41,384 bases of DNA from an uncultured Thermomicrobium sp. (lineage in GTDB: Bacteria > Chloroflexota > Chloroflexia > Thermomicrobiales > Thermomicrobiaceae). A program made the translations under genes and the position numbers. The stretch spans positions 1 through 41,384 of the forward strand of contig CALIMB010000080.1 in assembly GCA_938028665.1 (NCBI GenBank), written 5' to 3'. This document shows positions 1-41,384 of the stretch, piece after piece. The notes below the pieces were generated by a model that made no database searches, was not told the DNA's origin, and was given only the letters and a program-made list of their open reading frames with translations. Position 1 is the first letter of the stretch. Each line of letters opens with the position of its first letter.

Positions 1-7
1 CGAAGCG

Positions 8-1210
<1,203 letters not shown>

Positions 1211-1248
1211 GGTAACAGACTGGCAGCGAAGGCGGGAGATGTGGTATC

Positions 1249-1419
1249 ATGGCAAAGAAAGCGAAGGCCGACCGGATTATCATCACTTTGGAGTGTACGG
1301 TCTGCCGGGAACGTAATTACGTGACCCAGAAGAATCGCCGGAATGATCCGGGACGGCTGGAGCTTCGGAAGTACTGTCCGCGATGTCGCCGACACCAGGT
1401 GCATCGCGAGACGCGGTGA
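1249..1419 (+). CDS. rpmG: 50S ribosomal protein L33
   Basis: This small 56-residue ribosomal protein starts with ATG at 1249. It has two CxxC pairs (C16/C19 and C44/C47), the zinc-ribbon form of L33, and is strongly basic. It lies between tuf and tRNA-Trp, a gene order shared by several bacterial phyla. It is probably co-transcribed with tuf, because no terminator separates them. The GGCGGGAGAT stretch upstream can serve as ribosome binding site. Confidence 0.95.
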
Positions 1420-1442
1420 GTAGGGGCCGGCCGGGGCGACAT

Positions 1443-1515
<73 letters not shown>

Positions 1516-1563
1516 CTGAGTTGTCTGGTAACTTTGTCCGCCCCGGCTGAAGCTCCTCCAAAG

Positions 1564-1588
1564 GGCGAGCCAGGCGGCTCGCCTTTTT
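1564..1588 (+). terminator. Intrinsic terminator after tuf-rpmG-tRNA-Trp
   Basis: A perfect 8-bp stem GGCGAGCC/GGCTCGCC with loop AGGC is followed directly by five T residues. It separates the tuf-rpmG-tRNA unit from the secE promoter. Confidence 0.92.
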
Positions 1589-1591
1589 CGA

Positions 1592-1600
1592 TGCTAGAAT
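1592..1600 (+). promoter_or_regulatory. Extended -10 promoter for secE operon
   Basis: TGCTAGAAT matches the TGn-TAnnnT extended -10 pattern and has no clear -35. Transcription would start near 1607. This rules out an ATG at 1599 and favours secE starts at 1638 or 1647. Confidence 0.6.
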
Positions 1601-1646
1601 GGGTGGTGGAGGGTGCTCGCCGAAGTTTGCTAACAGGATGGGCGAA

Positions 1647-1916
1647 ATGACGACAAAAGCGCAGACCCGCGCCGGCGCAGGTGCAAAAATCAAGGCGCAG
1701 GAGCGGCCAGCCAAGCCGAAGTCTGGCAGAGTAGCTGCTCTGCGGCGCTTGGCCGCTGACCTCCGATCGGAGTGGCGAAAGATAAGCTGGCCTGATCGTG
1801 AGACAACAAGAAAGCTGACACTTCTCGTTATGGGGCTGGCAACGGTGCTCGGCCTAATCCTTGGAGCAGTGGACGCACTCTTCGTTCGACTTTGGCATCT
1901 TCTCGGAGGGTTGTAA
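1647..1916 (+). CDS. secE: Preprotein translocase subunit SecE
   Basis: This is the small essential subunit that clamps SecY in the Sec translocon. The 89-residue protein has a basic, disordered N-terminus, then the conserved amphipathic segment with SEWRKISWPDRE, and one C-terminal membrane helix (LTLLVMGLATVLGLILGAV). The ATG at 1647 is chosen because AGGA lies 8 bases upstream. ATG 1638 is possible and would add three residues. The ATG at 1599 falls inside the predicted promoter. nusG starts 5 bases after the stop, so the two genes are almost certainly co-transcribed. Confidence 0.93.
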   Translation: MTTKAQTRAGAGAKIKAQERPAKPKSGRVAALRRLAADLRSEWRKISWPDRETTRKLTLLVMGLATVLGLILGAVDALFVRLWHLLGGL

Positions 1917-1921
1917 AGCGT

Positions 1922-2509
1922 ATGCCGCGAACGCTTCGTGAACGACTAGCACAGAAGCGCGGTGCAGCGCAGGAAGCGGAACAGCAAGGGGAGTGGTATG
2001 TGTTGCATACCTACTCGGGATACGAGAACAAGGTTCGTCACAATCTGCTGCACCGTGTCGAAACAATGGATGTTGCGGACAAGGTCTTTGAGGTGGTGAT
2101 TCCCACCCAAGAGGAGATCGAGATTCGTGGCGGACAGCGGCACACAGTACAGCGCAAGGTTTTCCCGGGGTATGTGCTGGTACGCATGATTCTTGATGAC
2201 GAGTCCTGGCATGTCGTGCGGAATACTCCCGGCGTGACAGGTTTCGTGGGGGTCGGGAATCGCCCAGTGCCGTTGGACCGCGCCGAGGCAGAGGCGATTA
2301 TCCGTGGCACCAAGGTTGAACAGCCGAAGGTGCGGATGACCTTGCTTCCAGGAGACGTGGTGCGCATTATCGATGGTCCGTTCACAGATTTCCGTGGCGT
2401 TGTCGATGAGGTCGATAACGAGAAGGGGAAGGTTCGCGTCTTGGTGTCGTTCTTCGGGCGTGAGACGCCGGTGACGTTGGACTTCCTCCAGGTCGAGCGC
2501 GAAGCCTAA
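1922..2509 (+). CDS. nusG: Transcription antitermination/elongation factor NusG
   Basis: NusG binds RNA polymerase and links it to Rho or the ribosome. The protein is 195 residues. The NGN domain begins after about 25 residues with [14 protein letters not shown] and includes the FPGYVLVRM and TPGVTGFVG motifs. The C-terminal KOW domain carries [15 protein letters not shown] 1922 is preferred over the in-frame start at 1892, because the latter overlaps secE and GGAGGG lies 11 bases before 1922. It belongs to the secE operon. Confidence 0.96.
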
Positions 2510-2514
2510 AAACG

Positions 2515-2549
2515 GAACCGCAACAGGGGTGGTATACCGGTTGCGGTTC
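2515..2549 (+). promoter_or_regulatory. Hairpin in the nusG-rplK leader
   Basis: A perfect 10-bp stem, GAACCGCAAC pairing with GTTGCGGTTC, encloses a 15-base loop that itself contains the palindrome GGTATACC. No T-run follows, so this is not a standard terminator. It lies 36 bases before the rplK start. It could be a regulatory or processing hairpin; autoregulation by L1 is one known possibility for L11-L1 operons, but no binding-site motif was confirmed. Confidence 0.5.
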
Positions 2550-2585
2550 ATTCATTGTGTACTGGAAGTGGGAGGGTCGAGAGCA

Positions 2586-3011
2586 GTGGCAAAAAAGGTG
2601 AAAGCGGTGGTAAAGCTGCAGCTGCCGGCAGGGAAGGCGACTCCAGCCCCGCCAGTAGGGCCGGCTCTCGGTCAGCACGGTGTGCCGATCATGAATTTTG
2701 TAAAAGAGTACAACGAGAAGACGGCCCACCTTGCCGGGCAGATTATTCCGGTCGTGGTGACGATTTACGAGGATCGTTCGTTCACATTTGTCCTCAAGAC
2801 ACCGCCGGCTGCTGACCTCTTGCGCCGTGCGGCTGGTATTGAGAAAGGTGCCGCTGATCCAAAACGACAAAAGGTTGGGCGTGTGACTCGTGATCAGATT
2901 CGTGAAATTGCGCAGCTCAAGATGCCGGATCTCAACGCACGAGATCTCGAGGCTGCGATGCGAATGATTGAGGGAACCGCGCGCAGCATGGGAATCGAAG
3001 TTGTCGGCTGA
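2586..3011 (+). CDS. rplK: 50S ribosomal protein L11
   Basis: L11 forms the GTPase-associated centre with 23S rRNA and is needed for stringent-response sensing by RelA. From the GTG at 2586 the protein is 141 residues, the normal family length, beginning with [20 protein letters not shown]. The start is supported by GGAGGG nine bases upstream; the longer in-frame ATG at 2529 lies inside the leader hairpin and would add a non-conserved tail. The conserved [13 protein letters not shown] and C-terminal [10 protein letters not shown] motifs are present. rplA follows. Confidence 0.96.
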
Positions 3012-3070
3012 GTGAGTAGGAAGAGTGGGAGGAGCAGACGCTCCGATACGACCACAGGGGGTTCGCGACT

Positions 3071-3796
3071 ATGCCGAAGCATGGGAAGAAATATCTTGAG
3101 GCACTGAAGCTCGTTGATGTGACGAGACGGTATCCCCCCAAAGAGGCGGTGGCACTGGTAAAGCAGATCGCACATGCTGACTTTGACGAAAGTATTGACC
3201 TTCACATCAAGCTGAACATCGATCCGCGACAGGCTGATCAGAATGTGCGTGGCACAGTGACACTGCCCCATGGGACCGGGAGGACACCGCGTGTCCTCGT
3301 CTTTGCGGTTGGTGAGGCTGCACGCATTGCGTCCGAGGCAGGCGCGGACTATGTGGGGGTCGATGACTTGATCCGTCAGATCGAAGGGGGATGGCTGGAG
3401 TTCGACGCAGCCATCGCGATGGCGGATCAGATGGGGAAGGTCGGGCCATTGGGTCGGATCCTTGGGCGTCGAGGTCTCATGCCCAATCCCCGAACGGGAA
3501 CGGTGGTGCGGAATCCTGAGGATCTTCCGGCAGTAATTCGAGAAATTAAGGGAGGACGCGTCGAATTCCGGAATGATCGCACGGGCAATATCCATATCCA
3601 GATCGGTCGGAAGAGCTTTACGGACCAGCAGCTACTGGAAAATCTGTATGTTGCTGTGGACGCCATTGCGCGCGCACGGCCATCCGCAGTGAAGGGGCAA
3701 TTCATTCGCTCGATGACAGTAGCACCGACGATGGGACCGGGGATACCTTTGGATGTAGCAACAACGCTTGAGGAGGCACACGCGTTTGTGAAGTGA
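3071..3796 (+). CDS. rplA: 50S ribosomal protein L1
   Basis: L1 forms the mobile L1 stalk at the ribosomal E site and in many bacteria represses its own operon. The 241-residue protein has the family length and the hallmark segment GPLGRILGRRGLMPNPRTGT. AGGGGG lies about nine bases before the ATG. A small GGAGC/GCTCC hairpin sits in the short gap after rplK at 3031-3044. The stop codon is part of a TGATACACT sequence that may be the promoter for rplJ-rplL. Confidence 0.96.
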   Translation: MPKHGKKYLEALKLVDVTRRYPPKEAVALVKQIAHADFDESIDLHIKLNIDPRQADQNVRGTVTLPHGTGRTPRVLVFAVGEAARIASEAGADYVGVDDLIRQIEGGWLEFDAAIAMADQMGKVGPLGRILGRRGLMPNPRTGTVVRNPEDLPAVIREIKGGRVEFRNDRTGNIHIQIGRKSFTDQQLLENLYVAVDAIARARPSAVKGQFIRSMTVAPTMGPGIPLDVATTLEEAHAFVK

Positions 3797-3802
3797 TACA
3801 CT
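3794..3802 (+). promoter_or_regulatory. Putative extended -10 promoter for rplJL
   Basis: TGATACACT fits the TGn-TAnnnT pattern and overlaps the rplA stop codon. The same nonamer occurs upstream of rplI. A start near 3809 would place the whole rplJ leader structure at the 5' end of the transcript. No good -35 is seen. Confidence 0.45.
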
Positions 3803-3811
3803 GTGTGACAG

Positions 3812-3945
3812 TTAACGCCGCGCCGATGACCGCTGGGGCGCGTCGCGCTTAATCATCCAGCCGAGGCGCGGGGAGGACGAGAAACGGCGAATGGTGCTGC
3901 CGTGTACGCCCCCTGCGCATGCGCAGGGGGCATTTCTGTGAAGGG
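3812..3945 (+). promoter_or_regulatory. rplJ leader (L10-type ribosomal protein leader)
   Basis: This non-coding leader contains a nested structure: outer stem CCGCGCC (3818-3824) with GGCGCGG (3865-3871) and inner stem GCTGG (3832-3836) with CCAGC (3857-3861). The asymmetric GATGAC/CGA junction resembles a kink-turn. A perfect 24-base palindrome at 3908-3931 follows and ends ten bases before the Shine-Dalgarno. Position and nested architecture fit the known L10(L7/L12) autoregulatory leader, but the match to the published consensus was not computed. Confidence 0.6.
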
Positions 3946-3953
3946 AGGTGCTC

Positions 3954-4493
3954 GTGCCGACACCGGAGAAGGCTCGTCAAATCGAAGAAATTAGCGACAT
4001 TCTACGCACAGCGAGTGTCGCCATCCTCACTGACTACCGGGGTCTCAATGTGGCTGAGCTCACGGCATTTCGCCGTCGGCTGGTCGAGCAGCAGGCGAAT
4101 CTTCGCGTGGTCAAGAACACGTTAACGCGCATTGCGGCGGAGCGAACTGGTAACCAGGTTCTTACGCCACTTTTGGAGGGACCGACAGCACTGATCTACA
4201 CTACAGCAGATCCGGTTGCTGCTGCGAAACTTGCGGTCGAATTCGCACGTCAGTCGCGCATTTTGACGATAAAGGGGGCCTTGCTGAGTGGGCAACTACT
4301 CGCGGCAGCAGATGTCGAGGCACTGGCGACCTTGCCGCCGCGAGAGGAGTTGTTGGCGAAGGTGGTTGGCGGACTGCAGGCTCCCTTGTACGCTCTGGTG
4401 TCTGCCCTTAGTGGGCCGATTCGGGGGCTTCTCTACGTCCTTCAGGCACGGGTGCGGCAACTGGAGGACGAAGGGGAAGCGCAAGCTGCTTGA
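3954..4493 (+). CDS. rplJ: 50S ribosomal protein L10
   Basis: L10 anchors the L7/L12 dimers to the ribosomal stalk and binds its own leader RNA in many bacteria. The 179-residue protein begins PTPEKARQIEEISDIL and has the family core DYRGLNVAELTAFRR and VVKNTLTRIA. The C-terminal helix that carries L7/L12 ends LYVLQARVRQLEDEGEA. GTG 3954 is preferred over GTG 3948, because the latter overlaps the Shine-Dalgarno AGGGAGG (3942-3948). rplL follows 45 bases downstream. Confidence 0.95.
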   Translation: MPTPEKARQIEEISDILRTASVAILTDYRGLNVAELTAFRRRLVEQQANLRVVKNTLTRIAAERTGNQVLTPLLEGPTALIYTTADPVAAAKLAVEFARQSRILTIKGALLSGQLLAAADVEALATLPPREELLAKVVGGLQAPLYALVSALSGPIRGLLYVLQARVRQLEDEGEAQAA

Positions 4494-4538
4494 GTGCGTG
4501 TATGGGCCGAGTGGGTTTTTATGGAAGGAAGGATCATC

Positions 4539-4937
4539 ATGGCGGTTGGACAGGAAAAGCTGGAGGAAATCATTCAGGCGATTGAGCACATGACAGTGCT
4601 CGAGCTCTCGCAGCTAGTGAAGGCCCTTGAGGAACGCTTCGGTGTCACGGCTGCGCCGGTCGCAGTGGCTGCGGCGCCCGCAGCCAGTGCTGCTCCAGCT
4701 GCAGCAGCGCCAGCCGAAGAGGAGAAAACTGAGTTTGATGTCATCCTGAGTGATGTGGGGCCGAACAAGATTCAGGTGATCAAGGTCGTGCGCGAGCTGA
4801 CACAGCTTGGCCTCAAAGAGGCAAAGGACCTGGTGGAGGCAGCCCCGAAGCCGGTGAAAGAAGGGGTCTCTAAGCAGGAGGCGGAGTCGATCAAGGCGAA
4901 GCTTGAAGCGGTGGGGGCCAAGGTCGAAATCAAGTAG
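4539..4937 (+). CDS. rplL: 50S ribosomal protein L7/L12
   Basis: This is the flexible stalk protein that recruits translation GTPases. The 132-residue protein has an N-terminal dimerisation helix ([20 protein letters not shown]), an Ala/Pro-rich hinge of about 25 residues, and the C-terminal factor-binding domain with [14 protein letters not shown] and [19 protein letters not shown]. The ATG at 4539 has a GGAAGGAAGG ribosome binding site; the in-frame GTG at 4494 would add 15 non-conserved residues. rpoB, the usual next gene, is absent; a terminator and tRNA-Pro follow. Confidence 0.96.
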
Positions 4938-4950
4938 AGTCGGTCTTGGG

Positions 4951-4990
4951 GGAGGGCGCCAGACTCGGTGCTGGCGCCCTCCTTGTTTCT
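4951..4990 (+). terminator. Intrinsic terminator after rplL
   Basis: A perfect 12-bp stem, GGAGGGCGCCAG with CTGGCGCCCTCC, has an 8-base loop and a T-rich tail TTGTTTCT. It closes the ribosomal protein operon. Confidence 0.9.
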
Positions 4991-4991
4991 G

Positions 4992-5000
4992 TGCTATACT
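4992..5000 (+). promoter_or_regulatory. Extended -10 promoter for tRNA-Pro
   Basis: TGCTATACT lies 13 bases before the mature tRNA 5' end and directly after the rplL terminator. Transcription would start near 5007. No -35 is recognisable. Confidence 0.65.
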
Positions 5001-5012
5001 CCGAACGAACTT

Positions 5013-5088
<76 letters not shown>

Positions 5089-5093
5089 CTCGG

Positions 5094-5117
5094 GGCCGCA
5101 CCTCGGGGTGCGGCCTT
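5094..5117 (+). terminator. Probable terminator hairpin after tRNA-Pro
   Basis: A 9-bp stem GGCCGCACC/GGTGCGGCC with the tetraloop TCGG is followed by only a weak T tail (TTCGCATT). It lies between tRNA-Pro and the response regulator gene, so readthrough into that gene is possible. Confidence 0.6.
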
Positions 5118-5133
5118 CGCATTGCGGGGTACA

Positions 5134-5757
5134 ATGGCGGTGTCCACAACGACGCCGATTCGCATTTTGATCGCTGATGACGAGCCGATCATTCGGCTCG
5201 ACTTGCGTGAGCTTCTTACTTCCCTTGGTTATGACGTGGTTGGGGAAGCGGCCGATGGACGTACAGCTGTCGAGTTGGCCCGCAAGCTCAAACCTGACCT
5301 GGTGATTCTCGATATTAAGATGCCTGAAGTTGATGGTATCGATGCTGCAGAAGTGCTGCATCGCGAACGATTGGCTCCGGTAGTGTTACTCACAGCGTAC
5401 AGCGAGCGGGAGTTGGTCGAGCGCGCCCGTCGCGCTGGAGTCGCTGGTTATCTTGTCAAACCGTTTCGGGAAAGCGAAATTATGCCGGTTATCGAGCTCG
5501 CGCTCGCACGTTTCCATGAGGTTCAGCGTCTCGAACGCCAAGTCGTAGAGCTTCAGGAAGCTCTTGAGGCTCGCAAGCTCATCGAGCGCGCCAAAGGGAT
5601 TCTGATGCAGGTGCACGGCCTCACTGAGGCTGAAGCGTTCCAGCGTATGCGGCGCCTCAGTATGGACAGCCGCAAGTCGATGCGAGAGATCGCCGAGGCT
5701 ATCCTCCTTGCGCATCAACTAGAAAGTGCTGGACGCCCGACTGAGCCGCGTTCCTAG
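5134..5757 (+). CDS. pdtaR: ANTAR-domain response regulator (PdtaR-like)
   Basis: This is a two-component response regulator expected to bind RNA and act by antitermination. The N-terminal receiver has the acidic pair D15/D16, phospho-acceptor D60 (LVILDIKMP), T87 and K109 (YLVKPF). A short coiled-coil ([16 protein letters not shown]) leads into a C-terminal ANTAR domain with [19 protein letters not shown] and [15 protein letters not shown]. Length (207 residues) and motif order match mycobacterial PdtaR (Rv1626), as recalled from the family. No partner kinase is in the window. The start is ATG 5134 or GTG 5140; the Shine-Dalgarno is weak (GGGG), so readthrough from tRNA-Pro or near-leaderless expression is possible. 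Confidence 0.88.
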
Positions 5758-6493
5758 CTGTCTCCACCTGACCACTCATCATCTGGTGTTGCCGGGATTG
5801 TTCATCGTAAGGTGTGGAGTCCTGACTTCGCACGAGCCACTTGCTACAAACCATTGCTGGCATCTTGGCATCGCAGGATAGATGTGGCCGACAGTGTCTT
5901 CGGTAGATTTGGATCGAGTACTGCCCGACGAGGGAACCTGTTCGGTTTTGGCATGGTTGCTCCACACTGCGGCTCAAGGCCCTGATAAGAGGTTGTTGTT
6001 GGCAGTCATGACGCCAGCGATGCATGCTCCAACGATGAGCCTAGGTCCTAATAGGAGGCCGCTGATCGCCGGCGGCATATGGCTTGTCGCGACAGGGCTG
6101 AAGTCTTGATCTTTCGTCTTTCTCTGTTTCGCACATTCTCTACCCTGCCGAGGCTGATCGTGGAAACGGTGCAAGATAGTCCCGTACCCGCTTGTCTTGT
6201 CGTTTGCGAGCCCCGACTGGGAATCTCGGGACCGGCTCGGGGCCAGTGTCTCATTGCCCTGAGCGGAGGTGGGAGATCAAGGGAATCCGTGTGATGCCAG
6301 GATGGACTGTGCAGGCCTAAGGGCGAGGAGTTGATATGCCGTGTCGTCACCACAGCACTCGTCTGCACGCATTGTGCCGGCAGAAGGTAGGAAGCTCGCT
6401 GTACGTCCGTTTTGGAGCGGGCTATCTGCAGACGGGTCGCACAACCTGCAAGTTCATGAGCGATCAGTTTCCGCAGACCGGGGTGAATAAGCT
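5758..6493. other. Non-coding region between convergent pdtaR and cdaR
   Basis: No open reading frame in this 736-base stretch resembles a known protein or has a convincing ribosome binding site. One modest hairpin is visible, GCCCCGA (6210-6216) with TCGGGGC (6237-6243). No terminator with a T-run, tRNA or riboswitch core was recognised. It may contain an unrecognised RNA or a decayed gene. Confidence 0.5.
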
Positions 6494-7792
6494 TCACGGG
6501 GTTGGAGACGGTGCAGGCGTGGCAGGAAGGCGAACGGTCACCTGAACAATCTGAGGGGTGAGGCGCTCGAATTGCACGCCTGAGGGAACTGTCACGCGTA
6601 CCGGCAACTGATAGATGCCAACGTCAGCATTCTCCAGGTCGACGAAGACAATGATGTCACCGGGCTTTAGCGACCCGATGGTTGTACTGGAACCACGAAC
6701 TTCCAAATCAGCCGTTGGTGGCGACAATTCGACGATGGTTCCTGGGCGCACATTGACGGTAAGGATCGGAATTCCTTGAAGTGTTCGCGTCTCTTCGGCA
6801 CGACGCACCTGAATTGAGACGTTGACCGTTTGGGGATCGACGGTCACTCCGGCGGGAAGCCGTGAAGTATCGATTGGGATATCCCAAAGGATGCGTGACT
6901 CGCTCCATCCGGTGACATCAATCGGGGTTGTGGTCAAGTATGGAATTGCAGCTAAGGCCGATTCGGGCCCCTCGACCACGACCTCATCGGATGGGAAGAC
7001 CGTTGGCGGACCTGCCAGTTCGTATCCTGGAGCGAGGTGATCGGCACCAACGATGGTTGGAACGACGCGACGAACTTGGCCGCGCACCCGGAGCTCTACG
7101 GTGACAGTCGCGGTGGATGGCTCGACGGTGATGTCTGGGACGGTGATCCCATTTGCGTCTACTGGGACGAGGGTCACAGTGTCTCGAAAAGTTTCAGCCT
7201 GGCCGTTGATTTGCACCGTTGCAGTGACACGGGCGACTGTGTTGACACGCTGCTCTGGGCCGCGGATGGTCACGGTCTGAGGATCGGAACGGCTGGAGAG
7301 AACTTGGAGGTTAGGGGGGAGTTCGCGGGGGAGGATAATCTCGACAGGGACTCCAGAGCGTTCCGCACGTCGATCGACCTGGATAGTTACCTCGGGTGGA
7401 ACGACTTCCCGAAGGCGGAGACGGCTTGGGAGCTGAACCCGAACGCGTCGGCTATAAATCCCGGGTGCTTCGACGTCGTGGAGATCGACAGTAGCCTGAA
7501 TTGCTCCACTTTCCAATGCCTGCACCTGACTCTGAGCGCCCTGGATACGGACGGTGACTGTGGGTACATCGCTGGTCACGACGAGCGTCTCAGGGAGATT
7601 TTGAGGGATGACAGGAATATTGGAGATTGTTCGCTGGATTTCCGGATCGTTCGTCACTTCGACCCAGGCCCACAAACCGAAAGCCAGGGCCAGTGCGATC
7701 ACTAAACGTGCCACGTTTTCGCGTCGTAGTGCTGGTCGGAAGCTATCCCAGGCGCGACGCAGACGCTCGCGCATCCTCGCGAGTCGAGCCAC
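6494..7792 (-). CDS. cdaR: YbbR-domain protein, regulator of diadenylate cyclase CdaA
   Basis: CdaR proteins are membrane-anchored, extracytoplasmic YbbR-repeat proteins that modulate the diadenylate cyclase CdaA. The 432-residue protein has a basic cytoplasmic N-terminus, one membrane helix near residues 29-47 (LVIALALAFGLWAW) and then several beta-rich YbbR repeats, recognisable from repeated PSRLRLREVVPPEV/LPAGVTVDPQTV-type endings. It finishes in a Pro-rich tail. The GTG start at 7792 has AAGGAG seven bases upstream and overlaps the cdaA end by 50 bases, so the two are translationally coupled. Confidence 0.88.
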   Translation of the reverse strand: MARLARMRERLRRAWDSFRPALRRENVARLVIALALAFGLWAWVEVTNDPEIQRTISNIPVIPQNLPETLVVTSDVPTVTVRIQGAQSQVQALESGAIQATVDLHDVEAPGIYSRRVRVQLPSRLRLREVVPPEVTIQVDRRAERSGVPVEIILPRELPPNLQVLSSRSDPQTVTIRGPEQRVNTVARVTATVQINGQAETFRDTVTLVPVDANGITVPDITVEPSTATVTVELRVRGQVRRVVPTIVGADHLAPGYELAGPPTVFPSDEVVVEGPESALAAIPYLTTTPIDVTGWSESRILWDIPIDTSRLPAGVTVDPQTVNVSIQVRRAEETRTLQGIPILTVNVRPGTIVELSPPTADLEVRGSSTTIGSLKPGDIIVFVDLENADVGIYQLPVRVTVPSGVQFERLTPQIVQVTVRLPATPAPSPTP

Positions 7793-8642
7793 TCCCTGTC
7801 TCCTTGGTGGTCATCTCGACTGGTTCTGTTCGCGTCAGAACCGGCCGCAAACGCCGACGCCCCGATTGATCGAGGCGGAGCAGTCCCCGCAATGCGCGGC
7901 GGAGACGTTCGGCATCGAGGTTCCGGTAAAGACGACCGTTCACAGCGAGCGAAATTTGCCCCGTTTCTTCAGAAACGATGATCGCGATGGCGTCTGATTC
8001 CTCCGTAATGCCCACACCGGCACGGTGTCGCGTACCGAGGTGGAGATCGGTAAGATTCTCAGTGAGCGGCAACACGCAACCAGCAGCAAGGATGCGGTTT
8101 CCTCGGATAATGACGGCTCCGTCATGCAGCGGGGAATTAGGGAAGAAGATATTGACAAGCAGCTGTTGTGTCAGCGTTGCATCAAGGGGTATACCCCGAT
8201 CAGCGTAATCTTGTAATCCTGTCTCGCGTTCGAACACGATTAGGGCACCGTAACGCAGGCGGGCGAGCTGGACGACAGCGCGAGTGATCTCCTCGATTGT
8301 TTCCTCAGTTTGGAGTTCCGGGCCACTAAGCGGTGTGCGGAGCCATGCTCCGGTATGTCCAAGGCGTTCGAGTGCACGACGCAGTTCCGGCTGAAAGACG
8401 ACCGGAATCGCTACGATAAGCGCAGGAAGTGCCTGGCTGAGCAACCAGTTCAGTGCCTGCAGCTGCAAGAGGTTGGCAGCACCAACCACGGCAACAACGA
8501 AAATCGCAAGGCCACGGACGAGTTGGGCAGCACGCGTTCCTTGGATGACCCACAACAGCCAATAGAAAATCAGTGCGACGGACAGAATATCAACGAATGC
8601 CCGCAGGTCGATGCGGGTGAAGATCCACGGCAGCTCTGTCAT
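7743..8642 (-). CDS. cdaA: Diadenylate cyclase CdaA (c-di-AMP synthase)
   Basis: CdaA condenses two ATP into the second messenger c-di-AMP at the inner membrane face. The 299-residue protein has three N-terminal membrane helices (about 17-33, 43-60 and 66-83) and a DAC (DisA_N) domain. Both catalytic motifs are present: DGA at 174-176 (LHDGAVIIRGN) and RHR at 205-207 (GTRHRAGVGITEESDA). ATG 8642 is chosen because the extended -10 at 8685-8693 predicts a transcript start near 8678, which excludes the in-frame TTG at 8684. It overlaps cdaR. Confidence 0.93.
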   Translation of the reverse strand: MTELPWIFTRIDLRAFVDILSVALIFYWLLWVIQGTRAAQLVRGLAIFVVAVVGAANLLQLQALNWLLSQALPALIVAIPVVFQPELRRALERLGHTGAWLRTPLSGPELQTEETIEEITRAVVQLARLRYGALIVFERETGLQDYADRGIPLDATLTQQLLVNIFFPNSPLHDGAVIIRGNRILAAGCVLPLTENLTDLHLGTRHRAGVGITEESDAIAIIVSEETGQISLAVNGRLYRNLDAERLRRALRGLLRLDQSGRRRLRPVLTRTEPVEMTTKETGSGSTREDARASASRLG

Positions 8643-8684
8643 CGTGCTTGCCCCTACGGCTCGCGGCACCTGCGTGCTAGGCAA

Positions 8685-8693
8685 ATTCTAACA
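8685..8693 (-). promoter_or_regulatory. Extended -10 promoter for cdaA-cdaR
   Basis: Read on the minus strand, TGTTAGAAT fits TGn-TAnnnT. It lies in the gap between the solenoid gene and cdaA, giving a leader of about 36 bases to ATG 8642. This suggests cdaA-cdaR can be transcribed independently of the replication operon upstream. Confidence 0.5.
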
Positions 8694-8743
8694 TTGCGCA
8701 CGGTTTTGCCGCTGGCAGAGCTGGGAGCACATCGAGAGGAAGC

Positions 8744-10477
8744 TCAGTTTGACGTGGACGAGGTCATCACGGAGCGCTGCTCTCCGAGGCGGCGACGTAA
8801 AGCGCGTAGATCGTTGAGTTGAGCTGCAGCAGCCTCGTCATGGGGATCGAGCGCTGCCAGTTGTTCGGCCGCTACAAGCGCCTCGTCTAGTCGACGCTGC
8901 TCGAGAGCATTGCGGATGGCTGCCCATAGCTGGGCACGTGCGCGATCTCCTTGACCCGCACGGAGCAAAGCAGTGGCTGCAGTCAAGTGACGGTCGACAC
9001 TCCCGCTGTCGCACTCGGCTAGCAATTCGGCGATCAGTGCCAGTCGAGGGCGGTCATCAACGAGCTCGGCGAGCGTGGCAGCCTGCTCGAGCAGTTCTCG
9101 CTGCAGTACTCGGTCAGCGATTTGCGCCGCACGATGTGCAGCAGTGAGCAAAGTATCGAGGGCTTGGGTGATTCGACCTGAGCGTGTCTCAGCTGTGATA
9201 ACGAACTCAAGCGCTGCACGGTCGTGCGGATGAATCTGTACCAGCGCACGTAGGGTGCGCAACAGACCAACTCGATCATGGCGTTGGCGACACTGCCGTG
9301 CGGCCACGCGAAGAACTTCCACAGCGGCCTCTGACGAGCCAGCGAGGTCCAACCGAGAGGCGAGGCTGAGGAACTCCGAGAGAGATGGCTTGAGGTCGAC
9401 AAGCACAATTAGGGCACGCTGAGTCAAGGCAGGAGTGCCTACGCGGAGAGCATATTCGCAGAGTGTCAGCGGTCGTACTTCTGTTACCAGCTTTTGAACG
9501 ATGCGAGCGAACTCTTGGCCCGTTTGAATGCCTTCTAGAAGTTCCGCAAGCATCGCTGCAAGTGCTGAAGAAAGCTCGGCTGGTTCCAGCCATTGGACTG
9601 CAAGTGTAGCGGCGAGACCACGTTCAACTGGCGACTTGAGTGTCGAAAGTGAAAGCAGGTCCTTCGCTCGGACTAAGGCTTCACCGAGTAGACTAGCAAA
9701 AAGGAATGAGACAAGGAGCGATCTTGGATACAAGAACACATCGTATTTTGAAAGCGTCTCTTCAAGGAATAGGCGTAGTTCTCGGGAAGGGGGATTCCCT
9801 TCCCGAGCCAGGTCGAGTACCTGATTCAGAATGGTCCAACAGTGTGGCTCTGGGGCACGAATGGCGAGGTGGAGGGCGGTGGTCCATTGCCAGGTTGTTT
9901 CGGGCTTGTTGGGCAGGGGTTGTGCGGTCAGAAGTTGAGCAAGGAGTGCCTCGTCGTGGGTTTCAAGCGCGTGCGCCACACCGCTCCACCAGGCGTCAGG
10001 TTCTGAGGGATGCTCAGTAAGCCAGCGGGTGATGAGAGCATAGGAGGTAGCCAAGTCACCTGTCGTGCGCGACTGTTGGAGTATGACAGGCAGGAAGGCT
10101 CGCCGCAACGGCGCCGGGCCATCAAGGAGCAGATTTCCTAGTTCGCCGAGGGACGGAGTCTGATCTGGAGCGATCAACCAGGCGAGCAACGATGATTCCG
10201 TGGTGCTCATCCACGAGGGATCAGTCGCTCTTCGCCGTTCGATCGTTCGCCAGAGCAAACGTGCGTCCGTGTTTTGTTTCTCAAGAATGCTGAACTCCAC
10301 AAGCGTGACATAGAGTGCTGGAGAATCCCGCAGTGTCGCGACTGCTTCCAACAGTGCTTCGAGGAGAGTTCCGCGTGCACCGTGCAGCCCCAAGCGATGA
10401 ATTTCGGTCAGTACCGGAACGAGGGAGCGATCGAGTTCCCAGTGGCGGAGTATTGCTGCTTGTAAGAGAGTCGTCAT
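8744..10477 (-). CDS. Unrecognised helical-repeat (TPR-like solenoid) protein
   Basis: No known family is recognised with confidence. The 577-residue protein is almost entirely alpha-helical, rich in Leu, Ala, Glu and Arg, with no signal peptide or membrane helix, so it is probably cytoplasmic. The C-terminal third looks like TPR-type helix pairs (for example HLTAATALLRAGQGDRARAQ and LDEALVAAEQLAALDPHDEA). It is probably a protein-interaction scaffold. ATG 10477 (MTTLLQAAILRHW) is preferred to the longer start at 10537. It lies 108 bases after dnaI on the same strand and 101 bases before the cdaA start, between the replication and c-di-AMP genes. Confidence 0.7.
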   Translation of the reverse strand: MTTLLQAAILRHWELDRSLVPVLTEIHRLGLHGARGTLLEALLEAVATLRDSPALYVTLVEFSILEKQNTDARLLWRTIERRRATDPSWMSTTESSLLAWLIAPDQTPSLGELGNLLLDGPAPLRRAFLPVILQQSRTTGDLATSYALITRWLTEHPSEPDAWWSGVAHALETHDEALLAQLLTAQPLPNKPETTWQWTTALHLAIRAPEPHCWTILNQVLDLAREGNPPSRELRLFLEETLSKYDVFLYPRSLLVSFLFASLLGEALVRAKDLLSLSTLKSPVERGLAATLAVQWLEPAELSSALAAMLAELLEGIQTGQEFARIVQKLVTEVRPLTLCEYALRVGTPALTQRALIVLVDLKPSLSEFLSLASRLDLAGSSEAAVEVLRVAARQCRQRHDRVGLLRTLRALVQIHPHDRAALEFVITAETRSGRITQALDTLLTAAHRAAQIADRVLQRELLEQAATLAELVDDRPRLALIAELLAECDSGSVDRHLTAATALLRAGQGDRARAQLWAAIRNALEQRRLDEALVAAEQLAALDPHDEAAAAQLNDLRALRRRLGEQRSVMTSSTSN

Positions 10478-10585
10478 TTGCCTGTCCGCCTCGTTGTCCT
10501 GCTTGACTACGGGTTGTACGTGCGCTCCTTGACGCACCCTTCATTGAGTAAAGAACGGCAGACGTTCCCTTGTGATTGAGTCGCT

Positions 10586-11404
10586 TCATAGCGAGAGTTT
10601 GGAACGCCGCAGGCGGTAGTCCCCCGCGCGGATAAAGACAGCGCGGCAGATTGCGCGGTCGCACAAACGCGAACGGATTCGTTCATCCAAATCATCAAGA
10701 TCACGATTGGTGGTGATGACAGTCGGCTTCCGCTGGTTGTAGCGGTAATTCATGATCTGAAAAAGTTTTTCTGCGGCCCAGGGCGTCGTGTGCTCTGTGC
10801 CCAGGTCGTCGAGCACGAGTAATCCTGCGTTGCGCACTTGTTCAAAGCGATTATCGTAACTCTCGGTGCGGTCAGGGGCGAACGTGGCGCGGAGATAGTC
10901 GAGCAGGTCGGGTACGACCGTGAACAACGGGAAGAGGCGCTGGTGACGCAACACATAGTTAGCGATTGCGGCTGCAAGGTGCGTCTTCCCGCATCCATAG
11001 CCTCCCATGAGGAGAAGCCATCCGTCTGGATTGCGGGCATAGTCGAGAGCGAGGCGATAGGCGTCACCAACTCCAGGGACGGTTGGGTCGAAGGTCTCGA
11101 ATGTCCAATCCTCGAGTTGCTCGAGGCCGCTCAGCTCCAGATATTGCCGCAAGAGCTTTGCCTCACGCTCCCGAATCTTGCATTCACACGGAATTATCCG
11201 GCCGAAGTTCGGATGCCCCACTGGCACGTCGAGGCGGAGATAGCCTGCACCCTTGCAAATCGGGCAGACGGCTCCTGCGCCCTGACCGAGCGCGGACCAA
11301 TGAGGTGTGTCATTCGGGGTTGCTGAAGAGCGGGGCATACTTTCCCCGGAGATACTTGTCTGGATCGAGTCGGCGAGCGCGTTGATCTCGCGGATGGGCT
11401 TCAT
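10586..11404 (-). CDS. dnaI: DnaI/DnaC-like replicative helicase loader (AAA+ ATPase)
   Basis: These ATPases load the DnaB hexamer onto DNA. The 272-residue protein has an N-terminal zinc-binding module (C47, C50, C73, C75 in CPIC...CEC), Walker A GGYGCGKT around 134-141, Walker B LLVLDDLGTE near 195-204, and a sensor-type TTNRDLDDLDERIRSRL. ATG 11404 has AAGGA seven bases upstream but overlaps the dnaD-like gene by 95 bases; ATG 11338 (MPRSSATPND) is the alternative, with a poorer ribosome binding site. The neighbouring DnaD-like and DnaB genes strongly support the role. Confidence 0.88.
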   Translation of the reverse strand: MKPIREINALADSIQTSISGESMPRSSATPNDTPHWSALGQGAGAVCPICKGAGYLRLDVPVGHPNFGRIIPCECKIREREAKLLRQYLELSGLEQLEDWTFETFDPTVPGVGDAYRLALDYARNPDGWLLLMGGYGCGKTHLAAAIANYVLRHQRLFPLFTVVPDLLDYLRATFAPDRTESYDNRFEQVRNAGLLVLDDLGTEHTTPWAAEKLFQIMNYRYNQRKPTVITTNRDLDDLDERIRSRLCDRAICRAVFIRAGDYRLRRSKLSL

Positions 11405-12017
11405 GGTCCCGTCCTTCGGTCGCCCAACGCTCCAGGATCCGTTGGATGTAGCGCCAATTCCGGCGTCCGTAGTGTACCGCTTCGACGATCGCTGCCTCAA
11501 CCCACCCTACAGGAAACCGCTCTACTGCCTCGGCCAGCTGTTCGGTAATAAGGGGTGTCAAAGGGCCGATATTCTGCTCGTACAAAGCGAAGATGTTAGG
11601 GCGTTCGACAGTCACCTGCTGAAGCTGGCGTTGTGAGGCGGGAAAGAGTCCCCCCGGATCACGCTGAGCTAGCGTAAGTGTGTCTGGGGTGGCAAGAGCA
11701 AGCCACTCAGTCATCGAGCCCGCTGGTGTCGAACTGCGGAGGCGCAAGAGAAAGCCCCGCGCCACCGCAACATTGATGGCATGCGTAATCTCTTGCTCCG
11801 GTTCTCGGTCGGTCCCTCGGGGACGGAGGCCATGCCGGAGTGCGGAATCGGCATACAAAGCGGCAACCGGAACGGCTGGCGCGCCCTGCCGGCTGGCGAG
11901 CCGAGCAACAGTCAGCACAACTTTCACCATGGGAAGATCCTGTGCCTGACTCACTAGCTTTTCAGCGAGATCGCTCGGAAGGCAGTACAGCAGGGCAGGT
12001 GCGCGTTGACTCTCCAT
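11310..12017 (-). CDS. dnaD: DnaD-domain primosome protein
   Basis: DnaD-like proteins help remodel DNA for helicase loading. The 235-residue protein has an N-terminal winged-helix-like part and a C-terminal DnaD domain recognisable from NIFALYEQNIGPLTPLITEQ, the alternating helices that follow, and the RRNWRYIQRILERW motif. The basic tail DKYLRGKYAPLFSNPE is typical of the family. It starts 13 bases after dnaB and overlaps dnaI at its 3' end. The family is well known in Firmicutes; assignment as orthologous to dnaD of Bacillus is by domain and context. Confidence 0.85.
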   Translation of the reverse strand: MESQRAPALLYCLPSDLAEKLVSQAQDLPMVKVVLTVARLASRQGAPAVPVAALYADSALRHGLRPRGTDREPEQEITHAINVAVARGFLLRLRSSTPAGSMTEWLALATPDTLTLAQRDPGGLFPASQRQLQQVTVERPNIFALYEQNIGPLTPLITEQLAEAVERFPVGWVEAAIVEAVHYGRRNWRYIQRILERWATEGRDHEAHPRDQRARRLDPDKYLRGKYAPLFSNPE

Positions 12018-12030
12018 GCTGCTCCCTCAT

Positions 12031-13383
12031 TCAGGCACCTGGTTCGCGGTAGAGTTCGAGGTCAGCAAACCGAGCGGTGCGTTCAAGAAAGCGCAGATGA
12101 ACCGTGTCGGTGGGCCCGTTACGGTGCTTGGCCACAATGATTTCGGCAATACCGCGACGATCGGTATCGGGATTGTAGATCTCGTCGCGGTAGATGAAGA
12201 TCACGACGTCTGCGTCTTGCTCGAGGCTCCCGCTTTCGCGAAGGTCACTGAGGAGCGGTCTGTGGTCAGTGCGTGTCTCCACCGCTCGAGACAGCTGAGA
12301 GAGTGCTAGAACGGGGACATTGAGCTCCCGAGCCAGGGCCTTGAGGCTACGAGAGATTTCAGAGATCTCCTGCACGCGATTCTCGGCGCGACGTGCATGC
12401 ATGAGCTGTAAATAGTCTACGATAACTAAATCGAGGCCATGCTCTGCCATCAGGCGCCGTGCCTTGCTGCGCAGTTCCATGACACTGATGCCTGGGGTGT
12501 CGTCGATGAAGATCTTCGCCTCGGCCAACCGACCGAAGGCGCGCGAGATGGCGTCCCACTCGTGTTCGTCGATATATCCAAGGCGCAACCGGTGGGTGTC
12601 CACACCGGTTTCCATCGCAAGGAGCCGCTGCACCAGCTGCTCGGCGGACATCTCCAGGCTAAAGATAGCCACAACCTTACCAGCTTTGACGGCAGCATGG
12701 TGAGCAATGCTTAACTGGAAGGAGGTTTTACCGACCGAGGGACGAGCAGCCAGAATGATCAGATCGGAGCGTTGCAGTCCTCCTGTGAGCTTGTCAAGAT
12801 CGACAAATCCAGTGGGAACGCCAATCACCTCACCGCGGTGTTGCTGGATGTAATCGAGTTTTTCGAAGAACTGCTCGAGAACTTGACCGACGGAAACGAA
12901 ATCGCGGCTCGCCCGGCGCTGTGAGACGTTGAAGATGAGGCGTTCGGCACGTTCAATTGCCTCGTCAGCCTCAATACCTTCGTCGAACCCGAGCCGGACA
13001 ATCTCCGTACCGGCGCTGATGAGGCGACGGAGTGTCGCAGTCCGCTCAACGATACGGGCGTAGTACTCAACATGCACGGCGCTCGGTACTACGCTGAGAA
13101 GCTCTGTGAGGTATGCAACTCCACCTACGTCGTCCAGTCGCCCGGTGCGTTCAAGTTCGTCAACAACGGTGACAAAGTCGGCTGGTATGCGCCGATTATA
13201 AAGATCGAGGATCGCCTGATAAAGAACACTGTGACTACCCCGGTAGAAGTCGTCTGCTCGGAGGAAGGATGCGACGCGGATAATCGCGTCGCGGTCGATA
13301 AGGAGGCTTCCGAGCACGGCTTGCTCGGCCTCGATATTGTGTGGCGGCAACCGTTCGACTACCTCAGCAGCCGTACTCGTCAT
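12031..13383 (-). CDS. dnaB: Replicative DNA helicase DnaB
   Basis: This is the hexameric 5'-3' helicase at the replication fork. The 450-residue protein has the N-terminal DnaB domain ([20 protein letters not shown]), a linker, and a RecA-like C-terminal domain with Walker [10 protein letters not shown] at 213-221, Walker [11 protein letters not shown] and the arginine-finger region ending in [18 protein letters not shown]. It lies 12 bases after rplI and 13 bases before dnaD. No intein interrupts it, though inteins are common in this gene. Confidence 0.97.
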
Positions 13384-13395
13384 CGCCCGCTCCGA

Positions 13396-13863
13396 TCAGG
13401 CGTTGGTCTCCTCAGACTCCTCCGGGACGACCTCGACGATCACCGTTGGGCGTAGTTGACCAACAAGGTGAACCGGCACACGGTGCTCGCCGAGGGAACG
13501 AATCGGCTCTTCGAGTTGCACGCTGCGACGATCGATTTCTTGGCCCACAAGCTGGCTCAGTCGCTCGGCGATATCACGTCCGGTGATCGACCCATACAGG
13601 CGTCCACTCTCACCGACACGCGCCGGAATGACGACACGGAGCCCCTCGAGCCGCTGAGCGAGGTCCCGAAGTGCTTGTTCGGCCCGCTCTATCTTGCGCC
13701 GTTGCGCAGCAAGCCGTGCTTCGGCGATAGCCAGCCGCTCGGGCGTCGCTGGCTCTGCGAGCCGCTGAGGGATCAGATAGTTCCGGGCGAACCCCTCCGA
13801 GACGACTTGAATGGTCCCTGCTTTCCCAACATTGGGAACATCGCGGAGTAAGATGACCTTCAT
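13396..13863 (-). CDS. rplI: 50S ribosomal protein L9
   Basis: L9 binds 23S rRNA near the L1 stalk. The 155-residue protein starts MKVILLRDVPNVGKAGTI and continues VVSEGFARNYLIPQRLA, the family signature, then a long connecting helix and a C-terminal domain with GRLYGSITGRDIAE. ATG 13863 has GAGGAG seven bases upstream, while the longer in-frame start at 13890 would add a non-conserved tail. It is first in the rplI-dnaB-dnaD-dnaI operon. The usual rpsF-ssb-rpsR partners are absent. Confidence 0.95.
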   Translation of the reverse strand: MKVILLRDVPNVGKAGTIQVVSEGFARNYLIPQRLAEPATPERLAIAEARLAAQRRKIERAEQALRDLAQRLEGLRVVIPARVGESGRLYGSITGRDIAERLSQLVGQEIDRRSVQLEEPIRSLGEHRVPVHLVGQLRPTVIVEVVPEESEETNA

Positions 13864-13912
13864 CACTTCGCTCCTCTGTGACGATCCCAAACACGCGAGT
13901 GTCCGTACACCC

Positions 13913-13921
13913 AGTGTATCA
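13913..13921 (-). promoter_or_regulatory. Extended -10 promoter for rplI-dnaB operon
   Basis: On the minus strand TGATACACT fits TGn-TAnnnT and is the same nonamer seen upstream of rplJ. Transcription would start near 13906. A TTGACG sequence lies too close upstream to act as a -35 for this -10. Confidence 0.5.
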
Positions 13922-13924
13922 CGA

Positions 13925-14738
13925 CGTCAACTATACCGAGTGGAGCGCGATGATCGCAATTTTGACGCGCAGGCACAGGTGTTGCCTCACCAGGGAGCGA
14001 GCATCTCCTGACTGCAATGAGAGGCACGCTGCAATTATTGGGCGAGCGTGACTGTCAGTCCAGGAAACGGGTATTCTGGAACCGAGCAACCACGCTGAAC
14101 AGTTCGTCCCAATCGCCTCGTGGGACAGCTCCATCTTCAGCGCGGTAAGAGCAGGCAGCGCGTCTACTCGTGCCGCATAGACGTGACGAGGATTGGTTGA
14201 TTCACCTGTCTAGACTCCACTTGCATGCGTGACGCCTGCAAAGTGCGACAGGGAGGCATGGTCCAGGGTGAGAAGCGACACGTAAGCGGACCGGCTGACA
14301 CTAGCTTGTAATTCGATGAACTGACAGATCGAGGAGGGATTGGTACGTTCGGTTACTAGGGAGTGACTGGGGAGAACAAAGGTCGGTGCAACGACGTTGG
14401 GAGGAGAGATACGTCGGCAAGCTGAGGATACCCAACGGCGGAGTACTGTGTGTGCGATCCATCGTGAGCACCTGGAATTGACGCGGTACACGAACGGTTT
14501 GAGCAGGCCCCGAATTGTTTGGTCATATGGTTCGGGAGGATACGAGATCGCACGGCATTGCTGTCTTGGACGTTGGAGCATCTTCATGCATTCGGGAATC
14601 TCCTGGACCACGATGGCGCGTTGGTCTGTGCCACGTTCAAAGATTGTGTTGGAATGCCGCGCACGCGATGACAACAAGACGTGCTACGCGACGAGGCTGC
14701 CTGATGGGACAGCGGAACAAAGACGAGGAACGGCGCTC
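13925..14738. other. Non-coding region between rplI and rlmB
   Basis: This stretch of about 810 bases lies upstream of the rplI promoter and downstream of rlmB, both on the minus strand. Open frames of up to about 155 codons exist on both strands, but none shows a recognisable domain, good ribosome binding site or coding-like composition. No insertion sequence ends, tRNA or strong terminator was found. It could hold a decayed gene or an unrecognised RNA. Confidence 0.5.
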
Positions 14739-14739
14739 T

Positions 14740-15513
14740 TTATTCTCTCTCTCTTGCTCCGTCGGACAACAACCGTCGCACGACCTCGTACAGAGCGATT
14801 GAGCCTGCAACTGCTACATTGAGTGACGAGACACGTCCGAACTGGGGAATGACAACTTGGACATCTGCCCGGCGGACGAGAATTGGTGAAAGTCCCCGGC
14901 CCTCCGAACCGACCAAGAGTACTAGTGGCGTTGGAAGGGGTGCGGCAAAGAGTGAGTGCGCGGCTGCTCCTGGTTCAAGAGCGATAATCCAGTAGCCGCG
15001 TTCGCGGAGTTCATCGACAGTGCGTGCCAAGTTCGTGACCAAGGCGATCTGAAGGTGTTCGACGGCTCCTGCGGATGCGTTCACAACTGCAGGCGTGATA
15101 CCCGCAGCGCGTCGCTCCGGCAGGACCACGCCTTGCACGCCAACAGCCTCTGCAGTGCGCAGCAGTGTTGCGACATTCTGCGGGTCCTCAACGTGGTCCA
15201 GCACAAGCAGGATACTCTCTGGCGATGGGTCAGCCAGGACACTGAGGTCGACATAGGGGTAAGGGCTTGTCTCCAGAACGATACCCTGGTGATTGACTGA
15301 ACCGACCATGCGATCTAATTCATCACGCGGGACGATGCTGACCGGAAGTCTGCTTTTGCGTGCTGCTTCAATGAGCGCGAGCACACGCGCATGCTCTTCA
15401 ATACCTGCGGCGACGTAGAGGCGTCGATGACGGCGCCGACCGCGCAGCGCTTCGCTAACCGCATTGCGTCCGTAAAGAAACTCGCTGACTCGACCACGCT
15501 GCAGCGGCCTCAT
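14740..15513 (-). CDS. rlmB: 23S rRNA 2'-O-methyltransferase (RlmB/SpoU family)
   Basis: This SPOUT-class methyltransferase is expected to methylate the 2'-OH of a guanosine in 23S rRNA using SAM. The 257-residue protein has the N-terminal substrate-binding domain (FLYGRNAVSEALRGRR) and the three SpoU motifs: LDHVEDPQNVATLLRTAEA, LLVGSEGRGLSP and VIPQFGRVSSLNVAVAGSIA. The ATG at 15513 overlaps the cysS stop as ATGA, indicating translational coupling; a GTG two codons upstream is the alternative. The cysS-rlmB pairing is conserved in many bacteria. The exact target nucleotide is inferred from the family. Confidence 0.92.
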   Translation of the reverse strand: MRPLQRGRVSEFLYGRNAVSEALRGRRRHRRLYVAAGIEEHARVLALIEAARKSRLPVSIVPRDELDRMVGSVNHQGIVLETSPYPYVDLSVLADPSPESILLVLDHVEDPQNVATLLRTAEAVGVQGVVLPERRAAGITPAVVNASAGAVEHLQIALVTNLARTVDELRERGYWIIALEPGAAAHSLFAAPLPTPLVLLVGSEGRGLSPILVRRADVQVVIPQFGRVSSLNVAVAGSIALYEVVRRLLSDGARERE

Positions 15514-16907
15514 GTCCACCGCCAGGTGGTACCGGACGGGGTATCCTCGACAATCACACCGAGATCACCCAACCGTCCGCGGATAAAGTCAGCTAACTCC
15601 CAGTTCCGATCGGCACGAAGACGTGCACGAACTTCGAGGAGGAGTTCAATGAATGGTTCAGCGGCACGTTGCTCCGTTTCTTCATCATCGAAGCGAAAGC
15701 CGAGAACTGATGTGAGTTCAAGCAGGGTGGCCTGTGCGTACTGAATAACCGTGGCTGGCTCCCCCGCTGCTCGCGCGCGATTAATGGCCCGAGCGAGCTC
15801 GAAGAGACGCGCTAAGGCGACTGGGGTATTGAAATCGTCATCCATCGCTTCACGGAAGCCAAGGCGGGTGCTATCGGCCAAGGCTGCCAGGTCGTGTTCC
15901 GGTCGGCGGGGAATCGTATCGGTTGCTGCGCCGCGTACCGCCTGGCGGAGACGATCAAAACCGCGTGATGCAGCCGCAAATGCTTCCTCGGTGAAGGTGA
16001 GTGGACTTCGGTAGTGCGAACTGAGGACGAGGAGTCGGAAGGGTCCTGCTCCGTTACGCTCCAGAAGCTCACGGATAGTGATCAGATTCCCAACCGATTT
16101 GCTCATTTTCTCGCCGCCGAGCTGCAGGAGACCGTTGTGCAACCAGTAACGGACAAACGGCTGTTTGCCAGTGAAAGCCTCGGACTGTGCAATCTCGTTC
16201 TCGTGGTGAGGGAAGATGAGGTCAGCTCCGCCGCCATGGATATCGATTTGCGCTCCCAAGTGCCGATAAATCATGGCACTGCACTCGATGTGCCAACCGG
16301 GACGACCAGGTCCCCAAGGACTGTCCCATGCTGGCTCGCCTGGTTTAGCAGCTTTCCAGAGGGCGAAGTCCATGGGGTGCTCCTTGCGGGGATCGATCTC
16401 GACACGGGCACCGGCGAGCATTTCATCGAGCGTCCGATGCGAGAGCTTCCCGTATTCTGGGAAGGATAAGACGCGGAAGTACACGTCACCCTCGATGACG
16501 TAGGCATGGCCTTTGGCGATCAATCCTTGAACCATCTCGATAATTGTCGGAATTTCCTGCGTGGCGCGAGGGTACAGGGTGGCGGGTTTAATGTTGAGAG
16601 CAGCCGTTTCGTCGAGCCAAGCATCGATCAACTGTTCTGCGAGTTCGTTGGGCGGGATTCCAAGCGTGGCGGCACGCTGAATAATTTTGTCGTCTACATC
16701 GGTGAAATTCATAGCGAAGGTGACTCGATATCCAAGGTATTCGAGGTAGCGGCGGATCATATCGAAAACGATCGCTGACATTGCATGACCGATGTGAGCG
16801 TCTGAATAAACGGTAGGGCCGCAGACATACATTCGAACGTGGCCCGGTTCGAGTGTTTCGAAGGGCTCTTTTTCCCGAGTGAGCGTATTGGTGATACGCA
16901 ATCCCAT
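15510..16907 (-). CDS. cysS: Cysteinyl-tRNA synthetase
   Basis: This class I synthetase charges tRNA-Cys. The 465-residue protein has the HIGH motif at 38-41, the zinc-ligand Cys29 in YVCGPTVY, the family signature NFTDVDDKI, the second zinc site around WHIECSAM and HGGGADLIFPHHENE, and KMSKS at 267-271. The ATG at 16907 has GAGAGAGG upstream. A terminator separates it from the fmdB-like gene, so it has its own promoter within 16908-16979; no convincing T-box leader fits in that short space. Confidence 0.97.
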   Translation of the reverse strand: MGLRITNTLTREKEPFETLEPGHVRMYVCGPTVYSDAHIGHAMSAIVFDMIRRYLEYLGYRVTFAMNFTDVDDKIIQRAATLGIPPNELAEQLIDAWLDETAALNIKPATLYPRATQEIPTIIEMVQGLIAKGHAYVIEGDVYFRVLSFPEYGKLSHRTLDEMLAGARVEIDPRKEHPMDFALWKAAKPGEPAWDSPWGPGRPGWHIECSAMIYRHLGAQIDIHGGGADLIFPHHENEIAQSEAFTGKQPFVRYWLHNGLLQLGGEKMSKSVGNLITIRELLERNGAGPFRLLVLSSHYRSPLTFTEEAFAAASRGFDRLRQAVRGAATDTIPRRPEHDLAALADSTRLGFREAMDDDFNTPVALARLFELARAINRARAAGEPATVIQYAQATLLELTSVLGFRFDDEETEQRAAEPFIELLLEVRARLRADRNWELADFIRGRLGDLGVIVEDTPSGTTWRWT

Positions 16908-16979
16908 TGACGGTATCCTCTCTCGCGTCGGCCCGCTTCGCTTCGCTCACTCGAGGATACCCGAAGAAGCCATCGGGAG

Positions 16980-17011
16980 AAAAAACGCGGGCGACTGGCT
17001 CATCGCCCGCG
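16980..17011 (-). terminator. Intrinsic terminator after the fmdB-like gene
   Basis: On the minus strand a perfect 9-bp stem, CGCGGGCGA with TCGCCCGCG, has an 8-base loop and six T residues. It ends the polA-fmdB-like transcript just before cysS. Confidence 0.92.
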
Positions 17012-17028
17012 CCTTGTGCTACTCTCGC

Positions 17029-17274
17029 TCAGTCGTTCTTCGATGCCGTCGAGACAGTTTCAGGCTTGGTCTCGCTCTTCCCGTTCGAGGAGTTGTTACG
17101 CTTGTAATCGGTGACATAAAAACCGGAACCCTTGAAGATGATCCCCGCTGGATAGAGTAATCGCCGAACTGAATTCCCACACTCTGGACACGTCGTAACT
17201 GGCTCATCGGAGAAGCGTTGCTTCACCTCGAATCGGTGGCCACAGCTTGTGCACTCGTACTCGTAGATCGGCAT
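17029..17274 (-). CDS. FmdB-family zinc-ribbon protein
   Basis: This small 81-residue protein starts MPIYEYECTSCGHRFEVKQ and has two CxxC pairs (C8/C11 and C29/C32), the FmdB regulatory-type zinc ribbon. The tail is hydrophilic and low-complexity. The family is widespread but its function is mostly unknown; the name derives from a putative regulator of formamidase. It lies 76 bases downstream of polA with no terminator between, and is probably co-transcribed. Confidence 0.85.
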   Translation of the reverse strand: MPIYEYECTSCGHRFEVKQRFSDEPVTTCPECGNSVRRLLYPAGIIFKGSGFYVTDYKRNNSSNGKSETKPETVSTASKND

Positions 17275-17350
17275 CGACCACCCCTCCTGTGCGACTCATC
17301 GTCAATTTTCCGGGCGGAATTGTAGTCGATCGTCTGGGGTTGAGCAAGAT

Positions 17351-20104
17351 CTAGTGGGAGAGTTTAACATGAATCGGCTCAAGATCGGCCCAGTTCGGTC
17401 CGGCCTTCGCTTCCACCTCGAGTGGAACCGTCAGGGCCACGACGTTGCTCATGAAGGAGGTAACGAGTTCAGCTACCGTGGCCAATTCCGATTCTGGGAC
17501 CTCCAACACGAGTTCATCGTGCACTTGGAGAAGCAAGCGAGCGCGGAAGTTGCGGTCGGTAAGCGCACGGTGCACACGGATCATAGCCAACTTCATGATA
17601 TCGGCAGCGGTGCCTTGGAGCGGCATATTGACAGCCATGCGCTCGGCTGCTTGACGGCGAGCTGGGTTGGAGGAGTGGATCTCAGGAATGTAGCGGCGAC
17701 GACCGAAGAGAGTTTCGACATAGCCCAGTGCTGCGGCGCGTTGCTTGGTCTCCTCAAGGTATCGTGCGACGCCGGGAAAGCGGCGAAAGTAGGCATCGAT
17801 GAACCGCTGGGCTTCTTGCCGACTCATACCGGTATCACGCGCGAGTCCATAGGCTTGCATACCGTACATAATCCCGAAGTTCACCACCTTGGCGATGCGG
17901 CGCAACTCTGGGGTGACTGCATCGAGGGGGATGCCAAAGACTTCCGATGCCGTGGCAGCATGGATGTCCTTCCCATCAGCAAAAGCGCGTAGGAGCGCAG
18001 GATCTTGACTGAAGTGGGCCATGAGTCGCAGCTCGATCTGCGAGTAATCGGCGGAGAGAAGCAGAATCGGCTCATTGGCGATGCGGTACCCTGGTCGATT
18101 GTCAGCGATAAACGCGCGGCGGACGGCAAGACCCAATTCGCCACGGACCGGTATGTTCTGCAGGTTCGGATCGGAAGAACTGAGTCGCCCGGTTGCTGCG
18201 ACTGTTTGATGGAAAATGGTGTGTACACGTCCCGTTTCAGGATGCACTTGGCGCGGCAAGGTATCGACATATGTGGACTTCAGTTTTAAGAGTTGGCGAT
18301 ACTCAAGGATGACATTGACAATAGGATGAGCTTCACGCAAGTTCTCCAAGACTTCCTGTGAAACTGAGTAGCCGGTCTTGGTGCGTTTCCCACGCGGGAG
18401 GCGAAGTTCCTCGAAGAGGATGGTACTCAACTGTTGGGGTGAGTTGATATTAAAAGGGCGACCAGCAAGGTCATAAATGCGCTGTTCGAGTGCTCGCAGT
18501 TGGTGATCCAGCTCGATGGAAAGGCGCTGGAGATACGGGACGTCGATCGCGATCCCGGCGCGCTCCATGTCGATGAGCACGTCAATAAGGGGTAGTTCAA
18601 TTTCATTGAAAAGGCGCATTTGGTTGTGTGCTTCAAGTTGCGGACGCAAGAGATCAACTAGCCGATAGGTTGCCTCGACATCCGCACAGGCATATTGAGT
18701 GACGCGGGCGATCTCGGCACGGTCCATTGTCAGCTGTTTCTTCCCACGTCCAATGAGTTCCGTGATGGTTTCCAACTCCCAACCGAGCTTAGTGAAGGCC
18801 AGTTCCTTCAGTCCCACCGCGTTCTCGCCGAGTAGGTATGCAGCGATCATCGTGTCGAAGTCGATGCGTGGTCGGGGAAAGCCGGCTCGTTCCAAAACAA
18901 GCGCATCATACTTCCCGTTGTGCGTGAACCGCTGTATGCGTTCCGCCCGAAAGAAACGAGCGAGGGCACGGGTGACTGCATCTTTGTGGAGTTGCGCATC
19001 CCCAGTGGCATGGCCTAGTGGAATGTAGTAGCTGCGATCGGGCGTCGTTGCAATCGCGAGGCCCACGAGTTCGGCATACATCGGATGCAAGGCAGTGGTT
19101 TCGACATCAAGGGCGAATGCTCGGCATTGTTCGAGTTCGCGAACGAGTTCCTCGAGTTCGGCCTCAGTGAGGACGGCGCGTCGCTGCGACGGAAGCGGTT
19201 TGCTTTGGGTGACGAGTTTCCGCGGTTGGGGTAAGCGTGGCACCAGGCTGCGGAACTCCAACTCGCGGAAGAGGGCGAGGACCTGGTCACGGTCGAAATG
19301 CCCGAACTGAGCCTGCTCCAGATCAAGTTGGACGTCCGCATCTCGCACAATCGTGGCGAGGTGTCGACTGGTCAACACGGTCTCTTGTGCCGCACGCAAG
19401 GCCTCGCGGATCCGGGGTGGATCAATCTCGTCCAGACGCTGCAACATAGCTTCAAGTGAAGGGAACTGTTGGAGCAGGCGGGTCGCCGTTTTCTCGCCAA
19501 TACCTGGTACGCCGGGGATGTTATCGGAGGGATCACCAACGAGGGCCTTGAATTCTGGCAGGCGCTCTGGCGAAAAACCGTAGCGTTCCAGCACAGCTTG
19601 ACGATCGTAGAGGCGATATTCTCCGAAGCGCTGTCGCCCCGGCAGAATGACCTGCACATGGTCATCGACGAGCTGGAGCAAATCGGTGTCTCCGGTTACG
19701 ATAAGAACTTCAAGCTCACGCTCGATTGCCTGTTTGGCCAATGTTCCAATGAGGTCATCGGCCTCGTATCCCTCGCGTACAACGATCGGAATCTGGAAAG
19801 CAGCGAGGAGTTGACGGATGCGCTCGAGCTGATGGCGGAGGTCATCAGGAGTTTCCGGTCGATGGGCCTTGTACTCGTGATAGAGCTCATGTCGGAAACT
19901 TTTCCCACTGTCGAAACAGACAATGACGTAGTCAGGTGCGAAGTCGTTTAACACCTCTAGCAGCATACTGGTAAAACCGAAGACAACGTTTGTCGGCTCA
20001 CCATTACTTGTGGCCAGCGTGGCAGGCAGGGCATGATAGGCCCGGTACGCGAGACCATGCCCGTCGACTAAGACGAGACGTGAGCGAGTGGAACGGCTCG
20101 GCAT
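17351..20104 (-). CDS. polA: DNA polymerase I
   Basis: PolA removes RNA primers and fills gaps in replication and repair. The 917-residue protein has all three domains. The N-terminal 5'-3' exonuclease has VDGHGLAYRAYHAL, DDLIGTLA and PGVPGIGEKTA. The 3'-5' exonuclease appears catalytically intact, with FALDVETTAL, HNGKYDAL and the YACAD motif. The polymerase has motif A with D686 (SADYSQIELRL), the O-helix RRIAKVVNFGIMYG, and motif C with D863 (VHDELV). An intact proofreading domain contrasts with several thermophilic PolA proteins that have lost it. GAGGAGAGG precedes ATG 20104. Confidence 0.97.
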   Translation of the reverse strand: MPSRSTRSRLVLVDGHGLAYRAYHALPATLATSNGEPTNVVFGFTSMLLEVLNDFAPDYVIVCFDSGKSFRHELYHEYKAHRPETPDDLRHQLERIRQLLAAFQIPIVVREGYEADDLIGTLAKQAIERELEVLIVTGDTDLLQLVDDHVQVILPGRQRFGEYRLYDRQAVLERYGFSPERLPEFKALVGDPSDNIPGVPGIGEKTATRLLQQFPSLEAMLQRLDEIDPPRIREALRAAQETVLTSRHLATIVRDADVQLDLEQAQFGHFDRDQVLALFRELEFRSLVPRLPQPRKLVTQSKPLPSQRRAVLTEAELEELVRELEQCRAFALDVETTALHPMYAELVGLAIATTPDRSYYIPLGHATGDAQLHKDAVTRALARFFRAERIQRFTHNGKYDALVLERAGFPRPRIDFDTMIAAYLLGENAVGLKELAFTKLGWELETITELIGRGKKQLTMDRAEIARVTQYACADVEATYRLVDLLRPQLEAHNQMRLFNEIELPLIDVLIDMERAGIAIDVPYLQRLSIELDHQLRALEQRIYDLAGRPFNINSPQQLSTILFEELRLPRGKRTKTGYSVSQEVLENLREAHPIVNVILEYRQLLKLKSTYVDTLPRQVHPETGRVHTIFHQTVAATGRLSSSDPNLQNIPVRGELGLAVRRAFIADNRPGYRIANEPILLLSADYSQIELRLMAHFSQDPALLRAFADGKDIHAATASEVFGIPLDAVTPELRRIAKVVNFGIMYGMQAYGLARDTGMSRQEAQRFIDAYFRRFPGVARYLEETKQRAAALGYVETLFGRRRYIPEIHSSNPARRQAAERMAVNMPLQGTAADIMKLAMIRVHRALTDRNFRARLLLQVHDELVLEVPESELATVAELVTSFMSNVVALTVPLEVEAKAGPNWADLEPIHVKLSH

Positions 20105-20127
20105 AGCGTCCTCTCCTCATCGTGCCG

Positions 20128-20156
20128 ATTATAAGACGGGAAATTCACAATGTCTC
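20128..20156 (-). promoter_or_regulatory. Promoter for polA
   Basis: On the minus strand GAGACA (20156-20151) is 17 bases from TATAAT (20133-20128). The -10 is consensus and the -35 matches four of six. The transcript would start near 20121, about 17 bases before the ATG. Confidence 0.65.
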
Positions 20157-20221
20157 AGGAAACTCTTGGGGAGGCGCGGTAACCTGAGGAGCGAGGGAGA
20201 GCGCAAGCCCCGACTGACGGT

Positions 20222-20230
20222 TGCTATAAT
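20222..20230 (+). promoter_or_regulatory. Extended -10 promoter for the moxR operon
   Basis: TGCTATAAT is a perfect extended -10 with consensus TATAAT. No -35 is evident. The start near 20237 leaves a leader of about 110 bases before the moxR ATG, which contains a small CGTTG/CAACG hairpin. Confidence 0.7.
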
Positions 20231-20346
20231 TCGCATGCTTCCGTGACCTGGTGGAGTGGGGCGCACAAAGCTTCGTTGCACGACAACGTTATTCCGACAA
20301 CATCTGGGCGACCAAGGCCTCAATTGGACGTTAGGACGGGATAATA

Positions 20347-21357
20347 ATGGCGAATGTGCAAATGGTACAGACTCTTTCTGAGCGCATCGCGGAGAATGTC
20401 GAGCGCGTGATCGTTGGGAAGAGTCGTGAAGTGCGGATGGTGCTTGTTGCTCTTCTCTGCCGAGGCCATGTGCTCATTGAAGATGTTCCCGGGGTGGGCA
20501 AAACGGTTCTGGCGAAGGCGATCGCGCGGAGTATCGGCTCGACATTTAAACGGATCCAATTCACGCCGGATCTTTTGCCCTCTGATATCACCGGTGTCAA
20601 CGTGTTCAATCAACAGACGGGACGCTTTGAATACCGCCCGGGACCGGTGGTGGCGCATATTGTGTTGGCTGATGAGATCAACCGTGCCACACCGAAAACA
20701 CAATCCGCCCTACTTGAGGCGATGGAAGAAGGGCAGGTGACGGTGGATGGGGTGACCTATCCGTTGCCGGATCCCTTCGTCGTGTTGGCGACCGAAAATC
20801 CCATCGAGTATGAGGGAACATTCCCCCTTCCAGAAGCGCAACTGGACCGTTTTTTAATTCGAATCTCGTTAGGGTATCCAAGTCGCCGTGGCGAAGTTGA
20901 AATGTTGAGTCGCCAGCATTTCCAACATCCGCTCGAGCAACTGGGGCAGGTTGCGACCCTTGACGAACTGCGTGCCGCCCAGGAACAGGTTCGTCAGGTC
21001 TACGTGGACGATCTTCTTAAGGAGTACATTGTGTCGCTCGTCGAGGTGACACGGCGACATGAGGATGTCTATCTTGGGGCTGGTCCGCGCGGATCACTTG
21101 CGTTGTACAACGCCTCTCGTGCATGGGCAGCTATGCAAGGCCGTGACTACGTCATCCCCGATGATGTGAAAGAGCTTGCCGAGTCAACGCTCGCTCATCG
21201 CATCATTGTCAACCCGGCTGCGCGCATGCGCAACGTTGATGCCCGAGCGATCGTACGCGAGGTGCTTACTGTCGTACCAGTTCCTGGAGCGCGGCCGCTC
21301 GGCGTGGCGAGTGCTGAATCGACGGCACGCCGACGTCTACCGTTCGGTGGATCGTGA
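20347..21357 (+). CDS. MoxR-family AAA+ ATPase
   Basis: MoxR ATPases act as chaperone-like remodelers, often together with DUF58 or VWA-domain proteins. The 336-residue protein has Walker A VPGVGKTV around 47-54, Walker [15 protein letters not shown], sensor [21 protein letters not shown] and the C-terminal AAA lid with [12 protein letters not shown]. It is followed directly by a DUF58 gene and a transglutaminase-like membrane protein, the classic MoxR module order. The ribosome binding site is weak. The stop overlaps the DUF58 start. Confidence 0.93.
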
Positions 21358-22610
21358 TGGGTTGGATACGAGTCGTAGTCCTTGCTAGTGTCATCGTCTT
21401 CCTGTCACAGCTAAATCGCTGGGTTATCTTTGATAAGCTCTTCTTTGTCCTCCTTGGCCTGCTCGTCCTGGCATTCGTGTGGAGCCGCCTAGCGCTTTCT
21501 GGCCTGGTTGTTACTCGGCGAACAGCAAGTGACCGTGCCCATGTGGGAGACCTTCTGATTGAGCAGGTTGAACTGGAGAATCGGAGCAGATTTAGCAAAC
21601 TTTGGGTCGAGGTGCTGGACTATTCGGATCTCCCGGGGCACTGTTTGAGCCGCGTGGTCAGTATTCCTGGTCGTACGGTCATGGGCTGGCGGTCCAAGAC
21701 ATGGTGTATCCGTCGGGGACGATTCCGCCTTGGGCCGATGGTGCTTTGTGCCAGTGATCCGTTCGGTCTCTTTGAGCGGCGTCTGGTGGTACCAGTAACG
21801 CACGAACTTGTTGTGTACCCTGCCCTTGTTGATTTGACAACTGTACGTTTGCCCGCAGGAGAGTTGCCGGGTGGGAATGCACTGCAGAAGCGAACCCCGA
21901 ATGTCACACCAAACGTTGCTGGTGTCCGCCAATACCAACCGGGCGACAGCTTCAATCGGATCGCTTGGAGCGCGTCGGCACGCGCCGGGCAGCTAATGGT
22001 GAAGGAGTTTGAGCTTGATCCGAGCAGCGATGTGTGGTTGGTCCTGGATGGTGAAGGACGACATCATGTTCGCGGGAAGGGGGGAACGGTAGATACTACA
22101 TCAGCGAGCAAGGCAGAAGTCCTCCTTGACTCGACAGAGGAGTATGCGGTGACGATCACCGCCTCGCTGGCACGTTTTTTTCTTGATCAAAATCGCGCCG
22201 TTGGACTGATCGCTCATGGCTCGACCCCAGTTGTCCTGCCAGCAGATCGCGGAACACGACACTTACTGAAGATACTAGAATTTCTCGCCGTTTTTCGAGC
22301 TGATGGTACAACGTCGTTACCTGCGGTTCTTCTTGGTGAACAAGCACGATTCGGCCGGCAGAGTACGCTTCTTGTCATCACCCCGTCAACTGATGAATCG
22401 TGGGTGCGGGCGCTTGCGGAGCTCATGGCTCGTGCGATTCGCGTCCTTGTGGTCATCGTGGAGCCGAGTACATTCGGCGGTGCGCTCAGTTCGTTACTGG
22501 TGGTGAGTGAACTGACGGCAATAGGTGTCCCGTTTGTACTTGTGAAGAACGGGGATGATCTCCGCCGTGTTCTGGCTATGCCGACTGGTCTGATCGCGTC
22601 GAGCCACTAG
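21357..22610 (+). CDS. DUF58-domain protein
   Basis: The 417-residue protein has two closely spaced N-terminal membrane helices (VVLASVIVFLSQL and a second within the next 30 residues). A beta-rich region follows, then the DUF58 core with the signature YQPGDSFNRIAWSASARAG and a von Willebrand-like fold starting WLVLDG. DUF58 proteins work with MoxR ATPases; the biochemical function is unknown. ATG 21357 is chosen because it shares its A with the moxR TGA stop; GTG 21354 is the alternative. The transglutaminase-like gene starts 11 bases after the stop. Confidence 0.88.
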   Translation: MGWIRVVVLASVIVFLSQLNRWVIFDKLFFVLLGLLVLAFVWSRLALSGLVVTRRTASDRAHVGDLLIEQVELENRSRFSKLWVEVLDYSDLPGHCLSRVVSIPGRTVMGWRSKTWCIRRGRFRLGPMVLCASDPFGLFERRLVVPVTHELVVYPALVDLTTVRLPAGELPGGNALQKRTPNVTPNVAGVRQYQPGDSFNRIAWSASARAGQLMVKEFELDPSSDVWLVLDGEGRHHVRGKGGTVDTTSASKAEVLLDSTEEYAVTITASLARFFLDQNRAVGLIAHGSTPVVLPADRGTRHLLKILEFLAVFRADGTTSLPAVLLGEQARFGRQSTLLVITPSTDESWVRALAELMARAIRVLVVIVEPSTFGGALSSLLVVSELTAIGVPFVLVKNGDDLRRVLAMPTGLIASSH

Positions 22611-22621
22611 GAGAAGACGCG

Positions 22622-25369
22622 ATGTTGCGAGTTGTCGGAAAACGCTTGAGCCCGGACGCTGGTTGGTTTGCGCTCGGTTGTCTGGCTACATTGAACTTTT
22701 TGGCAGGTTTTTCGACCTATCGAGCCGATTGGTCTGATGGGCTTCTCGTTGCGGTACGCGCGGTTCTCCTTGGTACGCTTGTGGCCTATGTGCTGGCTCG
22801 GCCGATCGGCCTTCCGGATGTAGCTGCGCACTCCCTCGCCCTTCTGCTGGGCGGCACCGGGGTTCTCTGGCTTCTGCAAGACCTTGTAAGTGATCAGCTC
22901 GGAGGGACGCGAGAGAAACTGGCGTTTTTATGGGTGCGATGGGAACGTTGGTATCTGGCGATTCGTCAGGGGGAGAGGGCTGAAGATTTCTATCTCTTCT
23001 TGCTCTTAATAGCAGTGACGCACTTTGCCATTGGCTATGTCGCGACATGGTTCGTTGTTCGGCATAACCATGCGTGGGTCAGCGTTCTTCTCCCGACGAC
23101 AGTCGTGCTCATAAATGCAGGGTACTCCGCGAATGTCTCGGTCTTCCTAGTCGCCGTCACGGTGATCCTTGACCTCCTGATCGTCGGCCGAGTCTCGTTC
23201 GCGCAGCGGGTGCAGCGTTGGCAGCGGGCCGGCCTGACTGTTGGCTCCGCCGTGGCGTGGCGCTCATTGTGGGTACTCTCGTGGCTTTCGCTGGCAGTAC
23301 TCCTCTTTGGCTGGATCATCCCATTCCGGACGCATTCGAGTCGTGCTGCGGCTGCTCTTCAACCAATCAATCAGCCGTGGAGCGAGCTTCGAGAGACGTT
23401 AGCGCAGTGGTTCCCGTCGGTGCGCGGTCCAGGAGCGGGTCGGGGGGGAGGTGGTGGGTTCGCCAGTTTCGGCGACCGCTTTGACATCGGTGGGCCACTT
23501 CGCCTCAGCGATGAGCCCGTGCTCTTGGTGACTGGCGACAATACTGCGTACTTGACGATACGTACCTATGACGTCTATACGGGACGTGGATGGCGGTCGA
23601 GTGCTGTGCCAGACACAACCAACGCTTCTGATGAAACACTCTCGGCTCCAGCTGAAAACGGGAGTGGTTCCGAGCCTGTGCCCTTGTTAGAGTTCGCCAT
23701 TGATGAAGAGCTTCCCAAGGCTGATGAAGTAACGAAGGGGCGTGAGACCGTTCGCTATCATGTTGAAGTCTTACAATCGCGTGGTGCTGCGTTGCCGTTT
23801 ACAGGCGATCCGATCTCCTTCAGTATTCCGGTGCGAACACTGTACGGCTGGATCGACAGCACGGATGGGCGGACGATCGATCTTGGTGCCACACCATCGG
23901 AGCAGGTGCCGCTGGAACTCCGGCCGCTCCTTGAGCTCGTGCGCGATCTCGAGTTCACACCGCCTGAGGAGGGATCGCCGCGAGTGGTGACACCGACGCC
24001 GGATCCGTATGCTGAGCGCCCGTGGTTCTGGTGGTTTATGACCGGTTCTCCTGTGCTGCCTCAGCTCGACACAGAAATTAGCCATCTTGCTGCCCGAGGC
24101 ATCGAAGTAACTTTCTGGTGGGAGACGACTGGCCAGGGTGTGTTCCGGATTACTCGTTTGGCCTATCGTGGTCGTTTACCAGACTACGCTGACCTGGAAG
24201 CTGTCTATCCGACGGATGGAATCAGGCGCGGACTCGCTTACGATTTTGTCACGGCGGTAAGTCGTGCGACACCAGAGCAGCTGCGGGCAGCTGGAGAGGA
24301 AAGTGCTCAGGGGTCTGGTCGCGCTGATGTCGAGAAGACACCCTATGGGGTCTATCCACGTGAACTGTATCGCCGCTACACGCAACTACCAGAGACTGTA
24401 ACAGAACGCACCCGGCAGCTTGCCTACGCGCTGGCGGCAGGAAAGTCGAATGCCTACGATGTCGCTAGCACGATAGAGGCCTTCGTGCGCGAGCGTATCT
24501 CCTATAACGAGGCGACACCAAACCCTGGTGGAGTTGACGCCGTTGATACCGTACTTTTTGTTCGACCCGAGGGGTATTGCACTTTTTACGCCTCCGCAAT
24601 GGCGGTCTTACTGCGTGCAGTCGGCATACCAGCACGCGTGGCGGTCGGGTATTACCCTGCTGACTTTGACAAGAAGATGGGAGGCTTTGTCTATAGAGAT
24701 CACAATGCCCACGCCTGGGTTGAAGTGTTCTTCCCCGGATACGGTTGGATACCCTTCGAACCGACCGCATCACGACCGCCCATCCCGCGTGGTGCGATTC
24801 CTGGGCAAAATGATCTCTTGCCCATGGATTCAATCCTCGGAGCGAATTTTCCGACAGACGAGCGGTTTGGCCTGCGTCTCCCAGAGTTGGATCGGCCGGA
24901 AGGTGCTGGTGCGGTCGGGAGGGCGGCGTCTACTTCGCCGGCGAAGCACAGTTGGATAAGGGTTGCGCTGCTTGGATTACTTGCCCTAGTGACAAGTGTC
25001 AGTGTGCTTGTCACGGTCTGGTGGTTGTGGGGAACCTGGAAGCTCTCTCCTGCAGCTCGGCTCTTTGTTCGGTTTCAGCGTTTAGCGAGTATTGCCGGCC
25101 TGCGGTCAGTGGAGTCGTCTACGCCGCTCGAGTTTGCCTGGGAGGTGGGGCGGCTTGTCCCGGGTACGCGTCGGGCTGCGGAAACAATTGCACAGCTCTA
25201 TAGCCGCGAGCAGTATGGACGGCAGCCGGCACGTGAGGAAGAGTTACGTCTGGCGGGGCGGTTGTGGCGTGAGATTCTCCGACCCCGTCTCCTACGTGCA
25301 GTGTTGCGTCGGCGGTTGAGGGAAGAAGCGGAGTTACTCGATGCCAGGTCGATGCCTCGTCGTCGGTAG
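22622..25369 (+). CDS. Transglutaminase-like membrane protein (TgpA/DUF3488 type)
   Basis: The 915-residue protein has six or so N-terminal membrane helices, a long extracytoplasmic domain, a transglutaminase-like core and a C-terminal membrane helix (VALLGLLALVTSVSVLVTVW) with a cytoplasmic DUF4129-like tail. The catalytic Cys653 lies in EGYCTFYASAMAVLLRAVGI and His697 in NAHAWVEVFFPGYGW. The third position is Glu713 (PFEPT) rather than Asp, as in many bacterial relatives. A Gly-rich stretch (about residue 275) precedes the extracytoplasmic domain. The substrate is unknown; cell-envelope peptide processing or crosslinking is a plausible role. Confidence 0.88.
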   Translation: MLRVVGKRLSPDAGWFALGCLATLNFLAGFSTYRADWSDGLLVAVRAVLLGTLVAYVLARPIGLPDVAAHSLALLLGGTGVLWLLQDLVSDQLGGTREKLAFLWVRWERWYLAIRQGERAEDFYLFLLLIAVTHFAIGYVATWFVVRHNHAWVSVLLPTTVVLINAGYSANVSVFLVAVTVILDLLIVGRVSFAQRVQRWQRAGLTVGSAVAWRSLWVLSWLSLAVLLFGWIIPFRTHSSRAAAALQPINQPWSELRETLAQWFPSVRGPGAGRGGGGGFASFGDRFDIGGPLRLSDEPVLLVTGDNTAYLTIRTYDVYTGRGWRSSAVPDTTNASDETLSAPAENGSGSEPVPLLEFAIDEELPKADEVTKGRETVRYHVEVLQSRGAALPFTGDPISFSIPVRTLYGWIDSTDGRTIDLGATPSEQVPLELRPLLELVRDLEFTPPEEGSPRVVTPTPDPYAERPWFWWFMTGSPVLPQLDTEISHLAARGIEVTFWWETTGQGVFRITRLAYRGRLPDYADLEAVYPTDGIRRGLAYDFVTAVSRATPEQLRAAGEESAQGSGRADVEKTPYGVYPRELYRRYTQLPETVTERTRQLAYALAAGKSNAYDVASTIEAFVRERISYNEATPNPGGVDAVDTVLFVRPEGYCTFYASAMAVLLRAVGIPARVAVGYYPADFDKKMGGFVYRDHNAHAWVEVFFPGYGWIPFEPTASRPPIPRGAIPGQNDLLPMDSILGANFPTDERFGLRLPELDRPEGAGAVGRAASTSPAKHSWIRVALLGLLALVTSVSVLVTVWWLWGTWKLSPAARLFVRFQRLASIAGLRSVESSTPLEFAWEVGRLVPGTRRAAETIAQLYSREQYGRQPAREEELRLAGRLWREILRPRLLRAVLRRRLREEAELLDARSMPRRR

Positions 25370-26276
25370 CGTGAACACTGATATCGTGCTAGCAGTGCCG
25401 CGCTTCGCTATGCCTGGAGAGACGCTGCTTGCGACAGGTGTGAGCGTGATTGGAGGCGGTAAGGGAGCGAACCAAGCGGTTGCTGCGGCTCGGCTGGGCG
25501 CTCACGTCACACTCATTGCTGCGATTGGCGGTGATCCGTTCAGCGACCTTCGCTACAACGAACTGGAACAAGAAGGGATCGACCTTCGTTTCCTCATCCG
25601 TGTTCCAGGGCTTGGCGGGTTAGCGCTCATTGAGTGCACTACGGAAGGTGAGAATCGTATTGTTGTAGCCGCAGGAGCGAATGCAGCACTTGATGTCGCA
25701 CGTGTACGAGGAGCGATGCAAAAGCTGGAGCTCTGTTCAGATGATGTGGTCTTGACACAGCTGGAAATTCCGCTCCCGGCAGTTGAGGCGGCGCTCTGTC
25801 TTGCTGGGGAGAGTGGAGCGCGTCGCCTGCTCAATGCGACGCCATGGAAGGATGAGGCTACGGAACTCCTCCAATGGTGCGACGTCCTTATCGTGAACGC
25901 CCTCGAGGCGCGCCAAGCCGCCGGCGTAGGTGGGGTGGAGCCGATCGAGTTGGTGGCTACGCAGCTCGTTGAACGGGTTCCGGTGGTCGTCGTGACGTTA
26001 GGTGCTGAGGGGGCGCTTCTCTTGACCGAGCGAAAGCGCCTGCGCTGTAGAGCGCCCCGCGTACCTGTCGTGGACACAACGGCGGCGGGTGATGCGTTCA
26101 CCGCCGCACTGGCAGTTTCTTTGCTCGAGGGTGAATGCTGGGAGGAAGCTCTGAGACGGGCGGTCTGGGCTGGAGCACTCACCGTTGGACGTGCCGGGGC
26201 ACAACCGTCCTTGCCGTTTCGTCGTGAGCTCGAGCAGGCTATCGGTACCGCGCCGTTGATACTGGAACGTTGGTGA
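25341..26276 (+). CDS. rbsK: PfkB-family sugar kinase (ribokinase-like)
   Basis: This kinase phosphorylates a sugar, probably ribose, at the 5-OH using ATP. The 311-residue protein has the N-terminal signature GGGKGANQAVAAARLGA after GSVNTDIV, and the C-terminal PfkB signature DTTAAGDAFTAALAVSLLEG, with the catalytic Asp in AAGDAF. The start ATG overlaps the last 29 bases of the transglutaminase-like gene in another frame, so translation is coupled to the MoxR module. No ribose transporter is nearby, so substrate specificity is uncertain. A strong hairpin follows. Confidence 0.82.
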   Translation: MPGRCLVVGSVNTDIVLAVPRFAMPGETLLATGVSVIGGGKGANQAVAAARLGAHVTLIAAIGGDPFSDLRYNELEQEGIDLRFLIRVPGLGGLALIECTTEGENRIVVAAGANAALDVARVRGAMQKLELCSDDVVLTQLEIPLPAVEAALCLAGESGARRLLNATPWKDEATELLQWCDVLIVNALEARQAAGVGGVEPIELVATQLVERVPVVVVTLGAEGALLLTERKRLRCRAPRVPVVDTTAAGDAFTAALAVSLLEGECWEEALRRAVWAGALTVGRAGAQPSLPFRRELEQAIGTAPLILERW

Positions 26277-26288
26277 AAGAGAAGACAC

Positions 26289-26320
26289 GGCCGCTTCCAG
26301 AAAGGATTCTGGAAGCGGCC
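26289..26320. terminator. Bidirectional terminator hairpin between rbsK and hppA
   Basis: A perfect 14-bp stem, GGCCGCTTCCAGAA with TTCTGGAAGCGGCC, has the loop AGGA and sits between two convergent genes. On the minus strand it is followed by the pyrimidine-rich GTGTCTTCTCTTTC. On the plus strand there is no T-run. Confidence 0.8.
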
Positions 26321-26342
26321 CAATAGAAGGATCTAGTGTCTC

Positions 26343-28403
26343 TCAGCCCCAACCAAACGCCTTCACAATAAGCAGTGCAACGATGTTGACCACCTTGATC
26401 ATTGGGTTCACAGCTGGACCAGCTGTGTCCTTATAGGGATCACCGACGGTGTCCCCGGTAACAGCAGCTTGATGAGCGAAGCTTCCTTTACCACCATGAG
26501 CGCCCGATTCGATGAACTTCTTGGCGTTATCCCAGGCAGCACCACCCGTTGTCATGGAAATTGCGACGAACAGACCAGTCACAATCGAACCGATCAAGAG
26601 CCCGCCAAGAGCTTCCTTACCAAGTACCGCAGCGATAATGATCGGGGTCAATACTGCGATGAGGACGGGTGCAAGCATCTGCCGAAGGGCTTCACGCGTA
26701 ACGATGTCTACCGCTCGCCCATATTCTGGCCGGGCGCGTCCCTCGAGCAGTCCCGGAATCTCTCGGAACTGCCGACGCACCTCCTGAACAACAGCACCGC
26801 CTGCCTTCCCGACGGCTTCCATGAGGAAGCTCGCAAAGAAGTACGGAAGGGCGGCGCCGATGAAAATTCCGATGACGACACGAGGATTCGACAGTTCGAA
26901 AATCAGTTGCTCGGAGAGTTCAAGGTAGTAGGATGCAAAGAGAACCAGCGCGGCCAGACCAGCGGAACCGATTGCATAGGCTTTTGTCACCGCTTTGGTC
27001 GTATTGCCAACCGCATCGAGCGGATCGGTAACAGCACGGACCTCGTCCGGGAGCTCTGCCATTTCAGCAATTCCACCGGCGTTGTCGGTAATTGGGCCAA
27101 ACGAGTCAACGGCGACAATCATGCCGGTCATTGAGAGCATTGCCATTGCGGCAACTGCGAGGCCGTAAAGGCCGCTATACGCTGAACCTGAGCTAGTAGT
27201 GAGATTATAGGCAATGTAGATGGCGAGAGCGATCAGCACGATTGGGGGGAAGGTCGCCTGCATTGAGACAGCTAAGCCGCTAATAATGTTGGTCGCATGC
27301 CCGGTTTCAGAGGCTACGGCGATGCGCTTCACCGGGCTGTACTTCTCCGAGGTGAAGTATTCAGTGAAAACGACCATACCGATAGTGACTACCAGCCCGA
27401 CGAGTGCGCTAAGCCACAGCTTTGCAGCCGCAGACAGTGTGAATGTCACGCCGAAAAGTGACACAGGTCCATCAGTGATAACCGGATTGTTACCCATGAG
27501 CCAGGTAGTGACCGGGAAGAAGAGAATGGCGGCGAGCAACATCGCGGCGATCACGCCCTTATAGAGGGCACGCATGATAGAGCGGCTTGCATCGAGCCGC
27601 ACAAAGAATGTTCCGATGATCGAAGTGATAATTGAGACAGCTCCAAGGGCCAAGGGATAGACGATAGCAACTTCGGTCCCAAAGACCAGATGGCCGAGGA
27701 GCATCGCAGCAATAGCGGTGACGGCATACGTCTCGAACAGGTCTGCTGCCATCCCGGCACAGTCGCCAACATTATCACCGACGTTGTCAGCGATCACGGC
27801 CGGATTGCGGGGATCATCTTCCGGGATCCCGGCCTCGACCTTCCCAACGAGATCCGCTCCGACATCTGCGGCCTTGGTGTAGATGCCACCACCGATGCGG
27901 GCAAACACCGAGATCAAGCTGCCGCCAAACCCGAGACCAACCAGGCCGGTGACGCTCCGTGTCACAAGGTAGAAAGCCGTCACTGCGAGAAGACCGAGGC
28001 CAGCCACAAGCAGGCCGGTGACAGCGCCCCCCCGAAAGGCGACCGCCAAGGCACGGTCAAGCCCTTGCTTTGCCGCTTCAGCGGTGCGCACGTTGGCTCG
28101 GACAGCAATCGACATACCAATAAAGCCAGCCAAGCCGGAGGCAATGGCACCGATGAGAAAACCGATTGCAGTCGTCCAATCGACCGTGACGCCGAGAATG
28201 ACTGCGACAATCACGGCAACGATAGCGACGAGACTATACTGGCGCCGCATGTAGGCTTCGGCGCCTTCCTGGATAGCCAGAGCGATTGCTTGCATGCGTT
28301 CGTCGCCGCGCGGTTGTGCCAAGACCCAGCGGATTAATACGGCACCATAGATGACCGCAAGGAGCGCTGCAGCTAGTGCAAGATAGAGCGCGGTATTTTC
28401 CAT
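26343..28403 (-). CDS. hppA: Membrane-bound H+-translocating pyrophosphatase, K+-independent type
   Basis: This enzyme couples pyrophosphate hydrolysis to proton export. The 686-residue protein is polytopic (about 16 helices) and has the family signature [20 protein letters not shown] followed by [22 protein letters not shown]. The position that decides K+ dependence is Lys470 with Thr473 ([15 protein letters not shown]), the K+-independent form, where K+-dependent enzymes have Ala. GGGAGGGG precedes the ATG at 28403. It lies downstream of the caa3 oxidase operon on the same strand but is separated by two hairpins. Confidence 0.95.
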
Positions 28404-28440
28404 ATCCTGTCACCCCTCCCGCACGTGTCTCTCCATCACT

Positions 28441-28470
28441 TTTATCGCGTGTTCCCAGGCCATCGCGCAA
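28441..28470 (-). promoter_or_regulatory. Possible promoter for hppA
   Basis: On the minus strand TTGCGC (28470-28465) is 18 bases from GATAAA (28446-28441). Both hexamers are only partial matches, but the position between the upstream hairpins and the gene is right. Confidence 0.35.
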
Positions 28471-28488
28471 AAAATCGATTGACGTCTC

Positions 28489-28548
28489 GTGGACGGAAAC
28501 GTCCACACATGAGACTCCGGCCAGATGGTGCCATCGTGGCCGGAGTCT
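28489..28548 (-). terminator. Double hairpin after the caa3 oxidase operon
   Basis: Two hairpins lie between ctaF and hppA. The first on the minus strand is a 12-bp stem (AGACTCCGGCCA at 28512-28523 with its complement at 28537-28548). The second is GTGGACG/CGTCCAC (28489-28506) with a four-base loop. On the minus strand a T6 run follows 13 bases later. They probably terminate or attenuate transcription into hppA. Confidence 0.55.
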
Positions 28549-28575
28549 GGCAAGGGACTTGACATTACGCAGAGG

Positions 28576-28893
28576 CTACGGGGTCAGCAACGGCTGCCCA
28601 TAAATGTGGTAGATCGCTGCCATTGCTGCAAATATGCTAAGTGCGATAAGCATACCCCAGGTAAAAATTCCGGTTAATATCCGATTATCAAACTTGAGGT
28701 GCATGTAGTAGGCAACTACAAGGACAAACTTGATAGCAGCAAACACGATAAGAATCGGCGCTGTGAGTACACCTAGTGTTGACTCAAAGACGTAGGTAAG
28801 CACCTCAAGAACGGTTGCAATGGTCAGAAGAATGAGGACGCGGACCCACGTCGCCGGGCTAGGCTGAGCATGTGCCGTTGACTGTTGGTGCAT
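28576..28893 (-). CDS. ctaF: caa3-type cytochrome c oxidase subunit IV
   Basis: The 105-residue protein has three membrane helices (VRVLILLTIATVLEVLTYVF, LTAPILIVFAAIKFVLVVAYY and ILTGIFTWGMLIALSIFAAM). The motif KFVLVVAYYMHLKFD is typical of prokaryotic oxidase subunit IV. It is the last gene of ctaC-D-E-F, 59 bases after ctaE. Its role is structural, in assembly or stability of the CuB centre. Confidence 0.87.
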   Translation of the reverse strand: MHQQSTAHAQPSPATWVRVLILLTIATVLEVLTYVFESTLGVLTAPILIVFAAIKFVLVVAYYMHLKFDNRILTGIFTWGMLIALSIFAAMAAIYHIYGQPLLTP

Positions 28894-28952
28894 TCTGGGC
28901 TCCTTCCGTCAGCACGTTCAGCAGGCCAACCCAAGATCACCATCACCGCTGA

Positions 28953-29555
28953 TCAGTAGGGCATAAGGTAGACGAGCATAAAGATAATAATCCAGACGAT
29001 GTCAACGAAGTGCCAGTACAGGGTTGTAACAAAGAAACGCTCCACGTGCGCCGGTGTCAATTTGCCGACGAACGAGAGCAGCCACTGCACCAAGAGCCAG
29101 ACGATGCCAATGAACACATGGGTGCCATGGAAGCCGGTCAGAACGAAGAAGGTTGTACCGAAAAGGTTAGACGTCAGGGTAAGCCCCTCATGGTAGAAAG
29201 TGATGAACTCGTAATATTGGCCGCCAAGGAAGAGTGCTCCGAGAAGGATGGTACCGAGAAGCCAACCGCGAAAGCCTCGCATGTCGGCATGTTCAAGTGC
29301 TGTCAAGGCCATCACGATGGAAAAGCTGGAGAGAAGAAGAACAGCCGCCGAGACCGAGGTATACGGGATATCGAGCACCTCGTGCGGATATGGTCCTTCA
29401 AAGTATCGCCCACGATAGGCGAAGTATACCCAGATCAGTGATCCAAAGAACATACAGTCGCTGGCCAAAAAGGTCCACATCATTAGCCGGTTATGGGAGA
29501 TACCAGTGACCGTATGCTCTCCGGCTGGAAGTGTGTGACCCGCGGCGTGACTCAC
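28953..29555 (-). CDS. ctaE: Cytochrome c oxidase subunit III
   Basis: The 200-residue protein has five membrane helices and the subunit III motifs WTFLASDCMFFGSLIWVY, GQYYEFITFYHEGLTL, GTTFFVLTGFHGTHVFIG and the C-terminal YWHFVDIVWI. It supports the O2 and proton-path integrity of subunit I. GTG 29555 is chosen because AAGGAAGGAG lies seven bases upstream; the in-frame GTG at 29627 has a poorer context and would add 24 residues. It belongs to the ctaC-D-E-F operon. Confidence 0.93.
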   Translation of the reverse strand: MSHAAGHTLPAGEHTVTGISHNRLMMWTFLASDCMFFGSLIWVYFAYRGRYFEGPYPHEVLDIPYTSVSAAVLLLSSFSIVMALTALEHADMRGFRGWLLGTILLGALFLGGQYYEFITFYHEGLTLTSNLFGTTFFVLTGFHGTHVFIGIVWLLVQWLLSFVGKLTPAHVERFFVTTLYWHFVDIVWIIIFMLVYLMPY

Positions 29556-29654
29556 GCGGTGACTCCTTCCTTTCTTCTTCTGACGGATGCCTCTGACGAC
29601 AAACTGCTCGGGGCGGGAAGAAGCCACGAGCCGCCCCTGATCCCTCCTGCTCCT

Positions 29655-31580
29655 CTATTGACTGACATGTGCTTCTTCATGTTCAATCGCCGGCTCAAAG
29701 TGCCAACCGAGAAGACCAAAGAAGACCACGAACACGCCAAGCCCAACGATGGGGAATCCGAGCGGCCCAAGCGTTTCGGTGCCGTGCATGATCATGCCGG
29801 CTGCCATAGCCGTCAACCCGGCAGAGACGATGAGTGGCCACCAGGATGGCTTGGGCAGGTGCACACCGGGTGGTAGCAGACTGTGCCCAGGATTGTCGTG
29901 CCGTGGCTGATGGACCTCGCGACGTTGCATTGTGTCGGTTGCGGCGGGCGTGTGGTGACCGTCACCGTACTTCTCAATCCAGTAGGCATCGCGGCCTCGG
30001 ACGGTCGGGATGACCGCAAAGTTATAGGCTGGTGGCGGTGAAGGGATCGTCCACTCGAGTGTCCGGCCGTCCCAGGGATCGGCGGATGCTGCAGCTGGCT
30101 GACGTAGGGTTTTCACCACATTGACCAGAAGGAGTGTTTGGGACAGGCCAAGGATGAACGCGCCAATGGTGATGACGAGATTCCAGCTACCCCAACCAGT
30201 CTCGGCGGCATAGGTAAAGTAGCGACGCGGCATCCCGTCAAGTCCAACAAAGTGCATGGGGAAGAACGTCAGATTGGTGCCGATAAAGGTGAGCCAGAAG
30301 TGCCAGCTGCCGAGACGTTCATCGAGAAGACGACCATACATCTTGGGGAACCAGTAATAAGTTCCGGCCAGCAACCCCATGACGATGACTCCAAAGATGA
30401 CGTAGTGGAAGTGCGCGACAATGAAGTACGAATCTTGCTGCTGGTAATCGAGTGGAACGGTGGCGTGCATGACGCCGGTGATGCCTCCAATCATAAGCAT
30501 CCATACGGCGGCGGAGGCGAACTTCATTGCCGTCTTAAAATCGAGAGAACCGCCCCACATAGTGGCAAGCCAGTTAAAGACCTTCACTCCCGTCGGGATC
30601 CCGATCAGCATCGTCGACGCCGCGAAGAGCGCATTCGGTACTGGGCCGAGTCCGACGGTGAACATATGATGGGCCCAGACGAAGAAGCTAAGGAACGCAA
30701 TAGCGATTCCAGCGAAGATGACGAACGGAGCGCCAAAGAGCGGCTTGCGCGAGAATGTTGGAAGAACCTCGGAGATGATCCCCATAGGCGGGAGGACAAG
30801 GATGTAGACCTCAGGATGCCCAAAGATCCAGAAGAGGTGTTGCCAGATGACTGGATCACCACCATGGAGTGGATTAAAGAAGTTCGTATTGAAATAGCGA
30901 TCAAACATGATCATGAAGAGCCCAACTGTAAGAGAGGGGAACGCAAGAAGAATGAGGATCGCGGTGATAAGAACCATCCAGACAAAAACTGGCATACGCA
31001 TGAGTGACATGCCGGGAGCGCGCATATTGACGATTGTCACGAAGAAGTTGAGTGCGCCGGCAATGGAGCTGATACCCAGGACCTGCAGGCCAAGATCCCA
31101 GAAATCAAGTCCTGGTCCGGCCGAGTAGAGGCGGCTGCTGGAAAGGTTGGCGTACCCGAACCACCCGGCGTCAGGTGCGTGGCCGAAGAGGAAACTCGAC
31201 CACATCAAAAGTGAACCGAAGAGGAAAGACCAGTACGAGAAGGCGTTGAGGCGGGGAAACGCGACGTCGCGAGCGCCAATCATGAGTGGGACGGCGATAT
31301 TAAAGAATGCCGCGTTGAGCGGCATGGCCACGGCGAAGATCATCATGGTGCCGTGCATGGTCATCACTTCGTTGTAGGTCTTGGGTCCAAGGAAATGCAT
31401 GTTTGGCTGCGCAAGCTGGATCCGCATGAGGAGCGCGAGAAAGCCTGCGAGCAAGAGATAGACAATTGCCGTCCAGTAGTAGAGAATACCGATCTTCTTG
31501 TGATCAACTGTTGTTAACCACTCGACAAGTGCCGAGCGCCGGTATCCCGCTTGTTCCAGTCGAATTGCCGCCTCAGCCAT
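29655..31580 (-). CDS. ctaD: Cytochrome c oxidase subunit I, with C-terminal extension
   Basis: This is the catalytic subunit with heme a and the heme a3-CuB centre. The 641-residue protein has 12 core helices. Heme and copper ligands are visible in MTMHGTMMIFAVAMP, WIFGHPEVYILVLPP (CuB His and cross-linked Tyr, A-type D-pathway Glu), WAHHMFTVG and VAHFHYVIFG. After the core there is a loop and two extra helices (WWPLIVSAGLTAMAAGMIM and GFPIVGLGVFVVFFGLLGW), similar to the I+III or IV-like extensions in some caa3 enzymes. ATG 31580 has AGGGGGT five bases upstream; the longer start at 31616 is unlikely. Confidence 0.95.
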   Translation of the reverse strand: MAEAAIRLEQAGYRRSALVEWLTTVDHKKIGILYYWTAIVYLLLAGFLALLMRIQLAQPNMHFLGPKTYNEVMTMHGTMMIFAVAMPLNAAFFNIAVPLMIGARDVAFPRLNAFSYWSFLFGSLLMWSSFLFGHAPDAGWFGYANLSSSRLYSAGPGLDFWDLGLQVLGISSIAGALNFFVTIVNMRAPGMSLMRMPVFVWMVLITAILILLAFPSLTVGLFMIMFDRYFNTNFFNPLHGGDPVIWQHLFWIFGHPEVYILVLPPMGIISEVLPTFSRKPLFGAPFVIFAGIAIAFLSFFVWAHHMFTVGLGPVPNALFAASTMLIGIPTGVKVFNWLATMWGGSLDFKTAMKFASAAVWMLMIGGITGVMHATVPLDYQQQDSYFIVAHFHYVIFGVIVMGLLAGTYYWFPKMYGRLLDERLGSWHFWLTFIGTNLTFFPMHFVGLDGMPRRYFTYAAETGWGSWNLVITIGAFILGLSQTLLLVNVVKTLRQPAAASADPWDGRTLEWTIPSPPPAYNFAVIPTVRGRDAYWIEKYGDGHHTPAATDTMQRREVHQPRHDNPGHSLLPPGVHLPKPSWWPLIVSAGLTAMAAGMIMHGTETLGPLGFPIVGLGVFVVFFGLLGWHFEPAIEHEEAHVSQ

Positions 31581-31699
31581 CAGTGACCCCCTGTCGTGCC
31601 TCGGTTTTCGGTTCACTACCGATTGCGGCCAAGTGTACTGTCGATGCTATCCATCGGCTACTACCTCCTGAGCGTTGCTGCAGGACGGTTCTACGGTGG

Positions 31700-32779
31700 T
31701 TACTTCAAGGACCAAAGATACTCGACAATCGCATTCACCTGCTCCTCAGTCAGCAACTGGTTCTGTTGCGCGCGAATCTTCCACCACTTTTCCGCCATGA
31801 TCGAGTACGGTTTGACCTGTTCCGTATTAGCGATCCACTGGTGAAGATTCTCCGCGGTGTTCGGAAGGAACGCCGCAAGCGTGTGTCGTTCAGCGAAGTA
31901 GGCAAGATTTGGTCCAACCATGAGGGTCTTATTGATCGGAGTCGACGGGTCATACGTCGGGTTTACACTGTGGCAGCCGGCGCATCCAGCCGTACCCGCA
32001 AAGAGCTCTTTCCCCGTCGCGGCGAGTGTCCCGGGGGTCGGATCAGGAGCGGGTTGGCGGTGTTTTTGCACCCACGCATCAAACTCTTGCTGTGTCTGGA
32101 CAACAACCCGGAACTGCATGTGCGCATGCTGCGCACCGCACAGTTCGGCGCATTGTCCGTAAAAGACTCCGGTTTCCTCTGGGGTAAACACCATGGTGTT
32201 GTGACGTCCTGGAACGGCATCAACCTTCCCGGCAAGTCGAGGTGGCCAGAACGAGTGAATAACATCATGAGACGTGATGGTGAGAACGACCGGGCGATCG
32301 ACCACGAGATGCAGGTCTCCCGCCGTCACAATCCCGAATTCCGGATACCGGAACTCCCACCACCACTGATGGCCGATCACCTGCACCTGCAGTGCATTAC
32401 TGTCTGGTCCCGGATCGCGGTTCAACTGGAAAATGAGGCGGGTTGAAGGAATCGCAATCAAGGCCAGGATGATTGCCGGAATCAAAGTCCAAACAATTTC
32501 CAGACGCGGGTGACCATGTACCTGGGGTGGGATGCGGGTATCACCAGGCTTCCGACGAAACAGGACGATGTTGAGCAATAACCAGCCAGTTACTAGAATG
32601 AAAACAGCGACGCTCAACCACCAGACCGGTACCAGAAAGAGATCCCAAATGTGGCGCGCCTGGTCACCAGCTGCATCAGAGGTTGATGCGATTTTGCCGC
32701 CGATGACACCACAGCCACTGCTCAGCCAAGTCAGTCCGACGAGCGAGAGGATGGCGACCCACCGCCGCCGGCTCTTCAT
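31700..32779 (-). CDS. ctaC: Cytochrome c oxidase subunit II fused to cytochrome c (caa3 type)
   Basis: This subunit accepts electrons and passes them to CuA. The 359-residue protein has a signal with a near-lipobox (LSSGC, Cys23), two membrane helices (WLSVAVFILVTGWLLLNIVLF and VWTLIPAIILALIAIPS), and a cupredoxin domain with CuA ligands C210, C214, H218 and M221 (CAELCGAQHAHM). The C-terminal cytochrome c domain has CAGCH at 266-270. A Met near the end (IMAEKWW) may be the distal heme ligand. ATG 32779 has AAGGAG nine bases upstream; earlier in-frame starts fall in or near the promoter region. Confidence 0.95.
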   Translation of the reverse strand: MKSRRRWVAILSLVGLTWLSSGCGVIGGKIASTSDAAGDQARHIWDLFLVPVWWLSVAVFILVTGWLLLNIVLFRRKPGDTRIPPQVHGHPRLEIVWTLIPAIILALIAIPSTRLIFQLNRDPGPDSNALQVQVIGHQWWWEFRYPEFGIVTAGDLHLVVDRPVVLTITSHDVIHSFWPPRLAGKVDAVPGRHNTMVFTPEETGVFYGQCAELCGAQHAHMQFRVVVQTQQEFDAWVQKHRQPAPDPTPGTLAATGKELFAGTAGCAGCHSVNPTYDPSTPINKTLMVGPNLAYFAERHTLAAFLPNTAENLHQWIANTEQVKPYSIMAEKWWKIRAQQNQLLTEEQVNAIVEYLWSLK

Positions 32780-32935
32780 CGGTCGTGTCTCCTTCACTCG
32801 TTCCGCCCCTTCCCCGCAGCACGCTGCATCACATCTCGGCCGTGAGGACCGATCACGCTGGGGTATTCTACTCACCCCGGTGAAACCTGTCACGAACATT
32901 TGGAGCCCGTTCCGCTCGGAATGTCGTCTTCCTAC

Positions 32936-32964
32936 AGAATACGACCGCTCTCCGTTGTTGTCAA
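32936..32964 (-). promoter_or_regulatory. Promoter for the caa3 oxidase operon
   Basis: On the minus strand consensus TTGACA (32964-32959) is exactly 17 bases from TATTCT (32941-32936). The transcript would start near 32930, leaving an untranslated leader of about 150 bases before ctaC in which no known riboswitch was recognised. Confidence 0.75.
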
Positions 32965-33018
32965 GCTTCGGCGATTCGATAGTAATGGTACCGGTTCCAC
33001 GATAAGGCATCAAGTCGC

Positions 33019-33047
33019 TTGTGGGCCGCTCATCAGCTGAGTACACT
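33019..33047 (+). promoter_or_regulatory. Promoter for acetyl-CoA synthetase
   Basis: TTGTGG (33019-33024) is 17 bases from TACACT (33042-33047). An inverted repeat CTGAGT (33037-33042) / ACTCAG (33057-33062) overlaps the -10 and the probable start site and could be an operator. Confidence 0.65.
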
Positions 33048-33110
33048 AGATTATAAACTCAGCGAGCAGAAGGACGAATCTGTCAAGCGGCTCGATGGAA
33101 GGAGGCGCAA

Positions 33111-35099
33111 ATGTCGGACGAGGTCGGGATGAGTGTAGTGGGGACCATCCAGGGTTTGTTGGTTGAAACACGTCGTTTCCCTCCACCTCCTGACTTTGCA
33201 GCCCAGGCCAACATGCGAGATCCAGGCGTATACGAGGCCGCTCGCCGTGATCCTGAAGGGTTCTGGGCGTCAATCGCTCGAGAACTCGACTGGGATGAGC
33301 CCTGGCACACGGTCATGGAGTGGAATCCGCCCTGGGTCAAATGGTTTGTCGGTGGCCGTCTCAATGCCTCAGTCAACTGCGTGGATCGGCACTTGACCGC
33401 CGGTCGGCGAACCAAGGCAGCGATTATTTGGGAGGGTGAACCAGGCGACGAACGTATTCTCACCTATCAGGATCTCTACCGGGAGGTAAACCGGGTAGCG
33501 CTGGCACTGCGGCAGCTGGGTATCGAGAAGGGTGATCGGGTTGCGATTTACCTGCCTATGATTCCGGAACTCCCAATAGCCATGTTGGCCTGTGCCCGCA
33601 TCGGTGCCCCTCATTCAGTCGTGTTTGGTGGATTTAGCGCTGACGCGCTGGCAGATCGGATCAACGATTGTCAGGCGAAGCTCTTGATCACTGCAGACGG
33701 TGGTTACCGCCGCGGTCGTATTGTTCCGCTCAAGGAAACGGCCGATCGTGCTCTCGAGCGCTGCCCCTCGATCGAAAAAGTGGTTGTGGTCCGACGCATC
33801 GGCGAATCCCATGCGATTACGATGCAACCTGGACGTGATCTCTGGTGGCATGAAGTACTCTCTGGTGTGCAGGAGCGCTTCTGCCCGCCTGAGTCAGTGG
33901 ACAGCGAGCATCCGCTTTACATCTTGTACACCTCAGGGACAACCGGAAAGCCCAAGGGCCAACTGCATACCACCGGTGGTTACCTCACCGGCGTTTACAT
34001 TACAACGAAGTGGATCTTCGACATCAAGGATGATGACATCTACTGGTGCACAGCTGACATTGGGTGGGTGACCGGCCACAGCTACATCGTGTACGGTCCG
34101 CTGGCCAATGGGGCGACGGTTGTGATGTACGAGGGGTCTCCCGATTGGCCGGATAAGGATCGCTTCTGGGATATCGTTGAGCGACGCCACGTGACCATTC
34201 TGTACACGTCACCGACTGCAATCCGCCAGTTCATGCGCTGGGGGCCAGAATATCCCGCCCGCCATGATCTCTCCAGCCTGCGCTTGCTTGGGACGGTTGG
34301 TGAGCCGATCAACCCCGAGGCGTGGATGTGGTACCACGAACACATTGGCGGTGGACGCTGCCCTATCGTCGATACGTGGTGGCAGACCGAGACCGGGATG
34401 ATCCTGATCACGCCGCTGCCTGGACTGACAACGACAAAGCCTGGCTCGGCAACCTTGCCATTCCCGGGTATTGAGCCAGATATCCTTGGCGAAGCCGGCA
34501 ATCCAGTGCCGACAGGGCAGGGAGGGTATCTCGTTATCCGGCGACCGTGGCCGGCGATCTCCCGTACACTGTGGGGTGACCCGGAGCGCTATGTGAACAC
34601 GTATTTCTCCAAGTATGGGCCATCGATCTACGTCACCGGGGACGGTGCAAAGCGCGACGAGGAGGGATACTACTGGATCTTGGGACGTGTCGACGATGTC
34701 CTGAACGTTTCCGGCCACCGCTTGGGCACAATGGAGTTAGAGAGCGCGCTCGTCGCGCACCCGGCTGTCGCAGAGGCGGCCGTTATCGGAGTGAGTCACG
34801 AGATCAAGGGGCAGGTACCTGTCGCCTTTGTGAGTCTGCGTGCTGGGTATACCGCGAGTGACGAGCTTGGCGAAGAGCTCCGACGCCATGTTGCCGAGAC
34901 GATCGGTGCTATTGCGCGACCAGAGCGCGTGATCTTCGTGGCAGATCTGCCCAAGACACGCAGCGCCAAGATCATGCGGCGACTCCTGCGGGATATCGCA
35001 GAAGGGCGGATGCTCGGAGACACGACGACGCTGACTGATCCGGCTGTGGTCGAGGAGATCAAACGGACGTGGATCGCCGAGCACGGCGAGCAAGAATAG
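33111..35099 (+). CDS. acsA: Acetyl-CoA synthetase (AMP-forming)
   Basis: This enzyme activates acetate to acetyl-CoA via acetyl-AMP. The 662-residue protein has the N-terminal ACS domain, the P-loop [19 protein letters not shown], the acetate-pocket motif WWQTETG, and [20 protein letters not shown]. The catalytic, acetylation-sensitive Lys620 lies in [10 protein letters not shown], where most homologues have SGK rather than SAK. AAGGAGG lies five bases before the ATG. It is divergently transcribed from the caa3 operon. Confidence 0.95.
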
Positions 35100-35124
35100 C
35101 GACCTGGCCGGGGTGAGAAAATTG

Positions 35125-35160
35125 GCGGCGGGGTCAAGTGACCCTGCCGCTCTCGTTTTC
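35125..35160 (+). terminator. Terminator after acsA
   Basis: GCGGCGGGGTCA (35125-35136) pairs with TGACCCTGCCGC (35139-35150) with one G-T wobble, followed by TCTCGTTTTC. It lies between acsA and the thiolase gene, so these may be separate units or partly attenuated. Confidence 0.65.
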
Positions 35161-35183
35161 ACTTTCAGGAAGTGAGGTGGAAG

Positions 35184-36398
35184 ATGGCGACCCCAGTGAT
35201 CGTTAGTGCAGTGCGAACGCCGATCGGACGCTTCGGAGGTGCATTGAAAGATGTGCCTGCGTGGCGACTTGGAGCAGTGGTCATCGCCGAGGCGGTGCGG
35301 CGTGCGGCACTCGATCCCTCAGCGGTCGACGAAGTGATTATGGGGAACGTCTTACAGGCGGGGCAGGGAATGAACCCAGCTCGGCGAGCGGCGATGACAG
35401 CTGGCTTGCCTGATGTTGTTCCAGCGATGACCATTAACATGGTCTGTGGCTCCGGGCTTCGCGCAGTCGCAATGGGTGCTCAAGCGATCTCACTAGGTGA
35501 GGCGGAGGTCGTGGTTGCGGGTGGCATGGAGAGTATGTCACAAGCACCGTACCTCCTTACCGGAGCCAGATTCGGTTATCGGCTTGGGCACGGAACACTT
35601 TATGACTCAATGCTCGCTGATGGCTTAACTGATGCCTTTCACGACTGCCACATGGGACTCACCGCGGAGAATATCGCACGGGAGTACGGTATCGGCCGTG
35701 AGGAGCAGGATCGCTTTGCCTTGGAAAGTCAACGGCGAGCTGCTCGCGCGTGGGAGACTGGAGCGTTTACTGACGAAGTGGTTCCGGTTGAGGTAGAAAG
35801 CAAGCAAGGGGCTGATCGGATCGAACGGGATGAACATCTCCGACCAGACACCACGCTTGAGACCCTTGCTCGGTTACGACCAGCATTCGATCCCCAGGGT
35901 ACCGTGACAGCAGGGAATGCATCTGGGATCAATGACGGAGCAGCGGCGCTGGTCGTGATGTCTGAGGAGCGTGCCCGACGGAGTGGTCTTGAGCCACTCG
36001 CCATCATTCGTTCTTGGGCTTGGGCGGGTGTACCTCCTCGCGTGATGGGATTGGGACCAATCCCGGCTCTTCGTCGAGCCCTCGGTCGACTTGATCTCAG
36101 CGTGAGTTCTGTAGATTTGTACGAGATCAACGAGGCATTTGCGGTACAGGTGCTTGCCGTGCAACGAGCACTCGGGATCGATCCAGAGAAGTTGAACATC
36201 CATGGAGGGGCTATTGCCTTAGGTCACCCGATCGGGGCGAGCGGTGCACGAATCCTGGTGACGCTTGTTCATGCGCTTCGTCGGACGGGTGGTCGCATCG
36301 GCGCAGCAGCCCTGTGCATTGGTGGAGGGATGGGGATAGCGATGGTGGTGGAACAGCCGAGTGTCAGGGAAGTTAGGTCCCGGTCTGACGAATGTTGA
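35184..36398 (+). CDS. Acetyl-CoA acetyltransferase (thiolase)
   Basis: This thiolase interconverts two acetyl-CoA and acetoacetyl-CoA, or cleaves longer 3-ketoacyl-CoA. The 404-residue protein has the nucleophile Cys in [23 protein letters not shown], the catalytic His in [17 protein letters not shown], and the C-terminal acid/base Cys in CIGGGMG. ATG 35184 follows AGGTGG; the GTG at 35172 would add four residues. Its last 26 bases overlap the 3' end of recF on the other strand. Following acsA, it may feed ketone-body or polyhydroxyalkanoate chemistry, but no reductase or synthase is in the window. Confidence 0.92.
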
Positions 36399-37596
36399 GC
36401 ATCGACGACTCCAGCACGATGGTTCCGTCGACAAGGCGTGCCAGGGGCAAGGAGTCAAGCGTCGGGTGCTGCAGGATGGACGGCTCGGCGGCGGTGAGCA
36501 GTTTTTGGGCAGGCAACATTGCGAGGGCGGCGAGTAGGCGCTGGCGATGGTCACCATCCAGTTCCGAGAGCGCATCATCCAGGAGGAGAACAGGCCAGTC
36601 GTCGGTGGCGCGAGCGACGGCGGCGATCTCGGCGAGCTTGGTGGCGATGACCGCGAGGCGTTGCAGGCCGCGTGAGCCGACGGCGGCCAGCAGCTCACCG
36701 TCGAGCAACCACTGGAGATCATCGCGATGTGGACCGAAGAGGGTGGTGCCACGCCGCAGTTCGTCCTTCCGCCGCTGTGCCAGCAGCTGCCGATAGCGCA
36801 GGCTGACTGCTGCCTGGGCCTCGGCCAGGTCAAGGTGCGCCAGTTCCCGGGCCAGCGGGTCGGGGAGGGGAATGGTAGAGACGTAGCGCGTGGTCAAACT
36901 GAGTGGTCGAGCCGTGAGGCGGGCAAAGCTTTCGCTGAGATCGTATGACCACCCCAGCAGGAAGCGAAGGCGGGCGACGAGCAGATAGGTTCCGTAGGTG
37001 ACCAGTTGGTCGTCCCAGAACGCGAGCTGTTCCTCGATGGACTGCTGCTGCTGGTTGCTGAGGTGCTTGAGGAGGCTGTTGCGGTGCTCCAAGATCCGAG
37101 TGTAGTGTGCCAAGGCGCGGAGGTACGTGGAGTCGATCGTCGCCAGCACCAGGTCGAGGAAGCGTCGGCGTCCCTGAGGCCCACCAGTCACCAGTTCGAT
37201 ATCTTGAGGCGAGAAGAGGACAACGCGCAGTGTGCCGATGAACTGCATGGCTCGCACCGGTCTGCCGTCGCGACGGTAGCGCTTACTGACCTGGGCGGTG
37301 GTTGGGTCTACCAAGAGTGAAATCTCCAGGGTATGGTGACCGGTGCGAGTCTCCACGTGGCCGGCGATGCGTGCAGAGGGCGGAAGACCGAGGTCTTGAC
37401 CACTGGCGCGGTGAATCAGGGTACGCTCAGCGGGAGCTCGAAACGACTTGGTGGTAGCCAACAGAGCGAGTGCCTCAACGATACTGGTTTTTCCCGAGCC
37501 GTTGGTGCCCACGAGGCGGAGGCCAGCTGGAACCCAGGCGAGTTCCAGCTGGCGGAAGCAGCGAAACTGGTGCAGCTCTAGCCTGGTTATCTGCAT
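36373..37596 (-). CDS. recF: DNA replication and repair protein RecF
   Basis: RecF is an SMC-like ATPase that directs RecA loading at gapped DNA. The 407-residue protein starts [14 protein letters not shown] and has Walker [10 protein letters not shown], the signature region [21 protein letters not shown], and Walker [17 protein letters not shown] 37596 has AAGGT about eight bases upstream; a GTG two codons earlier is possible. It lies 73 bases after dnaN in the same direction. The C-terminal end overlaps the thiolase gene. Confidence 0.95.
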
Positions 37597-37669
37597 TCCC
37601 ACAAACCTTGCCGGAGGTAGTTAGGGTGAGCGGCGCCGTGCGGTGGCGTGTGCGGGAGCGCTGCCGCTG

Positions 37670-38812
37670 TCATACTGTGCCGAGCACCATGGGCATAACC
37701 ACATGGACAAACGACTCATCGCCGACTGGCCGGAAGACTCCGGCGGCGTTTGGCGAGGTCATCTCGATCATCATCTCTGTGGCTTTGGTGACCGAGAGGA
37801 CATCGGTGAGATAGCGTCCATTGAAGGCGATGGTTGCTTCTGGGCCGTCGACGCGGGCCGGAAGCAGGTCCTGGGTCTCGCCGGCATCGGCTGCCTGGGC
37901 GGAGACGACCAGCGATCCGGGATCGAGATCGGAGACTCCCGGGAGAAACTGGAGCTTAACCACCTCGTTGTTTGCCTGAGCGAAAATCTTGGCTCGTCGT
38001 GCTGCCGCCAGGAAAGCCTCCCGATCGACGGTGACGCGCGTGCGCCACTGTGTGGGGATAATCTGACGGAAATCGGGGAAGGTGCCGTCGATAAGGCGGG
38101 ACAGGAACTCGAGACGACCGCTCCTGGCGAGCAGTTGACTGCGGTGTGGAGTCACTAGCAGGTGAACTGACTCGTCTCCGTCTGGCAGAAGACGGGCAAG
38201 CTCGCCGAGCGCCTTGGCCGGGACGATGATAGCCAGAGCAGTGGCTGCCGGCTGAGGCAGCACCAGCGTTCGGACAGAGAGACGGAAGCCGTCGGCAGCA
38301 GCCAAAGTGAGCTCTTGCCCCTGAAATTCCAGCAAAACGCCGGCGAGCACAGGACGGCTGTCGTCGGTTGCTGCGGCAAAAACGACGTGAGCGATGGCCT
38401 CGCGGAACAGTTCGGTGCTGACTGTAGCTGTCGGTGGTTGCTCGCCAATGCGTGCAAGGGTAGGGAAGTCTTCTGCGGGAATGCCAGGAAAGCGAGCCTT
38501 GGCCGTGGCACAAGTGACCCGAAGATCTGTACTGCCCGGAGAGGCTGTGAGGGTGACCTCTTGACGAGGCAGGCTGGCGATAAAGTCAGTGAAGAGATCG
38601 GCACGGACGCTGAGTTGCCCCGATTCCTCGACGTCAGCAGGGAGCGAGACACTGAGGGCAATCTCCAGATTAGTTGCAGTCAGCCGCAGGGCTCCTGCCT
38701 CGGCGACGAGGAGGACATTGCTCAAAACGGGTAGTGTCGAACGCCGCGCCACAGCACGACTGACCTGATGCAGCGCTCGCTCCAGCTCGGCCTGCTGACA
38801 CCGGACCTGCAC
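37670..38812 (-). CDS. dnaN: DNA polymerase III beta subunit (sliding clamp)
   Basis: The clamp tethers the replicative polymerase to DNA. The 380-residue protein has the three-domain clamp organisation, with LPVLSNVLLVAEAGALRLTA, PVLAGVLLEFQGQELTLAAA and the C-terminal VVMPMVLGTV. GTG 38812 is chosen because GGGGGAGGAG lies six bases upstream and the predicted transcript start near 38848 excludes the longer frame from 38917. dnaN-recF is a common gene pair, but dnaA and gyrB are not adjacent here. Confidence 0.95.
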   Translation of the reverse strand: MQVRCQQAELERALHQVSRAVARRSTLPVLSNVLLVAEAGALRLTATNLEIALSVSLPADVEESGQLSVRADLFTDFIASLPRQEVTLTASPGSTDLRVTCATAKARFPGIPAEDFPTLARIGEQPPTATVSTELFREAIAHVVFAAATDDSRPVLAGVLLEFQGQELTLAAADGFRLSVRTLVLPQPAATALAIIVPAKALGELARLLPDGDESVHLLVTPHRSQLLARSGRLEFLSRLIDGTFPDFRQIIPTQWRTRVTVDREAFLAAARRAKIFAQANNEVVKLQFLPGVSDLDPGSLVVSAQAADAGETQDLLPARVDGPEATIAFNGRYLTDVLSVTKATEMMIEMTSPNAAGVFRPVGDESFVHVVMPMVLGTV

Positions 38813-38854
38813 AGCCAGCTCCTCCCCCGGGTGTCCGTACACCAGCCGGAAAGT

Positions 38855-38863
38855 ATTATACCA
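38855..38863 (-). promoter_or_regulatory. Extended -10 promoter for dnaN-recF
   Basis: On the minus strand TGGTATAAT is an extended -10 with consensus TATAAT. The transcript would start near 38848, about 36 bases before the dnaN GTG. Confidence 0.7.
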
Positions 38864-39115
38864 GGGTAACGCAAGCCTCGAAATAGCGGGGGACAGGATT
38901 AGTTTCTCTTGTCTCATTGGTAGGTTTCCGCATTGTCAAGAGCCTTCTGCTGTGCTCGCAAGGCATGTGGCTGACCAGAGACGATGCAGTGAAGCTTTCA
39001 ACGTGGCAAAGGGGGATCGTTCCTGAACTGGACCACTTGTCCTCTTCTGATCCAGAGGCCTGAGGGGCACAGGCGGTGGGTTGTGTGCAAGGCGACGTTG
39101 TGCTGGGCAAAGACT
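38864..39115. other. Divergent intergenic region, no gene seen
   Basis: This stretch separates the dnaN promoter from the promoter of the Rad52-like gene. It was inspected for DnaA boxes (TTATCCACA-like) because of its position beside dnaN, and none was found. No strong hairpin or gene is visible. Confidence 0.5.
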
Positions 39116-39144
39116 TTGACACTGGCGTGTCGCAGAGGTACTAT
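39116..39144 (+). promoter_or_regulatory. Consensus sigma-70 promoter for the Rad52-like gene
   Basis: Consensus TTGACA (39116-39121), a 17-base spacer and TACTAT (39139-39144) give a transcript start near 39151. That leaves about 30 bases before ATG 39183. It is the best -35/-10 pair in the window. Confidence 0.8.
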
Positions 39145-39182
39145 TAGCACAGATGTTCGTGTTTTCCGGAAAGGATCGGATG

Positions 39183-39779
39183 ATGAGCAGTGAACGGACC
39201 GAGCGACAAGGATTTGATCCCTCGAAGTTCTTGACGAAAGTCAACGGCCATGACTACTTAGAGGTCAAGTGGCGACTGCTCTGGTTCCGTACCGATCATC
39301 CCGACGGAGACATTGAGACGGAGCTTGTGGAGCATCGTGACGGCGTTGCCGTGTTCCGAGCTCGGATCAAGGTGCCTGGGGGCGGTTCGGCCACTGGTTG
39401 GGGCAGCGAATCTGTCGAGGATTTTGCAGATTATCTCGAAAAGGCTGAGACCAAGGCCCTCGGTCGAGCTCTGGCGGCGCTGGGGTATGGAACGCAGTTC
39501 TGTCCGGACTTCGAGTTTGGTGCTGCGGAGCAGCGTGTGGTGGATTCGCCGGTGGATCCGGCGTGCTTGTCTGGACGCCGAACACTCACAGGGCGAGTGA
39601 CTCCTCGCCAACTTGAATATTTACGCGATATGGCGCGGCGTCTGGGGATGACCGAAGAAGAACTTGAGGCGCAGGCGCGGGAGCAGTTTGGAACGGCACT
39701 CGAGGAGCTAGCGCGGCAGGATGCCTCGGCGTTGATCGAGACGCTGCGGCAGCGCCGGAGTGCTCATGAAGCGGCCTAA
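39183..39779 (+). CDS. Putative Rad52/ERF-like single-strand annealing protein
   Basis: The 198-residue protein begins with a beta-rich domain (KVNGHDYLEVKWRLLWFR), then the motif DFADYLEKAETKALGRALAALGYG. This resembles the KAxTxALxRALxxxG helix of Rad52/ERF-type annealing proteins common in phages. After a variable linker, a small C-terminal helical domain (RVTPRQLEYLRDMARRLGMT) resembles tails found on such phage proteins. Family assignment is by recalled motif only. ATG 39183 follows AAAGGA and is preferred to ATG 39180; ATG 39153 would be nearly leaderless. It stands alone between a strong promoter and a terminator, with no phage genes nearby. Confidence 0.6.
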   Translation: MSSERTERQGFDPSKFLTKVNGHDYLEVKWRLLWFRTDHPDGDIETELVEHRDGVAVFRARIKVPGGGSATGWGSESVEDFADYLEKAETKALGRALAALGYGTQFCPDFEFGAAEQRVVDSPVDPACLSGRRTLTGRVTPRQLEYLRDMARRLGMTEEELEAQAREQFGTALEELARQDASALIETLRQRRSAHEAA

Positions 39780-39826
39780 GTAACTGTGCAGACTACTTGC
39801 GCACTTCCCCGGCTCGTGCTTTGTTA

Positions 39827-39853
39827 CCCTGGGCGTAACAGCCCAGGGTTTTT
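39827..39853 (+). terminator. Intrinsic terminator after the Rad52-like gene
   Basis: An 8-bp perfect stem, CCCTGGGC with GCCCAGGG, has a 6-base loop and five T residues. It isolates the Rad52-like gene as a single-gene transcription unit. Confidence 0.9.
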
Positions 39854-39880
39854 CGTTTTGAGCGGGGGATCGTTGGTGAG

Positions 39881-41062
39881 ATGTATGACCTTGCGTCCAT
39901 TCGTGCTCAACTACCGGCATTAGCATCGTGCACATACCTAAATACAGGGACGCTTGGACTCATGGCGGAGCCGGTACTCGCGCGCTACCGCGAGGCGCTG
40001 GATCGGGCTCATTGTTTCGGTTATCTAATTCTTGACGAGTTTCGAGAGGCGACCGAGCGCGTTCGCTTGTCGCTGGCTGAACTTCTTGGGGTCCGAAGCG
40101 AAGAGCTAGCCTTCACAGGGAACACGACGGACGGTCTTGCGCTGGTGCTGGCCAGTTTTCCCTTTCGGGCTGGTGACCGCATCTTAACCAGCGATCAGGA
40201 GCATCCGGCTGTCCTCCTCCCACTTACCCTGGCGTGTCGGCGTCGCAATGTTGTTGTCGAGCGTTTTGGGGTGAGTACCGAAAAGGAGGAAACGCAAGAG
40301 GCATTCTCCGCGGCGCTGTACCGGACTCGTCCGCGTCTTGTCGTCGTCAGTCATGTTTCCTGTGAGACCGGTGTACGGTTGCCGATCGAGGAGATAACAC
40401 GGATGGCACATGCCGAAGGGGCGTGCGTCTTGCTCGATACGGCTCAGTCGATTGGGCAGTTTCCGGTGCATCTAGCAGATTTGGGTGTCGACTTGGCGGC
40501 GGGGAATGGACACAAATGGCTCCACGGGCCGCAGGGGACGGGGTTCATTTATATCAGGCAAGGATGTCTCGACCTTCTCGAGCCGCCTTTGGTCGGTGAC
40601 GGTGCGGTGGTTCCTCCATTCGATCGTCATGCGTTCCGCTTTGATGGTACGGATTGGTGTTTCCGGGGTGATGCTCGTCGGTTCGAATACGGAACCCGTG
40701 ACTGGGCGCGGCTCATCGGGTTGGGCGCTGCGATTGAGTATCTCGCGCGTCTTGGTTGGGAGGCAATTGCACAGCACCAAGCACACCTGGTCACGACGCT
40801 CTGGGAGCGGCTCGAGAATCATCCTTCAATTCGATGGTACTCGCCGACCAATTACCAGGATGGATCTGGGCTTGTGACTCTCGGACTTGCTGGCTGGAGT
40901 GGTGAGCGCTTGAGTGGCGTGCTGTGGGAAGACTTTCGCATTGTGCAAAGACGGGTTCAGGTGCCCGATGGAGTACGGGTGTCCTGTGCCTACTTCACTT
41001 CGGAAGAGGATCTGGACAAGCTGGTGAGGGCGCTTGAGAAACTGTCGAGGAGGGCATGCTGA
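39881..41062 (+). CDS. Class V aminotransferase (cysteine desulfurase-like, PLP-dependent)
   Basis: This is a fold-type I PLP enzyme. The 393-residue protein has YLNTGTLGLMAEPV at the N-terminus, the cofactor region GNTTDGLALVLASF, the PLP-binding Asp in VLLDTAQSIGQFPV, and the Schiff-base Lys212 in AGNGHKWLHGPQGTGF. It resembles the isopenicillin N epimerase/kynureninase-like branch more than IscS or SufS. No Fe-S assembly genes are adjacent, so the substrate is unknown. Its stop codon lies immediately beside the queA stop on the opposite strand. Confidence 0.85.
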   Translation: MYDLASIRAQLPALASCTYLNTGTLGLMAEPVLARYREALDRAHCFGYLILDEFREATERVRLSLAELLGVRSEELAFTGNTTDGLALVLASFPFRAGDRILTSDQEHPAVLLPLTLACRRRNVVVERFGVSTEKEETQEAFSAALYRTRPRLVVVSHVSCETGVRLPIEEITRMAHAEGACVLLDTAQSIGQFPVHLADLGVDLAAGNGHKWLHGPQGTGFIYIRQGCLDLLEPPLVGDGAVVPPFDRHAFRFDGTDWCFRGDARRFEYGTRDWARLIGLGAAIEYLARLGWEAIAQHQAHLVTTLWERLENHPSIRWYSPTNYQDGSGLVTLGLAGWSGERLSGVLWEDFRIVQRRVQVPDGVRVSCAYFTSEEDLDKLVRALEKLSRRAC

Positions 41063-41077
41063 TCACAGGATCAGCAT
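41056..41077. terminator. Hairpin built from the convergent stop codons
   Basis: ATGCTGATC (41056-41064) pairs perfectly with GATCAGCAT (41069-41077) around the loop ACAG. The structure contains the stop codons of both the aminotransferase (TGA 41060-41062) and queA (41063-41065, minus strand). No long T-run is present on either side, so terminator activity is inferred. Confidence 0.5.
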
Positions 41078-41384
41078 TGCGTCGCCGAAGCTGTAGAACC
41101 GGTAACGCTGACGAACGGCCTCGCGGTAAGCCTCCAGGATGAAGTCACGGCCAGCAAAGCTTGCCACGAGGAGGATCAGTGTGCTTCGGGGCAAATGGAA
41201 ATTCGTAATGAGGGCGTTGACGACACGCCACTGGTAACCGGGGTAGATGTACAAGTCTGTCCAGCCGGTCAGCTCCTCGATGGCTCCCCGGTCGAGCGCT
41301 GCCGCGATCGATTCCAACGTGCGAGCGGCGGTTGTGCCGACAGCAACTACACGGCCACCGGTGCGGCGTGTTTCTTGAATGCGT
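41063..41384 (-). CDS. queA: S-adenosylmethionine:tRNA ribosyltransferase-isomerase (partial, C-terminal)
   Basis: QueA makes epoxyqueuosine in tRNA. About 106 C-terminal residues are present and the reading frame runs off the window at 41384. The visible motifs are [55 protein letters not shown] and the C-terminal FGDAMLIL, all characteristic of QueA. The 5' part lies outside the window, so the internal TTG at 41317 is not a real start. Confidence 0.95.

Follow-up and report, generated by a model that had tools for sequence, protein, structure and literature searches.

A candidate LexA-regulated annealing protein of the Rad52 superfamily encoded on the chromosome of Thermomicrobium

Introduction

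Single-strand annealing proteins have mostly been studied as recombination tools of phages, and accounts of the bacterial SOS response usually centre on RecA, excision repair and error-prone polymerases. The stretch of DNA analysed here (the window; 41,384 nucleotides from an uncultured Thermomicrobium sp. of the order Thermomicrobiales, phylum Chloroflexota) raises the question of what a protein resembling such phage tools is doing as the product of a solitary gene beside dnaN and recF, and under whose control it stands. An earlier note on this DNA had described the product as a Rad52/ERF-like protein that might be a domesticated annealing protein with a housekeeping repair role. Our analysis points to a single-strand annealing protein of the Rad52 superfamily, encoded on the chromosome, repressed by LexA and induced by DNA damage, an explanation that we regard as probable.

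Results

The transcription unit and its neighbours

The open reading frame at 39153–39779 on the forward strand is present as given in the window's list of ORFs, with its stop at 39779. The ATG at 39153 is an improbable start, since it lies inside the operator and the orthologue alignment puts the starts at the ATG at 39180 or 39183. The gene and its surroundings comprise the following features:

39116..39144, + strand: sigma-70 type promoter, with -35 TTGACA at 39116–39121, a 17-nt spacer and -10 TACTAT at 39139–39144
39146..39159, no strand assigned: putative LexA/SOS-type operator AGCAC-AGAT-GTTCG, 7/8 of GAAC-N4-GTTC, directly after the -10 and over the expected transcription start
39168..39175, + strand: probable ribosome-binding site GGAAAGGA, 4 nt before the ATG at 39180, proposed from the sequence
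39180 (or 39183)..39779, + strand: coding sequence of the annealase-like protein, about 199 aa, from the ORF list and the orthologue starts
39826..39859, + strand: intrinsic terminator with a 9-bp stem, a 6-nt loop and a T-rich tail, from a site search and folding
37670..38917, - strand: dnaN, divergent neighbour and synteny marker, by Pfam; the true start may be internal
36373..37602, - strand: recF, adjoining dnaN, synteny marker, by Pfam and the ORF list

The gene that the earlier note had placed within 39116–39853 is therefore real as a coding sequence running to 39779 from 39180 or 39183, and the motif to which it had drawn attention is present, reading EKAETKALGRALAALGYGT. The TTGACA-17-TACTAT promoter is likewise there; it is unremarkable when taken by itself, with one sigma-70-like site found in 38400–41384 against 0.7 expected by shuffling, which alone is not significant, and strongly conserved among orthologues. 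In 13 aligned orthologue promoters the TTG of the -35 and the TA...T of the -10 are invariant, the -35 and most -10 positions as a whole are invariant or nearly so, and the spacer is variable. Expressed as information per column, most positions of the -35, the -10 and the LexA-type box reach 1.6–2 bits and the spacer is near-random. Terminator-like sites number three against 2.4 expected, and the proposed terminator holds up by its stability, the stem at 39826–39849 with its T-run folding at -19.9 kcal/mol (z -3.9; none of 200 shuffles equally stable).

Pfam scans of three neighbours identified dnaN and recF, which flank the gene on one side, and a class-V aminotransferase that flanks it on the other; the ORF beyond the aminotransferase appears, on reading of the ORF list, to be queA-like. 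No phage gene was found among these three scanned neighbours or in the queA-like ORF, in agreement with the dnaN-recF neighbourhood free of phage genes that had been described, and no exonuclease gene was found among the three neighbours by Pfam. The LexA-type box at 39146–39159 had been overlooked in the earlier note.

A sequence family outside the curated annealase profiles

In the family alignment (A2, 63 rows) the residues R32, K88, E90, R96, L98 and G102 are invariant. The profile searches that the earlier note had proposed as a check came out negative: the window protein matched none of the Pfam families Rad52_Rad22, ERF and RecT at E values up to 10, no family of Pfam or NCBIfam lay above cut-off, and none of the 63 members of A2 matched a Pfam annealase family at E values up to 0.01. 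Because no curated Pfam annealase profile matches, the proteins are treated here as a separate sequence family. Two phage protein families, PHROG 27776 (E 4.1e-19) and PHROG 11717 (E 1.1e-16), match the window protein and all 63 members, and for both the function is listed as unknown.

Several other matches look like chance, namely the sub-cut-off matches of the window protein to Imm72 (0.11), PqqD (0.24) and slr1353 (0.0078) and that of its C-terminal part to the RecT-like PHROG 2780 (0.069, below cut-off). Five Pfam families, none of them an annealase family, matched one or two of the 63 members each at 3e-4 to 7e-3.

A search of the PDB by sequence profile returned no matching chain. Comparison with hhalign gave probabilities of 0.7% and 0.2% against one Sak and one Sak3 sequence, and no match over the whole protein against one Red-beta sequence. 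The signal from an ungapped motif scan was weak, its score being reached by 230 (Sak), 3889 (Erf) and 785 (Sak3) of 5000 shuffles. As the hhalign comparisons, each against one sequence, were null and the motif scan was weak, the claim of an annealing fold rests on structure and not on the motif.

Predicted structure

An AlphaFold model built on A2 (mean pLDDT 81, pTM 0.52) predicts two domains joined by a low-confidence linker:

39210..39515, + strand: predicted N-terminal Rad52-superfamily annealing domain, residues ~11–112, with the helix EKAETKALGRALAALGYG; fold match to Sak 80alpha, RAD52 and Mgm101
39585..39770, + strand: predicted C-terminal helical domain, residues 136–197, Red-beta CTD-like; fold match to 8tg7 and 6m9k

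The modelled N-domain runs in the order short hairpin, helix, three strands and long helix, in keeping with the beta-hairpin, beta-sheet and bridging helix expected of the Rad52 superfamily. With Foldseek against the PDB the best match of the window model was Sak of phage 80alpha (E 2.9e-4). In VIA-align the N-domain aligned best with human RAD52 (Z 9.6, 103 residues, rmsd 4.3), followed by Sak 8pq8 (Z 8.7, 97 residues, rmsd 3.5) and yeast Mgm101 (Z 7.9); the margin of these scores, at Z 8–10, is moderate because dsRBD-like rows reach Z 7.9. The C-domain aligned with the Red-beta CTD in complex with an SSB peptide (8tg7) at Z 9.8 and rmsd 1.7 over 62 residues, and with the Red-beta CTD bound to lambda exonuclease (6m9k) at Z 9.2. 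When a viral homologue, L048, was modelled as well (pLDDT 84), the values were similar (Sak 5.8e-5, RAD52 Z 9.7, Red-beta CTD Z 9.9).

Among predicted viral structures most top rows carried no function in their name; rank 2 was an exodeoxyribonuclease-8/PDDEXK-like protein of 405 aa, probably a fusion, and the other named matches were an essential recombination function protein, SAK3 and Rad52/59/22 proteins.

The models of the two homologues, that of the window and L048, thus support an annealing-protein fold of the Rad52 superfamily, and the similarity to annealing proteins that structure prediction had been expected to reveal was found with Sak, RAD52 and Mgm101. The designation "Rad52/ERF-like" stands for its first half, as Rad52/Sak-like by fold, and falls for its Erf-like half. 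The "phage-type C-terminal helical domain" is borne out in both models by the match to the Red-beta CTD; by predicted fold it would be a Red-beta-type CTD, the domain which in Red-beta binds the SSB tail and lambda exonuclease.

The C-terminal domain in other proteins

The family profile A1 finds a match in 64 of 301 genomes of the phylum and 60 of 115 genomes of the class, and many of these align only to the C-domain. Six proteins with C-domain matches, taken from 20 additional stretches, were scanned against Pfam. One is a RecT protein (L234; PF03837, 2.2e-33) and another a Rad52_Rad22 protein (L246; PF04098, 4.4e-29), both ending in the C-domain of the window family, which argues that the Red-beta-like C-domain accompanies known annealing domains; two more (L236, L243) have no Pfam match and share the motif AETRAKARALRDAVN. 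No LexA-type box was found near the chosen starts of L234 and L246, and L234 has an 8/8 site about 200 nt upstream.

These associations bear on whether the protein anneals strands at all. It could be a damage-induced protein that binds single-stranded 3' ends and protects them against nuclease attack without annealing, in the manner of Deinococcus DdrA, which in the available excerpts of two papers (PMC515370, PMC8533742) is Rad52-related, damage-induced, protective of 3' ends and devoid of annealing in the authors' assays; the regulation logic of the window gene, set out below, resembles that of DdrA. Such a role is nevertheless unlikely, since the Red-beta-like C-domain is in lambda part of an annealase with SSB and exonuclease partners and since proteins of the phylum with the window-family C-domain carry RecT and Rad52 annealing domains.

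The C-domain was also observed in other settings. In one member of the order (L248, G022:C12) only a 131-aa C-domain protein with a short N-part matched; a LexA-type box at 8/8 lies 43 nt upstream of it, and the arrangement looks as though the annealing domain had disappeared or been exchanged. Two loci of Chloroflexia (L215 and L249, the latter with the C-domain duplicated) appear on reading to carry two Red-beta-like C-domains behind a different short N-domain. A stand-alone small ORF at about 10542–10784 of the viral contig L058, separate from the annealase of that contig, resembles the C-domain by eye.

A common LexA-type box at the gene, lexA and recA

The box was scored as matches out of the eight positions of GAAC-N4-GTTC, with a threshold of at least 7/8 within 110 nt upstream. 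It was found in all 30 orthologues tested from the order, including that of the window, with 23 of the 30 at 8/8; these orthologues were the best-scoring 30 of the 42 genomes with a match spanning both domains, and the box of L027 is 8/8 when an internal start is used. A -35 of the TTGAC type lies within 45 nt upstream of the box in 29 of the 30, TTGGGG having been accepted as the -35 of L006 after it was seen in that species. At L011 the box is degenerate (GAAATGATGTTC) and a TTGAC -35 is missing. In the set of genome contigs, largely from the same species, the box was present at 15 of 16 loci, the exception being an Armatimonadetes locus (L046), while among viral homologues it was present in 7 of 61, two of the 61 lacking upstream sequence. 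Fisher's test of the order against the viral loci gave p 1e-17, a value to be read in view of related rows that are not independent. Among 30 loci of the phylum 17 had the box: the four from Thermomicrobium and, of the remaining 26, 13, where about 1 would be expected.

Shuffles of the same upstream regions produced a box in about 3–4%. As a further control, 92 other gene starts in the same 15 loci of the order yielded three boxes at 7/8 and three at 8/8, and two of the latter belong to the divergent dnaN that shares the same region. In the order the box preceded lexA in each of 12 genomes, always at 8/8, and recA in each of 11 (six at 8/8, five at 7/8).

The promoter therefore carries a LexA-type site with the motif seen at lexA and recA, and the gene is a candidate member of the SOS regulon. 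A role in repair is suggested because the box is common to the gene, lexA and recA; of the "housekeeping repair role" previously assigned to the protein, repair is retained, and "housekeeping" is better read as damage-inducible.

In the genus of the window the box has a GCAC half-site (7/8) in all six annealase copies found (window 39146–39159 and L002–L006), and most other genera have GAAC. As the box is only 7/8 there, LexA repression may be weaker or altered in this genus. Counted across the genome G000, the pattern AGMACN4GTTC gave 50 sites where the reversed control gave 62, and hence no enrichment, so that a pattern count is unable to define the regulon and only conservation and the comparison with lexA and recA can do so. 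Chromosomal copies without a box are the paralogue type (9 of 9), homologues of the phylum outside the genus (13 of 26) and a second type described below (7 of 21). Several window-type homologues of the phylum have TAGAACA...TTTC sites, a departure from the motif that also occurs in the recA boxes of some relatives.

It could be supposed that another repressor with a GAAC-N4-GTTC-like site acts here, or that the gene is constitutive, its inverted repeat being otherwise used, and encodes a general replication-linked annealase near dnaN. The divergent arrangement with dnaN-recF and the genus-specific half-site, which weakens the LexA match, are in keeping with this, but the occurrence of the same box before every lexA and recA examined makes it quite improbable. 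In the available part of one study (PMC3323433), moreover, the established LexA site described for B. subtilis, M. tuberculosis and Gram-positive bacteria as a whole is GAAC-N4-GTTC. The same excerpt places Chloroflexi (Sphaerobacteraceae) among groups with multiple chromosomes and states that some groups lack a defined LexA motif and/or genomes. Control by LexA is thus the reading carried forward.

A second annealase-like type with the same pattern

Homology between the AETRAKARALRDAVN type (A5) and the window family extends over the full length (hhalign probability 97.2, E 3.9e-11, 174 columns). Of 301 genomes of the phylum, 32 gave a match to the A5 profile, in part through the C-domain of window-type genes. 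No Pfam match was found in the two members scanned and no NCBIfam match in the eight scanned. Among genome loci of this type, of which 24 were read and 21 parsed, a box of at least 7/8 within 130 nt was present in 14 of 21 (eight at 8/8; 0.77 expected), while among 31 viral loci, of which 21 were parsed, it was present in none of 21 (0.61 expected). The second type in the phylum thus shows the same contrast between genome and viral loci as the window type. Its loci in Chloroflexota are L235–L245, L213, L214 and L254–L277, and many members have the Red-beta-like C-domain.

A resident gene of a phage-associated family

A match to the family, the paralogue type included, was found in 54 of 61 relatives and in 27 of the 28 of good quality; it spans both domains in 42 of the 61, and two more match in two pieces. 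The paralogue type (L199–L207, Thermomicrobiales), which is the only copy in some genomes, has a different, FWxWAR-like C-terminal region and no LexA-type box, with a best score of 6/8 in nine loci. A divergent dnaN lies beside the gene in 11 of 15 loci of the order, accompanied by recF in ten (the L044 contig ends inside dnaN), and the syntenic loci include Thermomicrobium, Sphaerobacter and other Thermomicrobiales. In the remaining four, which belong to a single genus group, the gene lies elsewhere and not by dnaN, and no dnaN synteny was found at L046, outside the order. The survey of neighbourhoods that the earlier note had recommended accordingly shows orthologues that are not confined to prophages. 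Nor does the surrounding of the window gene resemble a prophage recombination module, given that dnaN adjoins the gene in 11 of 15 loci and that the three scanned neighbours are not phage genes. Comparison with L031 (dN 0.052, dS 0.75) and L032 (dN 0.054, dS 0.73) shows purifying selection on the gene, with dN/dS of about 0.07; dS is saturated against L033.

No viral relatives were found with a single-sequence search, and 61 loci were found with a profile search; homologues were also found in 13 phage records. In Thermus phage P23-45 the homologue is clustered with a DnaB-type helicase, a Holliday resolvase and a primase, and in L048 it directly precedes an SSB-like ORF (the identities of unannotated viral ORFs being assigned by reading). 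In an unrooted tree of 107 columns, built after 3 of 126 candidate rows had been set aside (one ahead of the alignment, two because their coverage was short), the rows of the order cluster and four viral rows (L048, L049, L050, L059) are nested among them, with 56 of 116 inner branches open. The direction from phage to host implied by "domesticated" is no more than a possibility, given an unrooted tree of weak support in which these viral rows sit among host rows.

The family is thus phage-associated, but the branch of the window is a resident chromosomal gene. That it should be a relic of a lost prophage's recombination module or a recent acquisition from a phage, kept by chance and without a repair role, is highly improbable, since the many phage homologues, adjoining SSB-like and replication genes, a DnaB-type helicase and a Holliday resolvase, are outweighed by the spread and synteny of the gene in the order, its purifying selection and a conserved box that most viral copies lack. 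An origin from a plasmid, considered separately, was rejected, with one weak plasmid match.

Proposed mode of action

In the undamaged cell, LexA bound to the box at 39146–39159 would block RNA polymerase. Upon damage, RecA on single-stranded DNA would provoke the self-cleavage of LexA, and the single gene would be transcribed as far as its own terminator. The protein would load on resected, SSB-coated single-stranded DNA, its N-domain forming rings or arcs that hold the strand, while the Red-beta-like C-domain would dock on the acidic tail of SSB and displace it, after which the N-domain could pair complementary strands. The SSB of the window's genome ends in DDDPWSDQVPF, and a DVPF or DQVPF end is present in nine of nine complete SSBs, a count that leaves out a tenth, the fragment L228. 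For Sak of phage 80alpha, efficient annealing of SSB-coated strands is described as needing both its CTD and the SSB tail, in the accessible part of the report (PMC11846896).

The outcome would be a RecA-independent branch of double-strand-break repair beside RecF and RecO. The replacement of RecO by the annealase was considered and rejected, with recO found in 58 of 61 relatives, in all 28 of good quality and in the genome of the window. With RecF in the window and RecO present, the annealase would add to the RecFOR pathway and not replace it.

Discussion

Taken further, the observations would fit an SOS response of Chloroflexota with a dedicated annealase slot, in which the LexA-controlled host gene and the Red-beta-like, SSB-docking C-domain are kept and the annealing domain varies by lineage (the window type, the AETRAKARALRDAVN type and possibly RecT and Rad52). 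We put this forward tentatively, as an idea whose chances fall slightly short of even. If true, it would amount to a host-run, RecA-independent strand-annealing branch of repair assembled from phage-type parts.

Neither the annealing fold nor the LexA box is new in itself. In the open-access literature, among the titles and abstract beginnings of the matches listed, there was no LexA-controlled chromosomal annealase and no report of the family in Thermomicrobia, nor was there among the matches listed any LexA-boxed annealase conserved throughout an order and recurring with a second type of annealing domain. A host annealase of this kind, conserved in the order and joined by a second type in the phylum, would extend the SOS response by a branch of strand annealing. 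The findings also suggest a function for the PHROG families whose role is given as unknown, and for a family of proteins that has no match in Pfam.

With human RAD52 and yeast Mgm101 the window protein has the N-domain fold in common, though the likeness is remote, without a PDB match by sequence profile, and the C-terminal part of those proteins is different. P23p48 of Thermus phage P23-45, entered as "ssDNA binding protein" in PQ158664, belongs to the same sequence family at 33–39% identity, but is a phage gene in a replication/recombination cluster, whereas the window gene is chromosomal. Lambda Red-beta shares the fold of the C-terminal domain (8tg7, 6m9k) and differs in that a profile match over the whole protein is absent and that no exonuclease lies among the scanned neighbours of the window gene. 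Sak of phage 80alpha (8pq8, 8qe9), the best Foldseek match, shares the two-domain plan and, in the excerpt available (PMC11846896), anneals with SSB through its CTD; it is however a phage gene adjoining SSB, and profile-level similarity to the one Sak sequence compared was absent (0.7%).

The closest parallel, by analogy and as far as the available excerpts go, appears to be DdrA (DR0423) and DdrB of Deinococcus under DdrO, which are likewise chromosomal, damage-induced and ssDNA-binding, DdrA being Rad52-related (PMC515370, PMC8533742, PMC1978522). DdrA, compared here by description only, has an HHH motif in the excerpt of one of these papers (PMC1978522), whereas the window protein has a Red-beta-CTD-like C-domain; and control in Deinococcus is by DdrO and the RDRM, whereas that of the window gene looks to be of the LexA type (SOS). 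The annealase of Thermomicrobium would thus parallel the DdrO-controlled DdrA and DdrB under a different repressor.
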